From Dokdonella fugitiva (lineage in GTDB: Bacteria > Pseudomonadota > Gammaproteobacteria > Xanthomonadales > Rhodanobacteraceae), in assembly GCF_004342425.1 (NCBI RefSeq), contig NZ_SLWQ01000002.1, positions 372,001 to 436,000 on the forward strand: a stretch of DNA of 64,000 nucleotides. The letters are read 5' to 3'. Made by a program: the position numbers and the translations under genes. The notes beneath the pieces were generated by a model. That model searched no databases and was not told the origin of the DNA. It was given only the letters and a program-made list of their open reading frames with translations. The number at the start of each line of letters is the position of its first letter. Within the stretch, counting starts at the first letter, position 1. Positions 1 to 64,000 of the stretch are shown here, in pieces.

Positions 1-59
1 ATCAGTTCGCGCGCACCGCTGTTGTCCGCCGCGGCCAGCGTGGTCTGCATCTGGATCAT
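1..59 (-). CDS. rplN: 50S ribosomal protein L14, N-terminal part only
   Basis: The first 19 codons of L14, which sits on 23S rRNA at the subunit interface. The start MIQMQTTLAAADNSGAREL is the typical L14 N-terminus. A strong ribosome binding site, GGAGGAGAAGG, lies just upstream of the ATG. The gene runs off the window at base 1, so this is an edge truncation and not a broken gene. It follows rpsQ by 28 nt, the usual spc-operon order. Confidence 0.93.
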   Translation of the reverse strand, partial: MIQMQTTLAAADNSGAREL

Positions 60-87
60 GTCGCCTTCTCCTCCAGTCCCGCCACGC

Positions 88-351
88 TCAGGCTTCAGCG
101 CGCGTGACGACTTTCACGACGCGCCAGTTCTTGGTCTTCGACAGCGGACGGCATTCCGCGATGCGGACGACGTCGCCTTCCTTGCACTCGCTCGCCTCGT
201 CGTGCGCATGCACCTTGGTGGAGCGGCGCACGATCTTGCCGTACAGCGGGTGCTGCACCTGGCGCTCGAGCAGGACGGTCACGGTCTTGGCCATCTTGTT
301 GCTGACCACGCGCCCCTCGAGGGTGCGCTGCTTCTTCTCATTCTCGCTCAT
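88..351 (-). CDS. rpsQ: 30S ribosomal protein S17
   Basis: S17, 87 aa, a primary 16S rRNA-binding protein of the small subunit body. The start [20 protein letters not shown] was chosen because it gives the usual length; the frame is open further upstream but that part has no S17 character. The OB-fold core ([27 protein letters not shown]) and the [16 protein letters not shown] stretch are present. It lies directly after rpmC in the S10/spc order. Confidence 0.95.
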
Positions 352-352
352 G

Positions 353-547
353 TCACTGCCCCTGCTTCTTCGCGCCGAGCAGGTGCTTGACCTGCGCGAT
401 CTCGCGACGGACGCGGCCGAACTGGTGGGTCTGCGTGAGCTGGCCGGAGCCCTTCTGCATGCGCAGGTTGAATTGTTCGCGGCGCAGTTCGCCGAGGTGC
501 TCGGCAAGCTGTTCTGCGTTCTTCTGGCGGAGTTCTTTCAGTTCCAT
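353..547 (-). CDS. rpmC: 50S ribosomal protein L29
   Basis: L29, 64 aa, a two-helix protein near the peptide exit tunnel. The ATG at 547 shares its A with the rplP stop (TGATG), so translation is probably coupled to rplP. A GTG one codon upstream would add one residue and is less likely. The core [11 protein letters not shown] and the Arg/Lys-rich second helix fit the family. Confidence 0.94.
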
Positions 548-960
548 CACAGCACCGTCCGGGCCACGAATTGGGTCTGCACCGAAAGCTTGGCGGCGGC
601 GAGACGGAACGCCTCGCGAGCCTCGACTTCGGCGATGCCCTCGATTTCATACAACATGCGGCCCGGCTGAACCGGCGCCACCCAATACTCGACGTTGCCC
701 TTGCCGTTGCCCATTCGGACTTCGATCGGCTTCTTCGAGATCGGCTTGTCGGGGAACACGCGGATCCACAGCTTGCCGCCGCGCTTGACGTAGCGCGTGA
801 TGCAGCGGCGGGCCGCTTCGATCTGGCGCGCGGTCAGGTGGCCGTGCGTGGTCGCCTTCAGGCCGAATTCGCCGAAGCTGACCTTGTTGGAGACATAGGA
901 CAGGCCACGGTTACGGGCCTTCTGGACCTTGCGGTACTTGGTGCGCTTGGGTTGCAGCAT
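547..960 (-). CDS. rplP: 50S ribosomal protein L16
   Basis: L16, 137 aa, binds 23S rRNA near the A-site tRNA elbow and 5S rRNA. The basic N-terminus [19 protein letters not shown] and the conserved [17 protein letters not shown] segment are intact. Length equals that of most gammaproteobacterial L16 proteins. It starts 3 nt after the rpsC stop. Confidence 0.96.
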
Positions 961-963
961 GAC

Positions 964-1671
964 TTACGCTCCCGCCTTCGGCGCGCGACGCTGCGGACGC
1001 TCTTCAGCGGCCTCGGCCTTGGCTTCCTGCTGAGATGCATGGAGGTCGAAGATCTCGCCCTTGAAGACCCACACCTTCACGCCGATGATTCCGTACGTGG
1101 TCTTCGCCTCGGCGAAGCCGTAATCGATGTCCGCGCGCAGCGTATGCAGCGGCACGCGACCTTCGCGGTACCACTCCGAACGCGCGATCTCGGCGCCGTT
1201 GAGGCGGCCGGCGACGTTGACCTTGATGCCGAGCGCGCCGAGGCGCATCGCGTTCTGCACCGAGCGCTTCATCGCGCGACGGAACATGATGCGGCGCTCG
1301 AGCTGCTGCGCGATCGATTCCGCGACCAGCTGCGCATCGAGCTCGGGCTTGCGCACTTCCGTCACGTTGATGTGCGCCGGGACGCCCATCACGTTCGAGA
1401 CTTCCTTGCGCAGCTTCTCGATGTCCTCGCCCTTCTTGCCGATGACGACGCCCGGACGAGCCGTGTGGATCGTCACGCGGGCGGTCTTGGCCGGACGCTC
1501 GATCTGGATCCGGGAGATGCCGGCCTGGGCGAGCTTCTTCTTCAGCAACTCGCGGACCTTGAGGTCCGCGCCGAGGTATTCGGCGTATTCGCGCTTGTTC
1601 GCGAACCACTTCGAATTCCAGTCCTTGGCGATGCCGAGGCGGATGCCGATCGGATTGACTTTGTGACCCAT
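964..1671 (-). CDS. rpsC: 30S ribosomal protein S3
   Basis: S3, 235 aa, lines the mRNA entry channel of the small subunit. The start [18 protein letters not shown] is canonical. The type 2 KH domain carries the GXXG-like loop in [19 protein letters not shown] (about residues 70-90). The C-terminus ends in a short charged tail ([13 protein letters not shown]). It follows rplV by 17 nt in the S10 operon. Confidence 0.96.
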
Positions 1672-1688
1672 CGTAGTCGTCCTGTGCC

Positions 1689-2018
1689 TTATTCGCCGAC
1701 AACCACGGTGATGTGGCTGGTACGCTTGGAGATGCGCGAGCCGCGGCCCTTCGCGCGTGCATGCATGCGCTTGAGGATCGCGCCTTCGTCGACGAAGATC
1801 TTCGCGACCTTCAGCTCGTCGACGTCCGCACCGAGGTTGTTTTCGGCATTCGCGACGGCCGACAGCAGCACCTTCTTGATCAGGTGCGCCGCCTTCTTGT
1901 CGCTGAACTGCAGCAGGTTGGTCGCACGACCGACCGGCATGCCACGCACCTGGTCGGCGACCAGGCGGGCCTTCTGCGGGGAAATGCGCGCGCTGCGCAG
2001 GATCGCTTTGGCTTCCAT
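1689..2018 (-). CDS. rplV: 50S ribosomal protein L22
   Basis: L22, 109 aa from the ATG ([19 protein letters not shown]). Its beta-hairpin ([19 protein letters not shown]) narrows the exit tunnel, and macrolide-resistance changes map there in other species; none is obvious here. An upstream GTG at 2033 would give 114 aa and overlap the rpsS stop as GTGA. The ATG is preferred because it matches the usual 110-aa length and has GGTGAG just before it. Confidence 0.93.
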
Positions 2019-2029
2019 CGTGCTCACCG

Positions 2030-2308
2030 TCACTTCTTGGCCTCGGCGGCCTTCTTGTCGCCACCGTGCCCCTTGAACGTGCGGGTGACCGCAAATTCGC
2101 CGAGCTTGTGGCCGACCATGTTTTCATTGACCAGCACGGGCACGTGCTGGCGGCCGTTGTGGATCGCGAGCGTGAAGCCCACCATCTCCGGCACGATCAT
2201 CGAACGACGCGACCAGGTCTTGATCGGCTTCTTCGTGGTACCCGCCGCTTCCACCTTCTTCATCAGGTGATGATCGACGAACGGGCCTTTCTTCAGAGAA
2301 CGAGCCAT
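2030..2308 (-). CDS. rpsS: 30S ribosomal protein S19
   Basis: S19, 92 aa, in the small-subunit head. The start [20 protein letters not shown] and the central [19 protein letters not shown] are typical. It lies 3 nt after rplB. The C-terminal Lys/Ala tail ([11 protein letters not shown]) is variable in the family. Confidence 0.96.
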
Positions 2309-2311
2309 TGC

Positions 2312-3139
2312 TTAACCCCTGCGGTCGCGAACGATGAACTGCGTCGTGCGCTTGTTCTTGCGCGTCTTGTAACCCTTCGTCGGCATGCCCCACGGCGAAA
2401 CCGGATGCGGATTACCCTGGCCGGCCTTCGCCTCGCCACCGCCGTGCGGATGGTCGACCGGGTTCATCGCGGCACCGCGAACGGTCGGACGCACGCCACG
2501 CCAGCGCGACGCACCCGCCTTGCCCAGCTTCTCGAGGTTGTGCTCGCTGTTGCCGACTTCACCGATCGTAGCGCGGCATTCCGCCGGCACCTTGCGCATT
2601 TCGCCGGAGCGGAGGCGCAACGTGGCGTAACCCTGCTCGCGCGCGACCAGCTGCGCCGAGGCGCCCGCCGAACGCGCGATCTGCGCGCCCTTGCCCGGCT
2701 TCATCTCGATGCAGTGCACGGTCGAGCCGATCGGGATGTTGCGCAGCGGCAGCGAGTTGCCGACCTTGATCGGCGCGTCGTGGCCGGACATGAGCTGGTC
2801 GCCGACCTTCGCGCCCTTCGGCGCGATGATGTAGCGGCGCTCGCCATCGACGAAGCACAGCAGCGCGATGTGCGCGGTGCGGTTCGGATCGTATTCGATG
2901 CGCTCGATGCGGCAGGCGATGCCTTCCTTGTCGCGCTTGAAGTCGATCACGCGGTAGTGCTGCTTCGAACCGCCGCCCTTGTGGCGGGTCGTGATGCGGC
3001 CGTAGTGGTTGCGGCCGCCGGTCTTGGACTGCGACTCGGTCAGCGGTGCGTACGGCGCGCCCTTGTGCAGGCCAGGCGTGGCCACGCGTACGACGGCGCG
3101 GCGTCCGGCGGAGGTGGGTTTGACTGTAATCAGTGCCAT
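2312..3139 (-). CDS. rplB: 50S ribosomal protein L2
   Basis: L2, 275 aa, needed for subunit joining and peptidyl-transferase assembly. The RNA-binding OB and SH3-like domains are present, as is the C-terminal signature [15 protein letters not shown]-like segment, here [17 protein letters not shown] with the key His residues. The start [19 protein letters not shown] is canonical. It follows rplW after a 48-nt gap. Confidence 0.96.
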
Positions 3140-3187
3140 GATGTTTTTTCCTGATTTCCATGGACGCTCGTCGCGCCCATATCCACC

Positions 3188-3478
3188 TTAGGCCGTGGCC
3201 GTCACGTCGATGGTCTGGCCATCGGCGAGTCGGACATAGGCCTTGCGCTTGTTGCTGCGCGTGCCGGCGCGGTTGCGGAATGCCCTGGCCTTGCCCTTGA
3301 CGTTGACCAGGTTGACCGACTGGACTTCGACGCTGAACAGGCCTTCCACGGCCGCCTTCACGTCGGCCTTGGTCGCGGCCGGCGCGACTTCGAACACGTA
3401 CTGGTTGTTTTCCTGCAGCCGCGCGCTCTTCTCGGAGATGTGCGGCGCGCGCAGGACGGTGTAGAGATGCTCTTTCAC
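3188..3478 (-). CDS. rplW: 50S ribosomal protein L23
   Basis: L23, about 96 aa, at the exit tunnel mouth, where trigger factor and SRP dock. The core [18 protein letters not shown] is diagnostic. The preferred start is a GTG at 3478 overlapping the rplD stop as GTGA, with GGAG about 8 nt upstream. A second GTG at 3487 would add three residues. There is no ATG near the correct N-terminus, so a GTG start is needed either way. Confidence 0.92.
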
Positions 3479-4077
3479 GCCAGCCACTCCTCGATACGCT
3501 TGAGCGATTCGACCGTCATGACGATCTTGTCCGCGCCGACCAGGCTGACTGGATCCAGCGCGGCGACGTCGACGACGTGCAGGTACGGCACGTTGCGCGC
3601 GGCGAGATACAGCGCTTCCGGCGCGTTCTCGGCCACCAGCACCACGCGACCCTCGGCCTTCAGCTCGGCGAGCTTGGCGACCATCTGCTTGGTCTTGGGC
3701 TGCTCGATGCCGAACGATTCGACGACCGAGATGCGGCCCTGGCGATTGAGCTCCGACAGGATCGAAACCATCGCGCCGCGGAACATCTTGCGGTTGACCT
3801 TCTGCGCGAAGCTGCGCGGGCGGGCGGCGAACGTGACGCCACCGCCGACGAAGATCGGGGCGCGGAAGTCGCCGTGACGCGCGCCGCCGCCCTTCTGCTT
3901 CTTGAACTTCTTGGTCGTGCCGGACAGGTCCGAGCGCGACTTCTGCGCCTTCGTGCCCGCGCGACCGGCGTTGCGATACGCAACGACGACCTGGTGCACG
4001 AGGTCTTCGCGGAATTCCTTGCCGAATACCGCCTCGGAGACGGAGACCGGCTTGGCGCCGATGACGTTGAGTTCCAT
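3475..4077 (-). CDS. rplD: 50S ribosomal protein L4
   Basis: L4, 200 aa. It builds part of the exit tunnel and in enterobacteria represses its own S10 operon by binding the leader. The extended tunnel loop ([21 protein letters not shown]) and the start [15 protein letters not shown] fit the family. The leader upstream of rpsJ holds a hairpin compatible with such control, but L4 regulation outside enterobacteria is not proved by sequence alone. It overlaps rplW by 4 nt. Confidence 0.96.
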
Positions 4078-4087
4078 GGCGTCCTCC

Positions 4088-4732
4088 TTACTTCGTCTTC
4101 ACGGCGGGACGCACGATCACGTCGCCACCCGGCGCACCCGGCACCGAGCCCTTGATCGCGATCAGATGACGCTCGGTATCGATCTTGACGATCTCGAGGT
4201 TCATCGACGAACGGGTCACCGCGCCCATGTGGCCGGCCATCTTCTTGCCCGGGAACACGCGGCCCGGCGTCTGGCGCTGGCCGATCGAGCCCGGCGCGCG
4301 ATGCGACAGCGAGTTGCCGTGCGTCGCGTCACCCATGGTGAAGTGATGGCGCTTGATCGTGCCCTGGAAGCCCTTGCCCTTGCTGACGCCCTGCACGTCG
4401 ACCTTCTGGCCGACCGTGAAGACCTCGTCGGCCTTGACCTCGCCACCGACGGCGAACTTGCCGAGCTCGCCGGCTTCGACGCGGAACTCCCACAGGCCAC
4501 GACCTGCCGTCACGCTCGCCTTGGCGAAGTGCCCGGCGAGCGGCTTGTTGATCAGCGCAGCGCGCTTCGCGCCGGCGGTGACCTGGACGGCGCTGTAGCC
4601 GTCGACCTCGACGGTCTTCACCTGCGTCACGCGGTTCGGCGTCGCTTCGATCAGCGTCACCGGCACCGAGCGACCATCTTCGGTGAAGACGCGGCTCATG
4701 CCGCATTTACGACCTACCAACCCGATACTCAT
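4088..4732 (-). CDS. rplC: 50S ribosomal protein L3
   Basis: L3, 214 aa, an early assembly protein reaching the peptidyl-transferase centre. [20 protein letters not shown] is the standard N-terminus, and the central loop [20 protein letters not shown] carries the Gln that is methylated by PrmB in E. coli. It follows rpsJ by 22 nt. Confidence 0.96.
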
Positions 4733-4754
4733 CGTCGTATCCCGTTACTTTGCT

Positions 4755-5066
4755 TCAGTGCAGCTTGATCTGGACGTCGACGCCGGCCGCGAGGTCGAGC
4801 TTCATCAGCGCGTCCACGGTCTTGTCGTTCGGGTCGACGATGTCCATCACGCGCTTGTGCACGCGCGTCTCGTACTGGTCGCGCGCATCCTTGTCGGCGT
4901 GCGGCGACACAAGAATGGTGTAGCGCTCGATCTTGGTCGGCAGCGGAATCGGTCCGCGAACCTGTGCGCCGGTGCGCTTCGCCGTCTCGACGATTTCGCT
5001 CGCCGAGCGATCGATCAGGCGATGATCGAATGCCTTGAGCCGGATACGAATCTTCTGGTCCGCCAT
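4755..5066 (-). CDS. rpsJ: 30S ribosomal protein S10
   Basis: S10 (NusE), 103 aa, a small-subunit protein and antitermination partner of NusB. The start [19 protein letters not shown] gives the family's usual length, so the longer open frame is not used. It is the first gene of the S10 operon, about 300 nt downstream of a strong promoter at 5366-5394. Confidence 0.97.
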
Positions 5067-5365
5067 TGCCGTGTCCTTGAATCTGAAAGAACGCTGTTCA
5101 TCGACGACGGGGTTCACTGAACCCCGCCCGCCGCACCCGCATGGGGCGGCCTTCGTACGCCTGTGCAACTACGCGAAAGAATGAGCGGACCGTTGCCGGT
5201 CCGCTCAAACTTGGGAAACATCCTCGCAGCCGACCCCTCCTCGAGGCGGACCCCAGGCGGGGCCGGTGCGGTCGACATCCTGTCGGCGAACTCGAAGCGC
5301 TTCCTGCGCCTCATTTCGCTGTCTGTTGCCGCCTTCGGCGAAGCCGCAGCGGCGGTGAGTTGCCT
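5067..5365 (-). promoter_or_regulatory. S10 operon leader RNA with strong hairpins
   Basis: A roughly 290-nt untranslated leader between the S10 promoter and rpsJ. It holds a perfect 10-bp stem closed by a 4-nt loop (GCAA on the RNA) at 5183-5206, followed in the transcript by AUUCUUU, and an 8-bp stem at 5108-5126 just before rpsJ. In E. coli the S10 leader has a terminator-like hairpin used by L4 and NusA. Position and form match, but the sequence was not compared and the mechanism here is inferred. Confidence 0.6.
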
Positions 5366-5394
5366 ACTATAGCAAGACGCCCACGAAATGTGAA
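5366..5394 (-). promoter_or_regulatory. Predicted sigma70 promoter of the S10 operon
   Basis: On the minus strand a TTCACA -35 (5389-5394) and TATAGT -10 (5366-5371) are separated by exactly 17 nt. The -10 is preceded by TG one base away (extended -10). Five of six bases match consensus at each hexamer. Between this promoter and the tuf stop (5395-5453) there is only a 7-bp hairpin at 5411-5434 with no clear U-tract, so read-through from tuf is possible. Confidence 0.75.
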
Positions 5395-5453
5395 GCTTTT
5401 CGAAACCGGAGTCCCGGAACGTCCGTCCCGGGACCCGCAGGCCCTTTCGGACC

Positions 5454-6644
<1,191 letters not shown>

Positions 6645-6734
6645 GACTTGCAACCTCAAAGCAGACTATTTGGACAATGCGGCCCCGCAGGGCCGCTTCT
6701 CGAAAATTCCGGCGATCCCGCGTGATCGCGCCGG

Positions 6735-8825
<2,091 letters not shown>

Positions 8826-8956
8826 TGTGATTACCTTTCCCGGGATTGTTCCCTATCCCGCGATGAAGCAGCCGTCCCGGCTGCCGTGCATGTCCAGACG
8901 CGGGGCATCGAGCCCCGCATGCCGCGATACGGGCGAAGCGCGCGCGAGAAAACCGC

Positions 8957-9424
8957 TTACCAGCGGTAGTGCGAGAACGCCTTGTTCGCTTCCGCCATGC
9001 GGTGCGTCTCCTCGCGCTTCTTCACCGCGCCACCGCGGTTTTCGGAAGCTTCGAGCAGCTCGGCCGCGAGCTTGCGCGGCATGGTGTTCTCGCCGCGCTT
9101 GCGCGCCGCGTCGATGAGCCAGCGCATCGCCAGCGCGGTGCGGCGCGTCGAGCGCACTTCGACCGGAACCTGGTAGGTCGCGCCACCGACGCGGCGGGAC
9201 TTGACCTCGACCGCCGGGGCGACGTTGTTGAGCGCCTTCTCGACCAGGGCGACCGGCTCGGCGTGCTTCTCGCCGATGTGGTCGAGTGCGCCATAGACGA
9301 TCTTTTCAGCGACCGACTTCTTGCCGCTCTGCATCACCATGTTGATGAAGCGGGCGATCACCTGGCTGCCGTGCTTGGGATCGGGCAGGAGGGTACGAGT
9401 CGGGGTTTGACCTTTGCGTGACAT
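8957..9424 (-). CDS. rpsG: 30S ribosomal protein S7
   Basis: S7, 155 aa, nucleates assembly of the 30S head and in E. coli represses the str operon by binding the rpsL-rpsG spacer. [20 protein letters not shown] and the [12 protein letters not shown] segment are typical. The spacer to rpsL is 79 nt, enough for such a site, but I cannot show binding from sequence. Confidence 0.97.
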
Positions 9425-9503
9425 GGATTTCTTCTCAATGATGCGGCCACACGGGCCGCTTGATACTCAAGCGCCGGAGCGCCTGTCGTGGAATGCGGGC
9501 GGA

Positions 9504-9878
9504 TCAGCCCTTCGGGCGCTTTGCGCCGTACTTGGAACGGCTCTTGCGACGCTTGGTCACGCCGGCCGCATCGAGGCTGCCGCGCACGGTGTGGTAGCGC
9601 ACGCCCGGCAGGTCCTTGACACGGCCGCCGCGGATCAGCACCACCGAGTGCTCCTGCAGGTTATGGCCTTCGCCGCCGATGTAGCTGATGACTTCGAAGC
9701 CGTTCGTCAGGCGCACCTTGGCGACCTTGCGAAGGGCCGAATTCGGCTTCTTCGGCGTGGTCGTGTAGACGCGCGTGCAGACGCCGCGACGCTGCGGGCA
9801 ATTCGCGAGAGCCGGGGACGCGCTCTTGTACGTCTTCGGACTGCGCGGCTTGCGTACCAGCTGATTGACTGTTGACAT
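9504..9878 (-). CDS. rpsL: 30S ribosomal protein S12
   Basis: S12, 124 aa, at the decoding centre. The start [20 protein letters not shown] gives the standard length. Lys43 (in TPKKPNS) and Lys88 (in [10 protein letters not shown]), the positions where streptomycin-resistance changes arise in E. coli, are wild type, so target resistance is not predicted. It is the first gene of the str operon and follows a leader with a hairpin at 9939-9964. Confidence 0.97.
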
Positions 9879-9930
9879 GCGTTTGAACCGTGCCTGCGAG
9901 ATCTTGGAAGAAGACCCGGAATGATCCGGG

Positions 9931-9964
9931 AAACAAAAGGCAGGCCGAATGAATTCGGCCTGCC
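9931..9964 (-). terminator. Hairpin plus U-tract at the head of the rpsL transcript
   Basis: On the minus strand an 11-bp perfect stem (arms 9954-9964 and 9939-9949, 4-nt loop) is followed directly by TTTTGTTT. This is a textbook intrinsic terminator shape. It begins only a few nt after the start site expected from the -10 at 9975-9980. It could stop rpoBC read-through, attenuate the str operon, or act as a stabilising 5' hairpin. Confidence 0.7.
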
Positions 9965-9974
9965 AAGACAAAAG

Positions 9975-10004
9975 AGTATAACGCGCGCCTAACGCGACGG
10001 TCAA
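9975..10004 (-). promoter_or_regulatory. Predicted sigma70 promoter of the str operon
   Basis: TTGACC (-35, 9999-10004) and TATACT (-10, 9975-9980) on the minus strand, 18 nt apart. Each matches five of six consensus bases. It lies upstream of rpsL and downstream of rpoC, so rpsL-rpsG-fusA-tuf can be transcribed separately from rpoBC. Confidence 0.75.
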
Positions 10005-10178
10005 CCCGCCGCGCGTCCAGCGCTCTGCTCCCTGCCCTCGAACACGAGGCGAATCCTTCGCCTCTTTTCGATGTCGTCGCATCGCCCCTGCTGGTCGCCA
10101 CCCCGCCACGGGGAGGTCCGGTTCATCCGGACGCCTGCTCTCGCAGGCCTGGTCGACTCAGCCCACACGGGGCCTGGA
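10005..10178 (-). other. rpoC-rpsL gap, upstream half, with several small hairpins
   Basis: With 9879-10004 this makes a 300-nt gene-free stretch. It holds an 8-bp hairpin at 10046-10064 (GAGGCGAA arms) followed on the plus strand by TTTT, and a 6-bp GCCTGC/GCAGGC hairpin at about 10133-10148. On the minus strand neither has a good U-tract, so neither is a convincing rpoC terminator. No small gene was seen. Confidence 0.5.
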
Positions 10179-14384
<4,206 letters not shown>

Positions 14385-14394
14385 GTGGATCTCC

Positions 14395-14502
14395 GGGAAT
14401 CGGGAATTGGGAATCGGGAATCGTTGGATGCGGGGAACCGGGTCCATGCGGGATCGTCGAAGCTTCTCGACGATTCCCTATTCCCGATTCCCCATTCCCG
14501 CT
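14395..14502 (-). repeat. Heptamer inverted repeat in the rpoB-rpoC gap
   Basis: Almost the whole 118-nt intercistronic gap is a long inverted repeat. In the transcript the 5' arm has four GGGAAT units in a row with one spacer base each, and the 3' arm is its complement (28 of about 31 positions pair). The loop of about 45 nt contains a nested CGTCGA/TCGACG hairpin. Four G-triplets spaced by 4 nt also fit a G-quadruplex consensus. The unit recurs at 29724-29822. Confidence 0.85.
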
Positions 14503-18672
<4,170 letters not shown>

Positions 18673-18857
18673 GAGGGGCACACCTCGTACAGCGCGCGAC
18701 GGCGGCACGTCGCTGGAAGAAAACCGGCGGGTAAACGGACATCGGAAATGGCGCGGGGAACCCCCTCATATGAGGACTCCATCGCAATTTCCCATGCCCG
18801 CTTCGGCGTCGCCGCAACGGGCAAAGCCCGGGAGCTTTCGCCCCCAGGCTTCGGGTT

Positions 18858-18977
18858 CGTCATTCCGGCGGAGGCCGGAATCCAGTCTTTGCTTTTCGTC
18901 TTCCTGTACTCATCAAGAGCTGGACCCCGGATCAACGCACGTCCTGTGCCGTCCGGGGTGACGCCATCCTGGCGTCA
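18858..18977 (-). repeat. REP-like palindromes between rplL and rpoB
   Basis: The rplL-rpoB gap (18673-18974, about 300 nt, no gene) holds three palindromes. They are a CATTCCGGC/GCCGGAAT type hairpin at 18861-18880, an ACCCCGGA/TCCGGGGT pair at 18924-18931 and 18952-18959, and a GACGCCA/TGGCGTC hairpin at about 18959-18977 that includes the rplL stop. The CTGGATTCCGGCC and CCCCGGA words are those of widespread REP-type repeats in proteobacteria, from memory. The rest of the gap (18673-18857) shows nothing further. Confidence 0.65.
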
Positions 18978-19346
18978 CTTGACTTCGACGGTGGCGCCGG
19001 CAGCCTCGAGATCCTTCTTGAACTTCGCGGCGTCGTCCTTCGAGACGCCTTCCTTCAGGACGCCGCCGGCCTCGGTGAGGTCCTTGGCTTCCTTCAGGCC
19101 GAGGCCCGTGATCGCGCGGACGGCCTTGATCACGTCGACCTTCTTGTCACCCGCGCTCTTCAGCACGACGGTGAATTCGGTCTGCTCTTCGGCCGGAGCG
19201 GCGGCGGCGGCAGCCGGGCCAGCGACGGCGACCGGAGCGGCGGCGGAGACGCCGAACTTCTCTTCGATCGCCTTGACCAGCTCCATGACTTCCATGAGGG
19301 TCTTCGAGGCGACGGCTTCGACGATTTGTTCGTTGGAAAGGGACAT
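18975..19346 (-). CDS. rplL: 50S ribosomal protein L7/L12
   Basis: L7/L12, 123 aa, the multi-copy stalk protein that recruits translation GTPases. It has an N-terminal dimerisation helix pair ([20 protein letters not shown]), an Ala/Pro hinge ([20 protein letters not shown]) and a globular C-terminal domain ending in AAGATVEVK. It follows rplJ by 57 nt. Confidence 0.97.
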
Positions 19347-19403
19347 TGATGGTTACCTCGGTGAATATTCTGGAATGGGTTCAGCGTGGGGCGGCGGAAA
19401 GGC

Positions 19404-19922
19404 TCAGGCCGTTTCGGCCGGAGCGGCTTCGCCGCCGCCCTGCTTGTCGGCGACCGCCTTGACGGCGCGCGCGAACATGGCTGCCGGTTCGGCGAGTGCA
19501 CGCGCCAGCATGCCGAGCGCCTGCTCGAGGGTCGGCAGCGAAGCGAGCACGTCGACGTGGCTGGCCGGATACATCTGGCCACCCATCGCGACGACCTTCG
19601 CCTTCAGCTTGTCGTTGCTCTTGGAGAATTCCTTGATCAGGCGACCGGCTGCACCCGGCTCCTCTTTCGAGAAGGCGTACAGCAGCGGACCGACCAGCGA
19701 ATCCTTGACGCACTCGTACTCGGTACCGGCGACGGCGCGCGAGGCGAGCGTGTTCTTCGCAACCTTGAGGAACACGCCCGTTTCGCGGGCCTTCTTGCGC
19801 ATCGCGGTCATCTGCTCGACCGTGGTGCCCGCGTATTCGACGGCAACGAGGGAGTGGGCCTTGGCGGCGACCTCTGCCAGTTCGGCGACAACTTCTTTCT
19901 TCTGGGACAGATTGAGAGCCAT
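19404..19922 (-). CDS. rplJ: 50S ribosomal protein L10
   Basis: L10, 172 aa, the base of the L7/L12 stalk. The start [19 protein letters not shown] was chosen because GGAGGAGTG lies just upstream and the longer open frame is not L10-like. The C-terminal helix ([20 protein letters not shown]) is the L12-binding part. L10 or its L12 complex controls this operon through the leader in E. coli. Confidence 0.96.
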
Positions 19923-20319
19923 TAGCACTCCTCCAATTGAACTCCGCGCACGGCTCGCGCCGCTTGCGGTCCTGAACGGCATCCTTCCTGGACGCCGGGG
20001 ATGCGGGAAGCATCCCGGTGGTGGCCCGTTCCGACTGGTCTGCCCAGAGGCGTTGAACCAGATTTCCACGAGGCGACACCATCTACGCAGGCTGGGCTTT
20101 TGAGGCCTCGCCGGCAGGATCGGGACGATCCCTGCACTTCTCGCATCCCTGCGTCCCGATCGCGCCGTCACGGCCGCCTGCGGTCTTTGACGGCTCCCGC
20201 TCGCGCGGTCGCCCTCAAAATTTTCGATACAGCCCGGCGATCCCCCGGATCGCCGTCACGCCCTGCCGCCAGCGGCAGGCGAACCGGCGCGAACCACCGC
20301 GCCGGCCCTCATTTCTCGA
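19923..20319 (-). promoter_or_regulatory. rplJ-rplL leader region (L10 leader candidate)
   Basis: A 397-nt gap without a gene between rplA and rplJ, where E. coli has the L10-binding leader. The clearest structure is a perfect 10-bp stem GATCGGGACG/CGTCCCGATC at 20118-20161 with a 24-nt loop that itself has a direct repeat (GCAGGGAT twice). Other GC-rich palindromes lie at 20240-20300. An L10 kink-turn site is expected but was not identified base by base. Confidence 0.5.
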
Positions 20320-21021
20320 TCAGGCGACGACCGACGACGGATCGACGGGGACGCCGACGCCCATCGTGCTGGAGATCGACACCTTCTGCAGGTACTGGCC
20401 CTTCGCCGTCGCCGGCTTGGCCTTCTGCAGGTCGGCGAGCAGCGCGCTCAGGTTGTCCTTCAGTGCGCTCGCCTCGAACGAGGCCTTGCCGATCGAGCAG
20501 TGCACGATGCCGGCCTTGTCGTTGCGGAACTTGACCTGGCCCGCCTTCGCGTTCTTCACCGCGGTGACGACATCGGCCGCGACCGAGCCGTCCTTCGGGT
20601 TCGGCATGAGGCCACGCGGGCCGAGCAGCTGGCCGAGCTTGCCGACCACGCGCATCGCATCCGGCGTCGCGATCACGCGACCGAAGTCGAGGTCACCGCC
20701 CTGCATGCGCTCGGCGAGGTCTTCCATGCCGACCGCGTCGGCGCCGGCGGCCTTCGCCGCTTCCGCCTTCTCGCCCGGCGGGCAGAACACCGCCACCTTG
20801 ACCGTCTTGCCCGTGCCGTGCGGCAGCATCACCGAACCGCGAACGCCCTGGTCGGACTTCTTCGCGTCGATGCCGAGTCGGACCGCTACGTCGACCGACT
20901 CCGGGAACTTCGCCTTGGCGCCGTCCTTGACGATCTGCAGGGCTTCGTCGATCGAGTAGACCTTGCCCGGGGTGACCTTCGCGCTGAGCGCCTTGTAACG
21001 CTTGCTGATCTTCGTGCTCAT
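20320..21021 (-). CDS. rplA: 50S ribosomal protein L1
   Basis: L1, 233 aa, forms the mobile L1 stalk at the E site and in E. coli represses rplK-rplA. The start [19 protein letters not shown] lies 2 nt after the rplK stop. The signature [11 protein letters not shown] and the [16 protein letters not shown] segment are present. Confidence 0.97.
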
Positions 21022-21023
21022 GT

Positions 21024-21452
21024 TCAGATCTCCGCCACCAGGCCCATGCTGCGCGCGCTGCCCGCGATCGTGCGGACGGCGGCATCGAGATCGGCCGCGG
21101 TCAGGTCGGGCTCCTTCGCCTTCGCGATGTCCTCGAGCTGCTTGCGGGTGACCTTGCCCACCTTCTCGGTGTTCGGACGCTTCGAACCGGACGTGATGCC
21201 TGCCGCCTTCTTGAGCAGGATCGTCGCCGGCGGGGTCTTCGTGATGAATGTGAACGTGCGATCTGAGTACGCGGTGATCACGACCGGAATCGGCAGGCCC
21301 GGCTCGAGCTTCTGCGTGGCGGCGTTGAACGCCTTGCAGAATTCCATGATGTTCAGGCCGCGCTGGCCGAGGGCGGGGCCCACCGGCGGCGAGGGGTTGG
21401 CCTGACCGGCCTTCACCTGCAATTTGATGTAACCGACGACTTTCTTTGCCAT
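21024..21452 (-). CDS. rplK: 50S ribosomal protein L11
   Basis: L11, 142 aa, in the GTPase-associated centre and needed for RelA activation. The N-terminal Pro-rich segment [19 protein letters not shown] is the thiostrepton-binding region in other bacteria. Its C-terminal RNA-binding domain ends in [14 protein letters not shown]. It is translated with rplA. Confidence 0.97.
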
Positions 21453-21611
21453 TGCTCTTCTCCGGGTGCAAGCGCCTGACGATTCAGGCTCCCCATCGCG
21501 CCGGGAATTTCACGTGTCCCGGCTTCACGCTTGTGAATCTCGCATGCGCCAACGGCCGCACGAGGCGGCCGGTCGCAGTCCCGGCCAGGCAGGGAGCCGG
21601 AAAGTATAGCA
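21453..21611 (-). promoter_or_regulatory. rplK promoter and leader (L1-regulated leader candidate)
   Basis: An extended -10, TG-C-TATACT on the minus strand (plus 21603-21611), lies just past the nusG stop; no convincing -35 is seen, which fits an extended -10 promoter. The leader of about 140 nt ends with a GCCTGA/TCAGGC hairpin at 21474-21489 and a CCCGGAGAAG ribosome binding site. L1 feedback on such a leader is known in E. coli and inferred here. Confidence 0.55.
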
Positions 21612-21639
21612 GGTTTCGAGCGTCCGTCGGCAGCGACGC

Positions 21640-22200
21640 TCAGGCCTTTTCGACCTGGCCGAATTCCAGCTCGACCGGCGTCGACCGGCCGAAAATCAGC
21701 ACCGCAACGCGCAGGCGGCTCTTCTCGTAGTTGACTTCCTCGACCACGCCATTGAAGTCGTTGAACGGACCTTCGATGACGCGCACCATCTCGCCCGGCT
21801 CGAACAGCACCTTCGGGCGCGGCTTCTCGGCGCCTTCCTGCACGCGCTGCAGGATGCCTTCCGCCTCGGAATCCTTGATCGGCAACGGACGGTCGGCGGT
21901 ACCGCCGATGAAGCCCATCACCTTCGGTGTCTCCTTGACGAGGTGCCAGGATTCGTCGTCGATCTTCAGCGCCTTGCCTTCGTCGTGCGTCTCGATCTGC
22001 ACGAGCACGTAGCCGGGGAAGAACTTGCGCTCGCTACGGCGCTTCTGGCCGCCGCGCATCTCGATGACTTCCTCGGTCGGCACCAGCACTTCGCCGAACT
22101 TCTCCTGCATGCCGGCGCGCGCGACGCGCTCCTTCAAGGAGCGGGCGACCGTATGCTCGAAGCCCGAGTAGGCGTGCACGACGTACCAACGCTTGCTCAT
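21640..22200 (-). CDS. nusG: Transcription termination/antitermination protein NusG
   Basis: NusG, 186 aa, couples RNA polymerase to Rho or the ribosome. The NGN domain starts [20 protein letters not shown]; the KOW domain starts at [19 protein letters not shown]. It lies 9 nt after secE, the standard pair. Confidence 0.97.
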
Positions 22201-22209
22201 GCCGGCACC

Positions 22210-22596
22210 TCAGCGCCCGATCTTCAGCAGGTGGTCGAGGACCGCCCACTTCAGCAGCAGGTCGATCAGGCCGAGCAGGAGGCTCAGGATGATCACGACG
22301 ACGACGATGACCAGCGTGGTGCGCAGGGTCTCGTCCATCGTCGGCCACACGACCTTGCGCAGTTCGAACTGCGACTCGGTGATGTATTCACGCACCGTGC
22401 GGCCGACGCCGGTGAACGCGCCGACCGCCGCGGCGGCGATCACGCCGACCGCGAGCATGCCCAGGCGCGCCCAGCCGTTCCAGTCCGCGAAGTAGTAGTA
22501 CGCGACCAGACCCGCGACGAGCAGCGCGCCGGCAAGCACGAGCTTCACGACGTCGAGCGCATTCGATGCGCCCGCTTTTTCGACCTTGGCGTTCAT
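22210..22596 (-). CDS. secE: Preprotein translocase subunit SecE
   Basis: SecE, 128 aa, an essential inner-membrane clamp of the SecYEG channel. Three hydrophobic segments are visible (about residues 18-37, 42-62 and 95-115), as in the long E. coli form. The conserved amphipathic segment is ESQFELRKVVWPTMDET. It lies between tRNA-Trp and nusG. Confidence 0.95.
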   Translation of the reverse strand: MNAKVEKAGASNALDVVKLVLAGALLVAGLVAYYYFADWNGWARLGMLAVGVIAAAAVGAFTGVGRTVREYITESQFELRKVVWPTMDETLRTTLVIVVVVIILSLLLGLIDLLLKWAVLDHLLKIGR

Positions 22597-22675
22597 ATCT
22601 CGTGGCGACTTCCCGGTGCTGTGGTCGCGCTTGCGCGCCTATCAGCGGGTCCCCGCCTGTTTCCTCGTCGTCGTA

Positions 22676-22751
<76 letters not shown>

Positions 22752-22879
22752 AGGCTTTTGCGATCTTCCCTGATCGCAAGGAACAGACCAGCATCCATGC
22801 TGGACATCTCACGAACAGCGATTCCGATGCGGCGACTCGTCGATTCGCTTCCGGCGAGCCGCCAACCCGGCGTTGGTTC

Positions 22880-24070
<1,191 letters not shown>

Positions 24071-24133
24071 GGCGAAAACCCCGATCTGGTGTAAACGACT
24101 GATTGGATGGCGTGGCGAAACCGACCGCTTGGA

Positions 24134-24209
24134 TGGTGCTCACGAATGGAATCGAACCATCGACCTCCTCCTTACCAAGGAGGTGCTCTACCGACTGAGC
24201 TACGTGAGC
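24134..24209 (-). tRNA. thrT: tRNA-Thr (GGT)
   Basis: A 76-nt cloverleaf, acceptor GCTCACG/CGTGAGC, anticodon loop TTGGTAA (anticodon GGT), encoded 3' CCA. It lies 63 nt before tuf copy 2 and reads Thr ACC/ACU codons. Confidence 0.97.
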
Positions 24210-24329
24210 ATGTACTTCGGCGGCCCTCCATGACCGCTTGGAACGGACCGACATCCAGTCGGACCTTCGAACGACATCATGCCCGTCTGCGACGCTTCGA
24301 AGCCGCCTGCTTCGAAAGCTGGAGCGCAA

Positions 24330-24403
24330 TGGAGCGGGAGACGGGAATCGAACCCGCGCTAGTAGCTTGGAAGGCTACAGTTCTACCATTGAACTACTCC
24401 CGC
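24330..24403 (-). tRNA. glyT: tRNA-Gly (TCC)
   Basis: A 74-nt cloverleaf, acceptor GCGGGAG with TCCCGCT, anticodon loop CTTCCAA (anticodon TCC), encoded 3' CCA. It is the middle tRNA of the cluster and reads GGA/GGG. Confidence 0.97.
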
Positions 24404-24607
24404 GCCGGACGAACCTGCTTGGGTATTGCGCCGGCGTTGCCACCGCCGGTTTGTTTCCATGGCGGCCGTCCCGGGCCGGTGGCTGCATCCCACCTCGCGA
24501 TTCCGTTCGCCGTTTTCCTGCAAGCCGAATCCGCTCCGGCGGATTCGTCGAACCGGTCGTACCCGGGTGGTTCGATCCATCCCGGCAACCGCTTCGCACT
24601 CGATCGA
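24404..24607 (-). other. Spacer between tRNA-Tyr and tRNA-Gly
   Basis: A 204-nt spacer, longer than the other gaps of the tRNA cluster. It has two hairpins: GAATCCGC/GCGGATTC with a 4-nt loop near 24528-24547 and a CCGGCG/CGCCGG pair near 24432-24450. No further tRNA could be folded here, so the E. coli thrU position appears vacant. Confidence 0.5.
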
Positions 24608-24693
24608 TGGTGGAGGGAGGTGGATTCGAACCACCGAAGGCGTAAGCCAGCAGATTTACAGTCTGCCCCCGTTGGCCGCTTGGGTATCCCTCC
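24608..24693 (-). tRNA. tyrU: tRNA-Tyr (GTA)
   Basis: An 86-nt class II tRNA, acceptor GGAGGGA/TCCCTCC, anticodon loop ACTGTAAA (anticodon GTA), long variable arm, encoded CCA. It is the first gene of the tRNA-tuf transcript. Confidence 0.97.
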
Positions 24694-24709
24694 GTTCACG
24701 GAGCCGCGC

Positions 24710-24739
24710 ATTTTCCTTGCATGGGGCTGCCAGTGTCAA
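24710..24739 (-). promoter_or_regulatory. Predicted promoter of the tRNA-Tyr/tuf transcript
   Basis: A perfect TTGACA -35 (24734-24739) and a GAAAAT -10 (24710-24715), 18 nt apart on the minus strand. The bases after the -10 are GC-rich (GCGCGGC), the discriminator type of stringently controlled stable-RNA promoters. The mature tRNA-Tyr begins about 10 nt past the expected start site. Confidence 0.7.
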
Positions 24740-24795
24740 GGCGCTTGGACACCGAAAGAGCGGGCGCCGCGCGAATCCGTCGAGCGCGGGCCGGC

Positions 24796-25287
24796 TCAGG
24801 GGGCGGCTGCCGGACGAAATCGCGAAACTTCGGCTTCCATCGACTTGGACAACGCGATCAGGCGCTGCGCGTAGTCGGCGAGCCGCCGATCCTCCTCGCT
24901 GGTCGGCTGCCAGGCCGGCACCGGGGCCGGCTTGCCGTCCGGCGCATCGAGCGCGACGAAGATGATCACGCAACTCGTCGCGACGCGTTCCGCGGCGGTC
25001 TTGAGGTCGCGCGCAATGACGTCGACCGCGAAATGCATGCTCGAGGTGCCGGTATGGATGAGCTTGCAACGGACCGTGACGAGGTCGCCGATGAGAATCG
25101 GCTGGACGAACTGGATGCCGCCGACCGCGACGGTCACGCAATAACGCCCACTCCAGCCGACCGCCGCGGCGTAACCGGCCTGGTCGATCCATTTCATGAC
25201 CATCCCGCCGTGCACCTTGCCGCCGAAATTGACGTCCCCGGGTTCGGTCAGGAACCTGAATTCCACTTCGCGCTGCTGGCCCGGCAT
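24796..25287 (-). CDS. Acyl-CoA thioesterase, hotdog fold
   Basis: 163 aa, probably cleaves acyl-CoA to free acid and CoA in the cytoplasm. The hotdog signature GDVNFGGKVHGGMVMKWID (17-35) carries the Asn and Asp used by YciA/ACOT-type enzymes, and VGGIQFVQPILIGDLV is the following beta-strand pair. The start MPGQQREVEF has GAGGGGAGAC upstream; longer frames lack support. Chain length preference cannot be read from sequence. It lies upstream of the tRNA-tuf promoter. Confidence 0.88.
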   Translation of the reverse strand: MPGQQREVEFRFLTEPGDVNFGGKVHGGMVMKWIDQAGYAAAVGWSGRYCVTVAVGGIQFVQPILIGDLVTVRCKLIHTGTSSMHFAVDVIARDLKTAAERVATSCVIIFVALDAPDGKPAPVPAWQPTSEEDRRLADYAQRLIALSKSMEAEVSRFRPAAAP

Positions 25288-25412
25288 CGGCGTCTCCCCT
25301 CGCAATCCCGTTAGCCTACCGCCCCGCTGCGCGCTTGTGTGACCGGCGTCGCGCAAGGCGGTGCCGCCGATCCCTAAGCTGGACCGCAATCGCGGCGATC
25401 AGGGGAGCGACG

Positions 25413-26489
25413 ATGCGCACGACGGTCTGGCTGGGTCTGGCCCTGGCACTCGCCGGCAACGCCGGCGCGAACGAAGTCACGATCAAGAACGATTCCCTCA
25501 CCGACTTCGGCGGCGCCGCGATCATCTGGGGCTTCGTCAGCGGGGAGATGGCCGGCTCGTGGCTGACCAGCCCGTGCGACGGCAACCTCGTCGCGGTGCA
25601 GATCTTCTGGCGTTCGCCGAGCGGCACGAGCGCCGACGTGATCGGCAGTGCGATCCACATCTATCGCAGCGGCACATTCCCCAATCCCGGCATCGAGGCG
25701 CAGACAGTCGGCGGGCCGGTCCTGCAGGACAACGCGCTCAACGAGTGGCGCTACCTCGACGAGAACAACTCGATTCCACTGGTCGTGCCGGTCACGATGA
25801 ACGAAACGGTGGTGGTGGCGCTCGAGTTCGCCGATCCCCCGGTGGCCGGGACGGATCCCAGCGTCGTGCGCGACACCGACGGCAACACCCCCGGACACAA
25901 TACGATCTATGCGGACATCGGTTCGTCGTTCGTATGGTTCGACAGTGCGACGCTGGGGGTCACCGGCGACTGGGTCATCCGCGCCGTCGTCAATTGCACG
26001 ACCGTCTCCACCGATGCGGACGTCTCGGTCAGCATGAGCGCGACGCCGGACGCGTATACCGCGGGCAGCGCGCTGCAATACACGATCGTCGTCGCCAACG
26101 CGGGGCCCGCGTCCTCGCCGAACACGACCCTCGTCGACACCTTCCCGGCCGCGCTGCAGGCACCCGCCTGGACCTGCACGGGCAGTGGCGGCGCGACCTG
26201 CCCCGCGGACAGCAGCGGCCACATCATCGGCCAGGCCGCACTGCCGGCCGGCAGCCATATCACGTTTACCGTCGATGGCACCGTCGCGCCGGGCACGACG
26301 GGCACCCTGACCAATTCGATGACCGCGGTCGTCAATGCACCGGCGACCGACCCCGCCGGCACGAACAACACCGCGACCCTCGACCTCGAGGCCGCCGTCA
26401 GCGACGTGATCTTCGCCAATGGTTTCGACGGCCCGCCCTTGCTCGTGCGTCCGCTGCCCGCCCGCGCGACGGGCCGGCCACGGCGTTAG
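25413..26489 (+). CDS. Exported DUF11-repeat protein with C-terminal IFANGFD motif
   Basis: 358 aa, function unknown. It has a clear signal peptide (MRTTVWLGLALALAGNAGA), an N-terminal region rich in Asp, Ser and Gly (about 20-195) with no family I recognise, and one DUF11-type beta-sandwich (about 205-330: DAYTAGSALQYTIVVANAGP, TNSMTAVV, TNNTATLDL). It ends with VIFANGFDG followed by a Pro/Arg tail. Similar IFxxGFE endings occur on exported Lysobacterales proteins as far as I recall. Its stop overlaps the converging gene's stop by 4 nt. Confidence 0.82.
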   Translation: MRTTVWLGLALALAGNAGANEVTIKNDSLTDFGGAAIIWGFVSGEMAGSWLTSPCDGNLVAVQIFWRSPSGTSADVIGSAIHIYRSGTFPNPGIEAQTVGGPVLQDNALNEWRYLDENNSIPLVVPVTMNETVVVALEFADPPVAGTDPSVVRDTDGNTPGHNTIYADIGSSFVWFDSATLGVTGDWVIRAVVNCTTVSTDADVSVSMSATPDAYTAGSALQYTIVVANAGPASSPNTTLVDTFPAALQAPAWTCTGSGGATCPADSSGHIIGQAALPAGSHITFTVDGTVAPGTTGTLTNSMTAVVNAPATDPAGTNNTATLDLEAAVSDVIFANGFDGPPLLVRPLPARATGRPRR

Positions 26490-27025
26490 CGCGCCGCGCG
26501 GCGCGTGAAGGTGATCGTGCCGAGCGGCACTTCCTTGCCGCTCCTGGGGCCGATCGCGGTCATCGTCAGCACGCGCGTGCCGCCGCGGAACTCCTCGGTC
26601 ATGCGGTATTTCGCCGGCGGGTGCGGCTCGGGCTGGCGCAGTTCCGCCGTCCACGTCATCGTCTTCGAAGCGGCATCCCACACGCCTTCGTCGAGCCGGA
26701 TGTAGTCCGTGTTGCTGTCGACCCAGATGCCGACGTAGCGCTGCTTCCTCGGGTCGTAGCCCCAGGTGCCGTGGCCGCCGTATTTCGCGTCGACCTCGAA
26801 ATCGTTGCGGATCCAGCGCTTGCCGGTCACGAACGTATTGGTCTGCACGCCGGTCGCGCGCGTCGGCTTTTCACCCGGCTTGGCCGGCGGGAATTCGATC
26901 ACCGCGTCCCAGACGCCCTCTTCGAGCGCGAGCACGTCGAGTTCGGGGGCGCTGGCCGGCGCGGGTTCCGCTGCCCGCGCGCCGGCGGCGGCGAGCATCA
27001 AGGTGACAGCAAGGACGATGCGCAT
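26486..27025 (-). CDS. Exported DUF1579-like protein
   Basis: 179 aa with a signal peptide (MRIVLAVTLMLAAAGARA). The rest resembles small DUF1579-type beta-barrel proteins: EGVWDAVIEF, a WDAASKTMTW segment and a final GTITFTRR strand. No catalytic motif is visible and no role is assigned. The family name is a moderate guess from the pattern. It starts 113 nt after the ychF stop on the same strand. Confidence 0.75.
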   Translation of the reverse strand: MRIVLAVTLMLAAAGARAAEPAPASAPELDVLALEEGVWDAVIEFPPAKPGEKPTRATGVQTNTFVTGKRWIRNDFEVDAKYGGHGTWGYDPRKQRYVGIWVDSNTDYIRLDEGVWDAASKTMTWTAELRQPEPHPPAKYRMTEEFRGGTRVLTMTAIGPRSGKEVPLGTITFTRRAAR

Positions 27026-27138
27026 GGATTCTCCGACAGCAGCCGCGGATGCGGCGCTCGTCCAGGAGAACGCGATCGGGCGCCGGAACCTATCAGGCCC
27101 GCCGCCGGCGCACGATGCATGCGCCGGACGATCGCCGG

Positions 27139-28230
27139 TCAGACGTTGAAGCGGAAGTGCAGCACGTCGCCTTCCTGCACGACGTACTCCTTGCCCTCGA
27201 GGCGCAGGCGGCCCGCATCGCGCGCACCGGCTTCGCCCTTGTACTTGATGTAGTCGTCGTAGGCGATCGTTTCGGCGCGGATGAAGCCGCGTTCGAAGTC
27301 CGTGTGGATCACCCCGGCGGCCTGCGGCGCGGTCGCGCCCTTCTTCACCTGCCAGGCGCGCACTTCCTTCTCGCCGGCGGTGAAGTAGGTCTGCAGGCCG
27401 AGCAGCTTGTAGCCGGCGCGGATCACGCGGTTGAGGCCGGGCTCGTCGAGGCCGAGGTCCTTGAGGAATTCGTCGCGGTCGGCGTCCTCGAGCTGCGCCA
27501 TCTCCTCCTCGATCGCGGCGCACACCGGCACGACCTCGGCGCCTTCCGCGGCCGCGCGCTCGCGCACGCGGTCGAGGTGCGGGTTGTTCTCGAATCCGTC
27601 CTCGCGCACGTTGGCTATGTACATGAGCGGCTTGAGCGTGAGCAGGAACAGGTCGCGCACGAGCGCGCGTTCCTCCGCATCGAGGCCGAGACTGCGCGCG
27701 ACGCGGCCTTCGTTGAGGCCGGCGGCGAGCTTCTGCAACACCGGCCGCTTCGCCAGCGCTTCCTTGTCGTTCGCCTTCGCCGCGCGCTCGACGCGGTTGA
27801 GCGCCTTGTCGACCGACTCGAGGTCGGCGAGCGCGAGTTCGGTGTCGATCGTCTCGATGTCGGCAATCGGGTCGACCTTGTTGGCGACGTGCACGATGTC
27901 CGGGTGCTCGAAGCAGCGCACGACGTGCGCGATCGCGTCGACTTCGCGGATGTGCGCGAGGAACTTGTTGCCGAGCCCTTCGCCCTTCGACGCGCCCGCG
28001 ACGAGCCCGGCGATGTCGACGAACTCGATCGAGGTCGGGATGATCTTCAGCGGCTTGGCGATGCCGGCGAGCGCGGCGAGGCGCGGATCGGGCACCGGCA
28101 CGACGCCCACGTTCGGCTCGATCGTGCAGAACGGGAAGTTCGCCGCGGCGATACCCGCCTTGGTCAGCGCGTTGAACAGGGTCGACTTGCCGACGTTCGG
28201 CAGGCCGACGATGCCGCATTTGATGCCCAT
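27139..28230 (-). CDS. ychF: Ribosome-binding ATPase YchF
   Basis: 363 aa, an OBG-family P-loop ATPase tied to ribosomes and oxidative-stress response. Walker A is GLPNVGKST (9-17), and DIAGLV is at 72-77. The G4 motif that sets nucleotide choice is NVRE (207-210), the NxxE form of YchF/OLA1, which favours ATP over GTP. The C-terminal TGS domain is present. It is the last gene of the prs-rplY-pth-ychF run. Confidence 0.96.
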
Positions 28231-28244
28231 GGACGCGTAATTCC

Positions 28245-28333
28245 GTGATTGGTGATTCGTGATTGGTGATTCGGACGCATCGGACCTGGAGGGTGCAACC
28301 GGCTCGAATCACCAATCACCAATCACGAATCCC
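28245..28333. repeat. GTGATTS heptamer inverted repeat between pth and ychF
   Basis: The 92-nt gap is almost filled by four heptamers at 28245-28272 (GTGATTG, GTGATTC, GTGATTG, GTGATTC) and four complementary ones at 28306-28333, around a 33-nt loop. The architecture is the same as in the rpoB-rpoC and prs-rplY gaps but the unit differs. It could fold in RNA of either strand; pth-ychF transcripts would carry it. Confidence 0.85.
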
Positions 28334-28910
28334 TGCCGTTGGTGTGCAACTTCTTCATCGCCGCCTCGAACTCGCCGGCCACCGCGAGCGGCAATACGTC
28401 GAGCGAGCGCGCGATCGCGTCGAGCATGAGGTCCTCGTCGACCTTCGACGGCCGGCCCAGTACCCAGCCGCTGACGCGGTCTTTGTGGCCCGGATGGCCG
28501 ATGCCGATCCTGAGCCGGTGGAACCTGCCATGGCCGATGTGCGCGAACAGGTCGCGCAGGCCGTTCTGGCCACCGTGGCCGCCGTCGAACTTGAGGCGCG
28601 CGGTGCCCGGCGGCAGGTCCAGGTCATCGTGCACGACCAGCATCTCGTCGGGCTCGATCTTCCAGTAGCGCAGCGCCGCGCCGACCGATGCGCCGCTCGC
28701 ATTCATGTAGGTGACCGGCTTGAGCATCCACAACGGCTTGCCGCCGAGTACGATCTTCGCAGTCTCGCCGCGCAGCTTCGATTCCATGCCGAAGCGCGCC
28801 GACTCGCGCCCGGCGAGCGCGTCGACGAACCAGAACCCGGCGTTGTGCCGGGTCCTCAGGTGTTCGGCCCCGGGATTGCCGAGGCCGACGATGAGGCGCA
28901 GGCCGGCCAT
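28323..28910 (-). CDS. pth: Peptidyl-tRNA hydrolase
   Basis: 195 aa, frees tRNA from peptidyl-tRNA that drops off ribosomes. Asn12 (GLGNPG), catalytic His22 (RHNAGFWFVD), the Asp pair in VVHDDLDLPPG (about 95-96) and GGHGGQNGLRDL are present. The start MAGLRLIVGLGNPG is preferred over a Met five codons upstream. It follows rplY by 57 nt. Confidence 0.96.
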   Translation of the reverse strand: MAGLRLIVGLGNPGAEHLRTRHNAGFWFVDALAGRESARFGMESKLRGETAKIVLGGKPLWMLKPVTYMNASGASVGAALRYWKIEPDEMLVVHDDLDLPPGTARLKFDGGHGGQNGLRDLFAHIGHGRFHRLRIGIGHPGHKDRVSGWVLGRPSKVDEDLMLDAIARSLDVLPLAVAGEFEAAMKKLHTNGRDS

Positions 28911-28967
28911 GTGGCGGATACGCACGCACGCTGCCCGCGCGGACGCGGGCAGCGAAACGCAGCCTCG

Positions 28968-29645
28968 TTACTTCTTCTCGTCCTTCTTCGCCGGTGCCTT
29001 GGCCGGCGCGGCAGCGGCAGGAGCCGCGGCGGCCTCGCCCTCGGCCGGAGCCGCTTCGATCTCTTCCCTGACTTCCTTGGCGATGACGATCGCGTTGTCG
29101 TGTTCCTTGCCCAGGCGCAGCTCGGGGATCTCGACGCCCTTGGGCAGCTTGAGGTCGGACAGGTGCACGATGTCGCCGGTCTTCAGCTCGCCCAGATCGA
29201 CCTCGATGTATTCCGGCAGGTCCTTCGGCAGGCACGAGACTTCGACTTCGTTGAGCTCGTGCGTGATGACGACGCCCGACGCCTTGCCGGCCGGCGACGA
29301 TTCCTGGTTCAGGAAGTGCAGCGGCACGCGCAGGCGGATCGCTTCGTTCTCGTTGATGCGCTGGAAGTCGAGGTGCAGCACGATCTGCTTGAACGGATGA
29401 CGCTGCATGTCGCGCAGCAGCACCTTCTGCACGTCACCGCCGAGGCTGAGGTCGAGGATCGACGAGTAGAACCATTCGTTCTGGCTCGCGTGCCAGACGT
29501 CCTTGTGCTGGATCTGGATGCTGACCGGCTTGAGTTCGCCGCCGTAAACGATCGCCGGGACGTAACCAGCGCGACGCAGGCGGCGGCTCGCACCCTTGCC
29601 CTCGTCGTTGCGCTTTTCGACGTTGATGATGTGTGTGGTTGCCAT
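28968..29645 (-). CDS. rplY: 50S ribosomal protein L25/general stress protein Ctc
   Basis: 225 aa, the long two-domain (TL5/CTC) form of L25 that binds 5S rRNA. The N-terminal domain has KGASRRLRRAGYVPAIVYGG; a TL5 C-terminal beta domain follows, and the protein ends in an Ala/Glu/Lys-rich tail (AAAAPAKAPAKKDEKK). The start MATTHIINVEKRNDEGKG was chosen over a Met seven codons upstream. It lies downstream of prs across a heptamer repeat. Confidence 0.95.
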   Translation of the reverse strand: MATTHIINVEKRNDEGKGASRRLRRAGYVPAIVYGGELKPVSIQIQHKDVWHASQNEWFYSSILDLSLGGDVQKVLLRDMQRHPFKQIVLHLDFQRINENEAIRLRVPLHFLNQESSPAGKASGVVITHELNEVEVSCLPKDLPEYIEVDLGELKTGDIVHLSDLKLPKGVEIPELRLGKEHDNAIVIAKEVREEIEAAPAEGEAAAAPAAAAPAKAPAKKDEKK

Positions 29646-29723
29646 TTGTGTGTTGCCTTCTTGCAATGATGCCGCCCTGCGGCGGCGATGGCCTCTCCCG
29701 CGACCAGGAGAGGGTGAAAAAGC

Positions 29724-29822
29724 GGGGAATGGGGAATGGGGAATGGTAAAAGCAGGTTCGCGTCGCCTATTCCCTATTCCCTATTCCCTATTCCCTATTC
29801 CCTATTCCCTATTCCCCATTCC
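29724..29822 (-). repeat. GGGAATA heptamer array and inverted repeat in the prs-rplY gap
   Basis: Seven CTATTCC units and one CCATTCC lie head to tail at 29767-29822 (GGGAATA type on the transcribed strand). Three GGGGAAT units at 29724-29744 form the partial complementary arm, separated by 22 nt. In the prs transcript the second arm is followed by GCTTTTT, so the structure can act as a terminator or attenuator. Eight G-triplets with 4-nt spacing also fit a G-quadruplex consensus. Confidence 0.9.
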
Positions 29823-29826
29823 CGCT

Positions 29827-30783
29827 CTAATCCACATACAACGAACTCACCGATTCGCCGTAGGCGATGCGGCGGATCGTCTCCGCGAGCAGTTCCGCGA
29901 CCGACAGCTGGCGGATGCGGTTGCAACCGCGCGCCGCGTCCGACAGCGGGATCGTGTCGGTGACGACGAGTTCGTCGAGCGCGGAGCCCTCGATGTTCCT
30001 GATCGCCGGTCCCGACAGCACCGGGTGCGTGCAGTAGGCGACGACCTTGCGCGCGCCGTTCTTCTTCAGCGCCGCCGCCGCCGCGCACAAGGTGCCCGCG
30101 GTGTCGACGATGTCGTCGACGAGTACGCAGACCTTGTCCTTGACCTCGCCGATGATGTTCATGACGGTCGCCTCGTTCGCCCGCGGACGACGCTTGTCGA
30201 TGATCGCGAGGTCGGCGTCGTCGAGGCGTTTGGCCAGCGCGCGCGCGCGCACCACGCCGCCGACGTCGGGCGACACCACGATCAGGTTGTCCGCCGCGTA
30301 GTAGCGCCAGATGTCGGCGAGCAGCACCGGCGAGGCGTACACATTGTCGAGCGGGATGTCGAAGAAGCCCTGGATCTGGTCCGCGTGCAGGTCGACCGTC
30401 AGCACGCGGTCGGTGCCGACCACGCCGATCATCTGCGCCGCGACCTTCGCCGTGATCGGCACGCGTGCCGAGCGGGGCCGGCGATCCTGGCGCGCATAGC
30501 CGAGGTACGGGATCACCGCGGTCACGCTCGCCGCCGAGGCGCGCTTGAGCGCGTCGACGAGGGCGAGCAGTTCCATGAAATTGTCCGCGCTCGGCGCACA
30601 GGTCGGCTGCACGACGAACACGTCCTGCTTGCGCACGTTCTCCTCGATCTCGACCTGCACCTCGCCGTCGCTGAACCGGCCGACGAGCGCCTTGCCGAGC
30701 GGCACGTTGAGCTCGGCGCAGATGGAGGTCGCGAGCGCGCGATTGGCATTGCCGGCGAAGACCAGCAGGCCGGACGTATCCAT
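29827..30783 (-). CDS. prs: Ribose-phosphate pyrophosphokinase
   Basis: 318 aa, makes PRPP from ribose 5-phosphate and ATP for purine, pyrimidine, His and Trp synthesis. [10 protein letters not shown] (131-140) and the PRPP loop [13 protein letters not shown] (220-232) are intact, and the flexible-loop YARQDRR is at 96-102. The start [14 protein letters not shown] gives the family length; two Met residues further upstream are possible. It lies about 105 nt after tRNA-Gln. Confidence 0.96.
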
Positions 30784-30888
30784 GTTGGGATCCACGAGTC
30801 TGCTCCGCTGCGCCATGCCGGCGGACACCATGCTCGCCGGACCCTGCATTCCTTCAACCGAACCCGCGCGCGCACGCGCCACGCGGAG

Positions 30889-30963
30889 TGGCTGGGGCGG
30901 CAGGATTCGAACCTGCGAATGCCGGGATCAAAACCCGGTGCCTTACCGCTTGGCGACGCCCCA
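30889..30963 (-). tRNA. tRNA-Gln (TTG)
   Basis: A 75-nt cloverleaf, acceptor TGGGGCG/CGCCCCA, anticodon loop TTTTGAT (anticodon TTG), T-loop TTCGAAT, encoded CCA. It lies between ispE and prs, the arrangement found in many gammaproteobacteria. Confidence 0.97.
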
Positions 30964-31086
30964 CCATGAGCCAACTGGCATCCCGCCCTTCTGCACGAAA
31001 ACCGTCGCAGCCAGGCCGCGCCGGGTTTCCACGCCGCGTCGCTCCGCGACGCGCGGCGGTGCGTCCTGCACGCCGAAAGGCCGATC

Positions 31087-31971
31087 TCAGGTGCCCCGCC
31101 CGTCCCAGCCGCGGCGCTGCGCGAGCAGTGGCGATTCCACCACGCCTTGCGCAGGCCACGCCCGCATTCCCGGCGGGCATTCCCTCGCGATCGCTTCCGC
31201 GGCTTCGCGCGACGGCGTGGCGACGAACACGCAACCACCGCTGCCGCTCAAGCGCGCCCTTCCGTGGCGCGCCAGCCAATCCAGCGCGGACGCGACCGCG
31301 GCATGGCGTTCGCGCACGACCGGCTCGAACACGTTGACCGTGGTGGCGCCCGAAAGAAAGAGCGGGATTGTCAGATGTGCGGCATCCCGTGTCAATTCAG
31401 GCGCCTGGAACAGCGCGGCGGTCGGCACGCTCACGCCGGGGTCGACGACGACGTACCAGCTGGGCGGCAGGTCGATCGGAACGAGGCGCTCGCCGACGCC
31501 TTCCGCCCAGGCGCTTCGACCCCGCACGAACACCGGCACGTCCGCACCGAGGCCAAGGCCGAGCGCGGCGAGACGGTCCTCGCCGAGCCCGCAACCCCAG
31601 AGCGCGTCGAGCCCGACCAGGGTGCTCGCCGCGTCGGAACTGCCGCCACCGAGCCCGCCCCCCATGGGAATGCGCTTGTCGACGGCGATGTCCGCGCCCA
31701 GCCGTGTGCCGGTCGCGTCCTGCAACGCACGCGCCGCGCGCACCACGAGGTCCTGCTCCACCGGCACCCCGGGCAGCGGGGCGACGCGGCGGATTTCGCC
31801 GTCGCCGCGCAAGCGCAGGCGCACCGTGTCGCCGCGGTCGAGCAGTTGGAACACGGTCTCCAGCAGGTGGTAGCCGTCGGCGCGGCGGCCGACGATGTGG
31901 AGGAACAGGTTCAGCTTCGCCGGCGCCGGCCATTCGCTCCAGCCGGCTGCGGCGGCCGCTGGCGCCGTCAT
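31087..31971 (-). CDS. ispE: 4-diphosphocytidyl-2-C-methyl-D-erythritol kinase
   Basis: 294 aa, a GHMP kinase of the MEP isoprenoid pathway that phosphorylates the 2-hydroxyl of CDP-ME. The substrate motif PAPAKLNLFL is at 15-24, the ATP loop IPMGGGLGGGSSDAAS starts at 101, and the C-terminal SGSGGCVFVA is present. Its ATG overlaps the lolB stop (ATGA), so the two are probably co-translated. Confidence 0.96.
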   Translation of the reverse strand: MTAPAAAAAGWSEWPAPAKLNLFLHIVGRRADGYHLLETVFQLLDRGDTVRLRLRGDGEIRRVAPLPGVPVEQDLVVRAARALQDATGTRLGADIAVDKRIPMGGGLGGGSSDAASTLVGLDALWGCGLGEDRLAALGLGLGADVPVFVRGRSAWAEGVGERLVPIDLPPSWYVVVDPGVSVPTAALFQAPELTRDAAHLTIPLFLSGATTVNVFEPVVRERHAAVASALDWLARHGRARLSGSGGCVFVATPSREAAEAIARECPPGMRAWPAQGVVESPLLAQRRGWDGRGT

Positions 31972-32579
31972 GGCAGGGACCAGTCGCGAATCGCGAGGCG
32001 CACCTTGTAGTCACCGCGGCTCGCGAACACCTTGCTCGGCAGTGGCGGATCGTGCGTGGTGTCCCAGGCGAGGTAACGGACCTTCCAGCCGTCCTGCTCG
32101 ATCTGCGCGGGCAGGCCGTCAGCGCGGAATTCGATGCGCGCCTCGCCGGGGGTACGCAGGCCACGCGCCCAGTACGGCAATTGGGCCAGGGGCACCTTCC
32201 AGCCGAGTTCGCGCTCGAGCAGCGCCGTCGCGTCGTCGCCCTCCACCGCGTGCTCACGCAGGCCTTCGAGCACGGCGTGGCCGCGCCCGCCGCTGAGCAC
32301 CCAGGTCTTGCCGGTGACCGGCGCATGCACGCTGAAGCGGAAATCCTCGCCCCGCTGGCGCCACTCGAGCGAACCGCTGCCGCTGTCGCGCGCGTCGGCG
32401 ACGCCGAGGCGGCCGTGCAGTGTCCAGCCGGGGGACATCGCGAGCGCAGTCTCGCGCGCGGCCTGGCGCGCGAGCGCGTCGGCATCGGCGGGCGGCGGTC
32501 GCACGCGCGGACCGGCGCACGCGGCGAGGACGAGCAAGCCGCACAGTAGCGCGAGGCGCCGCAGGACCGGCGCGCTCAT
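31968..32579 (-). CDS. lolB: Outer-membrane lipoprotein LolB
   Basis: 203 aa, receives lipoproteins from LolA and inserts them in the outer membrane. The lipobox LVLAAC places the lipid Cys at residue 21; the LolB fold is supported by WTLHGRLGV, EWRQRGEDFRFSV and the LPYWARGL segment. It overlaps the TPR gene stop and the ispE start by 4 nt each, a tight operon. hemA is divergent upstream, the classical hemA-lolB pairing extended by one gene. Confidence 0.94.
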   Translation of the reverse strand: MSAPVLRRLALLCGLLVLAACAGPRVRPPPADADALARQAARETALAMSPGWTLHGRLGVADARDSGSGSLEWRQRGEDFRFSVHAPVTGKTWVLSGGRGHAVLEGLREHAVEGDDATALLERELGWKVPLAQLPYWARGLRTPGEARIEFRADGLPAQIEQDGWKVRYLAWDTTHDPPLPSKVFASRGDYKVRLAIRDWSLP

Positions 32580-34315
32580 TGCGTCATGCGCCGGATCGTT
32601 TCGAGCAGAGCCTTGTTCTTCGCGTCCTTCTTGCGCCCTTCGTCCCAGATGCGCCGTGCCTCGTCGTGCTGGCCCTGCGCCCACAGCACTTCGCCGAGGT
32701 GCGCGGCGATGTCCGCGTCGGGCTGCTTGGCGTAGGCGCGACGCAGTTCCTGCACCGACGCATCGAGCTGGCCGAGCCGGTAGCGCACCCAGCCGAGGCT
32801 GTCGATGATCGCCGGCTCCTCCGGCTTGAGCTTGAGCGCGCGCTCGATGAGCTCCAGCGCCTCGCGCTGGCGCGGATCGCTCGCGGAGCTGCGGTCGGCG
32901 AGCGTGTAGCCGAGTGCGTTGAGCGCCTCGGCGTCGTCGGGCCGCAGCTCGATGACGCGGCGCAGGTCGCGCTCGCCTGCAGCGAGGTCGCCCTCGTCCA
33001 CCGCGAGCAGGGCGCGTGCGTAGAGCAGGCGGGCATCGTCCGGCAGGTTGGCGAGCGCGCGGTCGTAGACGGCCAGCGCATCCTTCTGGCGCTGCCGTCG
33101 CACGAGCAGCTCCGCCTCCGCGAGCCAGGCCGTACGCTGCTGCTCGCTGTCGCCCGCAGCCATTTCGACGAGCCGGTGCAACTGGTCGAGCGCCTTCGGC
33201 AGGCGGTCGAGCTGGTCGAGCACGAGCGCGACCCGCATCTGCGCATCGAAGCCGTGCTCGTCCTCGAGCGGCACCTCCCGGTACCAGCCGAGCGCCGCCT
33301 CGAGCTTGCCCGTCAATTCGGCGATCTGGCCGAGCAGGTAGAGCCGCTTGGGCGTGCGCTCCGTCTTGTCGGATTCGACCTCGCGGTAGAGCGCGGTCAA
33401 CGCGGCCTTGTCGACGGCGCGCGCGGCATAGGCTGCGCGTGCCGCGTAGGTCGTGTCGTCCTGCGGCCCCGCCACGAGTGCGCGCGCGGCGGCGGCGTTG
33501 TCGCCGCTGTCGGCGAGCAGCGCGGCGTAGCCGCTGCGCAGGCGCAGGCTTTGCGGTTCGCGTTCGAGGCCCTCGGCATAGATCCTTCGCGCCATTGCCT
33601 TGTCGCCACCGTCGATCGCGAGGCGCGCGCTCCAGGCGTAGGCGTCGACGCCGTGGAAACGCGCGACCGCCGCATCGACGATGCGGCGCGCGAGCGCCTT
33701 GTCACCGAGCTTGTATGCGAGCTGGCTGAGCGCGACCTGGTTCGATTCGCTGGCCACCGCCGCCGCCGATCCCAGCAGGCCATCGAGCAGCGACAGAGCC
33801 GCGGGCTTGTCGTCGGCGTTCAGCAACAGCTGCGCGACCAGGCGCCACGACGCGTCGCCACCGCGCATCGCCAGCGCGGACAGTTCGCTGCGTGCGGCGT
33901 CCATGCGCTTCTCGCCGAGGGCGATCCACGCGCGCGCCTGTACGACGCCGGCGTCGCCGGGGGCGAGTTGCTGCCAGCGTGCGAGCGCGCGCGTCGCGAG
34001 CGGCCAGTCCTTCTGCGACAGCGAGAGGCGGGTCGCTTCCTCCGACAGCGCCGGATCATCCGACAGCAGTGCCGCATCGGCGAACCCGCGCGCCGCCGCG
34101 GCGAGGTCGTTGTCCTGCAATGCGAACTGCGCCGTCAGCAGTTTCAGCATGAGGTCGTGCTCGGGAGCGACCGGCGCCACCGACCCAGTCGCGGGCAGGG
34201 GTGCGACAGCATGCCGCGGCGGCGGCGCCGCGCACGCCGCGAGCCCGGCGCACAGCATGAAAGGAAGCGCCGCGCGCAGCGCGGGAAGTCGATCGATGGA
34301 CATCGTGAATCGCAT
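32576..34315 (-). CDS. TPR-repeat lipoprotein
   Basis: About 579 aa. An N-terminal signal ends in LCAGLAACAAPP (lipobox, Cys after LAA), so it is predicted to be a membrane-anchored periplasmic lipoprotein. The rest is made of tetratricopeptide-like helical repeats, clearest in the C-terminal third (LLYARALLAVDEGDLAAGE, AEALNALGYTLADR, SLGWVRYRLGQLDASVQEL). The start at 34315 has a weak AAGG upstream; an ATG at 34303 is the alternative. Co-transcription with lolB hints at envelope assembly, but no partner can be named. Confidence 0.88.
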   Translation of the reverse strand: MRFTMSIDRLPALRAALPFMLCAGLAACAAPPPRHAVAPLPATGSVAPVAPEHDLMLKLLTAQFALQDNDLAAAARGFADAALLSDDPALSEEATRLSLSQKDWPLATRALARWQQLAPGDAGVVQARAWIALGEKRMDAARSELSALAMRGGDASWRLVAQLLLNADDKPAALSLLDGLLGSAAAVASESNQVALSQLAYKLGDKALARRIVDAAVARFHGVDAYAWSARLAIDGGDKAMARRIYAEGLEREPQSLRLRSGYAALLADSGDNAAAARALVAGPQDDTTYAARAAYAARAVDKAALTALYREVESDKTERTPKRLYLLGQIAELTGKLEAALGWYREVPLEDEHGFDAQMRVALVLDQLDRLPKALDQLHRLVEMAAGDSEQQRTAWLAEAELLVRRQRQKDALAVYDRALANLPDDARLLYARALLAVDEGDLAAGERDLRRVIELRPDDAEALNALGYTLADRSSASDPRQREALELIERALKLKPEEPAIIDSLGWVRYRLGQLDASVQELRRAYAKQPDADIAAHLGEVLWAQGQHDEARRIWDEGRKKDAKNKALLETIRRMTQ

Positions 34316-34481
34316 GCAAAGCCTTGTCTTGCTTGATATCGCGGTAACGCGCCCGCACAATTCGCGGCGCGCCAACGCGGCGCAGGCCGCACCGGGTTAG
34401 CTTAGCCGATCCTGGCGCCTCGTTCGGGACGCAGACGACCCTTTCCGAGGCGGAAACCGCGAACCCTTCGACCCTTCCACC

Positions 34482-35759
34482 ATGGCGCTGATTGCCCTCG
34501 GACTCAACCACCTGACCGCGCCGGTCGCCCTGCGCGAACGCGTCGCCTTCCCGCCGGAAGCGACCGCAGGCGCCCTGGCCGGACTCGCGGCGGAACCGGG
34601 CGTGCGCGAAGCGGCGATCCTGTCCACCTGCAATCGCACCGAGCTCTATTGCACGGTCGAACCCGGTGCCGAGCACGTACCGGCCGGCTGGCTGCACCGC
34701 CACCGTGAGTTGACCAGCGCTCGCGTGGACGAGTTCCTTTACCGGCACCATGACGCGGACGCGGTGCGCCACCTGTTCCGCGTCGCGACCGGGCTCGAGT
34801 CGATGGTGCTCGGCGAACCGCAGATCCTCGGCCAGGTCAAGGACGCGTATGCGTATGCGCGCGACGCGCACACGCTCAAGGCACCGCTCGAGCGCCTGTT
34901 CCAGAACACCTTCGCGGTCGCCAAGCGCGTGCGCTCGGACACGCGCATCGGCGCGAACCCGGTATCGGTCGCGTTCACCGCCGTGCGCCTCGCCGAACGC
35001 GTGTTCGCCGACCTCGGCGAGGCCTGCGTGCTGCTGATCGGCGCGGGCGAGACGGTCGAGCTCGCCGCGCGCCACCTCGTCGAAGCCAAGGCGCGTCGCC
35101 TGATCGTCGCCAATCGCACGCTCGACAACGCGCAGGCACTCGCGACGCGCTTCGGCGGCTACGCGATCTCGCTGTCGGACATCGAGAAGCATCTGGCCGA
35201 AGCCGACGTCGTGATCGCTTCGACCGCGAGCCGCGAACCGGTGCTGCTGCGCGACCAGGTCGCCGCGGCGATCGCGGCGCGCAAGCGCAAGCCGATGTTC
35301 ATCGTCGACATCGCCGTGCCGCGCGACGTCGAGCCGAGCACGGCCGAGATCGAGGACGTGTACCTCTACACGATCGACGACCTGCGCGAGATCATCGACG
35401 ACAACCTGCGTTCGCGGCGCGAGGCCGCGCGCGAGGCCGAGGCGATGATCGAACTGTCGGTCGAGCACTTCATGGGCTGGTGGCGCGCGCTCGACGCGCG
35501 CAATCCCGTCGTCGACCTGCGCCGCGTCGCCGAAGCGAACCGCGACGAAACGCTGGCGAAGGCACAGGCGCTGCTCGCGCGCGGCAAGTCCCCCGAGGAA
35601 GCACTCGCGTTCCTCGCCAACACGTTGACGAACAAGCTGCTGCACGCGCCGAGCGCGAATCTGCGCGCGGCCGCGCTGCGCGGCGACGACGAGCTGCTGC
35701 GCGCGGCGGAACGGCTGTTCGACACCGCCCCCGCAGCGTCGGCCGAGCGCGAACGTTAG
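34482..35759 (+). CDS. hemA: Glutamyl-tRNA reductase
   Basis: 425 aa, reduces Glu-tRNA to glutamate-1-semialdehyde, the first step of C5 haem synthesis. Catalytic Cys50 lies in ILSTCNRTELY; GLESMVLGEPQILGQVKDAY and the NADPH motif VLLIGAGETVELAARHL are present, followed by the dimerisation helices. It is divergent from the lolB operon across a 166-nt gap and followed by prfA after 96 nt. Confidence 0.97.
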   Translation: MALIALGLNHLTAPVALRERVAFPPEATAGALAGLAAEPGVREAAILSTCNRTELYCTVEPGAEHVPAGWLHRHRELTSARVDEFLYRHHDADAVRHLFRVATGLESMVLGEPQILGQVKDAYAYARDAHTLKAPLERLFQNTFAVAKRVRSDTRIGANPVSVAFTAVRLAERVFADLGEACVLLIGAGETVELAARHLVEAKARRLIVANRTLDNAQALATRFGGYAISLSDIEKHLAEADVVIASTASREPVLLRDQVAAAIAARKRKPMFIVDIAVPRDVEPSTAEIEDVYLYTIDDLREIIDDNLRSRREAAREAEAMIELSVEHFMGWWRALDARNPVVDLRRVAEANRDETLAKAQALLARGKSPEEALAFLANTLTNKLLHAPSANLRAAALRGDDELLRAAERLFDTAPAASAERER

Positions 35760-35855
35760 CTTCGCGCGCCACAGGCGGCCCCCGCCGCCGCTTCCCGCTC
35801 ACGCGCCATCCGCCCGCCGGGTTGCCGCGCCACCCCCACCGAACCGCCAGGCCCC

Positions 35856-36938
35856 ATGCAAGCCAGCATCCGCCGCAAGCTCGAACAACTCGTCGAGCGC
35901 CACGAAGAACTCGAACACCTGCTCGCGAGCGCCGAGGTGCTCGGCGACGCCAGGCGCCTGCGCGAGGTCTCGCGCGAACATGCGCAGCTCACCCCGCTCG
36001 CCGACGCGCTGCGCGCGTACGACGAGAACGCGAGCGCGCTCGAATCGGCGCAGGCGATGCTGCGCGACCCGGACCTCAAGGGCCTCGCCGGCGAAGAGAT
36101 CGAGCTGCTGCATGCCGAACGCGCCCGCCTCGAGGATGAACTCAACCGCCTGCTCATCCCCGGGGATCCGCGCGACGAAGGCAACCTGTTCCTCGAAATC
36201 CGCGCCGGCACCGGCGGCGACGAGGCAGCCATCTTCGCCGGCGACCTCCTGCGCATGTACCTGCGCTACGCCGAGCGCCGCCGCTGGAACGTGGAAATAC
36301 TGTCGGCGAGCGACGGCGAGCACGGCGGCTACAAGGAGGTGATCGCGCGCGTCGAAGGCCACGGCGCGTACTCGCGCCTGAAGTACGAGTCCGGCACGCA
36401 TCGCGTGCAACGCGTTCCGGAAACCGAATCGCAGGGGCGCATCCACACCTCGGCGGTGACCGTCGCGATCCTGCCCGAACTCGACGAAGTCGACGAGATC
36501 GAACTCAAGGACGCCGACCTCAAGATCGACACGTTCCGCGCCTCGGGCGCGGGCGGCCAGCACGTCAACAAGACGGACTCGGCGATCCGCATCACCCACC
36601 TGCCGAGCGGCATCGTCGTCGAGTGCCAGGACGAGCGCAGCCAGCACAAGAACCGCGCGCGCGCGCTGTCGCTGCTGAAGGCGCGCCTGCTCGACGACGC
36701 GCAGTCGAAGCAGGCCGCGGCGCAGGCCGAATCACGCCGCCTGCAGGTCGGCTCGGGCGACCGCAGCCAGCGCATCCGCACCTACAACTATCCGCAAGGG
36801 CGCGTGACCGACCACCGCGTGAACCTCACGCTGTACCGCCTGCCGGAAATCGTCGCGGGCGACCTCGACGAACTCGTCGACACGCTCACGCGCGAGGACC
36901 AGGCCGACCAGTTGCAGATGCTGACCGCCGCGGGCTGA
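35856..36938 (+). CDS. prfA: Peptide chain release factor 1
   Basis: RF1, 360 aa, reads UAA and UAG. The PxT recognition motif is PET at 188-190 (PAT in E. coli) and GGQ is at 233-235 in [16 protein letters not shown], both at E. coli numbering. prmC, which often follows, is not present; a decayed gene on the opposite strand begins 2 nt after the stop. Confidence 0.97.
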
Positions 36939-36939
36939 G

Positions 36940-37170
36940 TCAGAGCACGCTGCCGATCACATCGCTGTCGAGCCGTGCGACCGGATCGAGGGCGACGGCG
37001 TCGCTGCTGCCCTTGGCGCGGTGCGCAGATTCTTCCATTCGCAGTCCCGCGGGTTCAGGCCATTGAGCCGGAAGCACAGCGGTATCGCGGCTTTCCCTGC
37101 GAGCGGGTCGAGGCCACCGGCAGGATGCCACCACGCGACGATCGCCTTCATATGCCCGTTCCAGCCGGAA
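36940..37170 (-). pseudogene. Decayed C-terminal copy of the neighbouring TonB-C-like gene
   Basis: Across at least two frame changes the minus strand encodes pieces matching the C-terminus of the gene at 37171-37909. LERA is followed by AWWHPAGG, IPLCFRLNGL (the neighbour has VPICFTVTRGL) and VARLDSDVIGSVL (the neighbour has AAKLLSDVIGHAL), each ending in a stop. It starts directly after the neighbour's stop codon. No start codon or signal peptide remains, so it is a relic of a tandem duplication. Confidence 0.65.
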
Positions 37171-37909
37171 TCACAGTGCGTGTCCGATCACGTCGCTGAG
37201 CAGCTTCGCCGCAGGCTGTAGCGCGTACGCGCTGCCATCACCGACGCGAGTGCGCGTGCCTGCCGGCGTCCATGTGCAGTCGAAATCGGGCGCGTGCAGG
37301 CCACGCGTAACCGTGAAACAGATCGGCACCATGACGCTCGAAGCGACGCCATGGCCACCGACGCGCTCGGGCACGACGGTCCAGCGCTTGACTGCGTTCA
37401 CCGTCGCCCGCTCGAGCGACGGCAGCGAATTGATGCCCTCCTCGCGTTGCGGCTCGACCGAGACGATGCGGCCGTCGCCGTCGTACTCGGCCTTCACCAC
37501 GACCCGCGCGACGAGCCCGATGCGCACCGCATCGCGCGGGATGCGCGGCGGTGCCATCTTGCCGGGCTTGAAATCGATCGTGCCGCCGACGCGGGGCGTC
37601 GTCGACATGCGCGACGTAGTTGCCGTCGGGGGCCGCATGGAAGGTGACGTCGAGGGTGAGCGTCGTTTCGGTCGGCGCGGGTTCGCCCGCGACACGGCCG
37701 GGCTCGAACTCCCACCGCCGGATCGCCTGTTCGAGCGGCACGCGGATGGCCGGGTCCAGTTCCCGATCGCCGTCGAGGCTGGCGACACGCCCGGCCGCGT
37801 CGAGCGACAACCGCCACGAACGCGTGAGGTGCAGCGGCTTGCCGGTTTCCTCGGCGCAAGCCTGCCCACCCAGGAGGGCAAGCAGCAGGATGGGAATCGA
37901 TCGACGCAT
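37171..37909 (-). pseudogene. Exported TonB C-terminal-like protein, one frameshift
   Basis: The N-terminal frame has a signal peptide (MRRSIPILLLALLGGQACA) and runs to about residue 105 (YVAHVDDAPR). The homologous continuation is in the next frame (VGGTIDFKPGKMAPPRIPRD onward, ending SDVIGHAL). Removing one G from the GGGG at 37592-37595 restores a single frame of 245 codons. The C-terminal ERATVNAVKRWTVVPERVGG is of the TonB C-terminal fold. GAGGGG precedes the ATG. It may be a true mutation or a sequencing error. Confidence 0.78.
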
Positions 37910-37979
37910 GGAAGCCCCTCCTTGTGCACAATGCGCCCAACGTATCGCACACCCGGCGCGGCGTCAAAAGCGCTCGAAA

Positions 37980-39131
37980 CTAGCGACCGCCCAGCATCCT
38001 CGCTGCAATCGCCCCGTACAGCGCGGGCAAGCGCTCGAGTTCGTCGAGCGCGACGTGTTCGTCGACCTTGTGGATGCTCGCATTGCACACACCCAGTTCG
38101 ACCACTTCCGCGCCGAGCGGCGCGATGAAGCGGCCATCCGAGGTACCACCACCCGTGCTGAGTTCGGGTTCGGCGCCGCACGACTCGCGGATCGCCGCGA
38201 GCGCGGCCGCGCGCAGCGGCCCGGCCGGCGTCGCGAAGGGTTCGCCCGAGAGCCACCAGTCGAGCGTGCCCGCGCCGGCGCCGAGGTCGACGCCGTGGCG
38301 GCGCAGGATCGCTTCGGTGCGCTCGCGCAGTGCCTGCGCGGTACTCGCTGTGCCGAAGCGGAAGTTGAACACCGCGTGCAGTTCGCCCGGGATCACGTTG
38401 TCGGCACCGGTGCCCGCGTCGAGGTTGGACAGCTGGAACGAGGTCGGCGGAAACGCGTCGTTGCCTTCGTCCCAGCGTTCCGCGACGAGTGCGGCCAGGG
38501 CGGGCGCGAACGCATGGATCGGATTGTTCGCCTTTTCCGGATAGGCGACATGTCCCTGCACGCCGCGCACGGTGAGCCGCCCGGTCAGCGAGCCGCGTCG
38601 GCCGATGCGCACGAGGTCGCCGAGGCGCTGCTTCGACGATGGTTCGCCGACGACGCAGGCATCGATGCGTTGGCCGCGGCGGCGGAACTCGTCGGCGACG
38701 CGGCGCACGCCGTCGATCGACGCGCCCTCCTCGTCGGACGTCACGAGCAGCGCGATGGTGCCGGCATGCTGCGGCTGCGCGCGCACGAATTCCTCGAGCG
38801 CGACGACCATCGCCGCGACGCCGGACTTCATGTCGGCCGCGCCGCGTCCGTACAGGCGATCGTCCCGCACGACGGGTTCGAACGGCGGCGATGTCCAGTT
38901 CGCGGCCGGTCCGCTCGGCACGACGTCGGTATGTCCGAGGAAGACGAGCACGGGCGCGCCGTCGCCGTGCGTCGCCCACAGGTTGTCGACGTCGCCGTAG
39001 CGCAGGTGCTCGATCGCGAAGCCGGCGCGGCCGAGGCGCTCGCCGATCAAGGCCTGGCAACCGGCGTCGTCGGGCGTCACCGATGCGCGGCGCATCAGCT
39101 CGCAGGTGAGTTCGAACACCGGCGACGGCAT
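37980..39131 (-). CDS. dapE: Succinyl-diaminopimelate desuccinylase
   Basis: 383 aa, a dinuclear-zinc M20 hydrolase giving LL-diaminopimelate for lysine and peptidoglycan. Metal and catalytic motifs are [20 protein letters not shown] and TSDEEG; the C-terminal [15 protein letters not shown] is also present. The ATG at 39131 with GGAAG upstream is preferred; a GTG at 39137 overlapping the previous stop is an alternative. It ends the map-glnD-dapD-arsC-like-dapE run. Confidence 0.96.
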
Positions 39132-39133
39132 CG

Positions 39134-39496
39134 TCACGCTTCCGCGAGGAAGAGGCGCTTGAACAGCGCGTCGCTGAATCCCTGGTACACGCTGCCGTCA
39201 TCCATGACGATGAGCGGGCGGCGGATCAGCGCCGGATATTCCCTGATGAGCAGCGTCCATTCGGCGGCGCTCCCCGGCGACTTGCGCGCCTCGGGCAACG
39301 CGCGCCACGTCGTCGACGCGCGATTGACGAACTTCTCCCATCCGCCGAGCGCAGGCGCCCACTCCTTCAGCAATGCGGCCGGAATCGGCTGCGCACGGTA
39401 GTCGACGAACTCGTAAGGCTCCTTGAAGCGGTCCAGCCAGTTGCGTGCCTTCTTGCACGTGTCGCATTTGTCGAGGCCGTAGATGCGGGTGGTCAT
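39134..39496 (-). CDS. ArsC/Spx-family thioredoxin-fold protein (YffB-like)
   Basis: 120 aa, one thioredoxin fold with a CDTC motif in [18 protein letters not shown]. It belongs to the ArsC/Spx superfamily and most resembles YffB-type proteins, whose role is unclear and is not proved to be arsenate reduction. The position between dapD and dapE is recurrent in this order. The dapE start lies within a few nt of its stop. A 208-nt gap separates it from dapD; nothing was recognised there. Confidence 0.88.
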
Positions 39497-39704
39497 GGCG
39501 AGGTCTTTGGGCTGTGGCTGTGGGCTGGAGCGTAACGCGGCGCGACCGCATTTTCCGGGGGAGCAACTGTGCCGGAATGCGCGACATGGAGCACGCGAAG
39601 CGGCGGAGTCGAAGCGCCCCTCGAGGACGACGGCCCTTCGACTCCAGTCCGCGGCCTGCGTCCGGGGCGAACGGATGAGGTATGTCCCTCCCCCACACGC
39701 CAGA

Positions 39705-40520
<816 letters not shown>

Positions 40521-40538
40521 GGGTCTACTCTCGAATGG

Positions 40539-43199
40539 TCAGGGCGAATCGGCGCCGAGTCGTTCCAGCAGGCGCGCGCGCAGTCGCTGGCGCGCCGCCT
40601 CGGTGAGCACGGCGTCGGTCTCGTCGGTCAGGACGAAGAAGTCTTCCACACGCTCGCCGAATGTCGCAATGCGCGCGTCGTGCACGCGCACGCGTGCCTC
40701 GCGCAGTGCCTGCGCGACTTCGGCGAGCAGGCCGGGACGGTCGCTGCAGACGAGCGCGAGCTGGGTCGCACCCTCGACGTCGGCGAACTCGACCTGCGGC
40801 ATGCGCTGGAAGTGGCGCAGCCGGCGCGGCAGGGTGCGACGCGCGACGCGCGTGACCAGCTCGCGCGCCTCCAGCACGCGCCGCAGCGCCGTCTCGAGTT
40901 CGCGCGCACGCGCCGGCGCGAGTGCATTGCCGGACCGCTCGTCGAGCAACTGGAACGTGTCGAACACCCGCCCGCCGGCGCCGACGAGCAGGCGCGCGTC
41001 GACGACCCCGAGGCCCTGGCGATCGAGCGTCGCGGCGATCGCGGCGAACAGGCCGTCGCGATCGGGCGCGCAGACGAACAATTCGCTGCCGCCGCGCGCC
41101 GACTGGGGATTGACCGCGACGACCACGCCGTCCGGCCCGGCCGCGGCGATCGCGCGCGCCTGGCGCGCGAGCTGCGCCGGCCGGTGGCGCAGGAAGCTCG
41201 ATTGCGGGAACGCATCGAGCCAGCGTTCGGCCTCGGCGGGACCGGCACCGCCCTCGACGAGCAGCTCGCGCGTGCGCGCGCGACAGTCGGCAGCGCGCTC
41301 GCCGGCATTCGAGGGCCGGCCGAGGTCCGCGCGCAGCACGTAGCGCGCCGCCATGTGCAGGTCGGCGAGCAGGCGCGCCTTCCATTCGTTCCACAGCTTC
41401 GGATTGGTGCCGGCGATGTCGGCGATCGTGAGCAGGTAGAGGTGATCGAGATGCTCGCGGTCGCCGACTTGCACCGCGAAACGATGCACGACGTCGGGGT
41501 CGGTGATGTCCTGGCGCTGCGCGGTCACGCTCATGAGCAGGTGCCAGCGCACGAGCCAGGCAACAAGGTCGACGTCGGGCTCGGGCAGGCCCAGGCGCGC
41601 GCAGAACGCGCGCGCTTCCACCTCGCCCAGCTCGGAATGGTCGCCACCGCGACCCTTGGCGATGTCATGGAACAGCGCCGCGAGCAGCAGCAGTTCGGGC
41701 TTGTCGAGCGAGGCGAAGACCTCGGCGGCGAGCGGCATCGCCGCCGCGCCTTCGGGGTCCGCGTAGCGCGCGATGTTGCGCAGCACGCGCAACGTGTGTT
41801 CGTCGACCGTGTAGACGTGGAACAGGTCGTACTGCATGCGGCCGACCACGCGGCGGAACGTGGGCAGGATCGCCGCCAGCACGCCGTGGCGGTTCATGCC
41901 CGCGAGCGCCTCGACCGCCCGCGCACCGCGACGCAGCAGCGCGAGGAAGGCGGCGAGGACGTGCGCATCGGCGGCGAAGCCGTCACCGTAGTGGGCGAGC
42001 GCCTGCTGCAGGCGGCGCATCGTCTCGGCCGAGAGACCACGCAGCTCGGGATGGTCGAGCGGCACGACGAACACGTCGACCATCGCGCGCGGCCGGCGCA
42101 GGAACAGGTCCGGGTCGCGCAGTTCGATGCGCGGACCGAGCGCGATGAAGTCGCGGTCGAGTTCGCGCGGCGGGCCTGCCGCCGGCTCGAGCGATTCGGT
42201 GCATCGTTCGAGGAACTGCACGCCGAGCCGTTCGGCGATCGTCGCGGCGCGATAATAGGCCTGCATGAACTGCTCGACCGCGAGGTTGGTCGCGTGTTCG
42301 TCCCGGTAGCCGAACTCGCCCGCGAGCCGGCGCTGGTAGTCGAACAGCAGGCGTTCCTCGGGCCGGCCGGCGGCGAGGTGCAGCGCGTAGCGGTAGCGCC
42401 ACAGCGTCGCCTGCGCGCGTTCGAGCGCGGCGCATTCGGTGCGGTCGAGCAGACCGCGCCCGGCCATCGCCTCGAAGTCGCCCGCGCCGGCGACCCGCCG
42501 CCCGAGCCAGCACATGAGATCGAGCGTGCGCAAGCCGCCCGGCCCGTCCTTGAGGTTGGGTTCGAGGTTGTAGGCGGTGTCGTCGTAGCGCGCGTGGCGC
42601 GCGCTCTGCTCGGCGCGCTTGGCGGCGAGGAATTGCCCGGGCGGCCACAGGGCGGGATCGGCGACGAGCGCGGCGAGGGCGTCGGCCAGGCCCTGCTCGC
42701 CCGCGAGCAGGCGGGCATCCATGAGCGACGTGTAGACGCTCACATCCGCGGCGGCGAGCGCGCGGCAATCGGCGGGCGTGCGCACCGCATGCCCGGGTTT
42801 GAGGCCGATGTCCCACAGGCAGGCGAAGAACGCTTCGAGCGCGCGCGCCTGGCGTGCGAGCGCATCCATGCCACCAAGCACGAGCAGGTCGACGTCGGAC
42901 TGCGGAAACAGCACGCCGCGCCCGAACCCGCCGACCGCCAGCAGCGCGCACTCGCCCGCTTCGCCCACGCACGATCGCCAGGCGTGCACGACGATCGCGC
43001 CGACCGCACCTGCACGCAGTTGCACGAGCGCGGCGACGTCGGCGCCTGCATGGAAGGCGTGGGCGAGCGCGCGCTCGTTGTCGCCGAGGACCTGGCGCAG
43101 CGCGAGGCGCGCTTGCGCCGATACGCCGCTGCGTGGCAGTGCCGCGGGAAGCCGCGGCAGGTCGGGCAGGCGCGCGTCGATCGCGTCGCGCGCGTCCAT
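40539..43199 (-). CDS. glnD: Bifunctional PII uridylyltransferase/uridylyl-removing enzyme
   Basis: GlnD, 886 aa, senses glutamine and modifies PII. The nucleotidyltransferase site is GGFGRG (90-95) with SDVDLL (101-106); the HD hydrolase site is FHDIAKGRGGDHSELG at about 510-530; two ACT domains follow (VVDARLLVGAGGRVFDTFQL and RVRVHDARIATFGERVEDFF). It starts 4 nt after map. No PII gene is in the window. Confidence 0.96.
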   Translation of the reverse strand: MDARDAIDARLPDLPRLPAALPRSGVSAQARLALRQVLGDNERALAHAFHAGADVAALVQLRAGAVGAIVVHAWRSCVGEAGECALLAVGGFGRGVLFPQSDVDLLVLGGMDALARQARALEAFFACLWDIGLKPGHAVRTPADCRALAAADVSVYTSLMDARLLAGEQGLADALAALVADPALWPPGQFLAAKRAEQSARHARYDDTAYNLEPNLKDGPGGLRTLDLMCWLGRRVAGAGDFEAMAGRGLLDRTECAALERAQATLWRYRYALHLAAGRPEERLLFDYQRRLAGEFGYRDEHATNLAVEQFMQAYYRAATIAERLGVQFLERCTESLEPAAGPPRELDRDFIALGPRIELRDPDLFLRRPRAMVDVFVVPLDHPELRGLSAETMRRLQQALAHYGDGFAADAHVLAAFLALLRRGARAVEALAGMNRHGVLAAILPTFRRVVGRMQYDLFHVYTVDEHTLRVLRNIARYADPEGAAAMPLAAEVFASLDKPELLLLAALFHDIAKGRGGDHSELGEVEARAFCARLGLPEPDVDLVAWLVRWHLLMSVTAQRQDITDPDVVHRFAVQVGDREHLDHLYLLTIADIAGTNPKLWNEWKARLLADLHMAARYVLRADLGRPSNAGERAADCRARTRELLVEGGAGPAEAERWLDAFPQSSFLRHRPAQLARQARAIAAAGPDGVVVAVNPQSARGGSELFVCAPDRDGLFAAIAATLDRQGLGVVDARLLVGAGGRVFDTFQLLDERSGNALAPARARELETALRRVLEARELVTRVARRTLPRRLRHFQRMPQVEFADVEGATQLALVCSDRPGLLAEVAQALREARVRVHDARIATFGERVEDFFVLTDETDAVLTEAARQRLRARLLERLGADSP

Positions 43200-43203
43200 C
43201 GGA

Positions 43204-43971
43204 CTAGGCGGCGCTCGGCCAGGCCGTGAGGATCTCGTAGCCGTCGTCGGTCACGGCGATCGTGTGCTCCCACTGCGCGGACAGCGAATGGTCCTTGGTG
43301 ACGACGGTCCAGCCGTCCGGCAGCAGGCGGGTGTGCGGCTTGCCGGCATTGATCATCGGCTCGACCGTGAAGGTCATGCCCTTCTGCAACTTGAGGCCTG
43401 CGCCCGGCTGGCCGTAGTGCAGCACCTGCGGGTCCTCGTGGTAGATCCGGCCGATGCCGTGGCCGCAATATTCGCGCACGACCGAGAACCCCTGCGCCTC
43501 CGCATGCTTCTGTATTGCATGGCCGATGTCGCCCAACGTGGCGCCAGGGCGCACCTGGGCGATGCCGCGCAGCATCGCCTCGAGCGTGGTGTCGACGAGG
43601 CGCTTGGCGAGCACCGACGGCGTGCCGACGCAGTACATGCGGCTCGTGTCACCGTGCCAGCCGTCCTTGATGACGGTCACGTCGATGTTCACGATGTCGC
43701 CGTCCTTGAGCACCTTGCCCGGATGCGGGATGCCGTGGCAGATGACGTGGTTGACCGAAGTGCAGAGCGTCTTCGGGAAGCCCTTGTAGCCGACGTTGGC
43801 CGGCACCGCCTTCTGCTTGTGCACGATGTGCTCGTAGGCGAGCTGGTCGAGTTCCTCGGTGCTGACCCCGGGCTTGACGTGCGGCACGAGCATTTCCAGC
43901 ACTTCGGCGGCGAGCCGGCCGGCGACGCGCATGTTTTCGATCTGCTCGGGGGTCTTGACGGTGACGGGCAT
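43204..43971 (-). CDS. map: Type I methionine aminopeptidase
   Basis: 255 aa, removes the initiator Met. The metal ligands lie in IVNIDVTVIKDGWHGDTSRM, the His in CGHGIGRIYHEDP, and the Glu residues in FTVEPMINAG and SAQWEHTIAV. It is divergent from rpsB, as in E. coli, with a 327-nt gap between them. Confidence 0.97.
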   Translation of the reverse strand: MPVTVKTPEQIENMRVAGRLAAEVLEMLVPHVKPGVSTEELDQLAYEHIVHKQKAVPANVGYKGFPKTLCTSVNHVICHGIPHPGKVLKDGDIVNIDVTVIKDGWHGDTSRMYCVGTPSVLAKRLVDTTLEAMLRGIAQVRPGATLGDIGHAIQKHAEAQGFSVVREYCGHGIGRIYHEDPQVLHYGQPGAGLKLQKGMTFTVEPMINAGKPHTRLLPDGWTVVTKDHSLSAQWEHTIAVTDDGYEILTAWPSAA

Positions 43972-43984
43972 GGTATCCGGGTAG

Positions 43985-44018
43985 TTGACTGGCGTGGACG
44001 CGCGGAGCGGGCTATAAT
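43985..44018 (+). promoter_or_regulatory. Predicted promoter of rpsB-tsf
   Basis: A perfect TATAAT at 44013-44018. A TTGACT at 43985-43990 is 22 nt away, too far for normal spacing; TGGCGT at 17 nt is a poor -35. The start site would be near 44025, giving a leader of about 270 nt. Confidence 0.6.
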
Positions 44019-44024
44019 TCTATG

Positions 44025-44298
44025 GTTTCACCAGCCGACTTTCGTAAGTCGTTGGCGGTGAAACGAAAATATGCGGCCGACCGGGCAATCCGCAAGGCCG
44101 CTACGGCAATCGTGCCGAATCCGCACACGTATCGTCACCGCGTTCGGGGTGCTCCGCAAGGAGTCGCACGCGGCGGGTACGTGGAGGTCCAACCCCGGAA
44201 TTGGTTCGCGAGTCCGCTCGCGAGGGCCGGCACGTTCGCGTGCAGGCTGCTCGTGGCGAAACGCGCCCCGGTTCCCTTCTTCGCAAGGAATACCTGCA
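44025..44298 (+). promoter_or_regulatory. rpsB leader RNA (S2-regulated leader candidate)
   Basis: A long untranslated leader; together with 43972-44024 it makes a 327-nt gap without a gene. It has a CGCGAG/CTCGCG hairpin near 44205-44220 and a GCACG/CGTGC hairpin near 44230-44245, and ends in AAGGAATACCTGCA before the ATG. S2 feeds back on its leader in E. coli; here this is inferred only from length and position. Confidence 0.45.
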
Positions 44299-45186
44299 AT
44301 GCCTCAAGTCACGATGCGCCAGATGCTCGAAGCCGGCGTGCATTTCGGCCACCAGACCCGTTACTGGAACCCGCGCATGGCGCCGTACATCTTCGGCGCG
44401 CGCGGCAAGATCCACATCATCAACCTCGAGAAGACGCTGCCGCTGTTCAGCGACGCGATGAACTTCATCTCGGCGATCGCGCAGAAGCGCGGCACGATCC
44501 TGTTCGTCGGCACCAAGCGCTCGGCGCGCGAGGCGGTCAAGGAAGAAGCGGCGCGCTGCGGCATGCCGTACATCTCGCAGCGCTGGCTCGGCGGCATGCT
44601 GACCAACTTCCGCACGGTCAAGCAGTCGGTCGCGCGCCTGAAGGAACTCGAGACGATGGCGACCGACGGCAGCTACGAGCGCCTGGTCAAGCATGAAGTG
44701 CTCGGCCTCGTGCGCGAGCGCGAGAAGCTCGAGAAGTCGCTCGGCGGCATCAAGGACATGAATCGCCTGCCCGACGCGCTGTTCGTGATCGACATCGGCC
44801 ACGAGGACATCGCGATCAAGGAAGCCAAGAAGCTCGGCATCCCGGTCATCGCGGTGGTCGACACCAACTACGACCCGGCCCTCGTCGACTACGCGATCCC
44901 CGGCAACGACGACGCGATCCGCGCCGTGCAGCTGTACGCCAGCGCCGCGGCCGACGCCGTGCTCGAGGGCAAGGCTGCCGCCCCGGCGATCGTCGCCAGC
45001 GAGAAGGACGACTTCGTCGAACTCGACGCCGACGGCAACCCGATCGCCAAGAAGGACGCGCGCGAGCGCGACGACCGCCGTCGTCCGTCGGGTCCGCGCA
45101 AGCCGGGCGGCGACAAGCGTCCGCCGGCCGGCCGCCGCGGCGCCGCGCCGCGTGGGGGCAAGGGCGAAGCCCCGGCCGCCGAGTAA
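44299..45186 (+). CDS. rpsB: 30S ribosomal protein S2
   Basis: S2, 295 aa, links the 30S head and body and helps dock S1. The start [20 protein letters not shown] is canonical, and [17 protein letters not shown] and [20 protein letters not shown] are intact. It has a long C-terminal extension of about 50 residues rich in Arg, Pro and Gly ([22 protein letters not shown]) that E. coli S2 lacks. Confidence 0.97.
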
Positions 45187-45193
45187 GCCGCAT

Positions 45194-45326
45194 CCGGGCC
45201 GCGTCCGCGCGGCCCGGTTCCGGATGCGTCGCGACGCGCCTGCAGGGCGCGCGACCGACGTACGGGCCCGCCCCGGGCCCCGCATTGCGGGCATCCACTG
45301 ATTTGCCGCGCGCGCCTGCGCGCGGC
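45194..45326 (+). other. Two strong hairpins in the rpsB-tsf gap
   Basis: A perfect 10-bp stem with a 4-nt loop at 45194-45217 (CCGGGCCGCG arms) just after the rpsB stop and a perfect 9-bp stem at 45305-45326. Neither is followed by a T-run. They may be RNA-processing or pausing sites that set the rpsB to tsf ratio; in E. coli this gap contains a partial terminator. Confidence 0.55.
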
Positions 45327-45385
45327 GATCGCAGTTTCAACGGGCGGCGCGATCACGCGCCGCCGCAGCAGCCATCGAGGACACC

Positions 45386-46261
45386 ATGGAAATCACCGCT
45401 ACCCTGGTCAAGGACCTGCGCGAGCGCACCGGCGCCGGCATGATGGAGTGCAAGAAGGCACTCACCGAAAACAAGGGCGACATCGACGCCGCGGCCGAAT
45501 GGCTGCGCAAGCAGGGTCTCGCCAAGGCCGACAAGAAGGCCAGCCGCGTCGCCGCCGAAGGCCGCATCGCGATGGCGCAGGACGGCGGCAAGGCCGTGCT
45601 GGTCGAGATCAACTCCGAGACCGACTTCGTCGCCAAGGACGAGAACTTCCTGAAATTCGCCGACGCGGTCGCCAAGGCCGCGCTCGCCTCCGGCGCGAAG
45701 GACGTCGAAGTGCTCAAGGCAGTCAAGCTGCCGAGCGGCGAGACCGTCGAGGAAGCGCGCGCGGCGGTCATCGCCAAGGTCGGCGAAAACGTGCAGGTGC
45801 GCCGCCTCGTCGCGTCCGATTCGGCCAACAACGTCGCGGCCTACGTGCACGGCGGCCGCATCGGCGTGCTGGTCGAGGTCAAGGGCGGCGATGCCGACTT
45901 CGCGCGCGGCGTCGCGATGCACGTCGCGGCGATGAACCCGCCGTACAACAAGGCGGCCGACGTGCCGGCCGATTTCCTCGCCAAGGAGAAGGAAATCGAA
46001 CTGGCGAAGATGAGCGAGAAGGACAAGGCCAAGCCGGCCGAGATCCTCGAGAAGATCATCGGCGGCAAGGTCGCCAAGATCGTCAACGAGGTCACGCTGT
46101 ACGGCCAGCCCTACGTGCTGAACACCGACCAGACGGTCGAGGCCGCGGCGAAGGCCGCCGGCGCCGACGTCGTCGCGTTCCAGCGCATCGCGGTCGGCGA
46201 AGGCATCGAGAAGGTGGTCGAGGACTACGCCGCCGAAGTCGCCAAGGCGATGCAGGTCTGA
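45386..46261 (+). CDS. tsf: Elongation factor Ts
   Basis: EF-Ts, 291 aa, the nucleotide exchange factor of EF-Tu. The UBA-like N-terminus ([19 protein letters not shown]) and the TDFVAKD motif that contacts EF-Tu are present. GAGGACACC precedes the ATG. It is followed by an intrinsic terminator. Confidence 0.97.
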
Positions 46262-46289
46262 GGACCTCGCGCCATCGGGATCGGAACGA

Positions 46290-46314
46290 GGCCGCGGTTT
46301 TCCGCGGCCTTTTT
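46290..46314 (+). terminator. Intrinsic terminator after tsf
   Basis: An 8-bp perfect stem GGCCGCGG/CCGCGGCC with a TTTT loop, followed by TTTTT and then CTTT. It ends the rpsB-tsf transcript. Confidence 0.92.
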
Positions 46315-46422
46315 CTTTGCGTGGGCACCGCCCGTCTCCGACGCGCGCGCCCGGCACCGATGCGCCGAGGCGAACGGTGGCCGCGCCGCGCCGAGACGCG
46401 CCTGCACGGCGCCGAATCATCC

Positions 46423-46428
46423 TATGAT
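46423..46428 (+). promoter_or_regulatory. Possible -10 of the two-component operon
   Basis: TATGAT lies 38 nt before the kinase start codon, with no good -35 at 17 nt. The gap from the tsf terminator to the kinase gene has no other promoter-like word. Confidence 0.35.
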
Positions 46429-46466
46429 CCCCGGATGGGTCCGAGCCGCCGCCGCCAGCCGCATCG

Positions 46467-47534
46467 ATGATGAACCGCCAGCGCCAGTTCTGGTTGCTGC
46501 AAACCGGGGCGTGGACCGCCTATGGGCTCGAGAGCTTCCTGTCCGAGATCGGCTACGGCCGGCCGCTCGACATGTGGCGGCTCAACGCCTACGACGCGCT
46601 GTGCGGATTCCTGCTCACGCTCGGCATCCGTGCCGTGCTCAAGGCGACTTGGACGCACGCGCCCGCCCAGCGCGTGCGCTGGGGCATCGGCGCGCTCGTC
46701 GTCGCCTCGATCGTCGGCGGCTACCTCTGGTGGATCGCCGTGTCGAACATGTGCGCCGAGTGCAAGCCGCCGAAGAGCTGGCTCGGCTACCTCTCCTATT
46801 TCTTCGGCTGGCTGCAACTGCTCGTGGCGTGGACCGGTGCCTACGTCGGCATCAAGCTCGCGCGCCAGCTGCAGCACGAGAAGGAGACCGCGCTGCAGGC
46901 GACGGCAATGGCGCACCAGGCGCAGCTGCGCATGCTGCGCTACCAGCTCAATCCGCATTTCCTGTTCAACACGCTCAACGCGATCTCCACGCTCGTGCTC
47001 GACGGCCGCGCCGAGCAGGCGAACGGCATGGTCGGAGCGCTGTCCGGCTTCTTGCGCTATTCGCTCGACAGCGATCCCGAGCAGAAGGTGTCGCTGGACC
47101 AGGAGATCGGTTCGATCCAGCGCTACCTCGCGATCGAGCAGGTGCGCTTCGGCGACCGCCTCAAGGTCGGCATCCTCGTCACGCCGCCGGCCGGCGAGGC
47201 GCTCGTGCCGAGCCTGATCCTGCAGCCGATGATCGAGAACGCTGTCAAGTACGGCATTTCCAAGCGCGAGGAAGGCGGTCGCATCGAGATCATCGCGCGC
47301 GTCGTCGACGAGGGCGTGCTCGACATCGTGCTGCGCGACAACGGCCCCGGCAGCCTCAGCTATCGCCCCGAGCGCGCCGACGGCCAGGGCGTCGGCATCA
47401 CCAATACGCGCGAACGCCTGCGCGTGCTGTACGGCGACCGCCAGCACTTCGAGATCGTGCGCCTGCAGCCGCAGGGCACGGAAGTGCGACTCCAGTTCCC
47501 GTTCGAAACCGCCAGCGAAAACCGCAACCGATGA
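46467..47534 (+). CDS. LytS/YehU-family sensor histidine kinase
   Basis: 355 aa. Four hydrophobic segments (about 8-25, 42-60, 74-92 and 106-130) put the N-terminus in the inner membrane. The HisKA-type 2 phosphorylation motif RYQLNPHFLFNTLNAIS has the phospho-acceptor His at residue 164; the ATP site is PMIENAVKYGI and GQGVGITNTRERL. There is no recognisable periplasmic sensor domain, so the signal is probably sensed in or near the membrane. The stop overlaps the regulator start as ATGA. Confidence 0.92.
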   Translation: MMNRQRQFWLLQTGAWTAYGLESFLSEIGYGRPLDMWRLNAYDALCGFLLTLGIRAVLKATWTHAPAQRVRWGIGALVVASIVGGYLWWIAVSNMCAECKPPKSWLGYLSYFFGWLQLLVAWTGAYVGIKLARQLQHEKETALQATAMAHQAQLRMLRYQLNPHFLFNTLNAISTLVLDGRAEQANGMVGALSGFLRYSLDSDPEQKVSLDQEIGSIQRYLAIEQVRFGDRLKVGILVTPPAGEALVPSLILQPMIENAVKYGISKREEGGRIEIIARVVDEGVLDIVLRDNGPGSLSYRPERADGQGVGITNTRERLRVLYGDRQHFEIVRLQPQGTEVRLQFPFETASENRNR

Positions 47535-48334
47535 GCATCCGCACCCTGATCGTCGACGACGAACCCCTCGCCCGCCGCGGCATCGCGCTGCGCCTCGCGC
47601 GCCACCCCGACATCGAGGTCGTCGGCGAGGCCGCCAACGGGCGCGAGGCGTTCTTCGCGATTTCCGAACACCTGCCGACCCTGATGTTCCTCGACGTGCA
47701 GATGCCGGGCGTCGACGGCTTCGAGCTGCTGCGCGCGGTCCCGCTCGCGCAGCTGCCGCTGACGGTGTTCGTGACCGCCTACGACCAGTACGCGCTGCAG
47801 GCGTTCGAGGCCAACGCGATCGACTACCTGCTCAAGCCGATTGAGGACGCGCGCCTCGACGCCGCGGTCGAACGCGTGCGCCGGGCGCTCGCCGCGCGCG
47901 ACGCGGATGACCACTGCGCGCGCCTGCTGCGCCTGCTCGGCAACGTCTCGGGCAAGCCCGATCTCACTCTCGACGAAGCGCTCGTCGATGCCGACCGCCT
48001 GGCGCAGCCGGTCGAGGAGCGCCTCGCGATCCGCGACGCCGGCCGCATCCTGCGCGTGCCGGTCGAGGAGATCCTGTGGATCGATGCGGCTGGCGACTAC
48101 ATGTGCGTGCACACCGGCAAGGACACCCACGTGTTGCGCGCGACGATGCGCGAACTCGAAAGCCGCCTCGACCCGCGCCGCTTCCAGCGCATCCACCGCT
48201 CGACGATCGTCAACGTCGGCCGCGTCAAGGAACTGCGCGCGCACCTCAACGGCGAGTATTTCCTCATCCTCGACTCCGGCCAGCAGCTCAAGCTGTCGCG
48301 CAGTTACAAGGACAAGGTGCGGTTGTTGCATTGA
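47531..48334 (+). CDS. LytTR-family response regulator
   Basis: 267 aa. The receiver domain has the DD pair at 9-10, phospho-acceptor Asp55 in MFLDVQMPG, and the Lys in YLLKPIED. The LytTR DNA-binding domain (about 160-267) carries VEEILWIDAAGDYMCVHTG and FQRIHRSTIVNVGRVKEL. It is the partner of the kinase, with which it overlaps. The RND pump genes lie downstream on the same strand and are a possible but unproved target. Confidence 0.94.
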   Translation: MSIRTLIVDDEPLARRGIALRLARHPDIEVVGEAANGREAFFAISEHLPTLMFLDVQMPGVDGFELLRAVPLAQLPLTVFVTAYDQYALQAFEANAIDYLLKPIEDARLDAAVERVRRALAARDADDHCARLLRLLGNVSGKPDLTLDEALVDADRLAQPVEERLAIRDAGRILRVPVEEILWIDAAGDYMCVHTGKDTHVLRATMRELESRLDPRRFQRIHRSTIVNVGRVKELRAHLNGEYFLILDSGQQLKLSRSYKDKVRLLH

Positions 48335-48652
48335 TTGAGGGCGACGACGGCGGGAGTCGCTGCCGGGCGGCTCGACCCGCCCCGCGGGTGTAGGGCTGAG
48401 GGGCCGGGGCCGAAGAGCGCGGAGCGCAGGTGCCGGCCGCAAACGCCATGCCTCGAAGGCGAAGGCAACGCTGGCCGCGCCGACAACCTGCTTTTCAGCC
48501 CCGGGCCCTCAGCCCGGGGTACTCGAACGAAAGCCGTCACGCCTCGTCGCCCCGTACGCACGGTTCGCCGAAGCCGACGCAACCTTCGTTACTCCTGGCG
48601 CATCCATTGCGCACGACGACGGCGCACGCTGGCGTCGAGCCGGGAGCCCGCC
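48335..48652 (+). other. Gap with an inverted repeat before the RND pump
   Basis: 318 nt without a gene. It holds GGCTGAGGGGCCGGGGC at 48394-48410 and its near-perfect complement at 48498-48514 (16 of 17 bases), plus a local 8-bp stem CCCCGGGC/GCCCGGGG at 48499-48519. There is no T-run after any stem. The last 30 nt contain the CGGGAG ribosome binding site of the pump gene; no clear promoter was seen. Confidence 0.55.
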
Positions 48653-51600
48653 ATGCGCCTGATCCAAGCATCGATCCGCAATCCCATCGCGGTCTGCGTC
48701 GCCGTCCTGCTCGTCTGCCTGTTCGGCGGCATGAGCCTCGTCAAGCTGCCGCTGCAGCTGTTCCCGGACATCGACCGGCCGAACATCACGATCTTCACGA
48801 ACTGGCGCGCGGCCTCGCCCGAGGAAGTCGAGGCGCAGCTGCTCGAACCCGAGGAACAGGTCCTGCAGGGCCTCGCCGGCGTCGAGCAGATCGAAGGCAA
48901 TGCGAACACCGGCGGCGCGTTCATCAACCTCGAATTCGCGATCGGCACCGACATGCGCTCCGCGCTCGTCGACGTGATCGGCCGCATGAACCGCATGCGC
49001 CCGCTGCCGCAGGACGCCGATCGCCCGGTGATCCAGCTCGGCGGCGGCGGCAACGACTCGAACAGCTCGCTGTCCTGGTTCTTCGTGCAGCTACTGCCCG
49101 GCACGCCGGGGCCGATCGAGAACTACCGCCGCTACATCGAGGACGTGATCCGGCCGCGCATCGAGGCCGTGCCCGGCGTCGCCTCGGTCAACGTCAACGC
49201 CGGCCCGCCCGACGACGTGCGCATCACGGTCGATCTCGCCAAGGCCGCCGCGATGGGCATCGCGATCCCCGACATCGCGCAGAAGGCGGCGAGTGCCAAC
49301 GATGTCTCGGGCGGCCAGGTCGAAGTCGGGCGACGCCAGTATCAGTTGCGCTTCACCGGGCGCTACAAACCGGAGGACCTCGGTGACCTCGTGCTGGCCT
49401 GGCGCGATGGCAGGCCGATCAAGCTCGGCGACGTCGCGACGATCGAGCGCAAGCCGCCCGAGCAGCAGTTCTTCGTCTACCAGAACGGCAATCCGGCGAT
49501 CGGCCTGCAGGTACTGCGCGCACCGGGCGCGAACGTGCTCGGCACGCTCGAACAGGTCAAGAAGGTCGTCGCGGAACTGCGTGACGGGCCGCTCAAGTCG
49601 CGCGGCCTCGGCATCGAGCAGAGCTTCGACTCGGCGCTGTTCATCCACCGCGCCGTGAACCTGCTCACCGAGAACCTCATCGTCGGCGCGCTGCTCGCGC
49701 TGCTGTGCGTGTGGTGGTTCATGCGCGACTGGCGCGCGACCATCCTGATCGCGAGCGCGATCCCGATCTGCCTGCTCGCGACGTTCGGCGCGCTCGACCT
49801 CGGCGGCCGCAGCCTCAACGTGATCTCGCTCGCCGGCCTCGCGTTCGCGGTGGGCATGGTGGTCGAGGGCGCGATCGTCGTTTCGGGCAACATCATCCGG
49901 CTCAAGGAAGCCGGCATGACGCCGCTCGAGGCCGCACGCGAAGGCACGGCGCAGGTCGTGCCCGCGCTCGTTGCCTCGACGATCACGACGATCGCGGTGT
50001 TCCTGCCGGTGCTGTTCCTGCGTGATGTCGAAGGGCAGATCTTCGCCGACCTCGCGCTGACGATCTCGATCGCGGTTGCGTTGTCGATCGTCGTCGCGAT
50101 CACCGTGCTGCCCGCCGCGGCCGGCGCGCTCAAGGCGAAGAAGCTCAAGTCCGGCTACGGCGACGGCTGGCCCGCGCTGACCGAACGCATCCTGCGCTGG
50201 ACCGACACGCGGGCCAAGCAGCTCGGCTGGGTCTTCGGCCTGCTCGTGCTGCCGCTCGCCGCGAGCTGGTATTTCCTGCCCAAGCTCGATTACCTGCCAC
50301 CGGTGAAGCGCGCGGCGATCGACGCGTTCTTCAGCTTCCCGCCCGGCATGAGTCCGGAGAAGGTCAACGACGAGATCGGCGGGACGCTGATCGAGCGCCT
50401 CACGCCGTACATGAAGGGCGAGAAGCAGCCGGCGCTGAAGAACTACTACATCTGGCTGTGGCCGGGCGGCGGCACGATCGGCGCGCGCGTCGTGGACGAG
50501 ACGCGCATCGGCGAGCTCGAGCGGATCATGCGCGAGGAGATCACTGTCGGCTTCCCGGACACGCGTGCGTTCGCCACCGAAGGCGAGCTGTTCGGCGGCG
50601 TCGGCGGCTCGGCGCGCTCGGTCGCGATCCATCTGCAGAGCGACGACGCGGAGACGCTCAACCGCGTCGCCGAGGACGGCCGCAAGCTGCTCGAGCAGAA
50701 GTTCCCCGGTGCGAACGTGCAGGCGAACCCGGCGACCGACCAGACGACGCTCGAACTGCATGCGATCCCCGACGACCGGCGCATCGCCGAAGCGGGCTGG
50801 GATCGCGCCTCGCTCGGCACGATCGTGCGCGCGCTCGGCGACGGCGCCTGGCTCGGCGAGTACTTCGACGGCCAGACGCGCCTGCCGATCATCCTGCGCG
50901 CGGACCGCCGCGAGACACCCGAGTCGCTCGCCGAAGCACCGCTGGTGACGCCGACGGGCCAGGTCATCCCGCTCGGCGACGTGATCCGGCTCGAAACCGC
51001 GCTCGGCCCGAACCAGATTCGCCGCCTCGACCATCGCCGCACGGTGACCCTGACGATGGATCCGCCGCAGACGCTCTCGCTCGAGGACGCACTGAAGACG
51101 ATCCAGCAGGACGTCGTGCCGGCGCTGCGCGCGAAACTGCCCGCCGACGCGAACATCCGCCTCGCCGGCAGCGCGGACCGCCTCGAGGCGACCGTGTCGA
51201 CGATGGCGAAGAACTTCGTGCTCGCCCTGCTCGTGCTGTTCCTGCTGATGGCGGCGATGTTCCGCTCGGTGCGCGATGCGCTCGTCGTCGTGCTGACCGT
51301 GCCGGTCGCGCTGGTCGGCGGCGTGCTCGGCCTGCGCGTGCTCGGCTTCGTCGCGTTCCAGCCACTCGACCTGCTGACGATGATCGGCTTCATCATGATG
51401 GTCGGCGTGATCGTCAACCACGCGATCCTGCTCGTCGACCGCACGCGCGATGCCCAGGACCATGGCCACACGCTCGAGGAATCGATCCGCCTCGCGCTCA
51501 ACCAGCGCCTGCGCGCGATCCTCGCGAGCACGCTGACCGGTGCGCTCGGCGCACTGCCGATGGCGATCAATCCCGGCCCCGGCAGCGTGATCTATCGCGG

Positions 51601-51763
51601 CCTCGCCGCGGTGAATGTCGGCGGCGTCGTCGTCGCGATGGTGTTCTCGCTGCTGCTGTTGCCGAGCCTCATGCGCCTGACCACGCGCGAGCGCAAGGCC
51701 GATGTGCAGGCGGGGCCGACCCCGTCGGGCGAGCAGCACCCCGCCGTCGCGCGCGCGGCATGA
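48653..51763 (+). CDS. RND-family efflux transporter permease
   Basis: 1036 aa, an inner-membrane proton-driven pump of the AcrB/MexB superfamily: TM1 (NPIAVCVAVLLVCLFGGMSLV), two porter-domain repeats and two sets of transmembrane helices. The TM4 proton-relay site reads GMVVEGAIVVSGN, with Glu405 where HAE-type pumps have Asp and Gly at 406. The start was chosen at the TM1 Met with CGGGAG upstream. The fusion protein gene follows, the reverse of the usual order, and no outer-membrane channel gene is nearby. The substrate is unknown. Confidence 0.93.
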   Translation: MRLIQASIRNPIAVCVAVLLVCLFGGMSLVKLPLQLFPDIDRPNITIFTNWRAASPEEVEAQLLEPEEQVLQGLAGVEQIEGNANTGGAFINLEFAIGTDMRSALVDVIGRMNRMRPLPQDADRPVIQLGGGGNDSNSSLSWFFVQLLPGTPGPIENYRRYIEDVIRPRIEAVPGVASVNVNAGPPDDVRITVDLAKAAAMGIAIPDIAQKAASANDVSGGQVEVGRRQYQLRFTGRYKPEDLGDLVLAWRDGRPIKLGDVATIERKPPEQQFFVYQNGNPAIGLQVLRAPGANVLGTLEQVKKVVAELRDGPLKSRGLGIEQSFDSALFIHRAVNLLTENLIVGALLALLCVWWFMRDWRATILIASAIPICLLATFGALDLGGRSLNVISLAGLAFAVGMVVEGAIVVSGNIIRLKEAGMTPLEAAREGTAQVVPALVASTITTIAVFLPVLFLRDVEGQIFADLALTISIAVALSIVVAITVLPAAAGALKAKKLKSGYGDGWPALTERILRWTDTRAKQLGWVFGLLVLPLAASWYFLPKLDYLPPVKRAAIDAFFSFPPGMSPEKVNDEIGGTLIERLTPYMKGEKQPALKNYYIWLWPGGGTIGARVVDETRIGELERIMREEITVGFPDTRAFATEGELFGGVGGSARSVAIHLQSDDAETLNRVAEDGRKLLEQKFPGANVQANPATDQTTLELHAIPDDRRIAEAGWDRASLGTIVRALGDGAWLGEYFDGQTRLPIILRADRRETPESLAEAPLVTPTGQVIPLGDVIRLETALGPNQIRRLDHRRTVTLTMDPPQTLSLEDALKTIQQDVVPALRAKLPADANIRLAGSADRLEATVSTMAKNFVLALLVLFLLMAAMFRSVRDALVVVLTVPVALVGGVLGLRVLGFVAFQPLDLLTMIGFIMMVGVIVNHAILLVDRTRDAQDHGHTLEESIRLALNQRLRAILASTLTGALGALPMAINPGPGSVIYRGLAAVNVGGVVVAMVFSLLLLPSLMRLTTRERKADVQAGPTPSGEQHPAVARAA

Positions 51764-51807
51764 ATCCGACGGAATCCACTCGCAATCGCATACGACCGGA
51801 GGTCACC

Positions 51808-52911
51808 ATGCACCGCCCGCACCGGACCCGCTTCCTTCTGCTCGAGCTCGCGCTCGCCCTGCCCGGCTTCGCGACCGCGCAGGCGCCGGCCGCGCCGGCG
51901 ACGATCGTCGAAGTCGCCAAGGCGGACGTGGCCGAGATCGCGCCGCGCCGCTGGGTGCCGGGCAGCGTCGTCAGCCGCGACGACGCCAGGCTCGCGACGA
52001 GCGCCGCGGGCCGGCTCGAGTACGTCGCCGAAGTCGGCACGCGCCTCGAGGCCGGCGAGCGCGTCGCCAAACTCGAGGACGAAGCGATCCGCCTGCACCT
52101 CGAAGACGCGCGCAGCGAAGTCGAGCGCATCAAGGCGCAACGCACGCTCGCGCAGCGGCAGAGCGAGCGCTACGAGCGGCTCGCCGAGAACCGCAGCATC
52201 GCGGCCAACCAGGTCGACGAGGCGCGCGCGCAGGTCCAGCAATACAGCGCGCAACTGCGCCAGGCGGAGGCGCGCGTGCGCACCGCGCAGTACGAGCTCG
52301 GGCAGACCGAAGTGCGCGCGCCGTTCCCGGGCGTGGTCACCGAACGCCTCGCCCAGCGCGGCGAGTTCGTCGCGACCGGCGCGGCGATCGCGCACCTCGT
52401 CGACACGGGGCGCCTCGAGGCACGCGTGCAGGCGCCGCTCGCGCTCGCGGAGATGCTGAAGGCGGACATGGAATTGCCGGTCCGCATCGGCGACGAGACG
52501 TCGAAGGCGCGCGTACGCGCGGTCGTGCCGGTCGGCGAGGAACGCTCGCGCCAGTTCGAACTGCGGCTCGCCCTGCTCGGCACGCAGCCGCTGGTCGGCA
52601 GCGCGATCGAAGTCGCCCTGCCCGAGCGCACGCCCGTGCGCGCGATGGCCGTGCCGCGCGATGCGCTCGTCGTGCGCGCCGACGGCAGCTACGTGATGCG
52701 CATCGGCGGCAACGGCACGAGCGAGAAGGTCGCCGTACGCACGGGCGCGAGCGACGGCGAGTTGACCGAAGTCGAAGGCGCGCTCACCGCGGGCGACCTC
52801 GTCGTCGTGCGCGGCGCGGAGCGCCTTGGCGACGGCCAGAAGGTGCAGGTCGCCTCACGCAGCCAGGTCGTCGCCGGCGTCACCTCGACGGCTGCGAAAC
52901 CACCAGGTTGA
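51808..52911 (+). CDS. RND efflux periplasmic membrane-fusion protein
   Basis: 367 aa, links the pump to an outer-membrane channel. A signal peptide (ending PGFATAQA), a lipoyl-type half motif (RLEYVAEVGTRLEAGERVAK), a coiled-coil hairpin (about 90-160), the second lipoyl half (ELGQTEVRAPFPGVVTERL) and beta-barrel and proximal domains are visible. The ATG has a perfect GGAGGT 4 nt upstream. An earlier ATG at 51760 overlaps the pump stop but lacks such a site. Confidence 0.93.
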   Translation: MHRPHRTRFLLLELALALPGFATAQAPAAPATIVEVAKADVAEIAPRRWVPGSVVSRDDARLATSAAGRLEYVAEVGTRLEAGERVAKLEDEAIRLHLEDARSEVERIKAQRTLAQRQSERYERLAENRSIAANQVDEARAQVQQYSAQLRQAEARVRTAQYELGQTEVRAPFPGVVTERLAQRGEFVATGAAIAHLVDTGRLEARVQAPLALAEMLKADMELPVRIGDETSKARVRAVVPVGEERSRQFELRLALLGTQPLVGSAIEVALPERTPVRAMAVPRDALVVRADGSYVMRIGGNGTSEKVAVRTGASDGELTEVEGALTAGDLVVVRGAERLGDGQKVQVASRSQVVAGVTSTAAKPPG

Positions 52912-52945
52912 TCCCCGGGGCGGAGCAGCTTCAAAGCCGAAGATT

Positions 52946-53017
52946 GAAACACGGAGCACACAGAGGAAGAGCTTTTCAACGTCTGTTGCTCTTCCTTCTC
53001 CGTGTGCTCCGTGTTTC
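52946..53017. repeat. GAAACACGGAGCACAC inverted repeat between converging genes
   Basis: Arms at 52946-52972 and 52988-53017, 15 nt apart, complementary apart from one mismatch and a 3-nt indel. It lies between the ends of the fusion-protein gene and ppnN, where it could serve as a bidirectional terminator. The same word, as GAAACACCGGGCACAC, starts the repeat at 58742. Confidence 0.85.
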
Positions 53018-53046
53018 AGGATGTTGTCCGATGCGACCGCGCGAAA

Positions 53047-54432
53047 TCAGTCGGTGAGGACGCGGTAGCACGGCACGTAGCGCGAGCCTGGCAGCTTCAT
53101 GCGCTGCTGCACGACGAAGCTCGCGAGCAGGGCGTCGAGGGCCTGCATGATGTCGCGGTCGCCGTGGATCTCGAACGGGCCGTGCTGCTCGATCGCACGC
53201 ATGCCCTCCTCCTTGACGTTGCCGGCGACGATGCCGGAGAACGCCCGGCGCAGGTCCGCGGCGAGGCGGTGCGAAGGCTGGTCGCGGTGCAGGTTGAGCG
53301 CGCGCATCGCCGCGTGGGTCGGCTGGAACGGCACCTGGAACTCGCGCTCGATGTGCAGCGCCCAGTTGAAGAAGAACGCGTCCTGGTTGTCGAGGCGGAA
53401 CAGACGCACGCGCTCGATGCCCTTGCGCACCTGCCGCGCGACCTCGGCGGGGTCGTCGACGACGATCGAATAGTGCCGGGCGACATCGTCGCCGAGCGAC
53501 AGGCGCAGGAAGCGGTCGATCTGCTCGAAGTATGCAGCCGACTCGGCCGGACCGGTGAACACGAGCGGGAACGGCAGCAACGCGTTCTCGGGGTTCAGCA
53601 GGATGCCGAGCAGGTAAAGGATTTCCTCGGCCGTGCCGACGCCGCCGGGGAACACGATGATCGCGTGGCCGATGCGCACGAATGCCTCGAGTCGCTTCTC
53701 GATGTCCGGCATGATCACGAGGTTGTTGACGATCGGGTTGGGCGATTCGGCCGCGATGATCCCTGGCTCGGTGATGCCGATGTAGCGATTGCTGTGGCGA
53801 CGCTGCTTCGCGTGCGCGATGGTCGCGCCCTTCATCGGCCCCTTCATCGCGCCGGGTCCGCAGCCCGTGCATATGTCGTAGGCGCGCAGGCCGAGCTCGT
53901 AGCCGACCTTCTTGGTGTACAGGTATTCGTTGCGGCCGATCGAGTGGCCGCCCCAGCAGACGACCAAGTTCGGGTCGGTGTTCGGGCGCAGCACGCGCGC
54001 GTTGCGCAGGATCTCGAACACCGCGTGCGTGATGCCCGGGGAACTCTCGAGGTCGAACGCGCCCGCTTCGATCTGGTTGGACACGTAGACGATGTCGCGC
54101 ACCACGGCGAACAGCAGCTCGTTGACGCCATGGATGAGGTGCCCGTCGACGAACGCTTCGGCGGGCGCATTGTTGAGTTCGAGCTTGACGCCGCGGTCCT
54201 GCTGCAGGATCTGGATGTCGAAGTCCGGATAGCGGTCGAGCAGCGCGCGTGCGTCGTCACTGCCGCTGCCCTGGGTCAGCACGGCGAGCGCGCAGCGGCG
54301 CAGCAGCTCGTGCAGGCCGCCTGCCCCGGCGTCGCGCAGGCGCGCGACCTCGTGGCGCGACAGGACGTCGAGCCCCGCGACCGGCGAGATGCGTGCGCTG
54401 AAGGTGGCGGACTTGGTCGGGACAGGCTCCAT
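53047..54432 (-). CDS. ppnN: Nucleotide 5'-monophosphate nucleosidase PpnN (LOG family)
   Basis: 461 aa, long YgdH/PpnN-type protein that cleaves nucleoside monophosphates to base and ribose 5-phosphate, and in E. coli is tuned by (p)ppGpp. The LOG motif PGGVGTAEE and the upstream CTGCGPGAMKGPMKGA are present, with the long N- and C-terminal extensions that separate PpnN from short LOG proteins. MEPVPTKSATFSAR was chosen as start. It converges with the efflux genes. Confidence 0.92.
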   Translation of the reverse strand: MEPVPTKSATFSARISPVAGLDVLSRHEVARLRDAGAGGLHELLRRCALAVLTQGSGSDDARALLDRYPDFDIQILQQDRGVKLELNNAPAEAFVDGHLIHGVNELLFAVVRDIVYVSNQIEAGAFDLESSPGITHAVFEILRNARVLRPNTDPNLVVCWGGHSIGRNEYLYTKKVGYELGLRAYDICTGCGPGAMKGPMKGATIAHAKQRRHSNRYIGITEPGIIAAESPNPIVNNLVIMPDIEKRLEAFVRIGHAIIVFPGGVGTAEEILYLLGILLNPENALLPFPLVFTGPAESAAYFEQIDRFLRLSLGDDVARHYSIVVDDPAEVARQVRKGIERVRLFRLDNQDAFFFNWALHIEREFQVPFQPTHAAMRALNLHRDQPSHRLAADLRRAFSGIVAGNVKEEGMRAIEQHGPFEIHGDRDIMQALDALLASFVVQQRMKLPGSRYVPCYRVLTD

Positions 54433-54512
54433 GCTCGTTGTTTCCTCGTTTTCGTCTTTCGTTGGATCGCTAGCAATGCCACCACGCGCCGCCGCGGTCA
54501 AGCGATCCCGCA

Positions 54513-54544
54513 AAAGCGAACGGCCGGCGCAAGGCCGGCCGTTC
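54513..54544 (-). terminator. Terminator after the Oar-like receptor
   Basis: An 11-bp perfect stem (arms 54518-54528 and 54534-54544) with a 5-nt loop, followed on the minus strand by GCTTTTG. It lies 22 nt past the receptor stop and upstream of ppnN. Confidence 0.75.
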
Positions 54545-54565
54545 GGTGCAGCGGTGCAGCGTTGG

Positions 54566-57500
54566 TCAGAACGTGTAACGCAGGGTGACGAGCACCGACC
54601 AGCGCGACTGCGCGACCGCGTCTTCCCTGATGTACTGCGGCGCATTGAAGTGGCCGTCGCTCGTGGTCGGCAGCGAGTAGATGTACTGGCCCGTCGCCGG
54701 ATCGATGCCACGGAAGTTGGCGATGCTGCGGGTGAAACCACCGGCGCTCGCGAACGGCACGTCGTAGATCTGGCCCCACTTCTTGTTCAGCATGTTGCCG
54801 AAGTTGAAGATGTCGAAGCGCAGCTCGCCCTTGTGGTCCTTGAAGAAGCCCGGGACTTCCTGGCGGAAGCTCAGGTTGATCTGGTTGATCCACGGCGAGG
54901 TCGCGCCGTTCTGGCCGACGACGCCGCCCTGGTGGTGGCGCAGGTAGTCGTTGCCCTTGATGAACGCGTAGAACTCGTCGATCGCGGTCTGCGAGGCACC
55001 GACGAACTGCACGTCGCCCGGCTTGGGCACGAACAGCAGGTCGTTGTTGGCGATGCCGTCGCCATTGGCGTCGTTGCCGTAGACGAAGCTGTACGGCTGG
55101 CCGCTGTGGCCGTCATAGAACGCCGACACGCTGGTGACGTAGTCACCGAAGAACTTGTGCTGCCAGGTCAGCGTGCCGAGGATGCGCGCCTTGACGTCGT
55201 AGTTCGAGCGGTACGCGACCGCCTCGTTCGGGTTGTACGTCGCGCGGCCGCTGAAGTTGCTCGAGGCCTGGCTCGACGTGCCCGGATTGACTTCGGTGGC
55301 ACGGCCGATCGTGAGGCTCGTGCCGCCCGAGAAGCCTTCTTCCTTGAACGGCGTCTGCAACGACAGGGTCAGCGAGTTCGACTCGCCCTTGCCCGTGTTG
55401 GTCAGGTACGTCGAAGCGCCGCCGAACGCCGGGTTGTTGCCGAAGCGCTGGAGGCCCGAATATCCGGCCGGCGTCGTGCTGCCGGCCCACGCGGCCGGAT
55501 CGGTGCTGCGCCAGTAGCTGATGCGACCATCCGGCAGCGTGCCGTTGCCCGGGCCGAGGTTGATTTCCTGGTACCACAGGCCGTGGCGCACGCCGACGTG
55601 GGCGAGTTCCGCGGTCGCGACGAGGCCCCACCACGGCAGCTCGCGGTCGAACGCGAGGCTCGCCTTGAGCACGGTCGGCAGCTGGAAGTTCTTGTCGACG
55701 GTGTCGACGGTCTGCTGCGCGTTGGGTGCCGTGTTCGGTGGCACCTGGTGGTACGGATCGGCGATGAAGCCCGAGCCGTTGGTGCCGAAGTACGTCAGCG
55801 TGCTGAGGCCGTTGTTCGAGTACGGGTTGCTCAGCCACACGCCCGGCGTCATGCCTTCGCTGATGCCCATGCCACCGCGCAGCTGCGTCTTGTACTCGGT
55901 GTCGAACGTGTAATTGAACGACGCGCGCGGCTCGAGCACGCTGTTGCCGTCGATCGTGCCCTGGTTGGAGTAGCCGAACGCCTGGCGGAAGGACGCGTTG
56001 TACGGCGGCTTGTCACCCGTCTTCGGGATGTCCCAGCGCAGGCCGTACTGCAGCGACAGCTGCGGGGTGACCTGCCAGACGTCCTGCGCGAACAGGCCCC
56101 ACTGGTCGAGTTCCCAGTCCGCGGCGATGCTGTTGATGTTGCCGTTGGCCGGCTGGTACAGGCTGTACGAGGCCCAGTTGCCCTGCGCGAAGTCGTCGAT
56201 CGTGTTGAACTGGTAGGCGCCGAACTCGGTGCGGCCGAACAGGTTGAAGAACTTGTCGCGCTGGAAGTCGAAGCCGGCCTTGACCGTGTGGTCGCCGAGG
56301 AACCAGTTGCCGGCGAAGAACGCGTTGTACGTCTTCACGCCGAGCACGTTGTAGTGGCGGAACTGGTCCGTGCCGAGGAACAGCGACGGCTTGTTCGAGG
56401 CGCAGCCGTCGATGCAGACCTGCACCTGCGGCTGGTCGGCGAGCGTCTGCGACACCGCGTCATACTTGCCGTACGACACCGACGCTTCGGTCGAGAACGT
56501 ATCGGTCCAGTCGTCGTACAGGTTCAGCACGTAGCTCTCGAGGTTGCGGTTCTGCACGTACGAGTAGCTGGACAGGCTCAACGTGTTCGCGTTGAACGTC
56601 TGGATGATCGGCTGGTCGCTCTTGGTCTTGTTGTAGCGGAAGCTCGCGCGATGGCCATCGGCGATGTTCCAGTCGAGCTTGCCGAGGTAGAGCTTGTTGT
56701 CCTGGTTCGCGTCGGACGCACCGAGCGTGCCAGGGGTCATGCCGTAGTCGCGGGCGATCTGCGTGATGCGGTCGATCTGCTCCTGCGTGATGTTGACCGT
56801 GTTGGTCGCGCCGGAACCGATCGGGCCGAAGGTCGGGCCCGGGGCGAGCGTCTTGGACTCTTCGTAGCTGAGGAAGAAGAACAGCGTGTCCTTGATGATC
56901 GGGCCGCCGAGCGTCGCGCCGTAGGTCTTCTTCGCGTCGTAGCCCTTGAAGTCGTTGGGCTCGTCGCTCGTGAGGTCGTCCGCGTTGGTGTACGCGTAGT
57001 AGACGTCGCCATGGAACTCGTTGGTGCCCGACTTCGTCACGATGTTGACGTTGGCGCCGACGGCGCGCTTGTTCGTCACGTCGTAGTTCGCGGTCGAGAT
57101 GTTGTATTCCTCGATCGCGTCGAACGACAGCGGCTGGTTCAGCGAGGGCAGGCCATTCGGCTCGAGGCCGAACGAGTCGTTGGTCGGCACGCCGTCGATC
57201 GTGATGTTGTTGTAGCGGCTGTTCTGGCCGAGCGCGGAAATCTCGCCGCGCGCGACGTTGGTGATCGTGATGTGCGGATCGGTGCGCGCGATGTCCTGGA
57301 TCGAACGACTCGGGTTCGGCAGGACCTTGAGCTCGCGCTGCGAGACGTTGCTGCTGAGGCCCTTGTTGTCCGCCTGGAAGGTCGCGCCCGGCGCGATCGC
57401 GGTGACGGTGATGCCTTCGAGGGTCGACGCGGCGGCGCCGACCGTCAGGTTGAGGGTCGTTTCCTCGGCGAGCTTGAGGTAGACGTCCGGCTTGTCGGCG

Positions 57501-57775
57501 CTTTCACCGTGGTCACCCGACGCCTTCACTTCGAACGGGCCGCCGACGCGCAGGCCCTGCGCGCTGTAGCGACCGTTCTGGTCGGCGATGACCGTGCGCG
57601 ACGTGCCCGACGGCACGTGGATGATCTCGACCGTCGCGCCGGCGACGGGTGCGCCGCTCGCGTCGACGATGCGACCGCTGATCGACGACGACGTGTTCTG
57701 CGCGAAGGCGCTCGACGCCGCGAAGAGCGAACCGATCACCCACGGCAACAGCCGCATGCGAAGTTGCTTGTTCAT
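54566..57775 (-). CDS. Oar-like TonB-dependent outer-membrane receptor
   Basis: 1069 aa. A signal peptide (to about residue 25, SSAFAQ), an N-terminal carboxypeptidase-regulatory-like domain (SGRIVDASGAPVAGATVEII), a plug domain (SIQDIARTDPHITI, NNITIDGVPTNDS) and a long beta-barrel ending in LVTLRYTF. It matches the Oar group; in Myxococcus, Oar is linked to export of the protease PopC. Substrate and direction of transport here are unknown. GAGGGAAAGG precedes the ATG. Confidence 0.93.
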   Translation of the reverse strand: MNKQLRMRLLPWVIGSLFAASSAFAQNTSSSISGRIVDASGAPVAGATVEIIHVPSGTSRTVIADQNGRYSAQGLRVGGPFEVKASGDHGESADKPDVYLKLAEETTLNLTVGAAASTLEGITVTAIAPGATFQADNKGLSSNVSQRELKVLPNPSRSIQDIARTDPHITITNVARGEISALGQNSRYNNITIDGVPTNDSFGLEPNGLPSLNQPLSFDAIEEYNISTANYDVTNKRAVGANVNIVTKSGTNEFHGDVYYAYTNADDLTSDEPNDFKGYDAKKTYGATLGGPIIKDTLFFFLSYEESKTLAPGPTFGPIGSGATNTVNITQEQIDRITQIARDYGMTPGTLGASDANQDNKLYLGKLDWNIADGHRASFRYNKTKSDQPIIQTFNANTLSLSSYSYVQNRNLESYVLNLYDDWTDTFSTEASVSYGKYDAVSQTLADQPQVQVCIDGCASNKPSLFLGTDQFRHYNVLGVKTYNAFFAGNWFLGDHTVKAGFDFQRDKFFNLFGRTEFGAYQFNTIDDFAQGNWASYSLYQPANGNINSIAADWELDQWGLFAQDVWQVTPQLSLQYGLRWDIPKTGDKPPYNASFRQAFGYSNQGTIDGNSVLEPRASFNYTFDTEYKTQLRGGMGISEGMTPGVWLSNPYSNNGLSTLTYFGTNGSGFIADPYHQVPPNTAPNAQQTVDTVDKNFQLPTVLKASLAFDRELPWWGLVATAELAHVGVRHGLWYQEINLGPGNGTLPDGRISYWRSTDPAAWAGSTTPAGYSGLQRFGNNPAFGGASTYLTNTGKGESNSLTLSLQTPFKEEGFSGGTSLTIGRATEVNPGTSSQASSNFSGRATYNPNEAVAYRSNYDVKARILGTLTWQHKFFGDYVTSVSAFYDGHSGQPYSFVYGNDANGDGIANNDLLFVPKPGDVQFVGASQTAIDEFYAFIKGNDYLRHHQGGVVGQNGATSPWINQINLSFRQEVPGFFKDHKGELRFDIFNFGNMLNKKWGQIYDVPFASAGGFTRSIANFRGIDPATGQYIYSLPTTSDGHFNAPQYIREDAVAQSRWSVLVTLRYTF

Positions 57776-58076
57776 TGCTGCCTTTCCCTCGTAACGTGCG
57801 AAATGTCGGACATAAAAGGCCGCGGCGCACGTCCCGCGGGACGTTGCGGATGCGGCTGGGCGTTTTCTTGTATGGGACCGCCCCTGGACGGCCAGGACCC
57901 GCCGGCCATACGGTCGCGCATCCTTAACCCTAGTTTAACAGGGTTCGGTGACGGATTTGTAACATCGCGTCAAGGCGGCCCCCTGCCATTTCGCCGCAGG
58001 CGGCGGGCTGAGTGCCCGGGGTGGCCCGTCGAGTTGCAGCCAGCCGATCCGGCGCCGCGGGACGCGCCCGTCCGGT
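57776..58076 (-). promoter_or_regulatory. Upstream region of the Oar-like receptor
   Basis: About 300 nt without a gene. On the minus strand TGT-TAAACT (-10 at 57932-57937) follows TTACAA (57957-57962) at 19-nt spacing, a weak promoter with an extended -10 that would give a leader of about 150 nt. The TTAAACTAGGGTTAA word is a partial palindrome. No riboswitch was recognised. Confidence 0.4.
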
Positions 58077-58682
58077 TCAGCGAACGGGATGCAGGTAGGC
58101 GACGACGCCGTCGAGGAACATCTGCACCGACAAGGCCACAAGCAGCATGCCCATCAGCCGCTCGATCGCGGTCAGCACGCTCGAGCCGAGCCAGCGGTAG
58201 AGATAGGTCGAGGACAGCAGGATCACCGCGGTCGCGAGCCAGGCGACGAACAGCGCGACGCTCCAGTCGACCGTGCGGCCCGGATTGCTGTTGGCGAGCA
58301 GCATCACCGCCGCCATCGCCGACGGGCCGGCGACGCCGGGGATCGCCATGGGCACGATGAACGGCTCGCCCTGGCTGTCACCGAACACCCCGCCTTCCTT
58401 CGGCGGAAAGATCATGCGCACGCCGATCAGGAACAGCACGATGCCGCCGGCGATGCCGACCGATTCCTGCTTGAGCTGCAGCACGTGCAGCAGGTACTGG
58501 CCACCGAACAGGAACACGAACAGCACGACCAGCGCGATGATCATCTCGCGCACGAGCACGAGACGGCGCCGCTCCGGCCGCACGTTGCGCAGCAACGCGA
58601 GGAACAGCGGGATGTTGCCGAGCGGGTCCATGATGAGGAACAGCAGCATCCCCGCCGAGACCGTGCTCATCGAACTTTCCAT
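58077..58682 (-). CDS. MarC/YhgN-family inner-membrane protein
   Basis: 201 aa with about six hydrophobic segments. The family features LFLIMDPLGNIPLFLALLRN, GGIVLFLIGVRMIFP, EPFIVPMAIPGVAGPSAMA and ERLMGMLLVALSVQMFLDG are all present. It is closest in pattern to E. coli YhgN. The function of MarC proteins is not settled; they are not the mar regulator. A Met four codons on (MSTVSAG) is an alternative start. Confidence 0.92.
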   Translation of the reverse strand: MESSMSTVSAGMLLFLIMDPLGNIPLFLALLRNVRPERRRLVLVREMIIALVVLFVFLFGGQYLLHVLQLKQESVGIAGGIVLFLIGVRMIFPPKEGGVFGDSQGEPFIVPMAIPGVAGPSAMAAVMLLANSNPGRTVDWSVALFVAWLATAVILLSSTYLYRWLGSSVLTAIERLMGMLLVALSVQMFLDGVVAYLHPVR

Positions 58683-58741
58683 CGGGTTCCCCTGGACTGG
58701 CTGCTGCTGGCGAAAAAGCTACGGACAGAAGCGCAAAGATC

Positions 58742-58822
58742 GAAACACCGGGCACACCGGGCACACGAAGAAAGACAAGGACTGCCCGGGCCTCCCTGCC
58801 CGGACTCCGCGCCCGGTGTTTC
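58742..58822. repeat. GAAACACCGGGC inverted repeat between SDR and MarC genes
   Basis: 12-nt perfect arms at 58742-58753 and 58811-58822 around a 57-nt loop; arm 1 continues as a nonamer tandem (CACACCGGG). Arm 2 overlaps the SDR stop codon. It is related to the repeat at 52946. Confidence 0.7.
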
Positions 58823-59582
58823 AGCGCAGGTCGAGCACCTTGCCGCGCACGCCGATCGCGGCGGCGCCGAGCAGCCAGGCCACCGCCTGCGCGGCGCCGC
58901 CCGGATCGGGGCGGGCCATCGTGTCCTCGCCATAGTACGCCGCGCGGCGCAGGGTGGTGCGCATCGGCCCCGGCAGCAGCGCATGCGTGCGCACGGTGGA
59001 GCTCTCCGTTTCCTCGTGCACGATCGAGGCGAGTCCCTGCAGCGCGAATTTGGAAACGCCGTAGCCACCCCAGTACGCATTGCCGACGCGCGCGCCATCG
59101 TCGAACACGAATACGAGCGCGGCGTCCGGCGCGCGCCGCAGCAGCGGCATGCACGCCCGGGTGAGCAGGAATGGCGCGGTCACGTTGACCTGCAGGTTGC
59201 GGTTCCACTCATCGGGCGCCTGCTGCTCGAACGGTTGCAGCGAATCGAAGTGGGCGGCCGCGTGGACGATGCCGTCGAGGCGGCCGCATTCGCGTTCGAC
59301 CGCGGCGGCGAGGTCGGCATGGTCCTTCGGCGTCGCGCCCGCGAGGTCCATCGGATAGATCGCCGGCGCCGCGCCGCCGAGGCGTTCGATCTCGTCGTAC
59401 AACGCTTCCAGCGGCCGCACCTTGCGCCCGAGCAGCACGACGGTCGCGCCGCTGGCGGCAGCGGCGAGCGCGCTGGCACGGCCGAGCCCGCCGGTCGCGC
59501 CGGTGACGAGCACGACGCGCTCGCGCAGCGAATCGGCGGCCGGCACGATGGCCCCGGCCGCGGGTTGCACGGGAGCGAGCAT
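58821..59582 (-). CDS. Short-chain dehydrogenase, YciK-like
   Basis: 253 aa, NAD(P)-dependent oxidoreductase fold. The cofactor motif TGATGGLG is at 27-34, and the catalytic Tyr and Lys are in YGVSKFALQGL. The pattern of insertions resembles the YciK group, whose substrate is unknown. It starts 1 nt after the grxD stop, so the two are co-transcribed. Confidence 0.9.
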   Translation of the reverse strand: MLAPVQPAAGAIVPAADSLRERVVLVTGATGGLGRASALAAAASGATVVLLGRKVRPLEALYDEIERLGGAAPAIYPMDLAGATPKDHADLAAAVERECGRLDGIVHAAAHFDSLQPFEQQAPDEWNRNLQVNVTAPFLLTRACMPLLRRAPDAALVFVFDDGARVGNAYWGGYGVSKFALQGLASIVHEETESSTVRTHALLPGPMRTTLRRAAYYGEDTMARPDPGGAAQAVAWLLGAAAIGVRGKVLDLR

Positions 59583-59583
59583 C

Positions 59584-59901
59584 TCAGGCCTTCCGCGTGT
59601 CCTGCACCAGGCGCTCGAGTTCGCCCGACTCGTACAGTTCGAGCGTGATGTCGCAGCCGCCGATGAGCTCGCCGTGGATGAACAGCTGCGGGAACGTAGG
59701 CCAGTTGGAGTAACGCGGCAGGTTCGCGCGCACTTCCGGATCCTCGAGCACGTTGACGGAATGGAAGTCGGCTCCGACCGCCTTCAATGCCTGCGCCGTG
59801 CGGCTGGAGAAGCCGCACATGGGAAATTGCGGCGTGCCTTTCATGAAGAGCACGATCGGGTGATCGGCGAGGGTACCCTTGATGCGTTCGATGACGTCCA
59901 T
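59584..59901 (-). CDS. grxD: Monothiol glutaredoxin GrxD
   Basis: 105 aa, a CGFS-type glutaredoxin that carries Fe-S clusters. The motif PMCGFSSRTAQAL has the Cys at residue 29; the WPTFPQLFIHGELIGGCDI segment binds glutathione. It is divergent from sodB, both iron- and oxygen-related genes. Confidence 0.97.
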   Translation of the reverse strand: MDVIERIKGTLADHPIVLFMKGTPQFPMCGFSSRTAQALKAVGADFHSVNVLEDPEVRANLPRYSNWPTFPQLFIHGELIGGCDITLELYESGELERLVQDTRKA

Positions 59902-60048
59902 TGCTGGCCTTCGGATGGATCGGCGCGTGCTGCGCGCAATCCCGTATGGTACCACCGCGCTCCCGCCGGTTCGGCGAGCGACGCCTGCGCGGCGTCGCGC
60001 GGCAGCGGCCTGCAGCGGGCCGCATCGGGGTGGGGATTCAGGACATCC

Positions 60049-60057
60049 TGCTAGACT
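60049..60057 (+). promoter_or_regulatory. Possible extended -10 promoter of sodB
   Basis: TG-C-TAGACT lies 33 nt before the sodB start, with no clear -35. AAGGAGT serves as ribosome binding site. No Fur-box palindrome was recognised in the 189-nt grxD-sodB gap. Confidence 0.45.
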
Positions 60058-60090
60058 GGTGGGCCCTACCCCATCGGCAAGGAGTGTTCC

Positions 60091-60669
60091 ATGGCGATCG
60101 AACTGCCCCCGCTTCCGTGGGCGCGTGACGCGCTGGCCCCGCACATCTCGGCGGAGACCATCGACTATCACTATGGCAAGCACCACCAGACCTATGTCAC
60201 CAACCTCAACAACCAGATCAAGGGCACGGAGTTCGAAAACCTCCCGCTCGAGGAGATCATCCGCAAGTCGTCCGGCGGCATGTTCAACAACGCCGCCCAG
60301 GTCTGGAACCACACGTTCTACTGGAACTGCCTCAAGCCGAACGGCGGCGGCGAGCCGACCGGCCGCCTCGCCGACGCGATCAACAAGGCCTTCGGCGGCT
60401 TCGCGCAGTTCAAGGACGAGTTCACGAAGACCAGCGTCGGCACGTTCGGCTCCGGCTGGGGCTGGCTCGTGCAGCGTCCGGACGGCAGCCTCGCGCTCGC
60501 GAGCACGGCCAACGCGGGCACGCCGATCACCGGTGCGGACCGCCCGCTGCTGACCTGCGACGTGTGGGAACACGCGTACTACATCGACTACCGCAACGCG
60601 CGCCCGAAGTATGTCGAGGCGTTCTGGAACCTCGTCAACTGGGATTTCGTCGCCAGCCAGATGGCCTGA
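60091..60669 (+). CDS. sodB: Superoxide dismutase [Fe]
   Basis: 192 aa, turns superoxide into oxygen and peroxide. Metal ligands are His27, His74, Asp157 and His161; Gln70 in [11 protein letters not shown] is the residue typical of the iron form. It is divergent from grxD and is followed by a terminator shared with purK. Confidence 0.97.
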
Positions 60670-60690
60670 GCCCACGGCGATCACGCAAAG

Positions 60691-60719
60691 AAAAAGCCGC
60701 TCACCCGAGCGGCTTTTTT
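60691..60719. terminator. Bidirectional intrinsic terminator, sodB/purK
   Basis: A GCCGCT/AGCGGC stem with a 6-nt loop, flanked by AAAAA on the left and TTTTTT on the right, between the converging ends of sodB and purK. The shape works for both strands. Confidence 0.92.
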
Positions 60720-60747
60720 CATGCGCGGATGCCGGTGCCCGGCCCGC

Positions 60748-61887
60748 TCAGCCGAGCGCGGCGATCACCGGCGCGACCTGTGCCTCGCGGCCGAGCGCGG
60801 CGCCGATGCGCCGGAGACGGTCGCGCATCTCCGCCGCGTCGTCGGCGCAGAACGTCGCGTGGCCGACCTTGCGACCGGCGCGCGGACTCTTGCCGTAGTC
60901 GTGCCAGTGCGCGCGTGGCTCGGCGAGCACGGGATCGGCGGGCGGCAGTTCGCCGACCCAGTTGAGCATCGCGTTGATGCCGAGTGCACTGGTGTCGCCG
61001 AGCGGCATGCCGAGCACCGCCCGCACGTGGTTTTCGAACTGGCTCGCGGGCGAGCCTTCGATCGTCCAGTGGCCGGAGTTGTGCACGCGCGGCGCCATCT
61101 CGTTGCCGAGCAGGCGGCCGTCGCGCACGAACAGTTCGAGCGCGAACGTGCCGACGTAGTCGAGCGCCTCGGCGATGCGCCGCGCATGCGCGAAGGCGAT
61201 CGGCGCGAGCGTTTCGGCGTGCGGCGCGGGCGCGAGGCTCGCCGACAGGATGCCGTCGGCATGCCAGTTCTGGGTCAGCGGCCAGGTGCGGAATTCGCCG
61301 TCGCGCGCGCGCACCGCGACCACCGACAGCTCGCGCTCGAACGGCACGAATGCCTCGAGGATCGATGGCGCGCCGCCGAGCGCCTCCCACGCCGCGTCGA
61401 CGTCGGCCACCGACTTGAGGCGGAACTGGCCCTTGCCGTCGTAGCCGAGGCGGCGCGTCTTGAGGATCGACGGCGTGCCGATCGTTTCGACCGCGCGCGC
61501 GAGGTCGTCGCGCGAATCCACCGCGGCGAACGCGGGCGTGTCGAGGCCGATTTCGCGGAACAGGCTCTTCTCGGCGAGGCGATCCTGCGAGGTCGCGAGC
61601 GCACGCGGGTTGGGGAATACCTTCGTGTGTTCGGTGAGCCAGTGCGCGGTGTCGGCCGGCACGTTCTCGAAATCGAAGGTCGCCACGTCGATGCGCCGCG
61701 CGAAATCCGCGAGTGCGTCGAAGTCGCGCCAGTCCGCGCGCAGCATCGGCGCGACCTGCGCCGCACACGCGTCCTCGGCGCTGTCGACGACGAGGAAGCG
61801 CAGGCCGAGCGGCGCACCCGCGAGCGCGAGCATGCGCGCGAGCTGGCCGCCACCGAGCACGCCGATCGTTCGTCCGGAGTGGTTCAT
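60748..61887 (-). CDS. purK: N5-carboxyaminoimidazole ribonucleotide synthase
   Basis: 379 aa, ATP-grasp enzyme that carboxylates AIR at N5. The start MNHSGRTIGVLGGGQLARML has the family's dinucleotide-like loop; ILKTRRLGYDGKGQ is the ATP-grasp loop; NEMAPRVHNSGHWTIEGS carries the Mg ligands. It follows purE by 58 nt and uses its product in the reverse order of genes. Confidence 0.96.
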   Translation of the reverse strand: MNHSGRTIGVLGGGQLARMLALAGAPLGLRFLVVDSAEDACAAQVAPMLRADWRDFDALADFARRIDVATFDFENVPADTAHWLTEHTKVFPNPRALATSQDRLAEKSLFREIGLDTPAFAAVDSRDDLARAVETIGTPSILKTRRLGYDGKGQFRLKSVADVDAAWEALGGAPSILEAFVPFERELSVVAVRARDGEFRTWPLTQNWHADGILSASLAPAPHAETLAPIAFAHARRIAEALDYVGTFALELFVRDGRLLGNEMAPRVHNSGHWTIEGSPASQFENHVRAVLGMPLGDTSALGINAMLNWVGELPPADPVLAEPRAHWHDYGKSPRAGRKVGHATFCADDAAEMRDRLRRIGAALGREAQVAPVIAALG

Positions 61888-61945
61888 CGGCGTGCCACGC
61901 AGACAGGTGCGCGGCGCTGCGCGCGCGGGGAGTCGTGACGCGCGC

Positions 61946-62458
61946 TCATGCCGGCGTGCGCGGGTCGGGGTGGGCCAGCACGCTCGCGGTCTGCTCGTGG
62001 CGGAACGCATCGAGGCGGTGCGCGAGCGGCGCATCGGTCGTCGACAGCATCGCCGCGGCGCACAGGGCCGCATTGATCGCGCCGGCGCGGCCGATCGCGA
62101 AGGTCGCGACCGGGATGCCGGCGGGCATCTGCACGATCGACAGCAGCGAATCCATGCCGTTGAGCGCCTGCGACTGCACCGGCACGCCGAGCACCGGCAG
62201 GCGCGTCTTCGCGGCGAGCATGCCCGGCAGGTGGGCCGCGCCGCCGGCGCCGGCGATGATCGCGGCGAGGCCGCGCTCGACCGCCGTGGCCGCGTAGTCG
62301 AACAGCAGGTCCGGCGTGCGATGCGCGGACACCACGCGCACTTCGTGCCCGATGCCGAGCCGCTCCAGGGTTTCGACCGCGTGGCGCATCGTGTCCCAGT
62401 CCGACCGGGAACCCATCACGACGCCGATGCGGGGCTGTCCGCTCGCGCTTTCTGTCAT
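61946..62458 (-). CDS. purE: N5-carboxyaminoimidazole ribonucleotide mutase
   Basis: 170 aa, class I PurE that moves the carboxyl group to C4. [11 protein letters not shown] binds substrate, the catalytic His is in VVSAHRTPD, and [16 protein letters not shown] and [16 protein letters not shown] are present. Upstream, TACAAT on the minus strand (plus 62482-62487) is a plausible -10. Confidence 0.97.
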
Positions 62459-62525
62459 GGCCGTCGTCAGCCTAAATCGCTATTGTACGCGCATCCGGCC
62501 GCATCCGGCCCTCCCGCTTCCGCGC

Positions 62526-62795
62526 ATGGACAAACACCTGCTCGACATCCTCTGCTGCCCTGCCACGCACGTGCCGCTGCGCCTGCTCACCGAGGGCGAG
62601 CTCGCCGCGCTCAACCGCGCGATCGCGTCGGGGCCGGTCCGCAACGGCGCGGGCGCGACGGTCACGTCCGCGTTCAGCGCCGGCTTGATCACGCGCGACC
62701 GGCATACCATCTACCGCATCGACGACGACATCCCGGTCATGCTCGCCGACGAGGCGGTCGCCACCGCCCAGCTGGGTGACTTTCCGGACCACTGA
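62526..62795 (+). CDS. Trm112/YcaR-family small protein
   Basis: 89 aa. The start MDKHLLDILCCPATHVPLRL has the Cys-Cys-Pro of the YcaR/Trm112 family, and IYRIDDDIPVMLADEA is the conserved end. Bacterial members often lack the full zinc site, as here. Its partner is unknown. It is divergent from purE. Confidence 0.88.
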   Translation: MDKHLLDILCCPATHVPLRLLTEGELAALNRAIASGPVRNGAGATVTSAFSAGLITRDRHTIYRIDDDIPVMLADEAVATAQLGDFPDH

Positions 62796-62815
62796 TACCA
62801 TTTGCCCCAGTCGAG

Positions 62816-62857
62816 TGTGATGCCAGTCACATTCCAGGAACGATACCCCTTTAAGCT
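62816..62857 (+). promoter_or_regulatory. Predicted class II CRP/Clp promoter of the DUF1631 gene
   Basis: A perfect TGTGA-N6-TCACA palindrome at 62816-62831 and a TAAGCT -10 at 62852-62857. With a start near 62865 the palindrome centre is at about -41.5, the class II activator position. No good -35 is present, as expected for activator-dependent promoters. Confidence 0.7.
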
Positions 62858-62917
62858 AGGCCACAGGCCGGCGCATGCGCGCGCAGCGGGGTTCCGGCGC
62901 CCTACGGAAAGCTTTCA

Positions 62918-64000
62918 ATGACCGCTCCCAAAGACAATCCGAACGTCGTCGACCTGCAGCAGCGCCAGCCGGGCACGGCCGCGACCGATCGTCTGGGCGA
63001 CCTGCTCAAGCTCGTGCGCGGCGTCTCGTTGAAGCGCATCAACGCGCTCGTCGGCACCCTGTTCGAGAACGTCGACGACGCGCTGTTCGACCTCGCCGAG
63101 CGCGCCGGCAGCAATGCGGTGCAGACCGAATATTTCGACGGCATGCGCGAGGTGCGCAAGAAGCGCCAGCTCGTCGAGCGTCTGTTCCAGGACCAGGCGA
63201 CGAAGGCTTTCACCGATTTCGCGGACGGCAAGCTCAAGGCGGCCCGCACGGAAGTGTCGCCGCAACCGGCGTCGGGTGGCCTGTCGCTCGTCGACGACAC
63301 CGAACTCGAGGAATCGCTCGCCGTGACCAGCATGGTCGCGAAGGCGGAGAACCGCCTGCAGCGCGCGCTCTACCAGGTGAACCAGCGCCTGTCCGTCATC
63401 ATCGGCGGCGGCAAGGTCGAGGACAACAACAATCCGATCGGCCCGGCCGTGCTCGGCAACGCGTTCCGCAGCGCGATCCGCGAGTTCGAGGTCAACGTCC
63501 AGGTCAAGCTCATCATCTACAAGCTGTTCGACCGCTACGTCATGACCGGCCTCGAGCCGATCTACGACGAAGTCAACGTCGAGCTGATCCGCGCGGGCGT
63601 GCTGCCGCAGGTGCGCCACGTGGCGCCGACGAACAAGCAGCCCGCGCCCGCAGCCGGCGTGCGACTGCCACCCGGCGCCGCGGCTCCCGCCGCGACGACC
63701 AGCGCGCCCACCTACTACGACCCCGCCGCCGACCAGCTGCAGGCCGAGATCTACCACACGCTGCGCTCGCTGCTCGCCAACCGCCATGGCCCCGAAGGCC
63801 ATGCCGGTGACGGCGCGGTCGGCGGCATCGGTTTCAGCCCGACCGACCTGCTCAGTGCATTGACGATCCTGCAGAGCCAGTCGGCCGTCGCGCAGGCGCG
63901 CGCCGAAAGCGTGGCGGACGCGGCGCAGGCGGTGCAGCAGATCAAGCGCGAGCTGCTCGACCAGGTCAACAAGCTGTCCGGCGACGCCAAGGACAAGCGC
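62918..64000 (+). CDS. DUF1631-domain protein, N-terminal part
   Basis: The first 361 codons; the frame is open to the window end. N-terminal features: GVSLKRINALVGTLFENVDDALFDLAERAG and a helical segment up to about 220, then an Ala/Pro linker (about 228-262) and a second helical part. This matches DUF1631 proteins of Lysobacterales, whose function is unknown. GGAAAG lies before the ATG. Its promoter carries a CRP/Clp box. Confidence 0.85.
   Translation, partial: MTAPKDNPNVVDLQQRQPGTAATDRLGDLLKLVRGVSLKRINALVGTLFENVDDALFDLAERAGSNAVQTEYFDGMREVRKKRQLVERLFQDQATKAFTDFADGKLKAARTEVSPQPASGGLSLVDDTELEESLAVTSMVAKAENRLQRALYQVNQRLSVIIGGGKVEDNNNPIGPAVLGNAFRSAIREFEVNVQVKLIIYKLFDRYVMTGLEPIYDEVNVELIRAGVLPQVRHVAPTNKQPAPAAGVRLPPGAAAPAATTSAPTYYDPAADQLQAEIYHTLRSLLANRHGPEGHAGDGAVGGIGFSPTDLLSALTILQSQSAVAQARAESVADAAQAVQQIKRELLDQVNKLSGDAKDKR

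Follow-up and report, generated by a model that had tools for sequence, protein, structure and literature searches.

The gap between prs and rplY in Dokdonella fugitiva holds two facing arms of tandem heptamers. We consider it reasonably probable that this array is a palindromic intergenic repeat element, one arm of which has grown by slippage, which is now and then copied or replaced as a whole and which forms an mRNA hairpin behind prs. Established at the sequence level are the architecture of the element, its slot and its 7-bp period, as well as two facts about the unit: its type agrees between the two arms and differs between species. The new elements of this picture are two gaps shared across relatives, the agreement of both arms in their unit, the same architecture built from GG-only units and a 103-nt slot with swapped units. 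Throughout, "the window" is the whole stretch of 64,000 nucleotides that was analyzed.

The prs-rplY locus

The features of the window that are needed here are the following (positions are those of the window, and the basis of each call is given in parentheses).

29827 to 30882, minus strand: prs (ribose-phosphate diphosphokinase), longest open reading frame, with its stop codon at 29827 to 29829 (NF003428 over its cut-off)
29767 to 29822, minus strand: eight tandem heptamers, one GGGAATG and then seven GGGAATA, forming the 5' G-rich arm of the coding strand (sequence, Tandem Repeats Finder, shuffles, fold)
29745 to 29766, minus strand: spacer with the inner core TAAAAGC (plus strand, 29747 to 29753; GCTTTTA on the coding strand) (sequence, core-motif count)
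29724 to 29744, minus strand: three complementary heptamers, forming the 3' C-rich arm of the coding strand (sequence, Tandem Repeats Finder, shuffles)
29717 to 29721, minus strand: coding-strand T5 (A5 of the plus strand), at the base of the hairpin (sequence, fold, T-run count)
29646 to 29722, minus strand: two conserved hairpins that form a candidate leader RNA of rplY, distinct from the heptamer element although they overlap its T5 (alignment covariation, covariance model)
28968 to 29645, minus strand: rplY (bL25/Ctc, long form, 225 aa) (NF004130 over its cut-off)
28245 to 28331, minus strand: related element of GTGATTG-type units in the ychF-pth gap (Tandem Repeats Finder; pth and YchF by NCBIfam)
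14394 to 14504, minus strand: second element of the family, 4 + 4 GGGAATN units, between two long open reading frames called rpoB and rpoC in the sequence-only reading (Tandem Repeats Finder, sequence)

NCBIfam models named four genes, for ribose-phosphate diphosphokinase (prs), bL25/Ctc (rplY), aminoacyl-tRNA hydrolase (pth) and YchF. The closest rplY was that of D. fugitiva, with 96% identity. The longest open reading frame of prs probably includes residues ahead of the true start, since family-model matches set in at residue ∼35. On the minus (coding) strand, the prs stop codon is followed by one GGGAATG, seven GGGAATA, a spacer of ∼22 nt, three CATTCCC, CGCTTTTT, the conserved stretch and rplY, with the 5' arm beginning 3 nt past the stop. 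Tandem Repeats Finder reported 3.3 copies at 29724 to 29746 (100% match) and 8.3 copies at 29766 to 29823 (98%), and the double unit GGGAATRGGGAATR occurred nine times in the window versus 0 in 100 dinucleotide shuffles. Together with the sequence itself, these results confirm what had been read from the letters alone, namely, eight heptamers (29767 to 29822) facing three (29724 to 29744), with a T-run in the transcribed direction. The asymmetry of the arms also held, the rpoB-rpoC element having 4 + 4 units (4 + 5 by a tolerant count). The claim that both gaps carry the same unit stood for GGGAAT but not for the seventh base, which is mostly C at rpoB-rpoC, where GGGAATC is present; the prs-rplY units are GGGAATA and GGGAATG only. 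The RNA hairpin predicted for the prs-rplY element has a free energy of -42.3 kcal/mol, compared with a mean of -28.2 (standard deviation, 3.7) for 200 mononucleotide shuffles.

The 77-nt stretch between the heptamer element and rplY contains two hairpins with an invariant UGGUCGCG. We aligned 43 of the 80 loci of relatives with the window (44 sequences) and found that 98.2% of 660 cells pair, with two-sided changes in 73 cells. This covariation was reached by 0 of 500 shuffles, and slid controls were far lower. Under strict filters, a covariance model of the stretch matched 34 of 232 genomes of the class once each, the source genome among them, and all of the 20 loci fetched, from many families of the class, sit between prs and rplY. 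Neither the window nor the 8 of these 20 loci that were scanned gave an Rfam match to a leader; for positions 27000 to 32000, only a tRNA exceeded its gathering score, all other matches being below theirs. According to a review, features of autogenous control by bL25 are known only for species with a short bL25. The E. coli-type rplY leader goes with a short one-domain bL25 and has traits of its own (an irregular operator hairpin and a weak GAGA SD), whereas the protein here has 225 aa, matches bL25/Ctc models and differs from that type in this respect. A literature search on L25 leaders, with sources available in part, yielded only the enterobacterial one. Judged by its covariation, the stretch looks like an undescribed rplY leader, which we put forward as a candidate.

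Dispersed elements with matching arms

We then looked into the occurrence of the unit in the source genome. Two adjacent units (GGGAATRGGGAATR) were found at 93 places, versus 0 for the reversed control pattern, and a triple GGGAATN unit was found at 103 places. We fetched 29 stretches of this genome, corresponding to at least 33 clusters (the place lists totalled 114 and 103, the latter for the triple GGGAATN unit), and both arms were present in 19 of the clusters examined. Based on approximate gene calls, these two-arm elements lie between co-directional genes in 16 cases and convergent genes in 3, and never between divergent genes; the first arm is located 3 to 14 nt beyond the upstream stop codon in 11 of the 16 co-directional cases. 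A tolerant count of the units gave exactly four in 32 of 53 arms; arms of 13 to 15 units occur. The two arms differ by 0 or 1 unit in 14/19 elements, and the prs-rplY element (3 + 8) is among the most asymmetric of the 19 pairs. An AAAGC-like core was present within the first 20 nt inside the arm in 23/54 arms, compared with 5.9% of random 20-mers, and AAAGC-like letters were also found in 14/54 outer flanks on the same strand. One element of the source genome (L100, C2:17900-21300) is composite: it has 6 + 13 units, and ∼50 nt of its inner part are duplicated.

Some units carry an A opposite C, which breaks the pairing of the arms. These A-variants were found in the 5' arm of the coding strand by 16 to 1, or 9 to 1 when counted per element (two-sided sign test, ∼0.02). 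We considered their placement as a sign of selection on the RNA and rejected this idea, since the bias is opposite to the expectation for a perfect RNA hairpin.

Evaluation of two-arm elements in several genomes revealed that the unit type of one arm matches that of the other in 49 of 51 cases (20/21 in G000, 15/15 in G009, 10/11 in G005 and 4/4 in G006). Under the strict rule applied, two-arm elements came from 11 of 19 stretches of G005 and 4 of 20 stretches of G006, and the one stretch of G008 gave none. The two exceptions are a mixed GGTGATT element and a GGGATT/ATTCCC hybrid in G005 (L221), one arm of which has GGGATTC units and the other ATTCCC units; the hybrid is perhaps an intermediate of a unit swap.

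The Dokdonella genome G009 uses another unit. The triple GGTSAKY unit was found at 93 places (86 GGTSAGC and 7 GGTGATT), versus 11 for GGGAATN and 21 for GGGATTN. Its elements have an AAAAAGC/GCTTTTT core, with core motifs in 27/37 arms, and arms of four or five units are the commonest class (20/37) in a three-unit pattern search that under-samples short arms. GGTSAGC and GTGATTG units are both without GGG, and GGTSAGC has GG tracts only. Since G009 builds the same architecture from GG-only units, a three-tetrad G-quadruplex (G4) cannot be a property shared by the family.

The same two gaps in related species

We then scanned 80 loci of relatives, up to 6.7 kb each, for tandem periods, with a stricter score than in the gap-only scan. 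We found that 67 of 73 period-7 runs are located in just two gaps, pth-ychF (49 runs in 36 loci) and prs-rplY (18 runs in 12 loci), which make up 18.8 of the 502.6 kb examined (3.7% of bases). Among periods of 4 to 15, the only others in these gaps were 14 (twice 7) and 15 (a single run). The units seen there were GGGAATN, GGGATTN, GTGATTG, GGTGAGC and GGGACTC, with GTGATTG filling the pth-ychF gap in several species. The letters of the unit differ between relatives, but the 7-nt spacing and the mirrored arms stay in the same gaps, which argues that it is the hairpin, and not the G4, that persists. Period-7 arrays of several unit types occupied the ychF-pth gap in 36/79 relatives; that of one Xanthomonas (L062) contains long GGGACTC arrays facing each other, whose unit conforms to GGGANTN yet is neither GGGAATN nor GGGATTN. 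Five relatives (L031, L034, L035, L042 and L053) have further period-7 arrays upstream of prs, ∼1.2 to 1.7 kb before rplY, perhaps a third recurrent slot.

Across 80 prs-rplY gaps, window included (L058 was left out, its contig having no prs stop), the tail before rplY is constant and the slot behind prs is variable. Period-7 runs beat all 400 shuffles in 19/80 gaps, including that of the window, which has the longest run of all (score of 48, the next being 20). The surplus units are identical and confined to one arm, which supports the slippage that had been proposed for this locus: the eight-unit arm looks like the product of one-sided slippage. In species that have no heptamers, the slot often folds into a hairpin of another kind. 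At the level of the order, the triple GGGAATN unit was found in 41 of 200 sampled genomes (40/195 at the quality cut).

A pair of close relatives captures the change of unit. Over 6.6 kb, D. immobilis (L043) shares 91% identity with another Dokdonella (L028); their slot flanks are 94% and 96% identical, and the slot from the prs stop to the leader motif has 103 nt in both, yet both arms are made of GGGAAT units in the former and GGGATT units in the latter. In G009, 5 of 14 spacers share sequence, and their flanks have only short scattered matches that we took as background (the best, with an E of 2.5e-5, covers 55 nt at 78% and lies away from any element), which suggests that whole elements are sometimes copied. 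Spacers of the source genome showed no sharing beyond 17 nt, so copying as a unit is seen only in G009.

No exact triple units of GGGAATN, GGGATTN or GGTSAKY were found in G001, the species nearest to the window. At seven orthologous gaps, G001 has other sequence and no clean empty sites, and its ychF-pth gap contains a decayed heptamer-like stretch. Where the source genome has heptamers at the L101 site, G001 has another palindrome, of the CCCTCTCCC/GGGAGAGGG type. G001 also served to show that positions 5448 to 6645 and 22879 to 24071 of the window each match a second place at 97%, so that the window has two near-identical 1.2-kb copies, which are probably the two tuf genes.

Origin of the array and relation to known repeats

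We propose that an element has two arms, one of about four heptamers and the other of about four complementary heptamers, between which a short AAAGC-like core faces its complement, and that it usually sits just behind the stop codon of the upstream gene, ahead of the next co-directional gene. In the prs-rplY mRNA, it would form a long hairpin just behind prs, which would mainly shield the prs 3' end and would separate it from the rplY leader. Slippage of 7 bp during replication would have lengthened one arm of an ordinary four-unit element to eight units. Whole elements would now and then be copied or replaced, and such an event would swap the unit in both arms at once. With slightly less than even confidence, we extend this proposal to the Lysobacterales, in which the heptamer itself would be replaceable and the 7-bp period, the mirrored arms of about four units, the AAAGC-like core and the fixed slot behind particular stops would be kept, the unit being swapped in both arms at once, either through replacement in place or through ectopic conversion among dispersed copies. 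If so, abundant intergenic heptamers of bacteria would be hairpin elements, whose units are supplied by slippage and whose G4 potential is incidental. The same period and palindrome with differing units in the same gaps separate the G4, hairpin and pure-slippage hypotheses, and L028 versus L043 (GGGATT versus GGGAAT) and the GG-only units of G009 provide natural tests.

Several points count against this proposal: the bias of A-variants to the coding 5' arm (against selection of an RNA hairpin), the predicted preference for a fold with a G4, the presence of the core in fewer than half of the source-genome arms, the two mixed elements, the other sequence in place of clean empty sites in G001 and the unshared spacers of the source genome. 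Part of this evidence suits a purely mutational origin, in which 7-bp slippage and palindrome-driven correction between arms would act where they do little harm, after stop codons, and yield functionless arrays. Such an origin would account for the near-exclusive use of period 7 and its double in the two gaps, for the arms of 13 to 15 units, for the mismatching A-variants kept mostly to one arm and for the lack of exact triple units of the three patterns in G001; slippage as a source of heptamers is also discussed in the Xanthomonas study of Rehm 2015 (PMC4692102), as far as its available text goes. We nevertheless regard it as unlikely, given that the same two gaps, the only slots compared across species, are used across an order although they represent so few of the bases, and that another hairpin often occupies the slot where heptamers are missing.

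Alternatively, the array could terminate or attenuate transcription and thereby set the prs/rplY ratio, an improbable role in our view. In the RNAfold prediction, AGCGGG pairs with CCCGCU just ahead of the U-run, so the T5 makes a terminator at prs-rplY possible, and in Xanthomonas, repeats able to form a G4 coincide more often with transcript starts or ends (Rehm 2015, partial text). However, a terminator scan with a loop limit of 8 found none in the element, whose arms and loop are long, and a T-run follows the 3' arm only here among the 16 co-directional two-arm elements of the source genome. In relatives with heptamers in the prs-rplY slot, the hairpin is followed by TTT at most (read by eye), and rplY retains its own conserved structure just downstream. 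The terminator-like arm of the sequence-only reading keeps its U-run after a stem, and termination as a family function, which we considered, is not supported, since the trait is limited to one of these 16 elements; a putative attenuation of transcription running on into rplY would be peculiar to the prs-rplY element with its T5. A G4 switch, in which the G-rich strand of the DNA or mRNA folds into G4s and thereby explains the family and its four-unit preference, as proposed for GGGAATC in Xanthomonas, appears quite improbable. It draws on circular dichroism data for repeat oligonucleotides and the four-unit preference in the accessible part of Rehm 2015, on the same preference in the source genome and on the fold predicted with G4 allowed (-48.2 versus -42.3 kcal/mol), in which the surplus G-tracts form a G4 above the base of the hairpin. 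Against it, the G009 arms found most often have four or five units and are made mainly of GG-only GGTSAGC, several species fill the pth-ychF slot with GTGATTG, and the facing arm competes for pairing. The strong G4 consensus claimed for (GGGAATR)8 is formally there (four G3 tracts, short loops), but is unlikely to be the reason for the array, and the G4 modeled in the surplus units may form but would be incidental. We hold it very improbable that the elements are REP/BIME-like or MITE-like and moved in trans by a transposase. The shared spacers of G009 favor this, but no Y1 transposase (PF01797) was found at an E value of ≤0.001 in G009, despite its 93 array places, and one each was found in G001, G007 and G011, in none of which the three patterns gave an exact triple unit. 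The single Y1 transposase of the source genome (C2:93955) is away from every listed array. A Y1 (RAYT) mover, which does not track the arrays, was therefore dropped.

The preferred reading, a palindromic element with replaceable units, places the prs-rplY locus in a known kind, as GGGAATC heptamers including inverted pairs have been described in Xanthomonas. The accessible text of Rehm 2015 reports 186 and 183 repeats, with 70 inverted (convergent) pairs in Xcc and 75 in Xac, a preference for four units, and a gene context that is conserved while the repeat length changes. The elements here likewise consist of G-rich heptamers, lie in intergenic regions, mostly between aligned genes and near behind a stop codon, prefer four units, form inverted pairs and differ in length between species. 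The heterogeneous (GGGANTN)n described there also covers the GGGAATN, GGGATTN and GGGACTC units of our relatives. Two or more tandem GGGANTN units, as used in that study, are present at prs-rplY (8 and 3), but the study also asked for at least one GGGAATC, which this locus does not have. Compared with the set as described in that text, the change of unit from species to species in the same slot, the AAAGC-like inner core and the GGTSAGC and GTGATTG units outside GGGANTN are features of the elements here.

REP/BIME and MITE elements (PMC2817692, PMC3686654; partial texts) are similarly dispersed intergenic palindromes that are partly copied as units, but the arms here are tandem heptamers of variable number, and we found no link to a Y1 transposase. 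In the part available of the SPADE paper (PMC6344855), heptamers rank first in abundance among the intergenic tandem repeats of widely differing prokaryotes, and the paper sees no clear hint of their function. These heptamers and the TAACTGA repeats of Beggiatoaceae (PMC4679880, partial text) share the period of 7 and the intergenic location with the elements studied here. Apart from one inverted case, TAACTGA occurs as direct repeats ahead of start codons, whereas inverted arms are common in the present elements.
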